From Halanaerobium salsuginis (GTDB taxonomy: Bacteria > Bacillota > Halanaerobiia > Halanaerobiales > Halanaerobiaceae): a stretch of DNA of 53,651 nucleotides. The notes beneath the pieces were generated by a model that did no database searches, was not told where the DNA came from, and was given only the letters and a program-made list of their open reading frames with translations. The stretch is from positions 1 through 53,651 of the forward strand of contig NZ_FOTI01000020.1 of assembly GCF_900114545.1 (NCBI RefSeq), given 5' to 3'. Both the position numbers and the translations under genes were made by a program. Position 1 is the first letter of the stretch; each line of letters opens with the position of its first letter. This document shows, one piece after another, positions 1 through 53,651 of the stretch.

Positions 1-222
1 GAAACAGGAAAACTCAGAAAAACAATGGGTGAAAAAGAATACATCAAAGAATGCAATCAGCGTGCTGGTGTAGAAGGAATACCTTCTGTATTCAGACGCA
101 AATATGATGTCGATGAGATGCCGGTCAGGGGTGAAGTATGTCAAAAAATCTGGTTTGGCTTAAAAGTTGCAGCAGCAAACTTCAAAAAGCTGCTGAAAGG
201 ATTAGAACTGGCCACCTCCTGA
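1..222 (+). CDS. Transposase C-terminal fragment (partial, cut by window edge)
   Basis: The frame is open from base 1 and stops at 220-222, so this is the 3' end of a longer gene. The residues RAGVEGIPSVFRRKYDVD followed by VRGEV and LKVAAANFKKLLKG match the C-terminal part of DDE transposases of the IS1182/IS5-like group, where an arginine and glutamate of the catalytic domain precede a run with AAANLKKL. I see no clear terminal inverted repeat just downstream, so the right end of the element is not defined. It may be intact beyond the left edge or a remnant. Nothing links it to the genes that follow. Confidence 0.7.
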   Translation, partial: ETGKLRKTMGEKEYIKECNQRAGVEGIPSVFRRKYDVDEMPVRGEVCQKIWFGLKVAAANFKKLLKGLELATS

Positions 223-291
223 ACAAGGTAGATCTTTTTCACACTATATAATATTATTTTTACTTATAAATGAGAAATTTATTGCTTACAA

Positions 292-315
292 CCTTAAATA
301 TTTTTTTATTTAAGG
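292..315. repeat. AT-rich 9-bp inverted repeat
   Basis: CCTTAAATA and TATTTAAGG form a perfect 9-bp stem around a T6 loop between the transposase remnant and the MarR gene. It has no following T-run, so it is a poor terminator. It could be a regulator site or a remnant of the insertion element end. Confidence 0.35.
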
Positions 316-346
316 ATATTTATTTAGTCTTTTTGGGGGCAAACCA

Positions 347-380
347 TGCTATTATTTTGTTGATGTAGTTGTAAGTGCAA
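347..380 (+). promoter_or_regulatory. Extended -10 promoter and possible MarR operator
   Basis: TGCTATTAT at 347-355 is an extended -10 (TG-N-TATTAT). The -35 is poor. Just downstream, TTGTAAGTGCAA at 369-380 is a TTG-N6-CAA dyad, a form common in MarR-family operators. Its place over the likely start of transcription would suit autoregulation by the next gene. This is inference from position and shape only. Confidence 0.4.
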
Positions 381-402
381 TTAAGTAGAGGTGAGTTTAT
401 TA

Positions 403-828
403 ATGTATATAGAAGCCCCAATTGGCAAATGGATAGCAAAATTATATAAAGATCATGATCAGTTTGTAGATCAACTACTGGAAAAATATAATTTAAATCA
501 TAGTGAAGGCAATATTTTGATTTATCTTTTTCGAGATGGAGATGGGATTAATCAGAAAACGCTTCAAGAAAATTTGGGTGTTGATAAGGCTACTATTTCT
601 AGAGCTATTCGCAGTCTATTGTTAAAGGAATATTTGAAAAAAGAAACTTCTCCCACTGATGGTAGAGTGAATTTAATTTATTTAACTGATAAGGCCAGGA
701 GCAGGAAGCCTTTAATCAATAATATATATCAAGAATGGTTTAGAAAATTTTTAGATGATATTTCTGAAGAAGATGCTAGAACTGTTCTTAAAACCCTGCA
801 GAAAATGTATCAAGTTGTTCAGAATTAA
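403..828 (+). CDS. MarR-family transcriptional regulator
   Basis: A 141-residue winged-helix protein. The central part reads as the MarR DNA-binding domain: EGNILIYLFRDG helix, then QKTLQENLGVDKATISRAIR as the recognition helix and the wing ETSPTDGRVNLIYLT, with the characteristic DGR turn. I chose ATG 403 rather than GTG 391 because AGAGGTGA at 387-394 is a good ribosome site 8 bases before 403 and overlaps 391. The next gene begins 21 bases after the stop, so this regulator probably heads, and likely represses, the RND/LolA-like/barrel export unit. The inducer is unknown. Confidence 0.85.
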   Translation: MYIEAPIGKWIAKLYKDHDQFVDQLLEKYNLNHSEGNILIYLFRDGDGINQKTLQENLGVDKATISRAIRSLLLKEYLKKETSPTDGRVNLIYLTDKARSRKPLINNIYQEWFRKFLDDISEEDARTVLKTLQKMYQVVQN

Positions 829-849
829 TAAGTTTAGTGGAGGTGCAAG

Positions 850-3597
850 ATGGAAAGAATATTAAAACACAATAAAGCAATAGTAATAATAATTTTTTTA
901 ATAACTATTTTTTTCTTATTTCAAATTCCGAAAGTCCAGATAAATAATGATATTGAAGTTTTTCTGCCAGACACTCATCCTGCCAAAGTTAGTAATGAAG
1001 AAATGAAAGATATTTTTGGAGAAAGTGATGGTATAGTAGCTGCTTTAAAAGTTGATCGGGGAACTATACTTGAACCTGAGAATCTAAAATATTTAAAAGA
1101 ATTAACTGCTGGAATTGAAAAGATTAGTTATGTTGATGATGTTACTTCATTAACTAATGCTGATTTTATTGAAGGAACTCCAGATGGAATGATTGTGGAT
1201 GACCTTGTTAAGGATTTACCACAAAATGATTCGGATAAATATGCAATTAAAGAAAAAATATTGAGTTGGGATATGTATAAAAATAATCTCTACTCTAGTG
1301 ATTTTAAGTCAACTGAAATTTTAATAAAACTCAAAAAAGGTCTAAGTAATGATGATAAAGATGCAGCTTATTATCAAATTAAAAATTTGACTGATCAATA
1401 TAAAAGTAAAGGTTTTGAAACATATATATCTGGCTCTACTGCTATTAATGTTTTAATGGGAGATAATATGCTGCAGGATGTTAAGTTTTTAATTCCCTTT
1501 ATTGTAGCAGTCTTAATCATAGCGTTATATCTTTTCTTTAATAATATACTGGCAGTAGTATTGATTTTACTTACAGTAAGTATTAGCAGTATCTGGGCAG
1601 TTGGATTAATGGCTGCACTTGGTATAAGTTTGACTCTTGTTTCAACAGTTATTCCTGTTCTTTTAATAGCTGTTGGTAGTGCTTACGGAATTCATATTTT
1701 AAGTCATTATTATGATTATATTAGTGAGCATCCAGGAGAATTAACTCCAGAAGATCAGCAAAAAATTGTCTATCGAACTGTTAATAGACTGGGGAAAGCT
1801 GTTTTTCTGGCTGCATTAACCACTGTAGCTGGTTTTGGTTCACTTGCTTCAAGTGAAATAATTCCAATTAAAACTTTTGGGATTTTTACAGCAATTGGAA
1901 TAGCAGCCGCTTTTTTAGTAGCATTATTCTTAATTCCGTCTTTGCTAATAATTATTTATGCATATCGTCATGATAAGTTAAAAGATAAATATCAAGCTCA
2001 AGATCATTTTAACAAAATGATTAATAAATTACACGAGTTCTATGCGGGACGCAGGATCGGAATTATTGTGACAGCTTTAGTTATTATTATTTTTTCGCTA
2101 ATGGGCTTTAGTAAAATTGTAGTTGATACCCCTCTTATTGAAATGTTTAAAGAAAATACAGAAATCAGACAAGCTGATGACTTTATTAATCAGAATTTCT
2201 CAGGAACCAATATTATGAAAGTTATGGTTTCTGGTCAAAAATCAGGTGATTTAAATAATCCTGCTGTTTTAGCAGCTATGGATAAATTAGAGAAACATTT
2301 AAATAGTAAATTTCCTGAAGTAGGCAAAGCAACTTCGATTTCCGATTATATTAAGCGCATGAATCAGGTTATGCATTATCCAGCTGTAGAGAGCGATTCT
2401 GCTAGTCAAAATACTGCTTTAAGTAGTGAACAGGATGAAATTGAAGATAACAGCAGCAGTTTCTATCAGGGGACAGCAGAAAACTCTAGTTCTGATGATG
2501 GTTCAATTGCAGATCAAAGTTCTAGCTTTTATAGTGATTCTAGTTCTACTTCAGCAGAAGATAGTGGTTCTGATTATGATCTTGATCATAGTTCTAGTTT
2601 TTATCAGGAAGATGATTCATCTGCAGGTGAACAATCTAATAATTCTGGTCAGTTAGAACTTATTCCTGGTCCAGATAGAGAAAAAGAATTATCAGAGTAT
2701 GACTTTATTAGCCTGCTTAACTCAGCGTTTATTAGAGCAGAAAATCTTAATCTGACAACTGATGAAATGCTTGCTCTTTTAAAGCAAGAATTGAATTATA
2801 AGGCAGCTGCTTATTATGAAATACCTACAGATTTGAATAAATATAATGCTGCTAGTCCACAGAATCTTAAAAACTTAATTTCTCAATACCTACTTTTATA
2901 TTCAGGTAATGTTGATGATTTTATTAATGACCAGTTAGAACCAGATAAGGCACAAATATTAATTCAGCTAAATGACCCGAGTAATTTAACAGCTGCTAAA
3001 GTGCGAGAGGATATTTCAAATTATACAGCTGCTAATTTCCCTGCTAACTATCAAGTTGAAGTGTCGGGAAATGCAACTATGGCTCTGGAAGCCAACAATT
3101 TAATTGTCAGCAGCCAGACTAGAAGTATAGTAATCTCCTTTATTATTGTCTTTTTGTTGGTAGCAATCTCTTTTCGATCTTTACTGGCTGGTATTTATGG
3201 AATTATTCCGCTTGCCTTTTCATTAATTATTAATTTTGGTTTGATGGGACATCTAGGAATTAAGCTTGATGTAGGTACAGCTATGGTAGCCTCAATTGCG
3301 ATTGGGATTGGAGTAGATTATACAATTCATTTTCTCCAGACTTATTATACAGAGCGTCAGGAGGAAGAAGATTTATTTATTGTAACGAAAAAAACTTTAG
3401 CTTCGACTGGAAAGGCAATTGTTTTTAATGCAATTTCTGTTGCAGCAGGTTTTTTAGTATTATTATTTTCAAACTTTTATCCTCTTGTCTATTTGGGCTT
3501 TTTAATTGCAGTGACAATGTTTACTTCTTCACTTGCTTCACTGACTATTTTGCCACTGCTGCTTAACTTATTTAAGCCTAAATTTATTAGTAAATAG
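850..3597 (+). CDS. RND/MMPL-family exporter with Ser-rich insert
   Basis: A 915-residue inner-membrane protein with two copies of the RND unit. One membrane segment lies near residues 9-26, a large outer loop follows, then segments between about 211 and 370. A seventh segment lies near 400, with a second loop to about 757 and the last segments to about 905. The sequence GSAYGIHILSHYYD in the first half and GIGVDYTIHFLQTYY in the second are the paired motifs of the MMPL/SSD-like group. Residues about 533-600 in the second loop are a low-complexity Ser/Asp-rich stretch with SSSFY three times (near 535, 557 and 581). It probably moves lipid or a hydrophobic compound, working with the next two genes. 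The substrate is not evident. Confidence 0.88.
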   Translation: MERILKHNKAIVIIIFLITIFFLFQIPKVQINNDIEVFLPDTHPAKVSNEEMKDIFGESDGIVAALKVDRGTILEPENLKYLKELTAGIEKISYVDDVTSLTNADFIEGTPDGMIVDDLVKDLPQNDSDKYAIKEKILSWDMYKNNLYSSDFKSTEILIKLKKGLSNDDKDAAYYQIKNLTDQYKSKGFETYISGSTAINVLMGDNMLQDVKFLIPFIVAVLIIALYLFFNNILAVVLILLTVSISSIWAVGLMAALGISLTLVSTVIPVLLIAVGSAYGIHILSHYYDYISEHPGELTPEDQQKIVYRTVNRLGKAVFLAALTTVAGFGSLASSEIIPIKTFGIFTAIGIAAAFLVALFLIPSLLIIIYAYRHDKLKDKYQAQDHFNKMINKLHEFYAGRRIGIIVTALVIIIFSLMGFSKIVVDTPLIEMFKENTEIRQADDFINQNFSGTNIMKVMVSGQKSGDLNNPAVLAAMDKLEKHLNSKFPEVGKATSISDYIKRMNQVMHYPAVESDSASQNTALSSEQDEIEDNSSSFYQGTAENSSSDDGSIADQSSSFYSDSSSTSAEDSGSDYDLDHSSSFYQEDDSSAGEQSNNSGQLELIPGPDREKELSEYDFISLLNSAFIRAENLNLTTDEMLALLKQELNYKAAAYYEIPTDLNKYNAASPQNLKNLISQYLLLYSGNVDDFINDQLEPDKAQILIQLNDPSNLTAAKVREDISNYTAANFPANYQVEVSGNATMALEANNLIVSSQTRSIVISFIIVFLLVAISFRSLLAGIYGIIPLAFSLIINFGLMGHLGIKLDVGTAMVASIAIGIGVDYTIHFLQTYYTERQEEEDLFIVTKKTLASTGKAIVFNAISVAAGFLVLLFSNFYPLVYLGFLIAVTMFTSSLASLTILPLLLNLFKPKFISK

Positions 3598-3662
3598 ACT
3601 TTACAAATTATTTAATTATATATCACTAAATTATTTAGCTTAATCTAAAGGAGGAATTTAAA

Positions 3663-4484
3663 ATGAAAAAAAGAAATTTAACTTTGCTAATTACAGTTGT
3701 TTTGGCTGCTCTTTTATTAGGAACAGTTAGTAGTGCTGTTTTAGCAATTAGTGGTCGGGAAGTTATGGAAAATGTTGATAATCGTGATGATGGTCAGACT
3801 AGACATGCTTTAATGGGCATGGATTTAATTGATAGTAGTGGTCAAGTTAGAGATCGAGTTGTAGAAGCCTGGTCAAAAAAGATTGCTGGTGAAGATGATT
3901 TAAATCAAACTGTTATGGTCTTTCATGAACCAGAATCTGTTAAAAACACTCGGTTCCTGCAGATTGAAAACCAAGATACTGATGATGATCAGTGGATTTA
4001 TTTACCTGACTTAGGCAGAGTAAGAAGAATTTCTGGTGGTCAAGGTGGAGATTCTTTTATGGGAACTGATTTCACATATGATGATATGAAATCAAGAGAA
4101 ATAGATGATTTCACCTATAAATTATTAAAGGAAGAAAGCTTTAATAATTATGACTGTTATGTCGTAGAAGCAACTCCTAAAAATCCAGCTGATGAGCAGT
4201 ATGCTAAAACAGTTTCCTGGGTAACAAAAGAGCATTTTATTCCTGTTAAAATAGAAATGTATGATAAAAGTACTGGCAAATTGTATAAAAGGATGATTGT
4301 TGATAGTAAGATAGAAAAAGTTGATGGAGTCTGGACTGTTTATTCTACTGTAATGAAAAATTTAGATTCTGGTCATCAAACTCATCTCTATGTAAAAGAT
4401 AGAAATGGTAACTATCTACTTGAGTATAACAAAGATATTAGTGACAAAAGATTTACCCAGCAGTTTCTTAAAACAGGTAATTAA
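3663..4484 (+). CDS. Outer-membrane lipoprotein-sorting-like protein (LolA-like)
   Basis: A 273-residue exported protein with a signal peptide ending near residue 29 (SSAVLA). It resembles the LolA-like family (PF17131 type) that accompanies MMPL exporters. Features include an early REVMENVDNRDDG segment, the WIYLPDLGRVRRISGG motif near residue 115, GTDFTYDD near 136, and a C-terminal half with WVTKEHFIPVKIEMYD. The ribosome site AAGGAGGAAT is ideal. It is probably a periplasmic carrier shuttling a hydrophobic cargo between the upstream RND protein and the downstream barrel. True LolA function is not shown, and LolCDE is not in the window. Confidence 0.82.
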   Translation: MKKRNLTLLITVVLAALLLGTVSSAVLAISGREVMENVDNRDDGQTRHALMGMDLIDSSGQVRDRVVEAWSKKIAGEDDLNQTVMVFHEPESVKNTRFLQIENQDTDDDQWIYLPDLGRVRRISGGQGGDSFMGTDFTYDDMKSREIDDFTYKLLKEESFNNYDCYVVEATPKNPADEQYAKTVSWVTKEHFIPVKIEMYDKSTGKLYKRMIVDSKIEKVDGVWTVYSTVMKNLDSGHQTHLYVKDRNGNYLLEYNKDISDKRFTQQFLKTGN

Positions 4485-4506
4485 AGCTGATTAACTTAAA
4501 CCATTA

Positions 4507-4539
4507 CTGAGCAGAAAAGCTGTCTGCTTTTCTGCTCAG
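4507..4539 (+). other. Perfect 14-bp stem-loop inside the export unit
   Basis: CTGAGCAGAAAAGC and GCTTTTCTGCTCAG pair completely around the loop TGTCT. The following bases (ATTAATTG) are not a T-run, so this is likely a processing, stabilising or partial-termination element that sets the ratio of the LolA-like protein to the barrel protein. Confidence 0.6.
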
Positions 4540-4587
4540 ATTAATTGTTAAAAGTTTAAAACTTAAATTAATAATGGGGTGTAATTA

Positions 4588-5961
4588 ATGTTAAAGAAAA
4601 AAAGTTTAATTTTTTGTTTGTTATTTGGACTGCTGCTAACTTTATCTTTACCAGGTATAGCATTTGATAATGGTAGTTTTTATGGTAGTGAAAAAACAGA
4701 GACTGAAATTAGTGGCTCGATTTCGCCTGAGTTAAGAATTATGTCTGATGATGGTGATATAGAGGAAAATTTAGGTGGTGAATTAGAATTTAATTATCCT
4801 GGTTCAACTAATCAATTTAAAGTTCTGATTGACTATCAATTAGGTGCAGCAGATGAAATTGACTTTAATGAATTATATTATAAGTATTCAGCTTCTAGTT
4901 ATGATGTTTTAATTGGGAGACATCGTGTTATCTGGGGAAAAGGAGATAAAGTTCATGTTGTTGATAATCTTAATCCAGAAGATTTAAGTGATTTTATTAA
5001 TCCTGATTATAAAGAACGTCAAATTGGAGAAGAAATGCTTAAGATAGACAAATATTTTAGAGGTGGTAATGCTGATCTGGAGTTTGTTTATACTCCTGAT
5101 TTTGAAGGCAACAGGCTTGCTGATGATCCTGATAGTTCATTAGGGAATTGGGTTATTAATCCTTTTGCTTCTTTAATTAGCTTAAGAGAGTTATCAGCGG
5201 CTACTGGTTTAAGTCAGACTGATTTAATTAATGAAGTTGAAGATGCTATCGATGAGGAAAATAATCAATTTGGTTTAAGATTTACTGACAGCAGAGGGAG
5301 TATTGATTATGGATTTAGTTATTATAAAGGCTATTTACGTGATCCCAGCTACAATGTAGCTGCAGTTGCCAGTTCAGCTGCTTCCTGGTCAGGAGGATCT
5401 ATCAGTAAATCTGAACTAAAAGAAGCTTTAAATAATGCCGATCTTCATTATGATTCGGTTGATATTTTTGGCTTTGAGATGGCTAAAGTCATTGCCTCCA
5501 TTAATAGTCGTTTTGAATTAGCTTATTATAGAACCGATGATACAGATGGTGATAATCCACTAGTTAGAAACAATAAAATAGCCTGGGTTATCGGTGGAGA
5601 TCGTGATCTGCCAATTAGCAATCTAAACTTAAATATTCAGTTTGCTGGAGAAAAAATACTTGATCATAGTGGTCTTTCACAGTTTGATATTGACTATGAT
5701 GCTGATGATGATTATACAACAAATCGAGCTATTGTTAAATTGAAAGATAGCTATAATAATGAAAAAATAGAGCCAGAATTGACCTGGATTTATAACTTGG
5801 CTGGTCATGATTACAGTCTAGAAGCAGCAGTTAATTATGAGTTGAAACAAGATCTTGAGTTAGAACTTTCTCATAAGATTTTTAATGGTGATAATGATAC
5901 TACATTCGGCCAATTTTCAGACAATGATTTTACTTCAATTGCTCTAAAATACAGCTTTTAA
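4588..5961 (+). CDS. Outer-membrane beta-barrel protein, DUF1302-like
   Basis: A 457-residue protein with a signal peptide (about residues 1-25). Short amphipathic strands rich in Asp, Tyr and Gly then run to a C-terminus ending ALKYSF. A terminal Phe after alternating hydrophobic residues is the usual BAM recognition signal of outer-membrane barrels. The segment GRHRVIWGKGDKVHVVDNLN followed by PEDLSDFINPDYKERQIGE resembles the conserved part of DUF1302 outer-membrane proteins, which occur with MMPL and LolA-like genes in other diderms. It is likely the outer-membrane partner of the unit and good evidence for a diderm envelope. Confidence 0.75.
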   Translation: MLKKKSLIFCLLFGLLLTLSLPGIAFDNGSFYGSEKTETEISGSISPELRIMSDDGDIEENLGGELEFNYPGSTNQFKVLIDYQLGAADEIDFNELYYKYSASSYDVLIGRHRVIWGKGDKVHVVDNLNPEDLSDFINPDYKERQIGEEMLKIDKYFRGGNADLEFVYTPDFEGNRLADDPDSSLGNWVINPFASLISLRELSAATGLSQTDLINEVEDAIDEENNQFGLRFTDSRGSIDYGFSYYKGYLRDPSYNVAAVASSAASWSGGSISKSELKEALNNADLHYDSVDIFGFEMAKVIASINSRFELAYYRTDDTDGDNPLVRNNKIAWVIGGDRDLPISNLNLNIQFAGEKILDHSGLSQFDIDYDADDDYTTNRAIVKLKDSYNNEKIEPELTWIYNLAGHDYSLEAAVNYELKQDLELELSHKIFNGDNDTTFGQFSDNDFTSIALKYSF

Positions 5962-5965
5962 TCTT

Positions 5966-5987
5966 ACCCGGGGGAGGGGCCGGTTTT
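5966..5987 (+). terminator. Possible weak terminator after the barrel gene
   Basis: ACCCGG and CCGGT can pair around a G-rich loop and are followed by TTTTT. The stem is short and has one extra C, so this is tentative. It would separate the export unit from the ferredoxin promoter. Confidence 0.35.
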
Positions 5988-6021
5988 TAAAAATGTCTTT
6001 TAAAACTATTTATTAAACAAG

Positions 6022-6050
6022 TTGACATTTTAATGCTGGCTGGATATAAT
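6022..6050 (+). promoter_or_regulatory. Perfect sigma-A promoter for the ferredoxin gene
   Basis: TTGACA at 6022-6027 and TATAAT at 6045-6050 are separated by 17 bases, an exact match to the housekeeping consensus. Transcription should begin near 6057, giving a leader of about 60 bases. Confidence 0.92.
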
Positions 6051-6096
6051 AGTTTTGTGAACTTTTTACAAAATAAATTATAATAAAGCTGAATAG

Positions 6097-6285
<189 letters not shown>

Positions 6286-6301
6286 ATTTATATTTTGAAA
6301 A

Positions 6302-6328
6302 AACCGGGAGTCTTGCTTCCGGTCTTTT
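6302..6328 (+). terminator. Intrinsic terminator of the ferredoxin gene
   Basis: ACCGGGAG and CTTCCGGT pair (one G-T) around TCTTG and are followed by CTTTTT. Confidence 0.85.
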
Positions 6329-6557
6329 TCATTTTAATTAATGAGGTTTGGCTAAAATTTACATAATTAACTTTGTTCTGCTAAAAATTATTTTAATGTT
6401 ATTTATAATAAATTTTATAAGAATATTTTTGCTTTAATTTAAAAGTAAAAAGAGCTAATTAAAGTAGTCGAGCAAATAAGCAGGAATTAATTTCAAGTTA
6501 AAGAATTTATAAAATAAGTAAGAGTTTAATAATTTAAACTGAGGAGATGAACTTTGG

Positions 6558-7787
6558 ATGCAGGAATTAAAAAAGGTTGATCCTGAAATAGCTGCTATTA
6601 TAGCAGAAGAAGAACAGAGACAGGCCCATAATATTGAGTTAATTGCTTCTGAGAATTTTGTTAGTCCAGCTGTTATGGAAGCTGCTGGTTCAGTTTTAAC
6701 CAATAAATATGCAGAAGGCTATCCGGATAAAAGATATTACGGCGGCTGTGAAGTGATTGATCAGGCTGAAAAATTAGCAATTCAAAGAGCTAGAGAGATT
6801 TATCAGGCTGAACATGTTAATGTACAACCTCATTCAGGATCACAGGCAAATCAGGCTGTTTATTTTTCGCAGGTATCTGAAGGAGGAACAATTTTGGGTA
6901 TGGACTTGACTCATGGCGGTCATTTAAGCCACGGCAGTCCAGTTAATATTTCAGGTAAATATTATAACTTTGTTCATTATGGCGTAACCAGAGAAAAAGA
7001 AATAATAGACTACGAACAGGTAAGAAGGTTAGCTGAAGAGCATCAACCAGAATTAATTGTCGCTGGGGCCAGTGCTTATCCTAGAGTTATAAACTTTAAG
7101 ACCTTTAAAGAAATTGCTGACTCAGTAGGTGCTTTATTAATGGTTGATATGGCTCATATAGCCGGCCTTGTTGCAGCGGGTCTTCATCCCAGTCCAGTTC
7201 CTTATGCTGATTTTGTAACTACAACTACTCACAAAACACTTAGAGGCACTAGAGGAGGAATGATTCTCTGTAAGCAAAAATATGCTAAAGCAATTGATAA
7301 AGCAATTTTTCCTGGAATTCAGGGAGGGCCTTTAATGCATATAGTTGCAGCTAAAGCTGTGACATTTAAAGAAGCTTTAACTCCTGACTTTAAAAAATAT
7401 CAAAAACAGATAATTAATAATGCCCGTAGTTTAGCAAACGCTTTAAGCAGTTATGGACTTAGATTAGTCTCCGGTGGAACTGATAACCACATGATGTTGG
7501 TTGACCTGACAAATATGAATTTGACAGGTAAAGAAGTAGAAGAAGCACTAGATAAGGTTGGGATTACTGTGAATAAGAATACAATACCTTTTGAAACCAG
7601 AAGTCCATTTGTAACCAGTGGAATTAGAATCGGTACCCCTGCTGTAACTACCCGGGGAATGAAAGAAAATGATATGGAACAGATTGCGAAATTTATTTTT
7701 GCAGTTTTAAAGAATATTGAAGCTGAACAGAAATTGGCTCAGTTAAAAGAAGAAGTATATGCATTCTCAGAACGGTTTGTAAAATAG
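6558..7787 (+). CDS. glyA: Serine hydroxymethyltransferase
   Basis: A 409-residue PLP enzyme that converts serine and tetrahydrofolate to glycine and methylene-tetrahydrofolate in the cytoplasm. Visible family signatures are [16 protein letters not shown] near the start, [26 protein letters not shown], and the cofactor site [14 protein letters not shown] with Lys226 as the Schiff-base residue. Length is normal. GAGGAGATGA at 6541-6550 supports ATG 6558. A terminator follows, so it appears to be a single-gene unit. The 270 bases upstream are AT-rich; I found no riboswitch or convincing promoter there. Confidence 0.97.
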
Positions 7788-7816
7788 CAAGTTAATTATA
7801 ACTATAATATTAATGA

Positions 7817-7839
7817 GCCGGGCTATCCCGGCCATTTTT
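7817..7839 (+). terminator. Terminator after glyA
   Basis: GCCGGG and CCCGGC pair around CTAT and are followed by CATTTTTA. The stem is strong and the T-run short. Confidence 0.75.
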
Positions 7840-7862
7840 ATAAGTAAAGGATGGTTAATATA

Positions 7863-8684
7863 ATGAAGACTAAATTAATTGCATTTGATCTAGATGGAAC
7901 TTTGTTGAATCAAGAACACCAGTTAGCAGCTAAAACAATTGAAGCAGTAAAAAAAGTTAGGGAAAAAGGGATAATTACGCTTGTAGCAACAGGTAGAATG
8001 TTTATTTCTGCTCTTCCCCACCTAGAAAAACTAGCTGTAAAAAGTCCTGTTATAACTTACAATGGTGCTTTAGTAATGGACCCTCAGAAAAAAGAAATAA
8101 TTTATCATCAGCCAATTCCACTTGCAGTTGCTCGTCAGATTACAGAAATGGTAGAAGAAAATAATTATCATTTAAATATTTATCTTGATGATAAACTTTA
8201 TGTAAAGGAGTTAAATAAATTTAGTGATGATTATGAAAAAATCTCTGGCATAAAATCAGAGCCTGTTGGCAATTTAGTTGATTTTATTGATCAGGATCCT
8301 ACTAAAATGTTAATTGTTGAAGAAGACGAGCAGAAGCAGCAAGAAATAAATAAATTCTTAATTGATAATTTTGCCGATCAAATAGAAATTTCAGCTTCAT
8401 TTAATTCTTTTATTGAAATGACTAAAAAAGGTATTTCTAAAGATGTTCCTCTGCAAAAAATAGCTGCTGATTTTGGAATAAAACAGGAAGAAGTAATGGC
8501 ATTTGGTGATGGATTAAATGATTTAAAGATGATTGAGTGGGCTGGGCGTGGAGTAGCAATGGCTAATGCCAATCCTGTGCTGCAGGAAGCTGCCGATGAT
8601 ATTGCTCCTAATCATGATAAGCTGGGGATAGCTCGCTACTTAAAAAAAGAATTTAACCTTGATTTAGAGCTTGATTTAGCTTAA
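7863..8684 (+). CDS. HAD-superfamily (Cof-type) sugar-phosphatase-like hydrolase
   Basis: A 273-residue Cof/YidA-like HAD hydrolase. Motif I is FDLDGTLL with Asp9 and Asp11, motif II lies in LVATGRM, and motif III/IV is VMAFGDGLNDLKMIEWAG near residue 212. The GVAMANANPVLQEAAD tail is typical of subfamily IIB. I prefer ATG 7863: AAAGGATGG at 7847-7855 is well placed for it, while the upstream ATG 7851 lies inside that ribosome site. The substrate cannot be told from sequence; phosphosugars or flavin intermediates are usual. It stands alone between glyA's terminator and a new promoter. Confidence 0.88.
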   Translation: MKTKLIAFDLDGTLLNQEHQLAAKTIEAVKKVREKGIITLVATGRMFISALPHLEKLAVKSPVITYNGALVMDPQKKEIIYHQPIPLAVARQITEMVEENNYHLNIYLDDKLYVKELNKFSDDYEKISGIKSEPVGNLVDFIDQDPTKMLIVEEDEQKQQEINKFLIDNFADQIEISASFNSFIEMTKKGISKDVPLQKIAADFGIKQEEVMAFGDGLNDLKMIEWAGRGVAMANANPVLQEAADDIAPNHDKLGIARYLKKEFNLDLELDLA

Positions 8685-8713
8685 TTAAAAATCATTCTTG
8701 CTATTTCCTATAC

Positions 8714-8738
8714 ATAACAAAAATAATTATGTTATAAT
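8714..8738 (+). promoter_or_regulatory. Extended -10 promoter with overlapping dyad
   Basis: TGTTATAAT at 8730-8738 is an ideal extended -10. ATAACA (8714-8719) and TGTTAT (8730-8735) form a 6-bp dyad with a 10-base gap that overlaps it and could be an operator for the following membrane protein and glucokinase genes. Confidence 0.5.
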
Positions 8739-8785
8739 TAATTGTAACCTGGCTTAATAAACGGAAGGTTTTTGGAGGGATTTAG

Positions 8786-9448
8786 TTGGAAATTTTTTCT
8801 GTGTTAAAATTTACTTTTAAAAAATATTATGAACATTTATTTAAATTAGTTTTTGTTGGTTTAAGCTGGTTTATTCTAACTTCTATATTATTATTTGTTG
8901 GATTTTTTGCTCTTTCAACAGGAGCTTATCCATTTTTGATTTTGCCAATTGTTTTAATTGGACCTCTACTTCTAACTGGCTTAGAAGCTGTTCATCTTGT
9001 TATAAATCAGGAGAGCGCCGGCTTTAAGAAGTTAATTAGTTATTTTAAGTCTAAATTTTGGCGGGGCTTTTTAGTTTTTTTAGTTACAGCTTTGATTTAT
9101 CTAATTTTTATTGTTGATCTGAGATTTTTCTTAGTTAGAGGACAGGAAAATACCTGGTTATTGGCTTTTGCTTTTTTATTTGCTTATTTAGTAATTTACT
9201 TTTCTATTTATCAAGCTTATCTCTGGGGATTATTGATCGTTCAGTCTGAGCAATCGATAAAAAATATTTTAAAAAATGCGCTGGTTATCAGTCTGGATAA
9301 TCTTTTATTTTCACTGCTCTGGTTGTTAGCTTTAGTTATTTTAGCTGGACTGTTAATTGTGACAGGAATTGGTTTGCCGCTTGCATTTATGGGAATATTA
9401 GGTATTCTACTTATCAAAGGATGCCAGGAAATGCTGGCCAAGTATTAA
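8786..9448 (+). CDS. Integral membrane protein, YesL/DUF624-like
   Basis: A 220-residue protein with about six hydrophobic segments, including those near residues 20-45, 50-65, 95-115, 130-150, 170-190 and 195-210. The pattern of an N-terminal FKKYYEHLFKLVFVGLSWF and a central short loop resembles the DUF624/YesL family, often found beside sugar-use genes. The start is TTG 8786, six bases after GGAGGGA. Glucokinase follows after 32 bases, so the two are probably co-transcribed. No catalytic or transport signature is visible. Confidence 0.6.
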   Translation: MEIFSVLKFTFKKYYEHLFKLVFVGLSWFILTSILLFVGFFALSTGAYPFLILPIVLIGPLLLTGLEAVHLVINQESAGFKKLISYFKSKFWRGFLVFLVTALIYLIFIVDLRFFLVRGQENTWLLAFAFLFAYLVIYFSIYQAYLWGLLIVQSEQSIKNILKNALVISLDNLLFSLLWLLALVILAGLLIVTGIGLPLAFMGILGILLIKGCQEMLAKY

Positions 9449-9480
9449 AATAAAGATAATGAATTTGAAAGGGGTTTGTA

Positions 9481-10455
9481 ATGAAAGAATATTATTTAGG
9501 ACTTGACTTAGGCGGAACAAAAATTTTAACCGGATTGGCTGATCAAGAGGGGAATATTATTGCTCGTTCTCGTAGAGATACAGAAGCAGCTGCTGGTGAA
9601 GAAACTATTATAAAAAACATGATTCTAACTATTGAAGATGTGTTGGCTAAGGCTGAAGTAAACAAAGATCAGATTGTTAGCCTTGGTATTGGTAGTCCTG
9701 GTCCCCTCGATGCTACTAAAGGAATTATAATTGAAAATGCTAATCTTCCCTGGAAAAATGTTCCCCTGGTTAAAAAGATGGAAGCAGCTCTTGGTATAAA
9801 AACTTTACTTAAAAATGATGCTAATGCAGCAGCTTTAGGTGAAAAATGGTTTGGGGCTGGACGAAAAGTTGATAATATGGTCTATATTACTATTTCAACT
9901 GGAATTGGGGGAGGAGCAATTATTGAGCGGGAGCTATTTAATGGTACAAATGATAATGCCTGTGAAATCGGTCATACTGTAATTGATCCTGATGGACCCC
10001 TTTGTGGCTGTGGCAAACATGGTTGTCTCGAATCATTTGCTTCTGGTACTGCAATTGGTAAAAGAGCAAGAGAAGCAGCAGCAAAAGGATTAAGTAAAGA
10101 AATGCTTGAATTAGCAGATCAAATAGTTGAAGATATTAATGCAGTAATTTGTGCTCAAGCTGCCTATCAAGGTGATGAAGTAGCTCAAGAAATATTTAAA
10201 AAAGCTGGTTATTATTTAGGTATTGGCCTGGGAAATGTAATTAATATTTTTAACCCAGAAATGATAATTTTAGGGGGAGGAGTAATGAAAGCCTCTGATT
10301 TATTTCTGGCTGAAGCACTTGCTACAATGAAGAAGACAGCTCTTTCTGGACCATTAGAAATAGTCAGTGTCAAGGAGGCAGAATTAGGTTCAGATATTGG
10401 TTTAATGGGAGCCGTTGCAGTTGCTATGGAAGATAGGCTAGTTAAAAATGGCTAA
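9481..10455 (+). CDS. glk: ROK-family glucokinase
   Basis: A 324-residue sugar kinase that phosphorylates glucose with ATP. The phosphate loop is GLDLGGTKILTG near residue 7. The ROK zinc site is CGCGKHGCLESFASG, with cysteines at 175, 177 and 182 and the preceding EIGHTVIDPDG histidine. LLKNDANAAALGE carries the catalytic Asp. The C-terminal INPEMIILGGG motif is typical. It overlaps hprK by 8 bases, so the pair is translationally linked. This joins glucose entry to the regulator that senses glycolytic intermediates. Confidence 0.92.
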   Translation: MKEYYLGLDLGGTKILTGLADQEGNIIARSRRDTEAAAGEETIIKNMILTIEDVLAKAEVNKDQIVSLGIGSPGPLDATKGIIIENANLPWKNVPLVKKMEAALGIKTLLKNDANAAALGEKWFGAGRKVDNMVYITISTGIGGGAIIERELFNGTNDNACEIGHTVIDPDGPLCGCGKHGCLESFASGTAIGKRAREAAAKGLSKEMLELADQIVEDINAVICAQAAYQGDEVAQEIFKKAGYYLGIGLGNVINIFNPEMIILGGGVMKASDLFLAEALATMKKTALSGPLEIVSVKEAELGSDIGLMGAVAVAMEDRLVKNG

Positions 10456-11365
10456 TTATGATAAAGTATTAGTATTAGATATTTTTAATCGTTTTGATCT
10501 GGAAATTAAAGCGGGTCGTTCTGGAATTAAACGCGAAATAACAGTTAGTGATATTAAGCGTCCTGGTATAGAGTTGGCTGGCTTCTGGAAACACTTTGTT
10601 CCCGAAAGAGCTAATTTAATTGGACGAACAGAGATGTCTTTTTTGCGGGCTCTGGAAGCAGATCTTCTAAAAAAAAGAATTGATGAATATGTTGCTTATA
10701 ATCCGGTTTGTATTATAGTTGCCCGGGGAGAAAAGATCCCCGACTATTTGCTTAAACGAGCAGACGAAAGTGGAATTCCAGTTTTATTAACTAATATCTC
10801 TACAACTAGATTTAGCAGTATGCTGCTTAACTATCTGGAAGAAAAATTAGCACCAGTTCGAGTAATCCATGGTGTATTGGTTGATATTTATGGAATTGGA
10901 GTTTTAATTCGTGGAGAAAGCGGGATTGGTAAAAGTGAAACCGCTATCGAATTAGTTAAAAGAGGGCATCGCCTGGTAGCTGATGATATAATTGAGATTA
11001 AAAAAATTGGTGAGCTGCGTCTTGCAGGCAGTGCTCCGGAAAATTCTCGTTATTTTTTAGAAATGCGGGGAATAGGAATTATTAATGTTAAGACGCTTTT
11101 TGGAGCAGGAGCTGTTAAAAATGAATCGCCAATTAATTTAACAATAAAGTTAGAACGTTGGGATGAAAATAATGAATACGAGCGGTTGGGAATTGATACA
11201 AGAAAAACAACGATTATGGATCTTGATATTGATGAGATAATAATTCCTGTTAAGCCAGGTCGTAATTTGGCCCTTGTTTTAGAGGTAGCTGCCATGAATT
11301 ACCGCATGAAATCAATGGGATATAATGCTGCAGTTGATTTTACTGAAAATATAATGAGAAGATAA
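10448..11365 (+). CDS. hprK: HPr kinase/phosphorylase
   Basis: A 305-residue bifunctional regulator that phosphorylates Ser46 of HPr in response to fructose bisphosphate and removes the phosphate when Pi is high. The Walker A motif GESGIGKSETAIELV is near residue 156. The HPrK signature EMRGIGIINVKTLFGAGA lies downstream, and the N-terminal domain has RPGIELAGFWKHFVPER. The start overlaps the end of glk by 8 bases. It is the central carbon-catabolite switch of Firmicutes, in keeping with rapZ, yvcK and cggR nearby. Confidence 0.96.
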   Translation: MANYDKVLVLDIFNRFDLEIKAGRSGIKREITVSDIKRPGIELAGFWKHFVPERANLIGRTEMSFLRALEADLLKKRIDEYVAYNPVCIIVARGEKIPDYLLKRADESGIPVLLTNISTTRFSSMLLNYLEEKLAPVRVIHGVLVDIYGIGVLIRGESGIGKSETAIELVKRGHRLVADDIIEIKKIGELRLAGSAPENSRYFLEMRGIGIINVKTLFGAGAVKNESPINLTIKLERWDENNEYERLGIDTRKTTIMDLDIDEIIIPVKPGRNLALVLEVAAMNYRMKSMGYNAAVDFTENIMRR

Positions 11366-11391
11366 TTAACTGCTTATTTTGAGGTGAAAAA

Positions 11392-12327
11392 ATGACTTTT
11401 AGCAGCAGAAATTCAATCAGATTAACTTTGCTGTTTTTAATACTTTTATATTTTTTGTCGTGTCTATCTATAGCAGCAGCTGCTGAAAATAAAGTTATTT
11501 TTAATCAGCTGGATGGAGTTGGTGATGACTATGGCCCGGGAAAATATCAATATCCACGGAACCATATTTTCCAGAATAAAGGGCATCTATTTGATATAAA
11601 AAGTTTAACCATTCTGGAATCAGCAGATAACTTTTTGTTTCAAATTAATTTTTCAAAGTTGACTGATCCCTGGCAGGGAGAATTTGCTTTTTCTTTACCT
11701 TTAATCGAAATTTATCTTGATAATCAGCCTGGTGGTACAAATAAATTATTTCATACAGGAGCCAATGTTACTTTACCGGCTGATTTTAATTGGAATAAAT
11801 TTTTAAAAATAAGTGGCTGGTGGGTTAGAATTTTTTCTCCTGATAGTCAGAAAGAGAATTTGATGGATATTAGTAAATTATCGTTTATTGATCCTTATTC
11901 AGCAGAAGATGTTAATCTTATTAGAAACGGTAATCAGCTTAATTTAACTATTCCTAAGACTGAACTTAAATCACTTGATAATAGCAAATTGATTTTATTG
12001 GTAGGTAGTTTTGACCCTTTTGGTTATGATCATTTTCGTTCGCTGGCTCCAGTGCAAAGATCCTGGCAAATTTATACTGGTGGTGAACTTAAAGTTGAAA
12101 AGGCGCCACGGGTAATGGATATTTTGTTACCAGAATCTTTAAATCAAAAAGCTATTTTAAATAAAGAAATGCCGGTAGTTCCATATCTTAAAATTAAGCC
12201 AACTTTTCAGCTTAAAGCAGATAAATTAATCGATTTTTTTGCTTATCAAAATTTGCTAGTTTTATTTTTATTATTAATCTATTTAATATTGATGACTATT
12301 ATTTTCTTGAAGTACAGCAGTAAATAA
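11392..12327 (+). CDS. Secreted glucodextranase-C-like (DOMON-like) protein with C-terminal anchor
   Basis: A 311-residue protein with an N-terminal signal segment (about residues 9-30, ending IAAAAE) and a C-terminal hydrophobic helix (about 283-306) followed by KYSSK. Between them, GVGDDYGPGKYQYP, SLPLIEIYLDNQPGGTN and GANVTLPADFNW resemble the C-terminal module of glucodextranase and related surface proteins, which binds sugar or membrane-associated partners. No catalytic domain is present. Probably a membrane-tethered envelope protein. It sits between hprK and the synthase-like gene with short gaps, suggesting one transcript. Confidence 0.65.
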   Translation: MTFSSRNSIRLTLLFLILLYFLSCLSIAAAAENKVIFNQLDGVGDDYGPGKYQYPRNHIFQNKGHLFDIKSLTILESADNFLFQINFSKLTDPWQGEFAFSLPLIEIYLDNQPGGTNKLFHTGANVTLPADFNWNKFLKISGWWVRIFSPDSQKENLMDISKLSFIDPYSAEDVNLIRNGNQLNLTIPKTELKSLDNSKLILLVGSFDPFGYDHFRSLAPVQRSWQIYTGGELKVEKAPRVMDILLPESLNQKAILNKEMPVVPYLKIKPTFQLKADKLIDFFAYQNLLVLFLLLIYLILMTIIFLKYSSK

Positions 12328-12359
12328 TATATTTCTGCTAATTATTATGAGGTGAAATC

Positions 12360-13331
12360 ATGAAATCTGATCAAATGAACTTTGCCAGAGATATTCTGGC
12401 AGAAGTTTCGCGAAGTTTTGCTTTGACAATACCTATGCTTGATGAAGAAATAAAAGATGAAGTCTTATTGGCCTATTTGCAAGATAGAATATTAGATAAT
12501 TTTGAAGATGAAGTACAAAAAATTGAGCTTGATCTGCAAAAAAAGTTAATGGATACAGTTAGCAGAATTTTTTCGCCAGAGAACTATGATAGGGCTTCTG
12601 ATTTTAAACTAATTAAAGATAAGGCAGCTTTAATTGCAGATCAAAGTCTGCAGCGTTTAACAGTTAATATTGATCAGCTTTATCAGCTTTATAAAAATAT
12701 GTCAGCAGAAATCCAGATTATTTCTCATAAATGGCTGGCTGAAATGAATCAAGGTATGCAAAAGTTTTTAACTAAAAAAGTTGCTACTTTTGCTGATCTT
12801 AATGAATACTGCTACTATGTAGCTGGTACTGTTGGTGGGTTTTTAACTGAAACTATTATTGAAAAATTCGCTATCACTGGCCAGCAAAGAGAAGTCCTGC
12901 TTGCTAATTTTAATGAAGCTGGTCTTTTTTTGCAAAAAATTAATTTGATTAGAGATATTAGAGAAGACTTAATAAACAGAGATAAACATTTCTGGCCTTT
13001 AGAAGAATTATCTGTTTCGGAAGCTGATTTAAGAGATCCTGCTCAAAAAGAAAAAGCACTGCAAAGTTTAAATTTAATGTTAGATGATTTAACAGATCAC
13101 ATTCCTGCTCTGCATAAATATTATTTAGCTCTGCCAGCAGAGCTGAGTGGTTATAAAAAGTTTTTTGCTGTTAATAATGGACTTGGACTGGCAACAGTTG
13201 ATAAATTAAGAGATAATCCAGCTGTATTTTATGGGAAGAAACCTGTTAAGGTAGCTAAATTATCATTTTTAAATATTATTCGTAAGCCAGAAAAATATTT
13301 TTTACGCCATTGTGCACCTTATCTTAATTAA
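12360..13331 (+). CDS. Squalene/phytoene synthase-family protein
   Basis: A 323-residue all-helical prenyl synthase homologue. SRSFALTIPML near the start, the first Asp-rich region in YLQDRILDNFEDE, the YCYYVAGTVGG motif and the second region NLIRDIREDLINRDKHFWP match the squalene synthase layout. In that family two prenyl diphosphates condense head-to-head, with Mg2+ held by the two Asp regions. The second motif is near-canonical; the first, DNFED, is a variant of DTxED. No desaturase or squalene cyclase is nearby, so the product is uncertain. It may supply a C30 membrane lipid or be a divergent non-classical member. Confidence 0.8.
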   Translation: MKSDQMNFARDILAEVSRSFALTIPMLDEEIKDEVLLAYLQDRILDNFEDEVQKIELDLQKKLMDTVSRIFSPENYDRASDFKLIKDKAALIADQSLQRLTVNIDQLYQLYKNMSAEIQIISHKWLAEMNQGMQKFLTKKVATFADLNEYCYYVAGTVGGFLTETIIEKFAITGQQREVLLANFNEAGLFLQKINLIRDIREDLINRDKHFWPLEELSVSEADLRDPAQKEKALQSLNLMLDDLTDHIPALHKYYLALPAELSGYKKFFAVNNGLGLATVDKLRDNPAVFYGKKPVKVAKLSFLNIIRKPEKYFLRHCAPYLN

Positions 13332-13366
13332 GCAGCTAAAAAGCCAGAAAGGGGTTAGTTTTTACT

Positions 13367-14215
13367 ATGGAGTTTCTGTTAATTACCGGAATGTCTGGAG
13401 CAGGGAAGTCGCTTGCTTTAAATTATTTTGAGGATCGAGGCTATTTTTGTGTTGATAACTTACCGCCAGCTTTAATTTCAAAATTTGCTGAACTATGTTT
13501 GCAATCTGATTTGACAAAGATTGCTCTGGTTAGTGATATTAGAGGTAGGGAATTTTTTAATGAATTATTTAGAGAACTTTCTCAATTAGAAGAATTGGGA
13601 TTAAATTATAATATATTATTTTTAGAAGCCTCTGATGATATTTTAATCAGACGTTATAAAGAGAGCAGACGGCGCCACCCCCTCGATAATGAAGGACGTA
13701 TTTTAGAAGCGATTGCTCGTGAAAGAAAACTTCTGGAGGAACTGCGGGGAAAAGCAAGTAAAATAATTGATACAGGGGAATTGAAAAAGGCTGAGTTGGA
13801 AGAAGAACTTAATCAGCTTTATTTTTCTGATCAGGATAATAATCTATTGCATATTAGTTTAATCTCTTTTGGTTTTAAATATGGAATACCACGTGATGCT
13901 GATCTGGTGATAGATGTTCGTTTTCTGCCTAATCCTTATTATGTAGAATCACTGCGTTATCAGACTGGTAATGACCAGGAAGTTCAGGATTATGTTTTGA
14001 AATGGCCGGTTACTGAAAAATTTTATCAAAAATTTTTTAATTTAGTTAATTTTCTCTTGCCTGAATATCAAAAAGAAGGCAAGAGTCATTTAGCAATTGC
14101 AATTGGTTGTACAGGTGGAAAACATCGCTCAGTAACAACTGTAAATAAGTTGGCTGAATTTTTGGATAAAAAAAGTTATAATTTGAGTATTGAGCACCGA
14201 GATATTAATAAATAA
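13367..14215 (+). CDS. rapZ: RNase adapter/nucleotide-binding protein RapZ (YvcJ)
   Basis: A 282-residue protein of the RapZ/YvcJ family. Walker A is GMSGAGKS at residues 8-15, followed by EDRGYFCVDNLPP. The C-terminal domain has VIDVRFLPNPYY, then AIGCTGGKHRSV near residue 245, a conserved block in the family. In enterobacteria it governs glucosamine-6-phosphate synthase mRNA decay; in Firmicutes it affects competence and envelope growth. It precedes yvcK and whiA, the standard Firmicute order. Confidence 0.95.
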   Translation: MEFLLITGMSGAGKSLALNYFEDRGYFCVDNLPPALISKFAELCLQSDLTKIALVSDIRGREFFNELFRELSQLEELGLNYNILFLEASDDILIRRYKESRRRHPLDNEGRILEAIARERKLLEELRGKASKIIDTGELKKAELEEELNQLYFSDQDNNLLHISLISFGFKYGIPRDADLVIDVRFLPNPYYVESLRYQTGNDQEVQDYVLKWPVTEKFYQKFFNLVNFLLPEYQKEGKSHLAIAIGCTGGKHRSVTTVNKLAEFLDKKSYNLSIEHRDINK

Positions 14216-14233
14216 CTATAAGGAAGTGTAAAT

Positions 14234-15514
14234 ATGAATCTGCCCAAATGGTTTTTTCCAGGCCTGGGTGTTAAAAGATGGTTTTTTTTAATCATTTTTT
14301 CTTTTTTATTAATTAGTATGGGGATTACTCCTCTGCTAGGATTTGATTTAAGTAATTTTTTAGTCAGTCAGCTGGCTATGTTATTAGCACTTTTTTTTGG
14401 TACATATACTGCTTTAATTTTAAAAATAAGTGGAATTATGCTAATTATTGTTGGTTTAGTTTTAATTTATTATTCTTTACGTAAAATTAAAGTAGAACTT
14501 AATACTCATATTACTCCTAACCAGGAAATTTTTGATTTATTATATGAAAAAAGAAAATCTAATAAAGGTCCAGAGATAGTCGCTTTTGGTGGTGGAACAG
14601 GTTTATCTAATTTGCTGCGGGGTTTAAAAAATTACAGTGATAATTTAACAGCAGTTGTAACAGTTGCTGATGATGGAGGGAGTTCCGGACGGTTAAGAGA
14701 TGAAATGGGAATTCTTCCTCCGGGTGATATTCGTAATTGTTTGGTGGCTTTAGCTGATCGAGAGCCATTAATGGAAAAATTATTTCAGCATCGTTTTCAG
14801 GCAGAAGGAGAATTAGCTGGTCATAGTTTTGGCAATCTTTATATTGCTGCTATGACTGAAGTTCTGGGTGACTTTGAAGAAGCAATTAGAGCTTCCAGTA
14901 AAGTTTTAGCAATTAGAGGTAAAGTGTTACCTGCTACAAATGAAGACATTAAATTAGGGGCCATTTATCATGATCAAGAAAAAAGAATTGGTGAGTCTGC
15001 AATCCCTGTCTATGATAAAGAAATTAAAAAGGTTTTTCTTTATCCGGAAAATGCCAGCACAACTCCTGAAGTGAAAATATCAATTCAGCAGGCAGATGTA
15101 ATTATTATAGGACCGGGCAGTCTTTATACAAGTATTTTGCCTAATTTGTTAGTTAAAGGAATAGTTAAGGCAATAAAACAAAGCCAGGCTCTTAAAGTTT
15201 ATATTTGTAATGTAATGACTCAACCTGGTGAAACCGATAATTATACAGCTGCAGATCATGTGCAGGCTTTAATAGATCATTGCGGACCTGACCTTTTTGA
15301 TTATATTATCGTTAATAATCAATCTGGCTCTGCTGAACTAAGGAAAAAATATGAAGCTGAAGGTGCTTTTCCAATTGTAATTGATCGTGATCGTTTACAA
15401 GAGCAGGGAGTTAAGGTTATCGAAGCTGATCTCTTAAAAAAAGATAGTTATTTACGCCATGATCCACTTGAATTGGCAAAATTGATTTTTGAATTAAGTA
15501 AAAAAATTAATTAG
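14234..15514 (+). CDS. yvcK: Gluconeogenesis/cell-shape factor YvcK (CofD-like)
   Basis: A 426-residue protein. Two membrane segments lie near residues 15-35 and 55-80, ahead of a CofD-like Rossmann domain opening with VAFGGGTGLSNLLRGLK near residue 116. Also visible are VTVADDGGSSGRLRDE, PPGDIRNCLVALAD and IIIGPGSLYTSILPNLL, all typical. YvcK binds UDP-sugars and is needed for normal shape on gluconeogenic carbon. The membrane-anchored N-terminus is absent in B. subtilis YvcK but occurs in other members. The start has a good site (AAGGAAGTG). Confidence 0.94.
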   Translation: MNLPKWFFPGLGVKRWFFLIIFSFLLISMGITPLLGFDLSNFLVSQLAMLLALFFGTYTALILKISGIMLIIVGLVLIYYSLRKIKVELNTHITPNQEIFDLLYEKRKSNKGPEIVAFGGGTGLSNLLRGLKNYSDNLTAVVTVADDGGSSGRLRDEMGILPPGDIRNCLVALADREPLMEKLFQHRFQAEGELAGHSFGNLYIAAMTEVLGDFEEAIRASSKVLAIRGKVLPATNEDIKLGAIYHDQEKRIGESAIPVYDKEIKKVFLYPENASTTPEVKISIQQADVIIIGPGSLYTSILPNLLVKGIVKAIKQSQALKVYICNVMTQPGETDNYTAADHVQALIDHCGPDLFDYIIVNNQSGSAELRKKYEAEGAFPIVIDRDRLQEQGVKVIEADLLKKDSYLRHDPLELAKLIFELSKKIN

Positions 15515-15536
15515 TAATTTTTAAAAGGGTGGTAGA

Positions 15537-16460
15537 ATGTCTTTTACTGATCAAGTTAAAGAGGAATTAACTAGGAAAGATAAACGTAGTTATTTAGAAC
15601 AATTAGCGGAGCTGGCAGCTTTAATTAGGGTAGATGGCTCAATTCAAATTTTAAATAAACATCTTGCTGTTAAAATTATGCTTTATCATGGTAATCTGGC
15701 CCGGAGAATTTATTCACTTATAAAAGACCGTTTTGGTTTTAATATGGAGATCAGGGTAAGAAGAGATAGAAGGTTTAATTTAAGCAACCGCTATGAGATT
15801 ATTGTTACTCCTCAGCCTGGAGTTAGAGAATTTCTGCTGGAACTTGGCTTTTTAACGCCAGCCAATAAATTAGTTTTTCATATAAAAGAAGATTATCTTG
15901 CTTCTCGTAAGCTGGTGCAGGCTTATTTGAGAGGGCTCTTTTTAGGAAGTGGTTCAGTTAATAGTCCTCAAAGTGAGTATCATTTAGAATTTCGCTGTGA
16001 AAGATCTAGTTTAGCTGCCGATTTAAAAGAATTGCTGGCTCGTTTTAATTTAGCAGCTCATCAGACTGAACATCGTGGTAATTATGTAATTTATTTTAAA
16101 AGCTATGCCGAGGTTGTTAAAGTTTTAAATATTATTGGAGCTCATCAAGCGATGCTAAAAATGGAAAATGATCATATTGTCAAGGAATTAAAGAATAATG
16201 TAAATCGCCGAGTTAATTTTGAAACTGCTAATCTAGAAAAATCAGTTGCTGCTGCCATGGATCAATTGGAATATATAGATATTATAGAAAGAGAACAAGG
16301 GCTGGAATCATTAACTGCTGGTTTACAGGAAATAGCTATTTTGCGTCGGGAAAACCCTTACGCTTCCCTGAAAGAACTTGGCGAATTGATAAACTTGAGC
16401 AAATCAGCTGTTAATCATCGACTGCGTAGAATTAAAAAAATTGCTCAAAAATTAACTTGA
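15537..16460 (+). CDS. whiA: Sporulation/division regulator WhiA
   Basis: A 307-residue protein with the WhiA layout. The N-terminal half is a degenerate LAGLIDADG-like fold (LAELAALIRVDGSI near residue 25, AYLRGLFLGSGSVNSPQSEYHLE near 130-150). The C-terminal domain is a helix-turn-helix (ASLKELGELINLSKSAVNHRLRR near 280). The insertion LGSGSVNSP is the family hallmark. It ends the rapZ-yvcK-whiA trio, and the next promoter overlaps its stop codon. Confidence 0.95.
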   Translation: MSFTDQVKEELTRKDKRSYLEQLAELAALIRVDGSIQILNKHLAVKIMLYHGNLARRIYSLIKDRFGFNMEIRVRRDRRFNLSNRYEIIVTPQPGVREFLLELGFLTPANKLVFHIKEDYLASRKLVQAYLRGLFLGSGSVNSPQSEYHLEFRCERSSLAADLKELLARFNLAAHQTEHRGNYVIYFKSYAEVVKVLNIIGAHQAMLKMENDHIVKELKNNVNRRVNFETANLEKSVAAAMDQLEYIDIIEREQGLESLTAGLQEIAILRRENPYASLKELGELINLSKSAVNHRLRRIKKIAQKLT

Positions 16461-16484
16461 AATTTTCCCTGAAAATGATATAAT
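16457..16484 (+). promoter_or_regulatory. Promoter of the glycolytic operon
   Basis: TTGAAA at 16457-16462 and TATAAT at 16479-16484 with a 16-base gap; the -10 is preceded by TGA. The -35 overlaps the whiA stop codon. The leader to cggR would be about 148 bases. Confidence 0.75.
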
Positions 16485-16586
16485 ACATGTGGAAGTAAAA
16501 AGTTTGCAATTAAATTAAAGATATTTTGATAATAATTTGTACAGTTGCTGATTTTATGGGTTAATCAGCTTTGTTTTTGGCTTTAT

Positions 16587-16622
16587 CGGGACAATATTGT
16601 TCCGATTGGACAAAAACGTTCC
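16587..16622 (+). promoter_or_regulatory. CggR-type operator
   Basis: The site reads CGGGAC-N5-TGTTCC, a 4-base gap, then GGAC-N7-TTCC. This is close to the known B. subtilis operator plan of two CGGGAC-N6-TGTCC units. It lies about 95 bases downstream of the promoter and just before cggR, as expected for a repressor that blocks the advancing polymerase and is released by fructose bisphosphate. Confidence 0.75.
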
Positions 16623-16638
16623 AGCTGGGAGGTTAAAC

Positions 16639-17664
16639 ATGAATAAATTGTTTAAAATTCAGCAAAAAATTGTACCTGAGATTGTTAAAGTAGCTCAACA
16701 GAGGTATAATATTCTAAGAGGTATTTATTATAACCAGCCAATAGGGAGAAGAGCTCTGGCCAGGATACTTGATCTCAGTGAACGAAAAATTAGAAATGAT
16801 CTTGAGTTTTTTGAAAAAAATGCTTTAATAAAAATTACTCCTGCTGGTACCCAGATTACTAGAATTGGGGAAGAATTTTTGATAGAATTAGATGAGTACA
16901 TTAAAGAACTGCGCGATATTAATCAGCTTGAGAAACAATTAGAGAATATTCTGGATATAAAAAAAGTTAGATTAGTTAATGGAGCAGTTCCTAAATCTGA
17001 CTTAAAGGCAGAAATTGGCAGGTTAGCTTCTCAGTTATTAAAGCAGGAAATAAATGATAATGATATTCTTGCTGTAACTGGAGGAACTACCCTGGCTTTA
17101 GTAGCTGCAGAAATGAGTTATAGTTCTTCAGCCAGAAATGTAACAGTTGTTCCAGGACGTGGTGGTCTGGGAGAAGATGTTGAAATTCAGGCTAATACTA
17201 TAGCAGCTAAAATTGCCAAGAAGCTAGGTGGTAATTATCATCTGCTTCATCTACCAGATAACATGGCTGAAGAGAATATTTATCACATAGCTAAAGAGCC
17301 AGCAATCAAAAAAACACTTGAAATGCTAAAAAAAGCTAATATTTTAATTCACGGAGTAGGAACAGCCCGTGATATGGCAAGGCGACGCGGCATGAAAGCA
17401 GTAGAAATTGCTGATTTGATTGGATCTGGCGCAGTAGGAGAAGCTTTTGGTTTTTATTTTAACTCAGCCGGAGAAATTATATATTCTACAACCAGTGTTG
17501 GTTTAAATCTAGAAGATTTAAAAACTATTAATAAGGTAATAGTGGTTGCTGGCGGGGAAAATAAGGCTGAGGCTATTATAGCTGCTGTGTCTTCAAAATA
17601 CCAGGATATTTTAATTACAGATGAAGTAACAGCCCGCAGAATTATCTCACTTAAAGGGGGGTGA
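16639..17664 (+). CDS. cggR: Central glycolytic genes regulator CggR (SorC family)
   Basis: A 341-residue repressor. An N-terminal helix-turn-helix (RRALARILDLSERKIRNDLEF, about residues 35-55) is followed by a SorC-type sugar-phosphate-binding domain with LAVTGGTTLALVA near 150, VVPGRGGLGEDVE near 180 and ILIHGVGTARDMARR near 235. The ATG at 16639 is chosen because GGGAGG at 16627-16632 precedes it by 6 bases; an upstream TTG at 16597 lies inside the operator and is not credible. It heads the gap-pgk-tpiA-gpmI-eno operon it very likely controls. Confidence 0.93.
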   Translation: MNKLFKIQQKIVPEIVKVAQQRYNILRGIYYNQPIGRRALARILDLSERKIRNDLEFFEKNALIKITPAGTQITRIGEEFLIELDEYIKELRDINQLEKQLENILDIKKVRLVNGAVPKSDLKAEIGRLASQLLKQEINDNDILAVTGGTTLALVAAEMSYSSSARNVTVVPGRGGLGEDVEIQANTIAAKIAKKLGGNYHLLHLPDNMAEENIYHIAKEPAIKKTLEMLKKANILIHGVGTARDMARRRGMKAVEIADLIGSGAVGEAFGFYFNSAGEIIYSTTSVGLNLEDLKTINKVIVVAGGENKAEAIIAAVSSKYQDILITDEVTARRIISLKGG

Positions 17665-17796
17665 GGCCAGAGACAGGCTGCAGAACCAAAATCAGCAAAA
17701 TATCTTTAGTAAAACTTCTTAAAATCTTTGTTTAGTAAATTAATTTAAATGTTTCAATTTAAAATGTTTCGTTATATTACTAAGGAGGAATTAATA

Positions 17797-18792
17797 ATGG
17801 GTAAAAAAGTAGCAATTAATGGATTTGGAAGAATTGGAAGAGCATTTCTACGTTTAGTTGAAAAAAGAAATGAAGATTTAGAAATTGTAGCAATTAATGA
17901 CCTGGTAAGTGTAGAAAATCTTGCTTACTTACTTAAATTTGATTCTGTGCATGGTCGCTTTGATGGTACTGTAGAAATTGAAAATAACAATCTGGTTGTT
18001 AATGGCAAAGAAATTAAAGTTTCTGCTGTTAAAAATCCTGTTGAATTACCATGGGACGAAATGGGAATTGATATTGTTGTTGAATCTACAGGTGTTTTCC
18101 GTAAAAGAGAACAGTTAATGCAACATATTGAAGCTGGTGCTAAAAAAGTTTTATTAACAGTTCCTGCTAAAGATAAAATTGATAACACAATTGTATTAGG
18201 TGTAAATGATGATGATTTATCTGATGATGATCTGATCGTTTCTAATGCATCATGTACTACTAATTGCCTGGCTCCACTGGCTAAAGCTTTAAATGATGCT
18301 TTTGGCATTGAAAAAGGTTTAATCACTACAGTACACGGTTATACTTCCAGTCAAGGTATTTTAGATCTACCTTCCGGAAAAATTAGAAGAGGTAGAGCTG
18401 CTGCTGAAAATATTATTCCTACTACTACTGGTGCAGCAATTGCAACAACAAAAGTATTACCTGAATTAGATGGTAAAATTGATGGTATGGCTATTAGAGT
18501 TCCAGTACCTGATGGCTCCTGCGTTGATGGAGTATTTACTTTAAATAAAGATGTAACTGTTGAAGAAGTAAATGCTGCTTTAAAAGAAAAAGCAGAAGGA
18601 GAAATGAAAGGTATTCTTGGCTATACTGAAGAAGAATTAGTTTCCAGAGATATCCTTGGTCAGAGAGAATCATCTATGGTTGATGGTCTTTCCACAATGG
18701 TTGTTAATGGTAATATGGTTAAAGTTATTTCCTGGTATGATAATGAATTAAGTTATACTAACCGGGTTGTAGATTTAGCATTAAAACTGTAA
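17797..18792 (+). CDS. gap: Glyceraldehyde-3-phosphate dehydrogenase
   Basis: A 331-residue NAD-dependent enzyme of lower glycolysis. INGFGRIGRAFLR at the start binds the dinucleotide, and SNASCTTNCLAP carries the catalytic Cys near residue 153. GRAAAENIIPTTTGAA and the C-terminal WYDNELSYTNR are canonical. ATG 17797 follows AAGGAGGA by seven bases; an in-frame ATG at 17749 lacks a ribosome site. The 132 bases between cggR and gap hold no obvious promoter, leaving room for mRNA cleavage as seen in other cggR-gap leaders. Confidence 0.97.
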   Translation: MGKKVAINGFGRIGRAFLRLVEKRNEDLEIVAINDLVSVENLAYLLKFDSVHGRFDGTVEIENNNLVVNGKEIKVSAVKNPVELPWDEMGIDIVVESTGVFRKREQLMQHIEAGAKKVLLTVPAKDKIDNTIVLGVNDDDLSDDDLIVSNASCTTNCLAPLAKALNDAFGIEKGLITTVHGYTSSQGILDLPSGKIRRGRAAAENIIPTTTGAAIATTKVLPELDGKIDGMAIRVPVPDGSCVDGVFTLNKDVTVEEVNAALKEKAEGEMKGILGYTEEELVSRDILGQRESSMVDGLSTMVVNGNMVKVISWYDNELSYTNRVVDLALKL

Positions 18793-18811
18793 TAGATTAT
18801 TAATTAATTTT

Positions 18812-18838
18812 CAGGGACAGGTCAATGACCTGCCCCTG
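18812..18838 (+). other. Stem-loop between gap and pgk
   Basis: CAGGG-A-CAGGTC and GACCTG-C-CCCTG pair as 6 plus 5 bp with one A-C mismatch and an AAT loop. No T-run follows, so it is more likely a stability or processing element that raises gap relative to pgk than a full terminator. Confidence 0.6.
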
Positions 18839-18941
18839 GAATTATGTCTGCTTATTTAAAATTTTTTTGCTTATTTAATTTTAAAATACTGCTTAACAAT
18901 ACTAATTAGTAATCACTAATTAATTAACGGGGGTATCTGAA

Positions 18942-20126
18942 ATGAAAAAAACATTAAAAGATATGGATTTTAAAGGTAAAAAAGTATTAGTTAGAGTTGA
19001 CTTTAATGTCCCTTTAAAAGATAGAGAAGTGACTGATACAACTAGAATTGAAGCTGCTTTACCTACCATTGAATATTTAATTAAAGAAGGAGCAAAATTA
19101 TTATTAATTTCTCATCTTGGTCGTCCAGGTGGGGAAGCTAAAGACGAACTAAGAATGGATCCAGTTGCTAAAAAACTGGCTAATTTATTAAACAAAGAAG
19201 TTAAAAAAGTTGATGATTGTATTGGGGAAGATGTAGAAAAAGCTGTGGCAGATTTAAAAGATGGTGATGTTCTAGTTCTCGAAAATAGCCGCTTTTATCC
19301 AGGTGAAAAGAAAAATGATCCTGAGTTTGCTAAACAGCTGGCTTCCTTAGCTGATATTTATGTAAATGATGCATTCGGAGCTGCTCATAGAGCACATGCA
19401 ACTACAGTTGGTGTAACTGAATATTTACCTTCTGCTGCTGGATTTCTAATGCAGAGAGAGCTTAATGCTCTGGGTGAAGTAATGGAAAATCCTGCTAGTC
19501 CTTTTGTTGCAATTATGGGTGGGGCTAAAGTTTCTGATAAAATTGATGTAATTAAAAATTTAATTACTAAGGTTGACTCTTTAATTGTTGGAGGAGGTAT
19601 TGCAAATACTTTCTTATTAGCTAAAGGCTATGAGCTTGGTGATTCTTTAGTTGAGGCTGATAAAGTAGATCTAGCTAAAGAACTAATGGCTGAAGCAGAG
19701 GCTAAAGGAGTGAAAATTGTACTGCCAATTGATGTAGTTATTGCAGATGATTTTTCTAATGAAGCTAATACTAAAGTTGTTCAAGCAGATCAAGTTCCAG
19801 CTGGATGGCAGATTTTAGATTGTGGTGGCCCGGAAAGTTTAGAACAATATAAAGCTATTATTAAAGATGCTAAAACAGTAATCTGGAATGGCCCACTAGG
19901 CGTCTTTGAAATGGAAAAATTTGCTCATGGAACTATTGAATTAGCTAAGGCACTTGCTGAATCTGATGCTCATTCAGTTATTGGTGGTGGTGATTCTGCT
20001 GCTGCAATTAACAAGGCTGGAGTTGCTGATCAAATGAGCCATATTTCTACTGGTGGAGGAGCTTCTCTAATGTTTTTTGAAGGTAAAGAATTACCTGGTG
20101 TAGCTGCTCTGGATGATGTTGAGTAA
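18942..20126 (+). CDS. pgk: Phosphoglycerate kinase
   Basis: A 394-residue monomeric kinase that makes ATP from 1,3-bisphosphoglycerate. [10 protein letters not shown] near residue 18, SHLGRPGG near 58, [13 protein letters not shown] near 143 and the C-terminal [13 protein letters not shown] and STGGGASL loops are the expected substrate and nucleotide sites. Length is standard. It is third in the operon, 149 bases after gap, with a hairpin between. Confidence 0.97.
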
Positions 20127-20214
20127 AATATTTAGCGCTTAATTATAGTTAATTTAAAAAATAATAACCGGACTTAAAGACTGTCTTTATGGCAAGTTTT
20201 GAGGAGGAAAAAAT

Positions 20215-20976
20215 ATGCGTAAACCATTTATTTGTGGTAATTGGAAAATGAATAAAAATGTTGCTGAAGCAGAAACAACAATTAACGATTTAAAAGATAA
20301 AGTTGCAGGAATAGATAATGTAGAAGTTGGTATCTGCTCAACTGCTCTCTGCTTAACAACAGTTAAGAGGGCTGCAGCTGGCAGTGAAATTGTAACTGGA
20401 GCAGAAAATATTTATTGGGAAGATTCTGGTGCTTATACTGGCGAAATTTCCGCTAAAATGCTGGCTGATAGTGAAATTGAATATACAATTATTGGTCACT
20501 CTGAACGCCGTCAACTTTTTGGTGAAAGTGATTATGAAGTTAACTTAAAAGTCAAGTCTGCTCTTAAACATGGTATTAAACCAATTGTATGTGTAGGAGA
20601 AACTCTGGCCGAAAGAAAAGCTGATCAAATAGAAGCTAAAGTTAATTTTCAGGTTGATGCTGCTCTAAAAGGATTATCGGAAGATGAAATTACAGATGTT
20701 GTTATTGCTTATGAACCTATCTGGGCTATCGGAACTGGAGAAACAGCTTCGGCTGAAGAAGCAAATCGGGTAATTGCTCTTATTAGAGAAAATATTAGTC
20801 AGAGCTATCCAGAGGCTGCCAAAAAAGTTAGAATTCAATATGGTGGCAGTGTCAAACCCCATAATGTAGAAGAAATTATGTCTCAACCAGAAATTGATGG
20901 TGCTTTAGTTGGGGGAGCCAGTTTAGAGGCTGACTCTTTTGCTGAAATGATAACTAAAACAGCCGCAATTTATTAA
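20215..20976 (+). CDS. tpiA: Triosephosphate isomerase
   Basis: A 253-residue TIM barrel that interconverts dihydroxyacetone phosphate and glyceraldehyde 3-phosphate. GNWKMNK at the start carries the catalytic Lys; IIGHSERR carries the catalytic His, and VIAYEPIWAIGTGETA the catalytic Glu and mobile loop. YGGSVKPHN and GALVGGASL bind phosphate. A GAGGAGG ribosome site precedes ATG 20215. It lies 88 bases after pgk. Confidence 0.97.
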   Translation: MRKPFICGNWKMNKNVAEAETTINDLKDKVAGIDNVEVGICSTALCLTTVKRAAAGSEIVTGAENIYWEDSGAYTGEISAKMLADSEIEYTIIGHSERRQLFGESDYEVNLKVKSALKHGIKPIVCVGETLAERKADQIEAKVNFQVDAALKGLSEDEITDVVIAYEPIWAIGTGETASAEEANRVIALIRENISQSYPEAAKKVRIQYGGSVKPHNVEEIMSQPEIDGALVGGASLEADSFAEMITKTAAIY

Positions 20977-21093
20977 TAGAAGCTAAAAAAGTTTAATCAG
21001 CCGCAGTTTATCATGCTGAAATTAAACTAAGATTTAAAGAAAATTATTTAGTAAGCTGGCCTATAATTAAATAAGGCTATAAGGAGGTTTATT

Positions 21094-22638
21094 ATGACAA
21101 GACCAAAACCATTAGCTTTAATAATCATGGATGGACTTGGAATTAACGAAAATGCTGAGGGTAATGCTGTTTATCTGGCAGATACACCTTATCTAGATAA
21201 AATTAACCGGGAATATCCTCATTCTGTTTTAAAACCTTCTGGAGAAGCAGTTGGTTTACCAGAAGGACAGATGGGTAATTCAGAAGTTGGCCACTTAAAT
21301 ATTGGTGCTGGCCGAATAGTTTATCAAGATTTTACTAGAATCAATAAAGCAGTTGCTGAAAATAAATTAATTGAAAATGAAGTTTTACAGAAAGCAGTAG
21401 AAAATGCTAAAGCTAAAGGAACAGCTCTACATCTAATTGGTTTACTTTCTGATGGTGGTGTACACAGCCATATTAAGCATCTTTTTGGTTTAATTGAAAT
21501 GGCTAAAAATGCTGGTCTGGAAAAAGTATTTATTCATCCTATTCTTGATGGTAGGGATACTCCACCAGCTAGTGGTACAAAATATTTAAAAGAACTGCAG
21601 GAAAAATTGGCTGAGCTTGAGCTTGGTAAAATTGCAACTGTAAGCGGTCGCTATTATGCTATGGATAGAGATAATCGTTGGGATAGAGTAAAAAAGGCTT
21701 ATGATGCAATGGTTAGTGGAGAAGGAATTCAAGCTGCTGATCCAGTTCAGGCTGTAGAAGAATCTTATGCAGATGATGTAGAAGATGAATTCGTTGTTCC
21801 TGTTGTAATTAAAGAAGATCAACAACCAGTTGCTACGATTAAAGATAATGATTCTGTTATATTCTTTAATTTTAGAGCTGATCGAGCTCGTCAATTAACA
21901 AGAGCTTTAGCTTTACCTGATTTTTCAGAGTTTGAGCGTGCTGCTGATCATCCAGAAAATTTATATTATGTAACTATGACTGAATATGATGAAGAGTTTA
22001 ACTTACCAGTAGCTTTTGCTCCAGTAGAAATTAAGGATGGCCTGGGTGAAATTTTAAGCAGAGAAGGACTTAAACAGCTCCGAATTGCTGAAACAGAAAA
22101 ATATGCCCATGTAACATTCTTTTTTAATGGTGGAGTTGAAGAACCAAACAAGGATGAAGATCGTTTGCTTGTTTCTTCTCCAGATGTTGCAACTTATGAT
22201 TTGCAGCCAGAAATGAGTGCTCCTGAAGTAACTGAAAAATTACTGGCAAAAATTGAGGCTGATGAATATGATGTGATTATTCTTAATTATGCTAATGCAG
22301 ATATGGTTGGTCATACTGGATATTTAGATGCAGCTATTCAAGCTGTAGAAACAGTAGATTCCTGTCTGGCTCAGGTAATACCTGCTATTTTAGCTAAAGG
22401 TGGTCAAGCTTTAATAACAGCTGATCATGGTAATAGTGAAAAGATGAAGGATGGCTCAGGAGATCCTTTTACTGCCCATACTTCTAACTTAGTACCCCTC
22501 TACTATATAGGTGGGCCTGAGAATACTGGTATTGCTTCTGGTAAACTAGCAGATTTAGCACCAACAATGCTCGACATTTTAGGAATTGAAAAACCTGAAT
22601 TAATGACAGGTGAATCATTATTGCTTACCGATAAATAA
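21094..22638 (+). CDS. gpmI: Phosphoglycerate mutase, cofactor-independent
   Basis: A 514-residue Mn2+-dependent enzyme that converts 3- to 2-phosphoglycerate. [11 protein letters not shown] near residue 10 begins the alkaline-phosphatase fold, and [14 protein letters not shown] holds the phospho-accepting serine near 62. [27 protein letters not shown] and [11 protein letters not shown] supply further metal and substrate residues. Length is normal. AAGGAGG precedes the start. The 2,3-BPG-dependent type is not seen in the window. Confidence 0.97.
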
Positions 22639-22704
22639 TTATTATAATTATTTAAAAATAAACTAAAAAGAAATGTTTGTCAAATTATAAGGAGGTCAAT
22701 TTAA

Positions 22705-23991
<1,287 letters not shown>

Positions 23992-24070
23992 TTGTTTAAT
24001 AAAGTATTAGATTAAATGCTTAGTTTTAAGTAAAATTATATCAACTAATCAAAAAATAGTTTGATTTTCA

Positions 24071-24100
24071 ACCGGACAGAATTTATTCTGTCCGGTTTTT
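24071..24100 (+). terminator. Strong terminator of the glycolytic operon
   Basis: ACCGGACAGAAT and ATTCTGTCCGGT make a 12-bp perfect stem (in practice a slightly shorter stem and wider loop), followed by TTTTT. Confidence 0.95.
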
Positions 24101-24334
24101 ATTATATAGCAGCAAAAAGTAATTATTTAATTAAAATAGTTCGAATAATCACAAAAAATATATTTTTCTAAAATAAAGCGTAAAAATAGGTTAGTTTCAC
24201 TAATAAAAAAACGCTGTTTTATAGTCTAAAATAAATTTAAAGAATTTTTAAAATAATCGCTAAAGTGCTTGAAATTACGGGGATTGGAAACTGTTTTCCC
24301 TATTAAATTAAGAGCTTTTTTTAGCTTATAAACA

Positions 24335-24363
24335 TTGTTTTTTAGGGCTTAATATGTTAAAAT
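24335..24363 (+). promoter_or_regulatory. Probable secG promoter in a 325-base gap
   Basis: TTGTTT at 24335-24340 and TAAAAT at 24358-24363 with a 17-base gap and a TG one base ahead of the -10 (extended -10). The rest of the gap 24101-24425 is AT-rich. It holds an imperfect inverted repeat (CTAAAATAAAGCG near 24169 and CGCTGTTTTATAG near 24210) of unknown role. Confidence 0.5.
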
Positions 24364-24425
24364 TAAGACTGGGTTAGATAATAGGTAAGTAATCGTATCT
24401 ATCTTAATACTGGAGGTGAAAATTA

Positions 24426-24647
24426 ATGTTTGTTCTTAAAATTTTACACTTTATTATAGCTATTGCAGTAATAGTTGGAGTTTTATTACAGTCAGGTAAA
24501 AGTGCCGGTTTGTCAGGTGCAATTGATGGGGGAGCTACTACTTTTTTTGGTAAATCTGGTAGAAAGATGGAAGATAAAATTAGTAAAGCTACAACCATAG
24601 CTGCAGTTCTTTTTATGCTCAACTCACTTATTTTAGCAATAATGTAA
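24426..24647 (+). CDS. secG: Preprotein translocase subunit SecG
   Basis: A 73-residue membrane protein with two hydrophobic helices (about residues 3-21 and 52-72). Between them is the SecG signature VGVLLQSGKSAGLSGAIDGG followed by TTFFGKSGRK. It assists SecYE during export. A GGAGGTG site precedes ATG 24426. Its position between eno and rnr follows the common Firmicute order eno-secG-rnr-smpB-ssrA, here interrupted by hppA and a thioesterase gene. Confidence 0.93.
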   Translation: MFVLKILHFIIAIAVIVGVLLQSGKSAGLSGAIDGGATTFFGKSGRKMEDKISKATTIAAVLFMLNSLILAIM

Positions 24648-24812
24648 TCCTGAAAATTTTATTTACCAGTCAATTTTAAAATTTTTTAAATTAAATAATT
24701 TGATAATTAGTTGCTTAGCTTATTCTAATTGGGCTAAGTAATTAATTTAGATAAATTGCTAAAATTAGTAATTATTTTCAAAAATTATATAAATTAATGA
24801 GGAGGTTGGTGC

Positions 24813-26765
24813 ATGAATTTTTTAACACCTCTGGCAGGGATAATTGCTTTAATATTTGCTTTTATTCTGACCGGAAAAGTAAAAAAATCTAGTATTGGAA
24901 ATGACAGAATGGCAGAATTATCAAGTGCGATCAATGAAGGGGCAATGGCTTTTTTGGGTCGTGAATACAAAATGCTTTCTGTATTTGTAATTGTTGTGGC
25001 AATTGTTATGGCACTTGTACCAAATTTGGGCTGGCAGACAGCAATGTCCTTTGTTTTAGGAGCGCTTTTTTCTGCTCTAGCTGGTTTTATTGGTATGCAG
25101 ATTGCTACACAATCAAATGCACGGACAACTAATGCTGCTCAATCTGGACTTAATGCGGCATTAAAAGTTGCTTTTGCTGGAGGATCTGTAATGGGAATGT
25201 CAGTTGTAGGACTGGGAACCCTTGGACTAGGTATTCTCTACATATTCTTTGTCAATAACGTTGAATTTATTCGTGGTTTTGCTTTCGGGGCAAGTTCAAT
25301 TGCTCTCTTCGCTAGAGTTGGAGGAGGAATTTATACTAAAGCTGCTGATGTAGGGGCAGACTTAGTTGGTAAAGTTGAAGCAGGTATTCCAGAAGATGAT
25401 CCCCGTAATCCAGCTGTTATTGCTGATAATGTTGGCGATAATGTTGGTGATGTTGCTGGTATGGGAGCAGATTTATTTGAGTCATATGTAGGTTCCATTG
25501 TTGCAGCTATGACATTAGGCGTTACACTTGGTGAAAACTTTGTTATTTTACCTATGTTATTAGCTACTCTGGGTATTATTGCTTCTATTATTGGAACTAG
25601 ATTTGTCAAAGCTAAAGAGGGTGGAAATCCAGCTAAAGCACTCGAAAGAGGAACTTTGACAGCAGGTGGAATAACAATTATTGGCGCTTACTTTTTAGTT
25701 AATTCTCTAACCGGCCAGTTAGGAGTTTTTATTGCGATTATTGCGGGTTTAATTGCTGGTACTTTAATTGGACGGATTACTGAATATTATACATCAGAAC
25801 ATTATGGACCAGTTAAACATATTGCTCGTCAGTCTCAAACTGGAACTGCTACTAATATTATTAGCGGTTTATCAGTTGGAATGAGAAGTACTATGATGCC
25901 AATTTTAGTTATAGCAGTTGCTATTTATTTAGCTTATACATTTGCTGGTTTATACGGTATTGCAATGGCGGCTGTAGGTATGCTTTCTACAACAGGTATT
26001 ACTCTATCTGTCGATGCTTATGGACCAATTGCTGATAACGCAGGTGGAATTGCTGAAATGGCAGAGCTTGATCATTCTGTACGAGAAATAACAGATAAAT
26101 TAGACTCAGTTGGCAATACAACCGCTGCTATGGGAAAAGGTTTTGCAATTGGATCAGCTGCTTTAACAGCTTTATCCCTATTTGCAGCTTTTTCGCAGGC
26201 AGTTGGCCTGGAATCAATTAGTCTAACTAATCCACAGGTTATTATTGGTCTATTTATTGGTGCAATGCTGCCTTTCCTTTTCTCTGCTATTACAATGGAA
26301 GCTGTTGGCAAAGCTGCTTCAGAAATGATTGAAGAAGTTAGACGTCAGTTTAAAGAGATGCCTGGAATTATGGAGGGAACTCAAAAACCTGATCATAGAA
26401 GATGTGTTGACATTAGTACAACAGCTGCTTTAAAAGAAATGATCTTACCGGGACTATTAGCTGTAATTGTACCAGTTGTAGTTGGTCTCTGGAATGTAAG
26501 GGCTTTAGGTGGTCTGCTTGGTGGTGCACTTTCTTCTGGAGTATTATTAGCTATCATGATGGCTAATGCTGGTGGTGCCTGGGATAATGCTAAAAAATAT
26601 ATTGAATCAGGTGCTTTTGGTGGTAAAGGTACAGATACTCATGCTGCTTCAGTTGTGGGCGATACAGTAGGAGATCCATTTAAAGATACTTCTGGACCTT
26701 CTTTAAATATACTGATTAAATTAATGACAATTGTTTCACTTGTATTTGCTCCTTTATTCATGTAA
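24813..26765 (+). CDS. hppA: Membrane-bound ion-pumping pyrophosphatase, K+-dependent type
   Basis: A 650-residue protein with about 15-16 membrane helices that couples PPi hydrolysis to H+ or Na+ export. The PPi site is visible in [40 protein letters not shown] and, near the C-terminus, [20 protein letters not shown]. The motif [10 protein letters not shown] has Ala where K+-independent enzymes have Lys, so it belongs to the K+-dependent class, which includes the Na+ pumps. That fits a salt-adapted anaerobe. Terminator follows. Confidence 0.95.
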
Positions 26766-26793
26766 AATTAACTTAGTAGTAAAGGATTTAATT

Positions 26794-26831
26794 ACCCTCC
26801 CTGTAGTTAATTACTACCTGGAGGGTTTTTT
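26794..26831 (+). terminator. Terminator after hppA
   Basis: ACCCTCC and GGAGGGT pair outside, GTAGT and ACTAC pair inside, followed by six T. Confidence 0.9.
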
Positions 26832-26870
26832 GTTAAATATGGTGATTTTATTGCGAAGGGTAGTGATTAG

Positions 26871-27281
26871 ATGGTGCCGGATGTAGATGACAGAATGTGT
26901 TTTGCCTGTGGTAAAGAGAATCCGATTTCGCTTGCTTTAAAATTTGAAAGGATATCAGAAACAGAAGTTGAAGCTAAGTTTACACCACAACCTATTCATC
27001 AAGGTTATACAGGAGTAATTCATGGTGGTATCTTAGCTACATTACTAGATGAAGCAATGGCTTATGCAGTTGGTGAAAGAGGTATCAAGGCTTTTACAGC
27101 TGAATTAAATATTCGCTATAAAAAACCAGCTCAAGTTGGAGAAAAATTAGTGATTAAAGGTGTTTATAAAAATTCTCATTTAAGCAGGATTGCTCGAATT
27201 CATTATACTTCTGCTTTTATTTATGATCAGTCTGGTAATTTAAAGGCAAAAGCAGAGGCTAAATTTGTCGAAGGTAATTAG
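26871..27281 (+). CDS. PaaI-type hotdog thioesterase
   Basis: A 136-residue hotdog-fold protein. The conserved CFACGKENP start, GYTGVIHGGILATLLDEAMAY near residue 46-66 (His-Gly-Gly and Asp/Glu of the active helix) and ELNIRYKKPAQVGEKL are characteristic of PaaI/YbgC-like acyl-CoA thioesterases. The substrate is unknown. It lies 30 bases before rnr and may be co-transcribed with it. The ribosome site is weak (AAGGG some 10 bases upstream). Confidence 0.8.
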   Translation: MVPDVDDRMCFACGKENPISLALKFERISETEVEAKFTPQPIHQGYTGVIHGGILATLLDEAMAYAVGERGIKAFTAELNIRYKKPAQVGEKLVIKGVYKNSHLSRIARIHYTSAFIYDQSGNLKAKAEAKFVEGN

Positions 27282-27311
27282 AAGCTTAAAAAAGACTGGG
27301 GATGATTATTA

Positions 27312-29459
27312 ATGAGTGCTAGAAGTGAACTTTTAAGAAAATTACGAGATGATGTCCATCGTCCATTAAGTAAACAGGAAATTTTTCAGGAATTTTCAAT
27401 ACCAAAAGATCAACAAAAAATATTTGCTGATTTATTAAAAGAATTGATTAAATCTGGTCATATATTTAAAAATTCAAAAGGACTTTATGGGGTTCCGGAA
27501 AAGTTTAATTTAATTGGGGGTAGAATTGAAAAAACTGCTTCTGGGAATGCCTTTTTAATTCCAGATGATCCTGAAAAAGATGATATTTATATTGCAGCAG
27601 CTAATATGAATGGTGCAATGCATAATGATAAAGTATTTGTCCGCTTAATTCGCTCTGGTAGAGGTAAAAGTCAGGCTGGAGAAGTAGCAGAAATTATTGA
27701 ACGGGTTAATCAGAAAATAGTTGGTAATCTGGAAAAGTTTAAAAATTATGGCTTTCTAATTCCAGATAATAAAAGAATTTGCAATGATATTTTTATTCCA
27801 CCTGATGCTTTAAATAAAGCACATAATGGTCAGAAGGTTGTAGCTAAAATTACTCGTTGGCCAGAAGGTAATCGTAATCCAGAAGGTAAAATAATTGAGA
27901 TACTGGGAGATAAAGATGAACCTGGAGTTGATATTGAGGCAATAATCAGGCAGCTTGATCTACCTGGAGATTTTCCAGAAGCTGTTTTAAAAGAGATTAA
28001 GCATATTTCTGATACAGTTGATCCAGAGGTTTTAGAAAATGAAAGTGAACGCCTTGATTTAAGAGATTTAAAACTTGTTACAATTGATGGTGCTGACGCT
28101 AAAGATTTGGATGATGCAGTTTCGATTGAGAAAATTGAATCTGATGTTTATCGTTTGGGAGTGCATATAGCTGATGTTAGCCATTATGTCAGACCAGGCA
28201 GTGAACTTAATGAAGAGGCATTTTCGCGGGCCACCAGTATTTATCTGGTAGATCGTGTTATACCTATGCTGCCCCGGAAATTATCAAACGGTATTTGTAG
28301 TTTGAATCCAGCAGTAGAACGTTTAACTATGTCGGTTTTTATTGATTATAAATTATATGGTAAATCCGGTATTGAAATTATTGATCATAAAATTGCAAAA
28401 TCATTGATAAAATCAAATCATCGCCTGACCTATGATCAAGTTCAGCAAATTTTGACTGGAAAATCAGCTGAGTTAAAGGATAAATATAGTGATTTTGTCG
28501 AAGAACTTGAAATGATGAATGATTTACGTAGCCGTCTGCGTAAAAATAGATTTGAAGAAGGTAGTATGGACTTTAATTTTACCGAGGTTAAAGTTAAACT
28601 TGATCAAGACGGTAGACCGGTTGATCTTGTTAAAAGAGAGCATCGGGAAGCAGAACAGTTAATTGAAGAATTTATGATTGCTGCTAATCGAGTGGTGGCA
28701 GCTGAAATGGCCTGGAGAGAACTGCCTTTTATTTATCGAGTTCACGAATCACCTGATCTTGATCGAATGCAGCAGTTTAATGAGTTTATCCATAATTTTG
28801 GTTATTCTTTAAAAGGAATTAAAAATGGGATTCATCCTAGATCTTTACAGAAAATTTTAGAATCTGTGCGGGGAACAAAAGAAGAAAAAATAATTGAAAC
28901 AGTTTTATTGAGATCTCTTAAAAAAGCTGTTTATTCAGAAAAAAATATTGGTCATTTTGGTCTGGGAATTACTCATTATACTCATTTTACTTCTCCAATT
29001 AGAAGATATCCAGACTTAATTGCACATCGGATAATTAAGGAAACAGTTACTAGAGGCTATCTAAGTGAGCAGCGTCAGGAAGAATTAGAAAATCTCTTAC
29101 CTAAAATAGCAGATCAGTGTTCACTTCAGGAAAGAAGAGCTATGGAAGCTGAGCGTGACTCAGTTGATTTGAAAAAAATTGAATTTATGGAAGATAAAGT
29201 TGATCAGGAATTTACTGGGATCATTAGTGGAATAACTGGCTTTGGTATTTTTGTTGAATTAGAAAATACTGTTGAAGGCTTAATCCATATTAAAAATTTA
29301 AAAGATGATTACTATCTTTATGATCAAGAAAAATATCATTTGATTGGAGAAAGGACAAAGAAAATTTTCCGAATCGGTGATGAATTAAAAGTCAAGGTGG
29401 CCCGGGTTAATCGGGATAAACGGGAACTTGATTTTAGTTTGGTTGAAAAATTAAGTTAA
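27312..29459 (+). CDS. rnr: Ribonuclease R
   Basis: A 715-residue processive 3'-5' exoribonuclease. From N to C: a winged-helix-like segment (about 1-65), two cold-shock/OB domains (about 66-225), the RNB catalytic domain opening with [17 protein letters not shown] near 258, including [19 protein letters not shown], and an S1 domain with [18 protein letters not shown] near the end. The Asp cluster in [11 protein letters not shown] holds the metals. It works with SmpB and tmRNA, encoded next, in decay of non-stop mRNA. Confidence 0.96.
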
Positions 29460-29472
29460 GGATGTGTTAGTG

Positions 29473-29955
29473 ATGGCAAAAAATAAAGCAAAGGATATTG
29501 AAATCATTAGTCGTAATAAAAAAGCTCGCCATGATTTTTATATAGAAGAAGTTTATGAAGCAGGTATTAAATTAAAGGGAACAGAAATTAAATCAATTCG
29601 TAATCATCGGGTTAATTTAAAAGATAGCTTTGCTCTAGTTGAGCAGGGAGAAGTTTATTTGCATAATATGCATATCAGTCCTTACAAAGAAGGAAACCGT
29701 TATAACCATGAGCCGGAACGTAAGCGTAAACTGCTGCTGCATAAAAATGAGATTAGAAAATTAATTGGTTATACAACCCAAAAAGGATATACGCTTGTCC
29801 CTTTAACTATTTATTTAAAGAAAAACCTCTGTAAAGTTGAATTAGCAGTAGCCAAAGGGAAGCAGCAGCATGATAAACGACGCGATTTAGCTAAAAAAAC
29901 AGCTAAAAGAGAGATCGAAAAAGCATTTAGAAGGCAGCAAAAAGGTGATTATTAA
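29473..29955 (+). CDS. smpB: tmRNA-binding protein SmpB
   Basis: A 160-residue RNA-binding protein that brings tmRNA to stalled ribosomes. [24 protein letters not shown], the [15 protein letters not shown] segment, [13 protein letters not shown] and the basic tail [19 protein letters not shown] are typical. ATG 29473 is favoured: AAGGAT at 29458-29463 is correctly spaced, and the family usually begins MAK. It follows rnr by only 13 bases, and the tmRNA gene lies just downstream. Confidence 0.96.
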
Positions 29956-29962
29956 AATTAAT

Positions 29963-29991
29963 TTGACATTATCTGACCTTTAAGTTATAAT
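29963..29991 (+). promoter_or_regulatory. Perfect sigma-A promoter for tmRNA
   Basis: TTGACA at 29963-29968, 17 bases, TATAAT at 29986-29991. Transcription should begin near 29998, about 25 bases before the mature 5' end. Confidence 0.93.
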
Positions 29992-30023
29992 TATTATGCA
30001 AAATTGAATAATTGCTGAAATTC

Positions 30024-30383
30024 GGGGGTGTTCTGGCTTCGCCTGGATAGTGAACCTTTTGGAAGCGGGTCGAGGAGTTCCTTTCACTCGCTAAAACACT
30101 GGAAACTATAAAATTATCTGCAAACGATAATAATTACGCTTTAGCTGCCGCGTAGGTAGTTAACGCCTGAGTGAGTCCTGTCTGTGGAATCGTCTCAGGT
30201 GTCATATAAAGCAGACTTACTTTATTCTCTTGTCTGGGTGAATAAAGGACATTAAATTCAGGCTGGCATTAAATAATCCAGTCCAATGGAGTGTTTAATG
30301 TAAGACTAATAATTGGACTACACTCGTAGAAACTACTGGGTGAGCTATTCAGTACGTGGGTTCGACTCCCACCACCTCCACCA
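30024..30383 (+). ncRNA. ssrA: Transfer-messenger RNA (tmRNA)
   Basis: About 360 bases. The 5' end GGGGGTG pairs with CACCTCC before the encoded ACCA at the 3' end, forming the tRNA-like acceptor stem; GGTTCGACTCCC forms the T-arm. The reading frame GCA at 30120 to TAG at 30155 gives the tag ANDNNYALAAA, with the usual YALAA degradation signal. It follows smpB directly and has its own perfect promoter. The D-like loop and pseudoknots were not traced individually. Confidence 0.95.
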
Positions 30384-30397
30384 TTAATATCCACAAT

Positions 30398-30424
30398 ATA
30401 ACCTATGCCTATGGTTATTTTTTG
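30398..30424 (+). terminator. First terminator after tmRNA
   Basis: ATAACC and GGTTAT form a 6-bp stem with a 9-base loop, followed by a T-run. It is weaker than the next one. Confidence 0.55.
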
Positions 30425-30456
30425 ATTTAATTTTCTTATAAATTATATAAGTAGTT

Positions 30457-30507
30457 AACGAAAGTTTTAAAGGTCTTTAAATCGACCTGTTGACTTTCGT
30501 TTTTTTA
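30457..30507 (+). terminator. Second, strong terminator after tmRNA
   Basis: AACGAAAGT and ACTTTCGTT pair outside; AGGTC and GACCT pair inside; eight T follow. A tandem terminator arrangement isolates the tmRNA gene from mscS. Confidence 0.9.
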
Positions 30508-30628
30508 TGTCTACAAATATTTTTTTAATAAAAATATTAACTTAACTAAATTATGAGCAGGAAATTTAACTTTTACATTTAATTATTGTATTATATATTT
30601 AATTAAATAAAAATAACTAATGTTTAAG

Positions 30629-30656
30629 TTGGATTTAAGGATAAACGATTTATAAT
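30629..30656 (+). promoter_or_regulatory. Promoter for the mechanosensitive channel gene
   Basis: TTGGAT at 30629-30634 and TATAAT at 30651-30656 with a 16-base gap, about 45 bases before the start codon. Confidence 0.6.
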
Positions 30657-30699
30657 TATTTTGATCAGTTTAAAATTCATAAGAGGAGGCTGAATTTTA

Positions 30700-31809
30700 A
30701 TGCAGGGTTTAAGTTTAAATACAATGGTTTTAAATAACAGCCTATTTAATTATTTACTGGCTTTGCTTTTTTTACTGATAGTTTATGGAGTAATTAAATT
30801 ATTTGATAGATTTATTTTAGCTAGAATGAATCTCTTAATTAAAAAGTTTTCAACCTCGTTTGCTATTTTATTGAGGAAAATTATAAAAAAAAGAGCTTAC
30901 CCTCTATTATATATCTTGGCTATTTATTTAGCTGTTCATCAATTAAGTGTAGTAAATAGGGCAGCCAGGTTTATAAATTATATCTTAATGATTTTAACAG
31001 TTATTTTGACAGTGCTAGCTCTGCTTGATTTATTAGTTTATAGTTTAAAAAAATATTGGCAAAAGAGGCAGCAGAGTTATGAACAGCAGAAATTATTGGG
31101 AGCTACAGTCTTTTTAATTAAAACTTTAGTCTGGATTATTGCAGCTTTATTTATTCTGGATAACTTAAATATAGAGATAACTGGTCTGGTTACCGGGCTT
31201 GGTATTGGTGGTGTAGCAATTGCTTTTGCTGCTCAAAATATTTTAACTGATTTATTTAATTATATAACCATTTTTTTTGATAAGCCATTTGATATTGGAG
31301 ATTTCATTATTACTGGTGATTATAAGGGGTCTATTGAACATATTGGTATTAAAACAACTCGAATTAGAAGTTTAAGTGGGGAAGAGATTATTATTTCTAA
31401 TACTGACTTAGTTAATTCGCGGATTAATAATTATAAAAGAATGCAGAAAAGAAGAATTAACTTTAGTTTTGGTTTAACTTATAATACTTCTTTAGAAAAG
31501 TTAAAAAAAGTTCCTCAGCTTGTCCAGGAAATTATAACTTCACTTGATAAAACAGAGTTTGATCGAGCTCATTTTGCTGAATATGCAAGTTCTAGTCTGC
31601 TTTTTCAGGTGGTTTATTATGTTACTGATAGTGACTATAAACTTTATATGGATATTCAGGAGCAGATTAATTTTGCTTTAAAAGAAAAATTTAATCAATT
31701 AGGCATAGAGTTTGCCTTCCCAACTCAAACAATTTATCTAGCTAATCAGTCTGAACAAATTTTAAATCAGGAAGTTAGCACAGTTGAAAATAGCAGAGGA
31801 GAAAACTAA
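30700..31809 (+). CDS. MscS-family mechanosensitive channel
   Basis: A 369-residue membrane protein with N-terminal hydrophobic segments (near residues 10-30, 70-85, 90-115, 145-165). The MscS pore helix and beta domain follow: TGLVTGLGIGGVAIAFAAQN near 165-185, then FNYITIFFDKPFDIGDFI and IGIKTTRIRSLSGEEIIISN. It would release solutes on osmotic downshift, important for a halophile. AGAGGAGG precedes ATG 30700. Its stop overlaps the start of the DUF503 gene (TAATG). Confidence 0.92.
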   Translation: MQGLSLNTMVLNNSLFNYLLALLFLLIVYGVIKLFDRFILARMNLLIKKFSTSFAILLRKIIKKRAYPLLYILAIYLAVHQLSVVNRAARFINYILMILTVILTVLALLDLLVYSLKKYWQKRQQSYEQQKLLGATVFLIKTLVWIIAALFILDNLNIEITGLVTGLGIGGVAIAFAAQNILTDLFNYITIFFDKPFDIGDFIITGDYKGSIEHIGIKTTRIRSLSGEEIIISNTDLVNSRINNYKRMQKRRINFSFGLTYNTSLEKLKKVPQLVQEIITSLDKTEFDRAHFAEYASSSLLFQVVYYVTDSDYKLYMDIQEQINFALKEKFNQLGIEFAFPTQTIYLANQSEQILNQEVSTVENSRGEN

Positions 31810-32090
31810 TGTTAGTAGCAAGTTGTGAAATTAAACTATATTTAGCAGGAGCGATGACGTTAAAAGATAAACGTCAAATAATAAAGAGTCTGCTGCAGAA
31901 AACTAAGAATAAATTTAATTTCTCTGCAGCAGAAGTAGGAGCACAAGATTATATAAAGTCTGCTGTTTTAGGAGTTGCCATGGTTGGTGATGATTATAAT
32001 TATTTGCAGAGTAAAATGGATAAATATCTAAACTTTATCGAATCTTTTCCAGAGTTTTTATTAACAGATTTCGAGATAACAATTAGCTGA
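31809..32090 (+). CDS. DUF503 family protein
   Basis: A 93-residue small protein of the YlxP/DUF503 family: an N-terminal strand VASCEIKLYLAGAMTLKDKR then a helix QIIKSLLQKTKNKFN, and a ferredoxin-like second half. Function unknown; in many Firmicutes the gene lies near rbfA. Here it is coupled to mscS by a TAATG overlap and its last 30 bases overlap the end of the convergent nagB. Confidence 0.85.
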   Translation: MLVASCEIKLYLAGAMTLKDKRQIIKSLLQKTKNKFNFSAAEVGAQDYIKSAVLGVAMVGDDYNYLQSKMDKYLNFIESFPEFLLTDFEITIS

Positions 32091-32828
32091 GAGTTCGGAT
32101 TGATTAATTAAAGAAGCTGCTTGCTGATCAACAATGAGAGTAATTCTGGGATGACTCTGAAGTAAAGAAGCTGGAACTTGGGTTGATATTTTACCATTAA
32201 CTGTTTTAGCAATAGCTTCTGCTTTGTTTTTGCCGCTAGCCAATAAAATTATTCTTTTAGCCTTAAGGATTGTAGCCATACCCATCGAAATAGCCTTTTG
32301 AGGAACCTCATCTTTACTTGCGAAATAGCGACTATTTGCTTTAATTGTTTCTTCAGTTAATTCAACTATATTGGTAGCAACATTTAGTTTTTCAGCTGGC
32401 TCATTAAAACCTATATGACCATTTTCGCCGATACCAAGCACCTGGAGATCAATTCCACCAGACTGTTTAATTTTATTTTCATAATTTTGACATTCCTGAA
32501 TTAGATCACTACTTGAGCCATCAGGAATATTTATATTTTCTGCTTTAATATTTATATCTTTAAAAAAGTTATGCTGCATATAGTAGTGGTAGCTGTTTTC
32601 ATTTTCTGCTGCCAACCCACAATATTCATCTAAATTAAAGCTTTGGACTCGTTTAAAATCAACCTCACCTTCACGGTACATTTCAATTAATTTATCATAC
32701 ATAGCAAGAGGAGTTCCGCCTGTTGCCAGGCCCAGAATACTATTTGCTTTTAAAGTAATCTGACTAGATAACATGAGAGCTGCCTTTTTACTCATGCTGT
32801 GATAATCTTTTTCTACAATTATTCTCAT
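32061..32828 (-). CDS. nagB: Glucosamine-6-phosphate deaminase
   Basis: A 255-residue enzyme that converts glucosamine 6-phosphate to fructose 6-phosphate and ammonia. GLATGGTPLAMYDKL, FNLDEYCGL with the catalytic Asp near 70, and LGIGENGHIGFNEPA carrying the Asn-His-Glu triad near 130-142 are canonical. It is downstream of nagR (66 bases) on the same strand. No nagA is in the window. AAAGGATTG precedes the ATG. Its 3' end overlaps DUF503 by 30 bases tail to tail. Confidence 0.94.
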   Translation of the reverse strand: MRIIVEKDYHSMSKKAALMLSSQITLKANSILGLATGGTPLAMYDKLIEMYREGEVDFKRVQSFNLDEYCGLAAENENSYHYYMQHNFFKDINIKAENINIPDGSSSDLIQECQNYENKIKQSGGIDLQVLGIGENGHIGFNEPAEKLNVATNIVELTEETIKANSRYFASKDEVPQKAISMGMATILKAKRIILLASGKNKAEAIAKTVNGKISTQVPASLLQSHPRITLIVDQQAASLINQSELSANCYLEIC

Positions 32829-32894
32829 TCAAATCAATCCTTTCTTATCAATTTTTACTTAAATTAAAATTTTAATTCAACTATATTTGATAAA

Positions 32895-33626
32895 TTAAGT
32901 CAGATTAAAATTAAATTTAAATTTATAATTATTATTTCTGTAATAAGCAGAAGTAAATTCTACTAACTGTTCTTGAGCATCGAAGCTTGACTGCTCAAAA
33001 TAAAGTCCTAAACTGCCAGCTTTTAAATCCATTTTTTGAGCTATCTGATCATTAAACATAATTGCTTCTACTTCAGCTTCGACATTAGTCAATTTAAGCT
33101 TATATTTATCTTGAATCAATTGATAGAGTGAGCTATTACTAAGTTCTTGCTTACTAAGCTCAGGGAACAAATAACTGGGAAGATAGGTGTTTTCCAGTAG
33201 AAAAGGGTGAGCTTCAATTATTCTCAGCCTTTCTAGATGATATACTTTATCGTCTGGCTGACAGTTCAACTTTTCAGCCAGTTCAGCTGCCGGTATTATT
33301 TCAAATTTGAGCAGCTTAGTTTTATAATCTAATCCTTTTTTTTGCATTTCCTGACTAAAACTTAAAAGAGGAGAAATGCTATAGTTATCCTGGTAATCAG
33401 TAATAAAAGTTCCACTACCCTGTTTTCTGATGAGATAGCCACTATCTACCAGAATATCAACCGCTTTTTTTACTGTCATCCGGCTAATATTATTATATTC
33501 TGCTAATTCCCTTTCAGCTGGTAATTGTTCTCCAGCGGTAAATTCATCTGCCTGGATAGCAGCTAGAATATTTTCTTTTAACTGGTAATAAAGAGGGAGA
33601 GGACTGCTTTTATTTATTTTTTTCAT
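32895..33626 (-). CDS. nagR: GntR/HutC-family regulator (NagR/YvoA-like)
   Basis: A 243-residue regulator. The N-terminal winged helix reads PLYYQLKENILAAIQADEF, then QLPAERELAEYNNISRMTVKKA, DILVDSGYLIRKQGSGTFI. A UTRA effector domain follows (LERLRIIEAHPFLLENTYLP near 135-155). The neighbour nagB and a dre-type operator at its own promoter identify it as the amino-sugar repressor, probably released by glucosamine or N-acetylglucosamine phosphates. The name is inferred from family and context. Confidence 0.88.
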   Translation of the reverse strand: MKKINKSSPLPLYYQLKENILAAIQADEFTAGEQLPAERELAEYNNISRMTVKKAVDILVDSGYLIRKQGSGTFITDYQDNYSISPLLSFSQEMQKKGLDYKTKLLKFEIIPAAELAEKLNCQPDDKVYHLERLRIIEAHPFLLENTYLPSYLFPELSKQELSNSSLYQLIQDKYKLKLTNVEAEVEAIMFNDQIAQKMDLKAGSLGLYFEQSSFDAQEQLVEFTSAYYRNNNYKFKFNFNLT

Positions 33627-33691
33627 AGTTAAAAACCTCCTTAAAACAAGAGTTTATTAAAATCAATTATTATAGATAAATATACAACATG

Positions 33692-33732
33692 TGGTCTATA
33701 CCAATTATAATAGAGAAAAAAGTATTTTGCAA
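33692..33732 (-). promoter_or_regulatory. nagR-nagB promoter with NagR/YvoA operator
   Basis: On the minus strand TTGCAA (33727-33732), 17 bases, then TATAAT (33704-33709). Immediately next to the -10 is TGGTCTATACCA (33692-33703), one step from the palindromic dre site TGGTCTAGACCA of NagR/YvoA. Binding there would cover the transcription start, so autorepression is likely. Confidence 0.85.
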
Positions 33733-33737
33733 GTAAA

Positions 33738-34295
33738 TTAAAACTTAAAAATAATACCGATCAGAGCAGCAAAAACTATGTAAAAAATCGGATGCTTTTT
33801 CAGCTTGCGAATTGCAATAAAAATTATAATTAAGAGCAGAAGTGCTTTATAATTAAAAAAATGACTAAAATCATTAGATAAATTTTCAAAGTAAAAAATA
33901 TTTCCTGCAGCCAGACTAAAGGCTGCTGAAGCAATTAATCCTGCTACAGCTGGTCTAATACCAGTAAAAGCGGACTTAACTAAAGGATGCTGATTAAATT
34001 TTTGAAAGTAATGAGCAATAATTGTAATAATTATAATTGAAGGAGCAGTTAAACCCAAAGTAGCGATAATTCCCCCTGCTATACCAGCAGTATTAAAACC
34101 AATAAAAGTAGCTGTATTAATTCCAATTGCCCCAGGTGTTGATTCGGAAATAGCAATCATATTTAGAAGCTGATCTGTAGTTAACCAGCCATATTTAATA
34201 ATAAGATTTTGTAAAAAAGGTAATGCTGCCAATCCGCCTCCCAGAGCAAAAAGACCTACTTTAAAAAATTCTAAAAAAAGAATAAAATAAATCAT
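33738..34295 (-). CDS. Chromate-transporter-family protein, second half
   Basis: A 185-residue membrane protein of the short-chain CHR family. FFKVGLFALGGGLAALPFLQ at the start and the SESTPGAIGINTATFIGF motif near 50-67 are the family marks, followed by several hydrophobic helices. It overlaps the upstream half by 4 bases (ATGA). The two halves should form a heterodimer equal to one long ChrA. Real chromate export is uncertain; many such pairs have unknown anion substrates. Confidence 0.87.
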   Translation of the reverse strand: MIYFILFLEFFKVGLFALGGGLAALPFLQNLIIKYGWLTTDQLLNMIAISESTPGAIGINTATFIGFNTAGIAGGIIATLGLTAPSIIIITIIAHYFQKFNQHPLVKSAFTGIRPAVAGLIASAAFSLAAGNIFYFENLSNDFSHFFNYKALLLLIIIFIAIRKLKKHPIFYIVFAALIGIIFKF

Positions 34296-34873
34296 TTATC
34301 TTTATCTCCTTTTTGATAAGTTTTAAATTCTGATTTTAAATTCCCCGACCAGTATTGAATTATAATTCCTAAAAAGGCTGAACTTAGAATAACAAAAACA
34401 GGAGAAATATTGAGGAAACTTAGACTAAAAAAAGCAGCTAAAAAAATTAACATACTCAAATGACTTTTATCTGATTTTTGCCACATTTTGATTACTATAT
34501 CAATAATCAAAGCTACTACAGCTATTTGTATTGCTGCAAAAGCATTTTGCAGCACCGCTAACTGCTGAAACTTTTTAAAAAAAGCTGCTATAAATGTAAT
34601 GATAATTAGTGAGGGACTGATAAAACCCAATGTAGCAGCTAGAGCGCCTTTTATTCCTTTTAAACTATAACCAGTCATTGTAGCAGTATTGACTGCTATA
34701 ATTCCAGGTGTGCTTTGCCCAATTGCATAATAGTTTAAAATATCCTCTTCTGTAATCCAATTCAAATTATCAACTAGTTCTTTTTTTATAATAGGCAGCA
34801 TGGCATATCCGCCACCAAATGTAAAAGATCCTATTTTAAAGAAAGTAATAAATATTTTACTTAAATTTTTCAT
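34292..34873 (-). CDS. Chromate-transporter-family protein, first half
   Basis: A 193-residue partner of the previous gene, translated first. KIGSFTFGGGYAMLPIIKKE near residue 11 and the IGQSTPGIIAVNTATMTGY block near 50 match it in fold and motif. The C-terminal tail is polar and Lys-rich. AGGAGG precedes the ATG. A 4-base overlap shows translational coupling. Confidence 0.88.
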   Translation of the reverse strand: MKNLSKIFITFFKIGSFTFGGGYAMLPIIKKELVDNLNWITEEDILNYYAIGQSTPGIIAVNTATMTGYSLKGIKGALAATLGFISPSLIIITFIAAFFKKFQQLAVLQNAFAAIQIAVVALIIDIVIKMWQKSDKSHLSMLIFLAAFFSLSFLNISPVFVILSSAFLGIIIQYWSGNLKSEFKTYQKGDKDK

Positions 34874-34889
34874 AAATAGCTAACCTCCT

Positions 34890-34938
34890 TAGTTAATCTC
34901 TAACTAAATATTATAACATAAGCAGAAAAATTTATGAA
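34890..34938 (-). promoter_or_regulatory. Promoter and candidate operator of the chromate-transporter pair
   Basis: On the minus strand TTCATA, 17 bases, TATAAT (34910-34915), with TG one base ahead of the -10. Downstream, TAGTTA-N5-TAACTA (34890-34906) is a perfect 6-bp dyad between the start of transcription and the ribosome site, suiting a repressor. Confidence 0.5.
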
Positions 34939-35030
34939 ATTTTATTCTCAGGCAGGAATATTGTTAGTAACTTAGAATAAATTAAATAATGTAAAAAAAT
35001 TAGTGTTAAGAAAAAGTGGGGTGGATTAGA

Positions 35031-35417
35031 GTGAAATTACGAGCTAAGTTTAGTTTGTTTTTTTTAATTGTTATAGTTTTTAGTCTGAGTATTAATTCTC
35101 TTGCTCTAGAAGTTAAATTTAAAGATAATGATTTTTCACTTAAACCGCAGGTGATTACAGAACAGACAATGGTTGTATTAGATAATCTGCAGCCAGAGCT
35201 TGATTTTACTCTCCACAATTTAGAAGCAGGTCGTTACTTATTAATTTATGGTGGCCATTTCTATATGCTTAATGTGGACAGCAAAGTTATTAAAACAGAA
35301 AATGGTGAATTAGAATTACCTAATAAAATATTACAGGTTAATCATAAACTGTTGGTTCCAGTTTATTTTATTGACTTATTACCTGAACTGGAAGTGGAAG
35401 CTGCTAATCTTAATTAA
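35031..35417 (+). CDS. Secreted copper-amine-oxidase-N-like protein
   Basis: A 128-residue protein with a signal segment (about residues 5-24, ending NSLAL). The remainder resembles the short repeat of copper-amine-oxidase N-terminal (stalk) domains: YGGHFYMLNVDSKVIKTEN then LPNKILQVNHKLLVPVYFI. The amidase at 39839 carries a similar module. I favour GTG 35031 over GTG 35016 because GGGGTGG at 35018-35024 is a ribosome site for it. Probably a small cell-wall or periplasmic protein; role unknown. Confidence 0.55.
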   Translation: MKLRAKFSLFFLIVIVFSLSINSLALEVKFKDNDFSLKPQVITEQTMVVLDNLQPELDFTLHNLEAGRYLLIYGGHFYMLNVDSKVIKTENGELELPNKILQVNHKLLVPVYFIDLLPELEVEAANLN

Positions 35418-35537
35418 ATTTTTAATCTAGCTATTAATTTTATTTGTCCGGCAATAAAAGGGAAAAGGACTTTTTTAGAGAACTATTTATAGTAAGCAGA
35501 AAAATTTATTATTTTTAGATTTGAAAGGGGGATATTT

Positions 35538-35609
35538 ATGGCAGAATTTGTAGGAATTGTAGTAATTATCTGGGCACTTGTTTACTTTTTTAATAGAATG
35601 GCTCCGTAA
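35538..35609 (+). CDS. 23-residue single-span membrane peptide
   Basis: The frame gives MAEFVGIVVIIWALVYFFNR then MAP. A GAAAGGGGGA ribosome site lies at 35523-35532, and a dedicated terminator follows 10 bases after the stop. Residues 4-18 form one hydrophobic helix with a polar C-terminal end. Ribosome site, clean short frame and terminator together support a real gene. I do not recognise the family; small membrane peptides often bind a larger transporter or sensor. Confidence 0.65.
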   Translation: MAEFVGIVVIIWALVYFFNRMAP

Positions 35610-35618
35610 TAAAGATAA

Positions 35619-35650
35619 AAGGGAGGAATTTAAAATTTCTCCCTTCTTTT
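35619..35650 (+). terminator. Terminator of the small membrane peptide gene
   Basis: AAGGGAG and CTCCCTT pair, extended inward by AAT/ATT pairs to about 11-12 bp, followed by CTTTT. Confidence 0.85.
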
Positions 35651-35744
35651 CGTATATCTGTTAAGTTTAGCAGTTAGACTCAATTAGGGTAATTATTGAG
35701 AACAGCTAGGTATTTATTGGAGTAGAATTGAGGGATAAAACTGG

Positions 35745-36806
35745 ATGAATTATTTAGTTCAAAAATTTAAAATAGTATTTTTGCTTTTAAGAAAAGATCT
35801 TAAGGAATCATTGCAGAATCGAACTGCTTTAATTGTAATTTTTTTGCCTTTATTTGCTTCTTTAATGTTTTCGGTAGTTAACAGCCAGCAGCTGGTGCGT
35901 GATTTTGAAATAGGAATAACTGGTCAGAAAAGCAGTAGTTTACAGCAATTTGTAGCTGATAATTATAGTAATATTAAATTCAAAAATTATCGACAATTTA
36001 CAGCCGGAAAAAGAGATGCGGCAGCTGGTAAAATTGATGCTTTAATAGTTTATGAGCAAGGACAGACTAATTCAAATGATCATTACCAAATTTATCTTGA
36101 TAGCAGAGATACAATCAATTTTTTTATTTTAAAAGAAAACATTACTGATTTACTGCAGCAGTATTATAAATTAGATAATCAGCTTAATTTAGAATTTGCT
36201 CCAGTGACAGAATTTGATAGTGTTAGCTCTATTTTGCCAATCTGGATTACAGTTACGATTACTATGATTGGTTTGATGCTTATTTCTGGTTCACTGGCTG
36301 AAGAAAAAGATAATAAAACTTTAGCAGCTTTACTGGTAACACGAGTTAATATTTGGCAGTTGATTGCAGCTAAAAGTTTACTGGCAGTTATTTTAAGTTT
36401 AATTACTGCTTTTTTAATGGGGCTTTTGAATAATTTATTGGCTGTAGGTTTTGCTTCAATTTTATTATTTATCCTGACAGTTTTTCTGGCAGCACTAACT
36501 TTTAGTGCTCTGGGTTTATTAATTGCTTTTATTAGTGGCTCTCAAGCTGCAACAAGATCAATTTCTACAATTATTTATTTCCCAATTATATTCCCAGCTT
36601 TAATTGCTGATCTCTCACCCTTGACCCAAAAATTAGCTAGTTTTTTTCCAAGCTATTATCTTTATCAGGCACTTGATAAACTATTAGTTTATCGAGGTAA
36701 TCAGTTTGCTGTTTTAGGACCGCTAGTTAGTTTATCATTATTTGCACTTTTATTTTATTTTATTATTTATTTTTATTTAAGAAAGGCTGATACTATTGCT
36801 GATTAA
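35745..36806 (+). CDS. ABC-2-type exporter permease
   Basis: A 353-residue membrane protein with the NatB/ABC-2 plan. One helix near 28-45 is followed by a long extracytoplasmic domain (about 50-165), then a cluster of five helices from about 167 to 345. LISGSLAEEKDNKTLAALLVTRVN near 180-200 is the cytoplasmic coupling segment typical of ABC-2 permeases. Its ATPase is two genes on. Cargo is not evident; sodium and drug exporters share this form. Confidence 0.85.
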   Translation: MNYLVQKFKIVFLLLRKDLKESLQNRTALIVIFLPLFASLMFSVVNSQQLVRDFEIGITGQKSSSLQQFVADNYSNIKFKNYRQFTAGKRDAAAGKIDALIVYEQGQTNSNDHYQIYLDSRDTINFFILKENITDLLQQYYKLDNQLNLEFAPVTEFDSVSSILPIWITVTITMIGLMLISGSLAEEKDNKTLAALLVTRVNIWQLIAAKSLLAVILSLITAFLMGLLNNLLAVGFASILLFILTVFLAALTFSALGLLIAFISGSQAATRSISTIIYFPIIFPALIADLSPLTQKLASFFPSYYLYQALDKLLVYRGNQFAVLGPLVSLSLFALLFYFIIYFYLRKADTIAD

Positions 36807-37317
36807 ATTCCAAAAAAACTTACTGCTTATTTTTGGCTTATTGATAATTATTTTATTAAATTTAGTTGGAAATCCAGCTTTAGCCCGGGAATTCAATTCA
36901 GAAATTGACTTTGTAGAGTATATTTATCATGAATATAGTATAGAAAATTTTGCAGTGGTTTATCAAAACTTTGTACCAGAATTAAAAGCAATTTTGACTA
37001 AAGAGGAATATCTTAAATTTCAACAAAAAAATTTCTCTAAATATGAATTAGAATACAAAGATATTGAAGTTGGATCCAGCAGCCAGATTAATCAACAGCA
37101 AATAGCTTCCGAATTTACTTATACAGCAGAAGTTTCTTCAAATAAGCCAAAATTTTATGCAGTTGAAGTTAAATATTTGCTTGAATTTAATCGTTTTGGA
37201 AGAAGAGAAAAAGAAACTGATAAAAAAGTTTATGTTCAGCAGACAGAATCTGGCTATCAACTTTTTTGGGACCCAGAACCTATCTTAGGAGAGAGTGAGG
37301 CAGCTGAAGATGAGTGA
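36796..37317 (+). CDS. Exported protein within the ABC exporter unit
   Basis: A 173-residue protein with a signal segment (about residues 8-30, ending PALAR) and a soluble mixed domain with no motif I recognise. It starts at TTG 36796 inside the permease gene (11-base overlap), with GAAAGG at 36781-36786 as ribosome site, and ends overlapping the ATPase gene. Such tight coupling on both sides suggests a periplasmic partner of the exporter. Homology is unknown to me. Confidence 0.65.
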   Translation: MLIKFQKNLLLIFGLLIIILLNLVGNPALAREFNSEIDFVEYIYHEYSIENFAVVYQNFVPELKAILTKEEYLKFQQKNFSKYELEYKDIEVGSSSQINQQQIASEFTYTAEVSSNKPKFYAVEVKYLLEFNRFGRREKETDKKVYVQQTESGYQLFWDPEPILGESEAAEDE

Positions 37318-38230
37318 GTTCAGTCTTGCTACTGTTAATTTAAAAAAATCTTTTGCTGAGCAGAAAGTTTTAAAAGGGATTAGTCTGCAGGTTAAGCGAG
37401 GAGAGATAATGGGTTTATTAGGTCCAAATGGAGCTGGTAAGACGACTTTAATTAAAATTATTATTGGTATTTTAAACCCTACTGCTGGTCAGGTTAAATT
37501 ATTTGGCAGTAAGCAGGGACGGAATATCAGTGAAGATATAAAAGCTAAAATTGGAGTTGTTTTCGAAGAAAGTAATTTATATGAACGTTTAAATGCTTAT
37601 GATAATTTAAAATTATTTGCTGGAATTAATGGAGTTTCTTTAAAGAGGGTTAATAACTTATTGGCTGAATTTAAACTTGAAACAGCAGCTAAGCGAGCAG
37701 TCAAAACTTATTCTAAAGGTATGAAAAAGAGACTGATGATCTGTCGGGCCTTATTAGCTGATCCAGAATTACTTATTCTTGATGAAGCAACAGGAGGACT
37801 TGATCCTATTTCAGCGGAAATAATTAGAAATAAAGTCCTGGAACTAAAAAAACAGGGTAAGAGTATCTTGATTAGTACTCATTATCTAGAAGAGGCCGAT
37901 CGTTTATGTGATCGGGTTGCTTTCATTAGTCTGGGGAATTTAATTGCAGTTGATAAACCAGCAGTATTTAAAGATAGTCTGCATAAAAATTTTCTTGAAC
38001 TCAGTTTTGCTTATCCGGCAAGTAATAATTTTGAATTAAGTGAAAGATTAAAATCGTTTTTAAAACCAGGAGAAGAATATCAGCTGGAAGATGAATCATT
38101 TAAGTTATGGTTAATAATTGATCAAACAGTACTTAAGCGGGCTGTTAAATTAAATGAAGAATTTAAACTATTAAATATTAACCGAATTGAAGCAGATTTA
38201 CAAGATGTTTTTAAGCAGGTTAATTTATAA
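37310..38230 (+). CDS. ABC transporter ATP-binding protein
   Basis: A 306-residue ATPase. Walker A is GLLGPNGAGKTTLIK near 36, the signature is YSKGMKKRLMICRALL near 130, and Walker B is PELLILDEATGGLDP near 152, followed by STHYLEEADRLCDRV. The C-terminal ~80 residues are an accessory domain as in NatA-like proteins. ATG 37310 overlaps the previous gene by 8 bases; a GTG at 37295 is possible but its ribosome site would be too close. It powers the permease at 35745. Confidence 0.92.
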   Translation: MSEFSLATVNLKKSFAEQKVLKGISLQVKRGEIMGLLGPNGAGKTTLIKIIIGILNPTAGQVKLFGSKQGRNISEDIKAKIGVVFEESNLYERLNAYDNLKLFAGINGVSLKRVNNLLAEFKLETAAKRAVKTYSKGMKKRLMICRALLADPELLILDEATGGLDPISAEIIRNKVLELKKQGKSILISTHYLEEADRLCDRVAFISLGNLIAVDKPAVFKDSLHKNFLELSFAYPASNNFELSERLKSFLKPGEEYQLEDESFKLWLIIDQTVLKRAVKLNEEFKLLNINRIEADLQDVFKQVNL

Positions 38231-38251
38231 AATTAGTTAGGAGCTGGGATT

Positions 38252-39823
38252 ATGGTTAAATTTTCAGCTGATTTTGAGTTTTTGTTTTATAATCTCGATC
38301 AAATTGCTTATACCTTTACTAAGCCAGGTGTATTTGGTATAGTCAATGAGAATATGGCTGAGTTTTGTGGCTGTTCGACTGCTGATCTAGAGGGCAGTAA
38401 TCTTGAAAGTATTATTGAAATAGGCAGAGCTGCAGAAATAAAGGATTTACAGAAAAATTTATTTATTAACGGTCAGCCTGAAAAATCAAGGCTTGAAATT
38501 GAGCTTTTAGAAGAAATAAGGACAGTTGAAATAGAAACTATTCCTCACGTAAATGAGCAGGGGAAAGTTGATTTTTTATTGTGTCTGGCTGATGATATTA
38601 CCAAAAAATTGGAACAGGATAAACAACTTTATCGTAATAAAAGACGTTATCGGAGTATTTTTAATCAGGCTCCCCTTGCTTTTGTAGTTTCTGATCAGCA
38701 GACAAGAATAATTGATTGGAATCAGAAAGCGGAAGAAATTTTTGGCTGGCAAAAAAATGAAGTTATCGGTCAAAACTATAATTTAATTATTCCAGAAAAT
38801 TTGTATGGTGAATTGACTGATTTTATGGAGTCTGTTCTTGATGGTGCAGATAGTTATCATATTAATCGTAATTTAACTAAATCAGGCCAGGAAATCTATT
38901 GTGAGTGGAATAGTGCTGTTATTAGAGATAGAGATAATAATATAATTGAAATTATTTCAATAGCCAATGATATTACAGGGAAATTAGCTGCTGAAAGAAA
39001 AATAGAAAATCAAGAAGAAGAATTAAAATATAGTGAGCTGCGTACTCAATTTTTTGCCAATATATCTCATGAATTAAAAACTCCGCTTAATTTAATTTTT
39101 TCTAGTCTTCAATTATTTAGTTTTCATTTAAAGAGCGGTAATCCAGCAGCTAAAACTGATAAATTTTATAGTTATCTAGCTTCAATTAAAAACAATGGTT
39201 ATCGTTTGCTGCGTCTGGTTAATAATTTGATTGATATTACTAAAATAGATGTAGATTCTTTTAAACTGCATCTGGCTAATTTTGATATTGTAAAATTAAG
39301 CCGTTCTGTTGCTCATTTAGTTAGGGATTATATGCAACAGAAGCAGAGAAATTTTCGCTTTGAAACAGAAGTTGAAGCAAAGATAATTGCCTGTGATCCT
39401 TTTAATATTGAGCGAGTTATTCTGAATTTGTTATCTAATGCAGTTAAATTTAGTGATCAGGGAGATGAAATTTTATTTAAAGTTAAAGAAGAAAAAAATT
39501 GGATAGTCTTAACTTTTCGCGATACTGGTATGGGAATTAGAAATGAAAATAAAGAGATTATTTTTGAACAATTCCGCCAGGTTGATCAGAGTTTCCATAA
39601 AAAAAGAGAGGGCAGCGGGATTGGATTGGCTCTGGCAAAGTCGATTATTGAAATGCATGCTGGTAAAATAGAGGTTGAAAGTATTTTTGGGATTTATACT
39701 AAGTTTAGTGTTTATTTACCAAAAGTTAAGCTTGATCAGCCAAAATCTGGTCAGAAAAGTTATTCACCTGATAATTTGCTTAATAAAATAGAGCTAGAAT
39801 TTAGTGATATTTATAATCTTTAA
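38252..39823 (+). CDS. PAS-domain sensor histidine kinase
   Basis: A 523-residue kinase without membrane segments. Two PAS domains (about 10-120 and 132-250) include the second's FNQAPLAFVVSDQQTRIIDW and NEVIGQNYNLIIPE. The phosphoacceptor is His in FFANISHELKTPLNLIFSSL near 275. The ATPase domain has NLLSNAVKFSD, FRDTGMGI and REGSGIGLALAKSIIEMH. No response regulator is adjacent. It sits 21 bases after the ABC ATPase and just before the amidase, so it may sense envelope or redox state through a cytosolic cue. Confidence 0.9.
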   Translation: MVKFSADFEFLFYNLDQIAYTFTKPGVFGIVNENMAEFCGCSTADLEGSNLESIIEIGRAAEIKDLQKNLFINGQPEKSRLEIELLEEIRTVEIETIPHVNEQGKVDFLLCLADDITKKLEQDKQLYRNKRRYRSIFNQAPLAFVVSDQQTRIIDWNQKAEEIFGWQKNEVIGQNYNLIIPENLYGELTDFMESVLDGADSYHINRNLTKSGQEIYCEWNSAVIRDRDNNIIEIISIANDITGKLAAERKIENQEEELKYSELRTQFFANISHELKTPLNLIFSSLQLFSFHLKSGNPAAKTDKFYSYLASIKNNGYRLLRLVNNLIDITKIDVDSFKLHLANFDIVKLSRSVAHLVRDYMQQKQRNFRFETEVEAKIIACDPFNIERVILNLLSNAVKFSDQGDEILFKVKEEKNWIVLTFRDTGMGIRNENKEIIFEQFRQVDQSFHKKREGSGIGLALAKSIIEMHAGKIEVESIFGIYTKFSVYLPKVKLDQPKSGQKSYSPDNLLNKIELEFSDIYNL

Positions 39824-39838
39824 GAAGGAGGAAATCCC

Positions 39839-42094
39839 TTGGCAGCAGAATTAAAACAGATATTTATATTTTTAGCTATTATATTTTTAATAATTTTTAT
39901 TGCCCCAGCTGTTTTAGCGCAGAATTCAATATTTTTTAATGGAGAGAATATTACTGCTCAGATTCATACTATTAATCAAAATGGAGAACTTTTGATTAAA
40001 GCCAGGGATTTAGCAGAATTATTGAATACAAAATTAAGCTGGCAGCCTGCTCTTAAGTCTTTAGAAATGAAATCTGAAGGAGTAAATATTAAATTAATGG
40101 CAGCCAGTACTTATATTCAGATTGGAAATAATGCAATTAAAACAAAGTCTGGTTTACAGCTAGTTGATAATCAAGCCTATGTACCACTTGCCAAAACAAT
40201 TGAGGCTTTTGGCTATTTATTAGAATATCAGCAGGATAATCAGGAACTTTATATTTATCAACCAGAAACAACAATTCGTGACGTTAGCTGGCAGGAAGAT
40301 GGTAATCAACTGCGGATAAAAATGAATGAAATAACCCCTTATCGAGTCTTACATAGTGAGGATGGCCGTACAATTACTATTGAGATTGATAAGGCAAGAA
40401 TCGATAAAGAATTTAGTGATAATGTTTCTAATAATAATTATTACCTTAAAGTAGTTAATGTACCTAATCGCGCTCTCCTACGTTTAATAATAAAAAGCAA
40501 AAATCCTATTCCTTTTCAGCTTGATGGAGGTGTTTATGAAACTGATGATGCTTTAATTCTGAGTTTCTTACCTCAGCTGAAGAGAATCTACTTTAATGCT
40601 AATAATGAGTTGAATATTCAGGCTACAGGTGAGATTGGTGATCCAGAAATTGAATATTTAAATGATGGTCAGGAAATGCTGGTTGATATACCCTCTGTAG
40701 TAACTGGTAACTATCAGCTTGATCTACAGGATAATCCTTTAGTAAAATCAGTTAAGGTTATTCAAAAAAGTCTTGATCCAGTTGTGTTAAGAGTTAAGGT
40801 TCAATTTAGTAAAGGAGAAGTTTTTCAGCCTTTAAATAATGTAAATAGTAATATTTTAAGTTTTAGACCGGGCCAGCGGGCTCAAATAACAAATTTAGAT
40901 TATCATTCTGGTCAGCTGAGTTTTTATGCCAGTTCAGCTCTTAAACCAGAGCTTTTTCTATTAACTAAACCACCGCGTTTAGTAATTAACCTTTTTAATA
41001 CAGAGCGAGGAAGCGGGGTTAGAGATCAGTTAAAGATAAATGATTCTAAATTAAAAAGAGTCAGGACAGCCCGCTTTGATGACCAGACTGTACGATTAGT
41101 AGCAGATTTAGCCAGTCTGACTAATTATGAATTAACAGAGCATAAAGAAAGTGGCTTATTTAAATATACTATTAGCTTTAAAAATCAGTTTAAGTCAATT
41201 ACCAGCCAGGCAAATCAAAATTATCAGTATTTAAATATTGATTTAACTGGTAAGACTGATTATGAAATTAAAAAATTTAATTATCCTCATCGGCTAGTAA
41301 TTGATTTTAAAAATACTTATAATAATCTTGATCAGCTTAAGCTGCCAGAATACTATGCTCCTCTGGTTAAAGATATCCGCAGTAGTAATTATATGTTGGA
41401 AGGAGAGGAAGTTACCAGGCTTGTTTTTGAACTTAGTAATTATTATAGTCATAAGATTGAAAGTCCACCTGGTAGTTCTCAGATTAAAATAGCTCTGGCA
41501 CGTAAATATTTCAATGAGTCTGAAAAAATAGAGCCGCAAATTAAAGATCATTTGATTGTAGTTGATGCTGGCCATGGTGGGTTTGATCCTGGAGCCATAG
41601 GTAGAAATGGTTTAAATGAAAAGAGCTGTAATTTAGCAATTGCTTTAAAAGTCAGAAATATTTTGAAGGCAAAGGGACATAACGTACTCTTGACCAGGAG
41701 CAAAGATAATTTCTTGTCTCTGCAGAAAAGAGTTAAGTTTGCTAATAAAATTAATGCAGAAATATTTGTAAGTATCCATGCTAATTCCTTTACTAATCCC
41801 AGCTCTGGTGGTGTAGAAACTCATTATAATAATGCTAATCCAGCCAGCCGCCTTTTTGCGGAGAAGATCCATGATAAACTTGGGCGATCACTTGGAATAA
41901 ACGATCGGGGTATTAAAGAAAGTAATTTTTATGTAATTAAATATACAAAAATGCCTTCTGTTCTAGTAGAAGTTGCTTTTCTTTCCAATCCTCGTGAAGA
42001 AAAATTACTTGGCAGTAGTAAATTCCAACAAAAAGCAGCAAGTTTGATTGTTGATGGAATACTTGATTATTTAGAGGAAAAAGAGGGGCGGTAG
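39839..42094 (+). CDS. N-acetylmuramoyl-L-alanine amidase with AMIN domains
   Basis: A 751-residue exported peptidoglycan hydrolase. After a signal segment (about 8-28) comes a copper-amine-oxidase-N-like module (about 35-140), then two or three AMIN-type beta domains (about 150-560) that localise such enzymes on the wall. The C-terminal Amidase_3 domain (about 575-750) has VDAGHGGFDPGAIG, the Glu of GLNEKSCNLA, SIHANSFT and the catalytic Glu of VLVEVAFLSN. The start is TTG 39839, six bases after AAGGAGGA. It should split daughter-cell walls. Confidence 0.92.
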   Translation: MAAELKQIFIFLAIIFLIIFIAPAVLAQNSIFFNGENITAQIHTINQNGELLIKARDLAELLNTKLSWQPALKSLEMKSEGVNIKLMAASTYIQIGNNAIKTKSGLQLVDNQAYVPLAKTIEAFGYLLEYQQDNQELYIYQPETTIRDVSWQEDGNQLRIKMNEITPYRVLHSEDGRTITIEIDKARIDKEFSDNVSNNNYYLKVVNVPNRALLRLIIKSKNPIPFQLDGGVYETDDALILSFLPQLKRIYFNANNELNIQATGEIGDPEIEYLNDGQEMLVDIPSVVTGNYQLDLQDNPLVKSVKVIQKSLDPVVLRVKVQFSKGEVFQPLNNVNSNILSFRPGQRAQITNLDYHSGQLSFYASSALKPELFLLTKPPRLVINLFNTERGSGVRDQLKINDSKLKRVRTARFDDQTVRLVADLASLTNYELTEHKESGLFKYTISFKNQFKSITSQANQNYQYLNIDLTGKTDYEIKKFNYPHRLVIDFKNTYNNLDQLKLPEYYAPLVKDIRSSNYMLEGEEVTRLVFELSNYYSHKIESPPGSSQIKIALARKYFNESEKIEPQIKDHLIVVDAGHGGFDPGAIGRNGLNEKSCNLAIALKVRNILKAKGHNVLLTRSKDNFLSLQKRVKFANKINAEIFVSIHANSFTNPSSGGVETHYNNANPASRLFAEKIHDKLGRSLGINDRGIKESNFYVIKYTKMPSVLVEVAFLSNPREEKLLGSSKFQQKAASLIVDGILDYLEEKEGR

Positions 42095-42096
42095 AA

Positions 42097-42636
42097 ATGC
42101 AGTTTAAATTAAATTTAAATCCTGGTCAGAAACGTAAAATATTATTAATTATCAGGCTTTTGCTTTTAGCTGCTGCTTGCTTTTATCTGCTTTTTTTACT
42201 GAAAAATAATTTTCTGATAGAAGATAATCAATTCCAGCTTTATTTTGCCAATCAAGCTGGAAGTTTACTTGTTAGTGAAAAAAGAGAATTAACAATAGCT
42301 GAAGATAAATACAGGGCTTTAGTAGCAGCTTTAATTGAAGGCCCTCAAACTGCAGATTTAGAAGCTACAATACCAGCTGGAGTTAAACTAATTGATTATC
42401 AGATAAAAGCCAAAACAATTACTTTAAATTTTAATACTGCTCTACGAGATAATCATTCTGGAGGCAGTGCTGGGGAAACATTAACTGTTTATTCGATTGT
42501 CAATACTTTAACTGCGCTGTCCGAAATAGATCGAGTAACTATTTTGATTGATGGGCAGCAGATTGATTCACTGGTTGGTCATCTTGACTTAAGCCGACCT
42601 TTAAGATACAATCAAAAACTGGTTGCAGGAAATTGA
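42097..42636 (+). CDS. GerMN-domain lipoprotein-like or membrane-anchored protein
   Basis: A 179-residue protein with a membrane anchor (about residues 15-35) and a GerMN domain. YRALVAALIEGPQTADLEATIPAGVKL near 68-95 and LNFNTALRDNHSGGSAGETL near 110-130 are recognisable family blocks. GerMN proteins appear in spore germination but also in envelope proteins of non-spore formers. It follows the amidase by two bases and is likely translated with it, so a cell-wall role is more plausible here. Confidence 0.82.
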   Translation: MQFKLNLNPGQKRKILLIIRLLLLAAACFYLLFLLKNNFLIEDNQFQLYFANQAGSLLVSEKRELTIAEDKYRALVAALIEGPQTADLEATIPAGVKLIDYQIKAKTITLNFNTALRDNHSGGSAGETLTVYSIVNTLTALSEIDRVTILIDGQQIDSLVGHLDLSRPLRYNQKLVAGN

Positions 42637-42659
42637 TTTTAAATTAATAGGAGTTGGTT

Positions 42660-43490
42660 GTGTTGGACGATGTTAAAAGGCCAATTGGTCTGTTGGATTC
42701 AGGGGTTGGAGGGCTAACTGTAGCCAGAGAAGTTTTTAAGCTGCTGCCGGAAGAAGATATAATCTATTTTGGCGATACTCTACATCTTCCTTATGGACCC
42801 AAAGATTTAGATTTAGTTTGTGATTATGTAGAAAAAATTATTCGCTATTTAATTACAGAAAAGAAAGTTAAGGCAGTTGTTATTGCCTGTAATACTGGAA
42901 CTTCAGCAGCTTTATCTTATATGCAAAAAATATTTGATATTCCAATCTTTGGAGTTATTAATGGGGCTGTTGAAAAGGCGGTTAATCTTTCTAAAAATAG
43001 TAAAATTGCTTTGATTGGAACTGAAGGTACAGTAAATAGTGGGGCCTATCAAAAAGCTATTTTTAATTTAGCTGAGAAAGATCAGGTTTTTGCCCGATCA
43101 TGTCCTGAGTTTGTTGAGCTGGTTGAAGAAGGAAAGTTTACCGGGCCAGAAGTTAAATCTACAGCAGAATTTTATCTTGAGCCACTAAGGGAGGCAGGAG
43201 TTGATGTCTTAATTTTAGGCTGTACTCATTTTCCTTATCTAACCGCTGTAATAGCAGAGGTAATGGGAGCTGAAGTTAAACTGGTTAATCCAGCCTATGA
43301 GGTGGCCCGGGAAGTTAAATTAAATTTAATTTTAAATAACTTAGTTCGTAATTCTGCTGCTGTATCAGGCCAACATCAATTTTTAGTTAGTGATTTAAGT
43401 AGAGTCTCACAAGATTTTTTACAGCATGGCAGAGAATTTTTGCAATTAGATGAATTAAATTTTAAAGAAGATAATATTTTTAGGAATTAG
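42660..43490 (+). CDS. murI: Glutamate racemase
   Basis: A 276-residue cofactor-independent racemase making D-glutamate for peptidoglycan. [17 protein letters not shown] near the start, [12 protein letters not shown] with the first catalytic Cys near 75, and [14 protein letters not shown] with the second near 185 are canonical. GTG 42660 is preferred: AGGAG at 42649-42653 lies six bases ahead; TTG 42663 is an alternative, and TTG 42654 abuts the ribosome site. It belongs with the amidase and GerMN genes as a wall cluster. Confidence 0.92.
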
Positions 43491-43522
43491 TTTTTAGATT
43501 AATTTGGGAGGTAAAGATAATA

Positions 43523-44242
43523 ATGCGTAAAGATGGTAGAAATGAAGCTGAATTGAGAGAAATTGAAATTACCAGAAATTATACTAAATATGCTGAAGGA
43601 TCTGTTTTAATAGAAACTGGGGATACAATAGTTTTATGTAATGTTTCAATAGAAGATGGAGTTCCTTACTTTTTACGGGGGCAAAATAAAGGTTGGTTAA
43701 CTGCTGAATATTCTCTTTTACCAAGAGCTACTCAGGAGAGAAATATTAGAGAAGCTGCCCGCCGCAAATTAAGTGGTAGAACCCAGGAAATACAGCGTTT
43801 AATTGGCCGCAGTTTAAGAGCAGTGATAGATTTGAATAAAGTAGGAGAAAAGACAATTTGGGTCGATTGTGATGTTTTACAGGCGGATGGAGGTACTAGA
43901 ACTGCTTCTATAACAGGTGCCTATGTTGCCCTGGTTGATGCTATTAATTATTTACTTAAAGAAGGTCAGTTAAAAGAAAATCCTCTAACTGATTATATGG
44001 CAGCGACTAGTGTGGGAATTGTAGATGGTAAACCACTGCTTGATCTATGTTATGAAGAAGACTCTCAAGCCCAGGTAGATATGAATATGGTAATGACTGA
44101 ATCAGGTGAAATTATTGAGATTCAGGGTACTGCTGAAAAATATCCTTTTACTAGAGATGAACTTAACAGGCTTTATGATCTGGCTGAAAAAGGAACTGCT
44201 GAATTGATTGAAATGCAAAAATTGGCTCTAGTTGGTGAATAA
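43523..44242 (+). CDS. rph: Ribonuclease PH
   Basis: A 239-residue phosphorolytic exoribonuclease that trims tRNA 3' ends. [20 protein letters not shown] at the start, [30 protein letters not shown] with the phosphate-binding Arg, and [19 protein letters not shown] are diagnostic. GGGAGG precedes ATG 43523. It overlaps or abuts rdgB, the usual Firmicute pair. A tRNA cluster lies just downstream, though in a separate unit. Confidence 0.96.
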
Positions 44243-44243
44243 G

Positions 44244-44849
44244 GTGAAAACAAAAATTATTATTGGTAGTGGTAATCAACATAAAATTTCCGAGATCAAA
44301 AATTATTTTTCTGATTTAGAATTGGAGTTTGTAGGGCTTGATCCAAAACTAGATTTACCAGAGGTAATTGAAGATGGTAAGTCTTATCAGGAAAATGCTC
44401 TAAAAAAAGCCAGGCAGAGAGCTCAGGAATTAAAGCAAATTGTTCTGGCCGATGATTCTGGGCTCTCAGTTGATTATCTTGCTGGAGCACCTGGGATTTA
44501 TTCGGCTCGTTTTGGCGGCGAAGATCTTAGTGATAGGGGAAAATACCTTAAGTTGCTAAAAATGCTGTCAGGAGTGCCTACAGAGCAGAGAACGGCTGCT
44601 TTTATTTCTGTTCTAGCTTTAGTTGATCCAATTAATAAAATTGAAATAGTAGTAGAAGGACGTTGTGAGGGATTAATTGCTGAGCAACCAGTTGGAGAAA
44701 ATGGTTTTGGTTATGATCCTATTTTTTATCTACCTGAATATGATAAAACAATGGCGCAATTTAGCCAGTCAGAAAAGGCTGAAGTAAGTCATCGCGGTCG
44801 TTCACTGCTGAAAATGAAAGAGGAGTTAAAAGCTAGATATATGGAGTAA
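44244..44849 (+). CDS. rdgB: XTP/dITP diphosphatase (RdgB/HAM1)
   Basis: A 201-residue house-cleaning enzyme that hydrolyses non-canonical purine triphosphates. IIIGSGNQHKISEIKNYF at the start, VLADDSGLSVDYLAGAPGIYSARFG near 75-98, and GENGFGYDPIFYLPEYDKTMAQ near 155 are the family blocks; the Asp pair DDSG coordinates Mg2+. I prefer GTG 44244, one base after the rph stop; TTG 44232 or GTG 44235 inside rph are possible. Ribosome site is weak, so translational coupling to rph is likely. Confidence 0.92.
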   Translation: MKTKIIIGSGNQHKISEIKNYFSDLELEFVGLDPKLDLPEVIEDGKSYQENALKKARQRAQELKQIVLADDSGLSVDYLAGAPGIYSARFGGEDLSDRGKYLKLLKMLSGVPTEQRTAAFISVLALVDPINKIEIVVEGRCEGLIAEQPVGENGFGYDPIFYLPEYDKTMAQFSQSEKAEVSHRGRSLLKMKEELKARYME

Positions 44850-44886
44850 AAAGAAGTATTGAAATTTTATTTACTTCTCAAAGCAT

Positions 44887-44926
44887 TTAAATGCCGTTTT
44901 TATTTTTGACCAAAAGCGGCATTTAA
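44887..44926 (+). other. Stem-loop after rdgB containing the tRNA -35 box
   Basis: TTAAATGCCG and CGGCATTTAA form a 10-bp stem extended inward by TTTT/AAAA with one bulge. It lacks a clean T-run on the plus strand, so it is an imperfect terminator. The tRNA promoter's -35 lies in its loop. Confidence 0.55.
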
Positions 44927-44934
44927 TATATACT
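44906..44934 (+). promoter_or_regulatory. Promoter of the tRNA cluster
   Basis: TTGACC at 44906-44911, 17 bases, TATACT at 44929-44934; transcription would begin about 42 bases before tRNA-Pro. Confidence 0.75.
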
Positions 44935-44982
44935 ATTAATTGCTGTCGCGGAAAAAGTTTTTTTCTGAGACAACTTTAATAT

Positions 44983-45059
44983 CGGAGCGTGGCGCAGTTT
45001 GGTAGCGCACCTGCTTTGGGAGCAGGGGGTCGAAGGTTCAAATCCTTTCGCTCCGACCA
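44983..45059 (+). tRNA. tRNA-Pro (TGG)
   Basis: Acceptor CGGAGCG pairs with CGCTCCG; the anticodon arm CCTGC-TTTGGGA-GCAGG gives anticodon TGG; the T-loop is GTTCAAATC; CCA is encoded. First of three co-transcribed tRNAs. Confidence 0.96.
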
Positions 45060-45071
45060 TTTTATTTTTTT

Positions 45072-45148
<77 letters not shown>

Positions 45149-45226
45149 GCGCCCGTAGCTCAGCCCGGATAGAGCAACGGACTTCTAATCCGTAGGCCAC
45201 AGGTTCGAATCCTGTCGGGCGCGCCA
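45149..45226 (+). tRNA. tRNA-Arg (TCT)
   Basis: Acceptor GCGCCCG pairs with CGGGCGC; the anticodon loop CTTCTAA gives TCT; T-loop GTTCGAATC; CCA encoded. It abuts tRNA-Gly with no spacer. Confidence 0.95.
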
Positions 45227-45242
45227 TTTAAAAGACTTACAT

Positions 45243-45267
45243 GACAGCCTTTGTGGCTGTCTTTTTT
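45243..45267 (+). terminator. Terminator of the tRNA cluster
   Basis: GACAGCC and GGCTGTC pair around TTTGT and are followed by six T. Confidence 0.93.
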
Positions 45268-45632
45268 ATTTTATTAAAAAATTTTATTCAAAGCAACAAA
45301 TTAATGTTTAACTATTAATATATTATTTTTAATTTTGCAGGATTTTTTTATCCTGGCTTGAAATAATAAGTAGAAGTAAATTATATTTAATTTCAGGTTA
45401 GTTTATAGAGTTTTATAGTTAAATTTATTAAATTCTGAGGCAAATTTATTTGCTTTACTTTTTGCGAACCTTGATAACTGTAGTTACATCATATTTGGTC
45501 AGGATGGTCAAAGTCGCGGTATTTAGCTAAAAAAGACTGTTTTTGCAGTCAAAAATCATAACTTTTAGCCGAATAAAATTCTAAGCAAATAGTTATTATA
45601 GCCGTAATAACAGGCAAGTTACTAAAAAACGG
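45268..45632 (+). other. CRISPR leader region
   Basis: A gene-free, AT-rich 365-base stretch directly upstream of the first intact repeat. It contains the short dyad TAACTGTAGTTA (near 45475-45486) and a hairpin with GACTG/CAGTC around TTTTTG (near 45535-45550), embedded in a longer inverted repeat (GCTAAAA ... TTTTAGC). These are candidates for leader motifs bound during spacer capture. A clear promoter was not found. Confidence 0.55.
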
Positions 45633-45961
45633 GTCTAATTACTAAATCCATTACAACAAGGATTGAAACAAAGCTTCAATAACTGGTGCTAAATAAGGAA
45701 CTCCAGTCTAATTACTAAATCCATTACAACAAGGATTGAAACTTGATCTAAAAGTTTCAACACAAACTGAAATTATCTTAGTCTAATTACTAAATCCATT
45801 ACAACAAGGATTGAAACAACTGATTTTGCATATCCTCGCTCATTTGCTTAGTTGTCTAATTACTAAATCCATTACAACAAGGATTGAAACTCAAAGCTAT
45901 TTGAATATCCAATCTTTTCTTCAGGTCTAATTACTAAATCCATTACAACAAGGATTGAAGT
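45633..45961 (+). CRISPR. CRISPR array, 5 repeats and 4 spacers
   Basis: The repeat is 37 bases, starting GTCTAATTACTAAATCC and ending AAGGATTGAAAC. Copies lie at 45633-45669, 45706-45742, 45781-45817, 45854-45890 and 45925-45961. Spacers are 36, 38, 36 and 34 bases. The ATTGAAAC end is typical of the crRNA 5' tag of type I-B/III arrays and gives plus-strand orientation. The fifth repeat has changed its last two bases (AC to GT), as expected at the old end. No cas gene is in the window, so processing must use cas genes elsewhere, if any. Confidence 0.96.
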
Positions 45962-45988
45962 TTAGCGGAATGTTCTTGAGTAGTATTG

Positions 45989-46025
45989 ATCTAATAACTA
46001 AATATGTCATAATAAGATAATTTTA
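45989..46025 (+). CRISPR. Decayed terminal CRISPR repeat
   Basis: Aligned with the repeat, 20 of the first 28 positions agree (for example TCTAAT-ACTAAAT), and the 3' third is lost. It lies 27 bases after the fifth repeat, so the intervening spacer has shrunk. It marks the ageing distal end of the array. Confidence 0.65.
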
Positions 46026-46031
46026 AATTGA

Positions 46032-46066
46032 TGCCATCCAAATCAGGATGGTATTTTCTTTTTTTA
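46032..46066 (+). terminator. Terminator after the CRISPR array
   Basis: TGCCATCC and GGATGGTA pair around AAATCA and are followed by TTTTC and a T-run. Confidence 0.85.
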
Positions 46067-46131
46067 TGGACATAATTACTTAAATGAGATAAACTTAAGC
46101 TAAGTTATTTTTAGCAAAGGGAGGTTCTAAT

Positions 46132-46878
46132 ATGGGATATACCTTGATTACAGGTGGTTCAAGTGGGATAGGTTTTGAATTGGCACGTACTTTTCTTAAA
46201 CATGATCACCGGGTTATTATTGTTGCATCACGTCAAGACAAGCTCACAGAAGCTCAAGAAAAACTACAGAACGAATTTGGTCGAGAAGTATTAATTTACC
46301 AACAAGATCTGGCAAAGTTAGGAGCAGCTGCAGAGCTTTACCGCCGCTTAAAGTCTGCTAATTTAAGTATTGAAATACTGATTAATAATGCTGGAATTGG
46401 TAAAATAGGTGCAACAGAGAAGATAGATTTTCAGGATGATGAAAAAATGATGATTTTAAATATAATTAATTTAGTTGAATTATGTAAATTATTTTTAGCG
46501 GAAATGTATCAAAATAAAAAAGGCAAGATTCTAAATGTTTCTTCAATGGGGGCCTTTCAACCTGGACCATATACTAGCACCTACTTTGCCAGTAAATCAT
46601 TTGTTTTAAGTTATAGTAAAGCAATCCACTATGAAGCTAAAAATAAAGGGGTTCAGATAAGTACACTCTGTCCAGGTACAACCAACACTAATTTTTTTAA
46701 CCGTGATGGTATGGAAACTCCTCCATTTTCTATGTCAGCAGAAAGAGTGGCTGAATATACATATAGTAAGTTTTTTCAAGGTAAGGAAGTTATTATTCCA
46801 GGTGTTTTAAATAAAGTAATTAGATTCTTACCAGAAAAATTAAAGAGTTTTTTTGTTGCCAGAATTAAAGACTATTAA
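46132..46878 (+). CDS. Short-chain dehydrogenase/reductase
   Basis: A 248-residue classical SDR. The dinucleotide site is ITGGSSGIGFELAR near residue 6, NNAGIGKIG near 83 keeps the fold, and the catalytic Ser and Tyr-x3-Lys are in NVSSMGAFQ and YFASKSF near 136-163. SDRs of this form (DltE/YdfG-like) reduce ketones or aldehydes; the substrate is not evident. AAGGGAGG precedes ATG 46132. It begins a new unit after the CRISPR terminator. Confidence 0.9.
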   Translation: MGYTLITGGSSGIGFELARTFLKHDHRVIIVASRQDKLTEAQEKLQNEFGREVLIYQQDLAKLGAAAELYRRLKSANLSIEILINNAGIGKIGATEKIDFQDDEKMMILNIINLVELCKLFLAEMYQNKKGKILNVSSMGAFQPGPYTSTYFASKSFVLSYSKAIHYEAKNKGVQISTLCPGTTNTNFFNRDGMETPPFSMSAERVAEYTYSKFFQGKEVIIPGVLNKVIRFLPEKLKSFFVARIKDY

Positions 46879-46974
46879 TTATTACTAAGTTTTTAGTTTA
46901 TTTTATTTTTTAAAATTTTAGAATGAGATTAAAATATAGGTGAACTTAAATATAATTGTAAAGGAGCTTTATTA

Positions 46975-47670
46975 ATGGAGAAAAAATTTGCTGCTGATCT
47001 TTATGTAGATCGGATAAGCTCAAAATTAGCAAAGCTAGCTGATCCAGAATCAGCTATTAAAATGAGTAATTATATGCAGAAAAAGTTTGATTTTTTCGGA
47101 ATTAAAGCTCAACCAAGAAGAAAAGCAGTTGGTGAATTTTTTGAAAAAGAACAGCGACCTGCTTATAATAATATAGAATTAGTAATAAAGAAAATGTGGT
47201 CTTTACCAGAACGGGAATACCAATATGTTGGGACTGAACTTCTCATAAAATATCAACAGCAGTATCAGCTGGATATTATTGATTTATTTGAATTTATGCT
47301 GCTTAATAAGTCATGGTGGGATACGGTTGATGTAATTGCTAAAAAATTGATCGGTTCTTATTTTAAAACATTTCCTGCTCAGATTAAACCATTTACTGAT
47401 CGTTGGTTGGCCAGTGATAATATTTGGTTACAAAGAACTTGCTTATTATTTCAATTAGCTTATAAAGAAAAAACAGATCAAGCTTTATTATTTAATTTAT
47501 GTTTTTCTTTACAAACAAGTCAAGAATTCTTTATCCAAAAAGGAATGGGTTGGGCATTGAGAGAGTATTCTAAAACTAATCCTTCTGCAGTGGAAAAGTT
47601 TATTAAAGTAATAAAATTACCAACTTTAACAATCAGGGAGTCTCTAAAAATAATTAAAAAGAGAAAATAA
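46975..47670 (+). CDS. DNA alkylation repair protein (AlkD-like)
   Basis: A 231-residue all-helical HEAT-like protein. IKMSNYMQKKFDFFGIKAQPRRK near the start, REYQYVGTELLIKY near 85 and KSWWDTVDVIAKKLIG near 118 match the AlkC/AlkD family, with the Trp-Trp-Asp of the DNA-binding groove. FIQKGMGWALREYSKTNP near 190 is another conserved block. It probably removes N3- and N7-alkylated purines. A good AAGGAG site precedes ATG 46975. Confidence 0.9.
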   Translation: MEKKFAADLYVDRISSKLAKLADPESAIKMSNYMQKKFDFFGIKAQPRRKAVGEFFEKEQRPAYNNIELVIKKMWSLPEREYQYVGTELLIKYQQQYQLDIIDLFEFMLLNKSWWDTVDVIAKKLIGSYFKTFPAQIKPFTDRWLASDNIWLQRTCLLFQLAYKEKTDQALLFNLCFSLQTSQEFFIQKGMGWALREYSKTNPSAVEKFIKVIKLPTLTIRESLKIIKKRK

Positions 47671-47697
47671 TATTAAAATAGTCAGGGTGATTAAAAA

Positions 47698-48546
47698 ATG
47701 GAAAAAGTATTATTAGCTGGTGCAACTGGCTATCTTGGCAGTTATATTTTAAAGGAGCTGCAGGAGAGTGATTATGCTGTTAAAGTAATTGTTCGCAGTC
47801 CAGAAAAATTGCCTGTTGATATTAAAAATATTGAAGTAATTGAAGCTGAATTAACTAAGCCAGCAACTATTAAAAATTGCTGTCATGATGTTGATTATGT
47901 TATTTCTACAGTTGGTATTACAAGACAAAAAGATGATTTTTTATATATGGATGTTGATTATCAGGCTAACAAAAATTTGCTGCTTGAAGCCAGGCGGAGT
48001 CAGGTAAAGAAATTTAGCTATATTTCTGTTTTTAAAGGGCAAGAATTAAAAAATTTAAAAATGTGTGCAGCTAAAGAGCGTTTTGTAGAAGAATTAAAAA
48101 ATTCTGGGCTTGATTATTGTATCATTAGGCCAACTGGATTTTTTTCTGATATGGCAGATTTTTTTAAAATGGCAAGTAAAGGGAGAATTTATTTATTTGG
48201 TGATGGTAAGTTTAAATCTAATCCAATTCATGGTCAAGATTTAGCACCACTTTGTGTGTTGTCTTTGCAGCAAAAAGAGCAGGAAATAATTATTGGTGGA
48301 CCTGATATATTGACTCAAAATGAAATTGCCCGGCTAGCCTATAATGCTCTGAATAAGGAAATTAAAATAACTCATTTGCCAGACTTTTTAAGAAAGTTTA
48401 GTTTGTTTTTAGTAAGAACATTTACTTCAGAAAAATTTTATGGTCCAGTTGAGTTTTTCTTGACTGTACTGGCAATGGATATGGTAGCTCCTAAAAGAGG
48501 AGAAAAACATCTTAAAGATTTTTATGATGAATTGGCACAGAAATAA
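47698..48546 (+). CDS. NmrA-like SDR-family NAD(P)-binding protein
   Basis: A 282-residue atypical SDR. LLAGATGYLGSYILKEL near residue 5 is the dinucleotide loop; VDYVISTVGITRQKDD and CIIRPTGFFSDMADFF are typical of the NmrA/YbjT group. The catalytic Tyr-Lys pair of classical SDRs is not evident. It may be a redox sensor or a chaperone-like subunit. It follows alkD by 27 bases and is the last ordinary chromosomal gene before the cassette array. Confidence 0.85.
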   Translation: MEKVLLAGATGYLGSYILKELQESDYAVKVIVRSPEKLPVDIKNIEVIEAELTKPATIKNCCHDVDYVISTVGITRQKDDFLYMDVDYQANKNLLLEARRSQVKKFSYISVFKGQELKNLKMCAAKERFVEELKNSGLDYCIIRPTGFFSDMADFFKMASKGRIYLFGDGKFKSNPIHGQDLAPLCVLSLQQKEQEIIIGGPDILTQNEIARLAYNALNKEIKITHLPDFLRKFSLFLVRTFTSEKFYGPVEFFLTVLAMDMVAPKRGEKHLKDFYDELAQK

Positions 48547-48777
48547 TGGTAGTTTAAATTGGAATATGGATATTTTTAAAAAAATAATTATTTATAAAAA
48601 CTTCTTATTAATCTGAATATAGGGAGTTTTTAATAATTATGCAAAGGATAATTATTACTTTTCTTGAATATTTATTATATTGTTTATTTTTATATTTATA
48701 TATGATGTTAATGAAATAAAGTTCGTTAAGATCTTTATTTTTAAGGGATTAATGAAAGTTAGTTCATGAATAAGTGA
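48547..48777 (+). other. AT-rich left flank of the cassette array
   Basis: This 231-base stretch has no gene on either strand. If the array has an attI and a cassette promoter they should lie here. I see TTGTTT (48680-48685) with TATGAT 15 bases on, a poor promoter, and no reverse-facing integrase gene. There is no AATCCC-AGTAAC block as seen before the other junctions, so it is not an attC. Confidence 0.5.
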
Positions 48778-48787
48778 GTTATGTGAA
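48778..48787 (+). other. Left array junction, attI-like core GTTATGT
   Basis: GTTATGTGAA matches the core type GTTRRRY used by integron integrases. Its reverse complement, TTCACATAAC, recurs exactly at 49772-49781 as the inverse core of the first attC. The crossover would fall between G48778 and T48779. Confidence 0.65.
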
Positions 48788-48811
48788 ATTGAAATAAAGG
48801 TGGTAAGAATA

Positions 48812-49744
48812 ATGAGTAAATTAGAAAAAAAATATAATAAATATTTCTCTGGTTTATATCAAATTAATAAGTTAAATAACAAAAAAGAGAAGATTTATCA
48901 TTATACAAATATAAATGCTATAAATAGTATTCTAGAAAATAAAAAATTATGGTTAACAAAGGCTGACTATATGAATGATAAACAAGAATACATTTATGCT
49001 ATAGAGAAAATCAAGAAATTATGTTATGAAAACTTTAGATTTAATGGTAAATGTATGAATAAAATATTCGATTATATAGTAAAACCAAATCAATTTGAAT
49101 ATGGTTCATTTATTATATCTTTTTCAAAAGATTATGATTCGTTACCTTTATGGTCTTATTATTCAAATATGGAAGGTTATAATATTGGATTTATTTCAAC
49201 TGATTTATTTTCGCTAACCAAAAAATCAGTTGAAGTTTTATTTAATCAAAATATTGGTAGATCAGATGCAAAAATAGGAAAAGATTTTAACATCATAATT
49301 GATGATGTCATTTATGATGAGGATATGCAGAATGAGATTATTATGGAGATAATTAATCGAATGGGTAATGTATATAATGATTATAAAAATAATAATATTA
49401 GCGAATACTATACTAATAAACTATTAATAAATTTAGCAAAAACTCTACAAAAGTTTACTATTTTTTTTAAACAAGAAACTTTTAAATCAGAAAAAGAAAG
49501 TAGAATGATTGTTACTTTTGAAGACCAAAGTATTATAAAGAAAGTAATAGAACATAGAATTTCAAATGGGGCTTTAATACCCTATATTGAAATTGATTTT
49601 AATGTAATTCCAATAAACTCATTGACTATTGGACCAAGAAATTCTATTGATATCGCTGAAAAAGGTTTAAGTTCTTTTTTGTATCATCAAGGTTATAAAG
49701 ATGAAATTGAAGTAAAAAAATCAAAGATACCTTTACGATATTAG
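48812..49744 (+). CDS. DUF2971 family protein (cassette A)
   Basis: A 310-residue protein of DUF2971 type. The N-terminal KIYHYTNINAINSILENKKLW, then LTKADYMNDKQEYIYA, and later FIISFSKDYDSLPLWSYYSN and GYNIGF are the recognisable blocks. Function is unknown. ATG 48812 is preferred because AAAGGTGGT at 48797-48805 precedes it; GTG 48800 lies within that site. Codon use is more AT-rich and Asn-rich than in the neighbouring core genes, in keeping with transfer. The gene fills the first cassette, only 33 bases after the junction. Confidence 0.8.
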   Translation: MSKLEKKYNKYFSGLYQINKLNNKKEKIYHYTNINAINSILENKKLWLTKADYMNDKQEYIYAIEKIKKLCYENFRFNGKCMNKIFDYIVKPNQFEYGSFIISFSKDYDSLPLWSYYSNMEGYNIGFISTDLFSLTKKSVEVLFNQNIGRSDAKIGKDFNIIIDDVIYDEDMQNEIIMEIINRMGNVYNDYKNNNISEYYTNKLLINLAKTLQKFTIFFKQETFKSEKESRMIVTFEDQSIIKKVIEHRISNGALIPYIEIDFNVIPINSLTIGPRNSIDIAEKGLSSFLYHQGYKDEIEVKKSKIPLRY

Positions 49745-49774
49745 TGAATTATTAAGTTAAAATATTTCAACTTC

Positions 49775-49957
49775 ACATAACAGAGCATTGGCGCTGACTA
49801 AGCTTGTAGCTAAGCTGTAAAACGGCCGTCGCCCCTCGGGACATGACTTTTGTCACATCTCTTGCAGCTGCTTAAGCTGAAAATGTTGAGGGAAGGCAAG
49901 AGATGCGCCAACCTAAAGACCAGGACAGCCACGTCGCAAATGCTCAGGACGTTATGT
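49775..49957 (+). repeat. attC-1 (183 bases), ends cassette A
   Basis: Inverse core ACATAAC 49775-49781 and core GTTATGT 49951-49957 are exact complements. Inside them, GAGCATT pairs with AATGCTC, and GGCGC with GCGCC. L' is separated from the core by AGGAC. The central part is longer than in the other sites and holds further stems (AGCTTGTAGCTAAGCTG region with CAGCTGCTTAAGCTG). R'' to L'' spacing is one base, L' to R' five. Confidence 0.8.
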
Positions 49958-49997
49958 GCAATATGCTGCAGTTTCCTAGTATTCTTGCTGGGGTATA

Positions 49998-50042
49998 AGT
50001 CAAAAAAGCAGGCACCTCCTTGGACCTCCTACTTTTTTGACT
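49998..50042 (+). other. Stem-loop at the start of cassette B
   Basis: AGTCAAAAAAG and CTTTTTTGACT form an 11-bp stem. The loop carries CCTCCTTGGACCTCC (50015-50029), a motif repeated with one change at 50993-51007. The loop's ACCTCC is complementary to the GGAGGT ribosome site of the methyltransferase gene (near 50111). The T6 in the right arm could also act in termination. Confidence 0.6.
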
Positions 50043-50121
50043 AAGGAAATATACTAATAAATAATCGATATAAATTTTACATGATATTTTTTAAATTAAT
50101 GTTTTTAGTGGAGGTTAGTAA

Positions 50122-50919
50122 ATGAGTAAAAATATAGATTTGCGGACTACTTTCAACAAAGTAACAACACTTTATGATTCAGTTAGACCACATTACCCTG
50201 AACAACTTTTTGATAATTTAATAGAAACTGCTCAGTTACAAAAAGATGCTAAACTTTTAGAGATTGGTCCTGGAACTGGCCAGGCAACCAAACCTTTCGT
50301 TAAACGAGGATTTAATATTACTGCAGTTGAACTAGGGAATGATCTTGCAGACTTTGTTCGAAAAAAGTTTGCAGATAACAATAATTTCAAGGTTATTACA
50401 GGAGCTTTTGAAAATATTGATCTAAAAGATAAATCTTTTGATTTAATCTATTCTGCAACTGCTTTTCACTGGATAAAATCAGAGATTAAATTTAGTAAAC
50501 CATATGAGATATTAAAAAAGGGTGGTCATTTAGCAATTATTCATACTAATCATGTTTCAAAAGAGAAAGAAGATAAATTTTTTTATGCTTGTCAGCCTAT
50601 TTATAAAAAATATAAACCCGGTGGAAAATATAATGACAAATTAAAACCAATATTAGAAAAAGAACTTAAACCAAAAGAATATGATAATAATTTTTTTGAA
50701 CAAGTACTTTTTGAAACATATCCTGTTGATATCAGTTATTCTGCTGATGAGTATATTAAGTTATTAAATACATATTCACCAACACTATCAATGGAAACAG
50801 AGCAACGAAATAAGTTTTTAAATGAGATTAAAGAACTAATAAATAATAAATTTGATGGAAATATAGAAAAGAATTTTGCAATGAGCTTAACTATTTTAAG
50901 AAAAAAAGATAGTCAATGA
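50122..50919 (+). CDS. Class I SAM-dependent methyltransferase (cassette B)
   Basis: A 265-residue methyltransferase. Motif I is KLLEIGPGTGQATKPF near 45-60, the acidic end of strand 2 is ITAVELGNDLADFV, and ITGAFENIDLKDKSFDLIYSATAFHW near 94-119 gives motifs II-III and the post-motif. KPYEILKKGGHLAII follows. The substrate is unknown; the form is like small-molecule methyltransferases of the UbiE/Trans-aconitate type. TGGAGG precedes ATG 50122. It is the only gene of its cassette. Confidence 0.88.
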   Translation: MSKNIDLRTTFNKVTTLYDSVRPHYPEQLFDNLIETAQLQKDAKLLEIGPGTGQATKPFVKRGFNITAVELGNDLADFVRKKFADNNNFKVITGAFENIDLKDKSFDLIYSATAFHWIKSEIKFSKPYEILKKGGHLAIIHTNHVSKEKEDKFFYACQPIYKKYKPGGKYNDKLKPILEKELKPKEYDNNFFEQVLFETYPVDISYSADEYIKLLNTYSPTLSMETEQRNKFLNEIKELINNKFDGNIEKNFAMSLTILRKKDSQ

Positions 50920-50975
50920 AGTTGTTAAAGCATTAATCAAATATAAAAAGATAAGAGTAGTAAATATGCTTAACC

Positions 50976-51019
50976 GCAGGACAGATTGGGTCCCTCCTCG
51001 GACCTCCCAATCTGCCTGC
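50976..51019 (+). other. Strong stem-loop at the end of cassette B
   Basis: GCAGG-A-CAGATTGGG pairs with CCCAATCTG-CCTGC (14 pairs, one bulged A). The loop holds CCTCCTCGGACCTCC, the second copy of the motif seen at the cassette start. No T-run follows. It lies 15 bases before attC-2. Confidence 0.65.
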
Positions 51020-51034
51020 TAGGCAGCATACAGC

Positions 51035-51166
51035 ACATAACATGGGATTGGCGTCATGCCTTCTGTCATAAAGCTTGCAGGTTAACTAATTACGGATACG
51101 AAAAAGCAAGCTTTACGCCAGTTCCTGCGGAATCAGGCACGAGCGCAAATCCCAGTAACGTTATCC
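51035..51166 (+). repeat. attC-2 (132 bases), ends cassette B
   Basis: Inverse core ACATAAC 51035-51041, then AT and GGGATT-G-GCG; on the other side CGC-A-AATCCC, then AGTAAC and core GTTATCC 51160-51166. Inner stems include AAAGCTTGC with GCAAGCTTT. The inverse core with its upstream flank (GCAGCATACAGCACATAAC) is complementary, bar two positions, to the cassette start at 49951. Confidence 0.85.
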
Positions 51167-51198
51167 GAAATAACTATAACCAAGAGAGGAGTTAAAAA

Positions 51199-52755
51199 GT
51201 GTATATTAAAGAAATAGCTATATCAGGTTATAAAACTTTAGTAGATTTTAAATTTGAAGAGATACAAGAAGGTTTAAATATATTAGTTGGAAAAAATAAT
51301 GTAGGAAAAAGTAATATTTTAAAGGCTCTTGAAATTTTTTTTACTCGTCAAGGTACTTTAAGAAAAGATGAGATTGCAAATTCTTTTGATTCATTTTTAA
51401 ATAATAGAGATAACATTTATATGGAAATTGTTTTTGCTAATGCTTCCAATATGTTTAATAATAATGAAAATGAGGTAAGTTTAAAAATTGATTTGAATGA
51501 AAATAATAGAAAATATATGTTAAAAAAACAAGGCAAATATATAAATATGTCTAAAAATAGCTTTTTTAAAAATAATCCAAAATATATTTATTTTGGTGAT
51601 TTAAATGAAATTAATTTTAATTCAGATGATTTGCAGCAACTATATTCTATAAATAATTCAAATGAAAGAAGAAAAATTGAAACTAATGCTTCTCAGTTTT
51701 TACAATTTATTTTAAATACAAACATTAATATTTCAATTAATATAAAAAATGATAATACCTATAGCATTGATGTAATTGATAGTTACGGAAATAGTAATTT
51801 ATTATCGAATAAAAGTTCTGGTTTACAACAATTAGTTTACTTAGGATTAGTTTTTTCTTTTAATTTATTGAAAAAACCAGAAAATATTATTTTAGGTATT
51901 GAAGAACCTGAATCTAATTTACATACTTCATTACAAAAAAGACTTTTTAAAAGAATAAGGGAGATTTCTGAAGCATATTCTATACAAATTTTTTTAACAA
52001 CACATTCTCCAATTTTTATTGATAAATTTAATCATAAATCTGTCCATCATGTTAAAAGAAATAATAAAATGCATACAAAAGTATTAAAAGAAAGTTATAG
52101 AAATAATTGGTTTGACATAAGAAAGGACTTAGGTTTAGGTGTTAACGATTCGCTATTTGTAGGAGAATTTAATTTACTTGTTGAAGGACCTACTGAAAAA
52201 ATTATATTCCCAAAAATAATAAAAATATTACATGATAAAGATTTAATTAGTTTTAGTGAAGAAGATATTAATTTGTTAAGTGCTCAGGGAGCTTCTAACT
52301 TACATTATTTTTCTAAATTAATATCTCAAATGGAATTACCAACTATTGTTTTAGTAGACAAAGATCAAGAAGGAAATAATGCAAAAGATAAAATTGAAGA
52401 AGATAATTTTTTTAACAAGTTAAGGGTTATCTCGTTAGATAAAGAAGAATATGAAGAATGTGAAATTGAAGATTTAATTAGTGATGATATATTATTAAAA
52501 AGTATAAATGAGTTATATAATAGCTCATTAAATAATGAAGATCTATTAAAAGCTCGAAAAAATGAACATCATGAAGAGGCAGGTTTAATAAAGTTTTCAA
52601 AGGCATTTAAGAAACTTGATCTAGAAAAAGATAGAGATTTATCTAAATTAAACCTTGCAACAAAAATAAAAAGCAATTTAGATGAAGAATCTGATTTAAA
52701 ATTAATTCAACAATTTTTTATAGAAATGGATAGTTTTTATAAAGAGTTTATGTAA
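51199..52755 (+). CDS. OLD-family ATPase/TOPRIM nuclease (cassette C)
   Basis: A 518-residue protein. The N-terminal ABC-type ATPase has Walker A GKNNVGKSN near 31, a signature-like SSGLQQLVYLGL near 209, Walker B ILGIEEPESNLHTS near 233 and the switch His in LTTHSPIFID near 266. The C-terminal TOPRIM domain has LLVEGPTEKIIFPKI near 325, LSAQGASNLHYF near 355 and IVLVDKDQEGN near 386. OLD nucleases act in phage exclusion and DNA repair. The start is GTG 51199 with GAGAGGAG upstream. No partner gene such as gajB is in the cassette, so it is most like a stand-alone class 1 OLD. Confidence 0.88.
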   Translation: MYIKEIAISGYKTLVDFKFEEIQEGLNILVGKNNVGKSNILKALEIFFTRQGTLRKDEIANSFDSFLNNRDNIYMEIVFANASNMFNNNENEVSLKIDLNENNRKYMLKKQGKYINMSKNSFFKNNPKYIYFGDLNEINFNSDDLQQLYSINNSNERRKIETNASQFLQFILNTNINISINIKNDNTYSIDVIDSYGNSNLLSNKSSGLQQLVYLGLVFSFNLLKKPENIILGIEEPESNLHTSLQKRLFKRIREISEAYSIQIFLTTHSPIFIDKFNHKSVHHVKRNNKMHTKVLKESYRNNWFDIRKDLGLGVNDSLFVGEFNLLVEGPTEKIIFPKIIKILHDKDLISFSEEDINLLSAQGASNLHYFSKLISQMELPTIVLVDKDQEGNNAKDKIEEDNFFNKLRVISLDKEEYEECEIEDLISDDILLKSINELYNSSLNNEDLLKARKNEHHEEAGLIKFSKAFKKLDLEKDRDLSKLNLATKIKSNLDEESDLKLIQQFFIEMDSFYKEFM

Positions 52756-52767
52756 TATAGTTACTTC

Positions 52768-52900
52768 GGATAACATGGGATTAGCGTCATGCCTTCTGTC
52801 ATAAAGCTTGCAGGCTAACCAATCACGGATATGAAAACGCAAGCTTTACGCCAGTTCCTAGCGGAACCAGGCACGAGCGCAAATCCCAGTAACGTTATAC
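52768..52900 (+). repeat. attC-3 (133 bases), ends cassette C
   Basis: Nearly identical to attC-2 internally (ATGGGATT, GCGTCATGCC, AAAGCTTGC/GCAAGCTTT, AATCCCAGTAAC), but with inverse core GGATAAC, which fits its own cassette start GTTATCC at 51160, and core GTTATAC 52894-52900. The flank before R'' (TATAGTTACTTCGGATAAC) is complementary to the cassette start over 19 bases with one mismatch. Confidence 0.87.
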
Positions 52901-53322
52901 GAAATAATAACTGAACATCGGCAAATAAGAGAAAAAGATAAAAGAAGGGTTGGATCATCGCTTACTGCTATGAACTAGCTCCTCCAAATGAAGAAAATAA
53001 TCACTGCAGATTTCAAGTGGTTTTAACAATAGACTTGGACAATTATAATTTACAAAATTATTTACATATATCAAAGAATAAATTAGTCACTGATTGATCT
53101 TCACGCACTTCGTGAAGATTTAATATAGTGCAGAATATACGAAGTACTAGCTGGTTAAGAGTTAATATCATTGTTCAGTAAGTTGAAGAAAGATAAAATA
53201 TTTTACGCAGCCAGTTATTACAGCGCATAACATGGGATTGAAGATTTCGCTTCGCTCCATCCAAATTCGTTCGGTAAGGGCGGTCGCCCTAGACCTCACG
53301 AACTTCTTAAATCCCAGTAACG
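52895..53322 (+). other. Cassette D, no evident gene, possible ncRNA or promoter cassette
   Basis: A 428-base cassette with no convincing reading frame. Homologous along its length to cassette E. Conserved parts: AACATC near the start; TTAACA (53023-53028) with TATAAT (53044-53049) 15 bases on, promoter-like; a hairpin ATCTTCACG/CGTGAAGAT at 53097-53119; and AGCTGGTTAAGA with TTCAGTAAGTTGAAG near the end. It may express a structured RNA or supply a promoter to later cassettes. Confidence 0.6.
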
Positions 53323-53328
53323 TTATAC
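53225..53328 (+). repeat. attC-4 (104 bases), ends cassette D
   Basis: Inverse core GCATAAC 53225-53231, then ATGGGATT; on the other side AATCCCAGTAAC and core GTTATAC 53322-53328. The central part differs fully from attC-2 and -3 and is shorter, with its own stems (for example GGGCGGTCGCCC). The outer parts are conserved, as in true attC families. Confidence 0.83.
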
Positions 53329-53651
53329 GCAATAATAACTAAACATCAGCTAAAAAGATAAAAGATAAGGTTTGAGCATCGCTAACTATAATTCATTAAC
53401 TTTCTCCATTAAAGAACTAATAATTAATATTTTTTATAAGGTGTTAACAATAAACTTGGGGGATTATAATTCAAAAAGTTTTTTACATATAGCAAAAAGT
53501 AAATTGGTCACTGTTAGATCTTCACGAACTTCGTGAAGACTCAATATAGTAAATGGTTAATGAATTTTTTTAGCTGGTTAAGAATTGATATCAGAATTCA
53601 GTAAGTTGAAGTTAAGTACAAATTTTAACGAGGCAAGTTATTACAGCGTAT
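53323..53651 (+). other. Cassette E, no evident gene, partial, homologous to D
   Basis: Aligns with cassette D: start TTATACGCAATAATAACT, AACATCAGC, TTAACA (53444-53449) and TATAAT (53465-53470) with the same 15-base gap, hairpin TCTTCACG/CGTGAAGA (53519-53539), AGCTGGTTAAGA and TTCAGTAAGTTGAAG. Single-base differences and small gaps are scattered. The sequence ends inside its attC. Confidence 0.6.
53630..53651 (+). repeat. Start of attC-5 (cut by window edge)
   Basis: AAGTTATTACAGCGTAT at the last bases is complementary to the start of cassette E (GTTATACGCAATAATAACT at 53322), with two mismatches if the next bases complete ATAAC. The array therefore continues. Confidence 0.7.

Follow-up and report, generated by a model that had tools for sequence, protein, structure and literature searches.

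The left junction of the cassette array at the right end of the window (the whole stretch of 53,651 nucleotides analysed here, which is the entire contig C55 of a draft genome of 100 contigs) is, judged by its sequence, a real attI standing alone on the chromosome with no integrase beside it. Very probably, this intact-looking attI is an additional insertion site belonging to a chromosomal integron that has its sole integrase gene elsewhere, on contig C75. The enzyme encoded there would work on the window attI in trans, the folded attC of an excised cassette would be recombined with it at G|TT, and new cassettes entering at this point would let a satellite array grow. The basis of this reading in the sequence is the identity of the attI, the presence of two sister copies, a single integrase of this type, hairpin attCs, matching cassette ends and a recent cassette transfer. 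From these features, we infer that the integrase would act on the window attI in trans, that it would bind both palindromes of the element and that the attC bottom strand would be the recombination substrate.

The left border of the array

The array is composed of five cassettes, the last of which (E) is cut by the contig end. Its left border, GTTATGTGAA (48778-48787), is found 231 bases past the stop of a gene (47698-48546) whose NAD(P)-binding product belongs to the Pfam family NAD_binding_10/NmrA-like. An earlier note on this DNA had read this decamer as the outer border of cassette A, lying 231 bases after an 'ordinary SDR gene' with neither the AATCCC-AGTAAC block of an attC nor an adjacent integrase, and this description was borne out. 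Positions 48778-48796 are 95% complementary over 19 nt to positions 49763-49781 at the opposite end of cassette A, the distance to the gene was confirmed and the gene label is right in substance. The flank upstream of the border, TTCATGAATAAGTGA, is devoid of the AATCCC-AG..AC block; AATCCC-AG..AC-GTTA is present at the borders that follow cassettes B, C and D. An integron-integrase profile gave no match on the window contig. Finally, cassettes or an attC to the left of 48778, which the earlier note would have counted as contrary evidence in a sister genome, were sought in the window genome and not found: in a pairing search of 46000-53651, all four plus-strand attCs were those within the array.

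The 10-mer GTTATGTGAA alone is not significant, with 4 sites at no more than one mismatch against 5.0 expected. The flank was recognized as a true attI because positions 48698-48782 match, without gaps, the C75 segment located between intI and the first cassette (75 of 85 bases, 88%, E 3e-27). This C75 counterpart runs from the final base of the intI stop codon to the crossover. In addition, a profile trained on other species only found the window attI at E 5e-5 and the C75 attI at E 2e-5. In the window, the crossover would be expected between G 48778 and T 48779, so that by sequence the attI heads the array with a predicted G|TT crossover. The coordinates of the element and of the cassettes are collected in Table 1.

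Table 1. Features of the solitary attI and of the cassette array in the window
Feature	Position	Strand	Basis
Upstream extension (61 nt) common to the window attI and the C97 solitary attI	48637..48697	+	absent from C75, where intI coding sequence lies
Solitary attI	48698..48782	+	88% to C75 attI, 93% to C97 copy; 29/29 invariant columns
First imperfect palindrome of attI, TTAATGAA-6-TTCGTTAA, possible integrase binding site	48708..48729	+	read from sequence; conserved in attI alignment
Second imperfect palindrome of attI, TTAATGAA-6-TTCATGAA	48749..48770	+	read from sequence; conserved in attI alignment
Cassette A: DUF2971-domain gene and attC	48779..49951	+	complementary ends; Pfam PF11185
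attC of cassette A, bottom strand folds	49774..49957	-	single-strand DNA fold, z -3.6
Cassette B: methyltransferase gene and attC	49952..51160	+	sequence reading, Pfam
attC of cassette B	51035..51166	-	fold z -6.0
Cassette C: OLD-like ATPase/TOPRIM gene and attC	51161..52894	+	no mismatch to G005 cassette
attC of cassette C	52768..52900	-	fold z -6.7
Cassette D: no ORF of at least 60 aa	52895..53322	+	sequence/ORF reading
attC of cassette D	53225..53328	-	fold z -4.5
Cassette E: no ORF of at least 60 aa, cut by contig end	53323..53651	+	identical to first cassette after C75 attI as far as C75 reaches

Integron integrases are able to act at secondary sites, and the earlier note had considered that the array might sit at such a site. 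In that case, the integrase would once have put a cassette at a fortuitous GTT core behind the SDR gene. This has next to no probability, since the left side is no minimal core: the whole 85-nt attI is present with both palindromes, and the 61-nt extension is shared with C97 besides. It has also little likelihood that the 85-nt element is no recombination site and mainly serves cassette expression, as a promoter or regulator site copied before arrays. The solitary copies do share an A+T-rich upstream extension, and a palindrome resembling the first half of attI occurs in some cassettes without ORF. Against this, conservation extends up to the crossover GTTA and ends there, at the very point where the cassettes abut the element, and a scan of 48400-48950 for a promoter Pc reading into the array was not above shuffles. 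In the same way, a terminator scan at the window site did not exceed shuffles, and no Rfam match was obtained in 48400-53651 at E 0.5.

The bottom strands of the four complete attCs of the window fold at z -3.6 to -6.7, their R and L arms being paired and the spacer asymmetric. In a set of 124 family cassettes, matches of a cassette start to its own end numbered 745 pairs, against a mean of 494 and a largest value of 534 in 500 shuffles. Cassettes behave as mobile units, since cassette C is found without a single mismatch over 1,734 nt in another species, G005 (L143:566-2324 region), the edges of the match falling at attC borders. The integrase of that species is only 64% identical to that of the window genome. 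By this measure, cassette C is a very recent transfer between species. Cassette E is the cassette adjoining the C75 attI, identical over about 310 bases (as far as C75 extends). In this draft genome, where the contig end truncates the array, exchange between the loci is visible only through such shared cassettes. Cassettes could also enter at attC sites instead of the window attI. ORF-less cassettes like 52895-53322 and 53323-53651 form one family that recurs across numerous species and in several cases occupies the first position behind attI; they carry the palindrome TCTTCACGNACTTCGTGAAGA, which resembles the first half of attI, and could carry a promoter.

One integrase and three attI copies

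The search for intI proposed in the earlier note yielded one integrase of this type in the window genome (G000), on C75, and three copies of attI were found: the C75 copy lies beside the integrase, those of C55 (the window) and C97 are alone. The integrase gene (L039:389-1474; 361 residues) is transcribed towards its own attI and array, with other chromosomal genes behind it. In the related loci with a readable attI in other genomes, the integrase is also found on the attI side and transcribed towards attI. These observations bear on another proposal of the earlier note, that intI lies at the far end of the array; the window would then be a complete integron viewed from its distal side. The contig does end within the array; the genome's only integrase of this type, however, adjoins its own attI on C75 and points at it, and together with the arrangement of the related loci this leaves that proposal very little likelihood.

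The resemblance between the two solitary copies goes beyond the attI, as the 146-nt unit 48637-48782 is 94% identical to C97:4083-4227. The upstream extension is only weakly alike in G008, a related genome. A possible movement of the solitary unit as a cassette, with TTATGCAAAGG as its left edge, finds no support in the base just before this edge. The C97 attI (L042:4083-4167) is located after an AlkA/Ogt gene and an acetyltransferase gene. Its crossover G is replaced by A (ATTAT), and having lost this base it may be locked.

According to the earlier note, attI might have survived with intI lost or moved. The first part of this proposal holds, as a true attI is present with no intI beside it. 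Loss or displacement is not what the data point to: a tblastn search of 46000-48800 gave nothing convincing as an intI remnant left of the window site, and the integrase adjoins its own attI at C75. The surroundings of the integrase are partly shared throughout the genus, with a ClpB-like gene upstream in G000, G006 and G008 and other upstream neighbours common to some of G001, G003, G004, G005, G006, G009 and G010. The window attI is thus regarded as an extra copy, since no intI remnant is seen leftward and the integrase stands beside its own attI at a locus with partly shared neighbours genus-wide.

A comparison of the same locus in the available sister genomes, none of which had both this locus and the array, gave no clean empty site, because the homologue of the flanking gene 47698-48546 occurs in only one other genome of the family, close to a different, decayed array. 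In G007, the integrase is reduced to a 3' stub (L122:1785-1979) beside an intact-looking attI and a short array, and a homologue of this same flanking gene is found about 4 kb away.

Solitary attIs in related genomes

When the 146-nt window attI was used in a DNA search of 60 relatives, no match was found in the rest of the genus and two weak ones elsewhere. The attI diverges fast, so that a DNA search finds almost nothing and a profile is needed. In G008, a closed chromosome of 2,309,262 bp that is probably Halanaerobium praevalens, a solitary attI stands at the head of a second array, at a distance of about 350 kb from the integrase (E 1e-13; neither G008 nor the window genome entered the profile). 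In G001, a solitary attI and the intI gene are on different contigs (E 3e-13, model without G001), and in G004, a sister of the G001 species, the solitary attI is decayed. The integrase gene of G008 is itself split in two by about 1.2 kb of insertion-sequence-like DNA (L114, G008:C1:1188391-1190730), and its arrays may now be static.

HD-domain, AlkA/Ogt-type and deformylase-like genes lie upstream of the solitary attIs in G001 and G004 (names given by eye except where Pfam was run). The G008 copy follows the same HD-domain gene, plus an EamA-like gene. These shared neighbours suggest, but do not prove, that the solitary sites of G001, G004, G008 and C97 represent a single, old second site. 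The one in the window is separate from it.

The phenomenon is more pronounced in f8 and f11, two other families of the class, which were searched with a model made from the integrase-side attIs of six f11 genomes. Six solitary attIs were found in G058 and nine in G057, with one integrase gene apiece. attC sites follow in most of the solitary attIs examined in these families. In G053 and G057, the solitary and the integrase-side attI carry the same first cassette, as far as read. Five of the solitary attIs of G058 stand in a row on one strand, 2-9 kb apart (L283 and L284, G058:C9:355700-373579), as an array interrupted by repeated attIs.

To what extent the solitary copies are conserved was assessed on 29 invariant columns, defined on ten attIs adjoining an integrase or the 3' stub of one. 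All 29 are kept in the window and in the G008 solitary attI, 27 in C97, 26 in G001 and 20 in the decayed G004 copy, in an alignment that took in the solitary copies and thereby favours them slightly. Outside the invariant columns, the G008 copy is identical to the C75 attI at only 16 of 38 positions (Fisher p 8e-8); for the window attI alone, the test is modest (p 0.006). From these figures, the solitary attI looks constrained. Given how similar the three attI copies of G000 are, their conservation could also be due to a recent duplication with no further use.

These data also allow weighing whether the window site is a relic, left by a complete second integron that lost its integrase by deletion and of which attI and array stay on without use, as a CALIN with a fossil attI. 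There is no intI at the window locus now, decayed solitary attIs exist (the G004 copy and the C97 copy without crossover G) and the G007 integrase illustrates decay to a stub beside attI. Set against this, tblastn revealed nothing convincing as an intI remnant left of the C97 and G008 solitary sites either, and the neighbours of the intI locus are shared across most of the genus. Moreover, solitary attIs exceed integrases many-fold in G057 and G058, the G008 copy is strongly constrained and cassette C is identical to one in another species. A relic is accordingly considered unlikely. The preferred reading, an extra site used in trans, has points against it as well, namely the lost crossover G of C97, the decayed copy of G004 and an integrase lacking the I2 insert that is held necessary for attC recognition in classical integrons.

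The integrase and its relation to known systems

Homologues of the integrase were found in 28 of the 59 genomes of the class. It scores 194.6 bits with TIGR02249, below the cut-off of 265, and its best curated family is NF040815 XerA_Arch (227.9 bits, cut-off 220). Its best match among solved structures is the XerC-like recombinase 4a8e, and an extra N-terminal part has weak HARP similarity. The I2 insert is absent, as residues 180-238 of IntI4 (59 residues) face 17 model positions. Likewise, the distance from the catalytic Arg to HxLRH is 94, whereas among eleven IntI relatives ten have 131 and the remaining one has 136. The enzyme is thus no IntI with an I2 domain. In a quick tree, the eleven IntI relatives form one clade (SH-aLRT 100), and the integrases of the class together with two Bacillota relatives form a separate one (99). 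The integrase may represent either an older state or a separate origin, and this tree, with its weak deep branches, favours neither. I2 is described as a helix that docks the extrahelical bases of attC, and its acquisition is seen as the step to single-strand recombination, without direct proof since deletion of I2 kills IntI1 (PMC7790495).

Among wider relatives of the integrase (L151-L230), no attC array of at least three attCs was detected beside the gene by the pairing search, many of these contigs ending near the gene. One relative without I2, from a Candidatus Undinarchaeales MAG (L152:6001-6999), branches beside the I2-bearing IntI clade with a support of 91. It might be a relative from before the gain of I2, and only 31 bases of its contig follow the match. 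Bacteroidota relatives (L154-L179), some of which align from about residue 12, are in several cases (e.g. L156, L159) followed by palindromes and GTTGT-type motifs. They may belong to another unrecognised cassette system.

The system shares with sedentary chromosomal integrons its hairpin attC cassettes, G|TTR crossover, attI at the array head and tyrosine recombinase, as well as cassettes mostly in one direction and cassettes devoid of ORF. It differs from them in an integrase that lacks I2 and falls outside the IntI clade, and in several solitary attIs per genome. Transcription of the integrase towards attI, and thus in cassette direction, is also known from Treponema-type inverted integrons (PMC3607928), and it is seen at C75 and in the related loci of other genomes. 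The one Treponema relative compared (L213), however, has I2 and groups with IntI, and no report of solitary attI sites was found among the open-access papers searched. The window alone, with four complete attCs and no integrase on the contig, would score as a CALIN (at least two attCs and no nearby integrase). Unlike a CALIN, it has a recognisable attI at the head of its array, and elsewhere in the genome there is an integrase with a matching attI. Finally, the integrase resembles archaeal XerA and XerC/D recombinases in its best curated family and best structure match, but is distinguished from them by its link to cassette arrays, its extra N-terminal part and its position beside a two-palindrome attI.

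Function and layout are integron-like, and two traits by which integrons are commonly defined, an IntI bearing I2 and an attI-adjacent integrase, are lacking at the window locus, the latter being present on C75. The best reading would be a variant of the integron in which one Xer-like integrase uses several attI docking sites in trans. In the open-access papers searched, neither solitary attIs nor an integrase of this type were found to be reported. A survey reported one complete integron in Firmicutes, plus a few CALINs (PMC9024848), and its reliance on canonical IntI may explain why a single complete one was found.

Integrons are usually described with one integrase and one attI. Here, attI is multiplied and apart from the integrase, so that a single enzyme could load cassettes at several loci, and the present data suggest that one enzyme does load gene cassettes at several docking sites. 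We lean towards the broader view of a distributed integron: in the class of the window genome, probably Halanaerobiia, one Xer-like integrase without I2 would serve many dispersed solitary attIs, arrays would grow at several places of the chromosome, and folded attC recombination would work, or be handled differently, without I2. A natural integron-like system lacking I2 makes the role of this insert in single-strand attC recombination testable.
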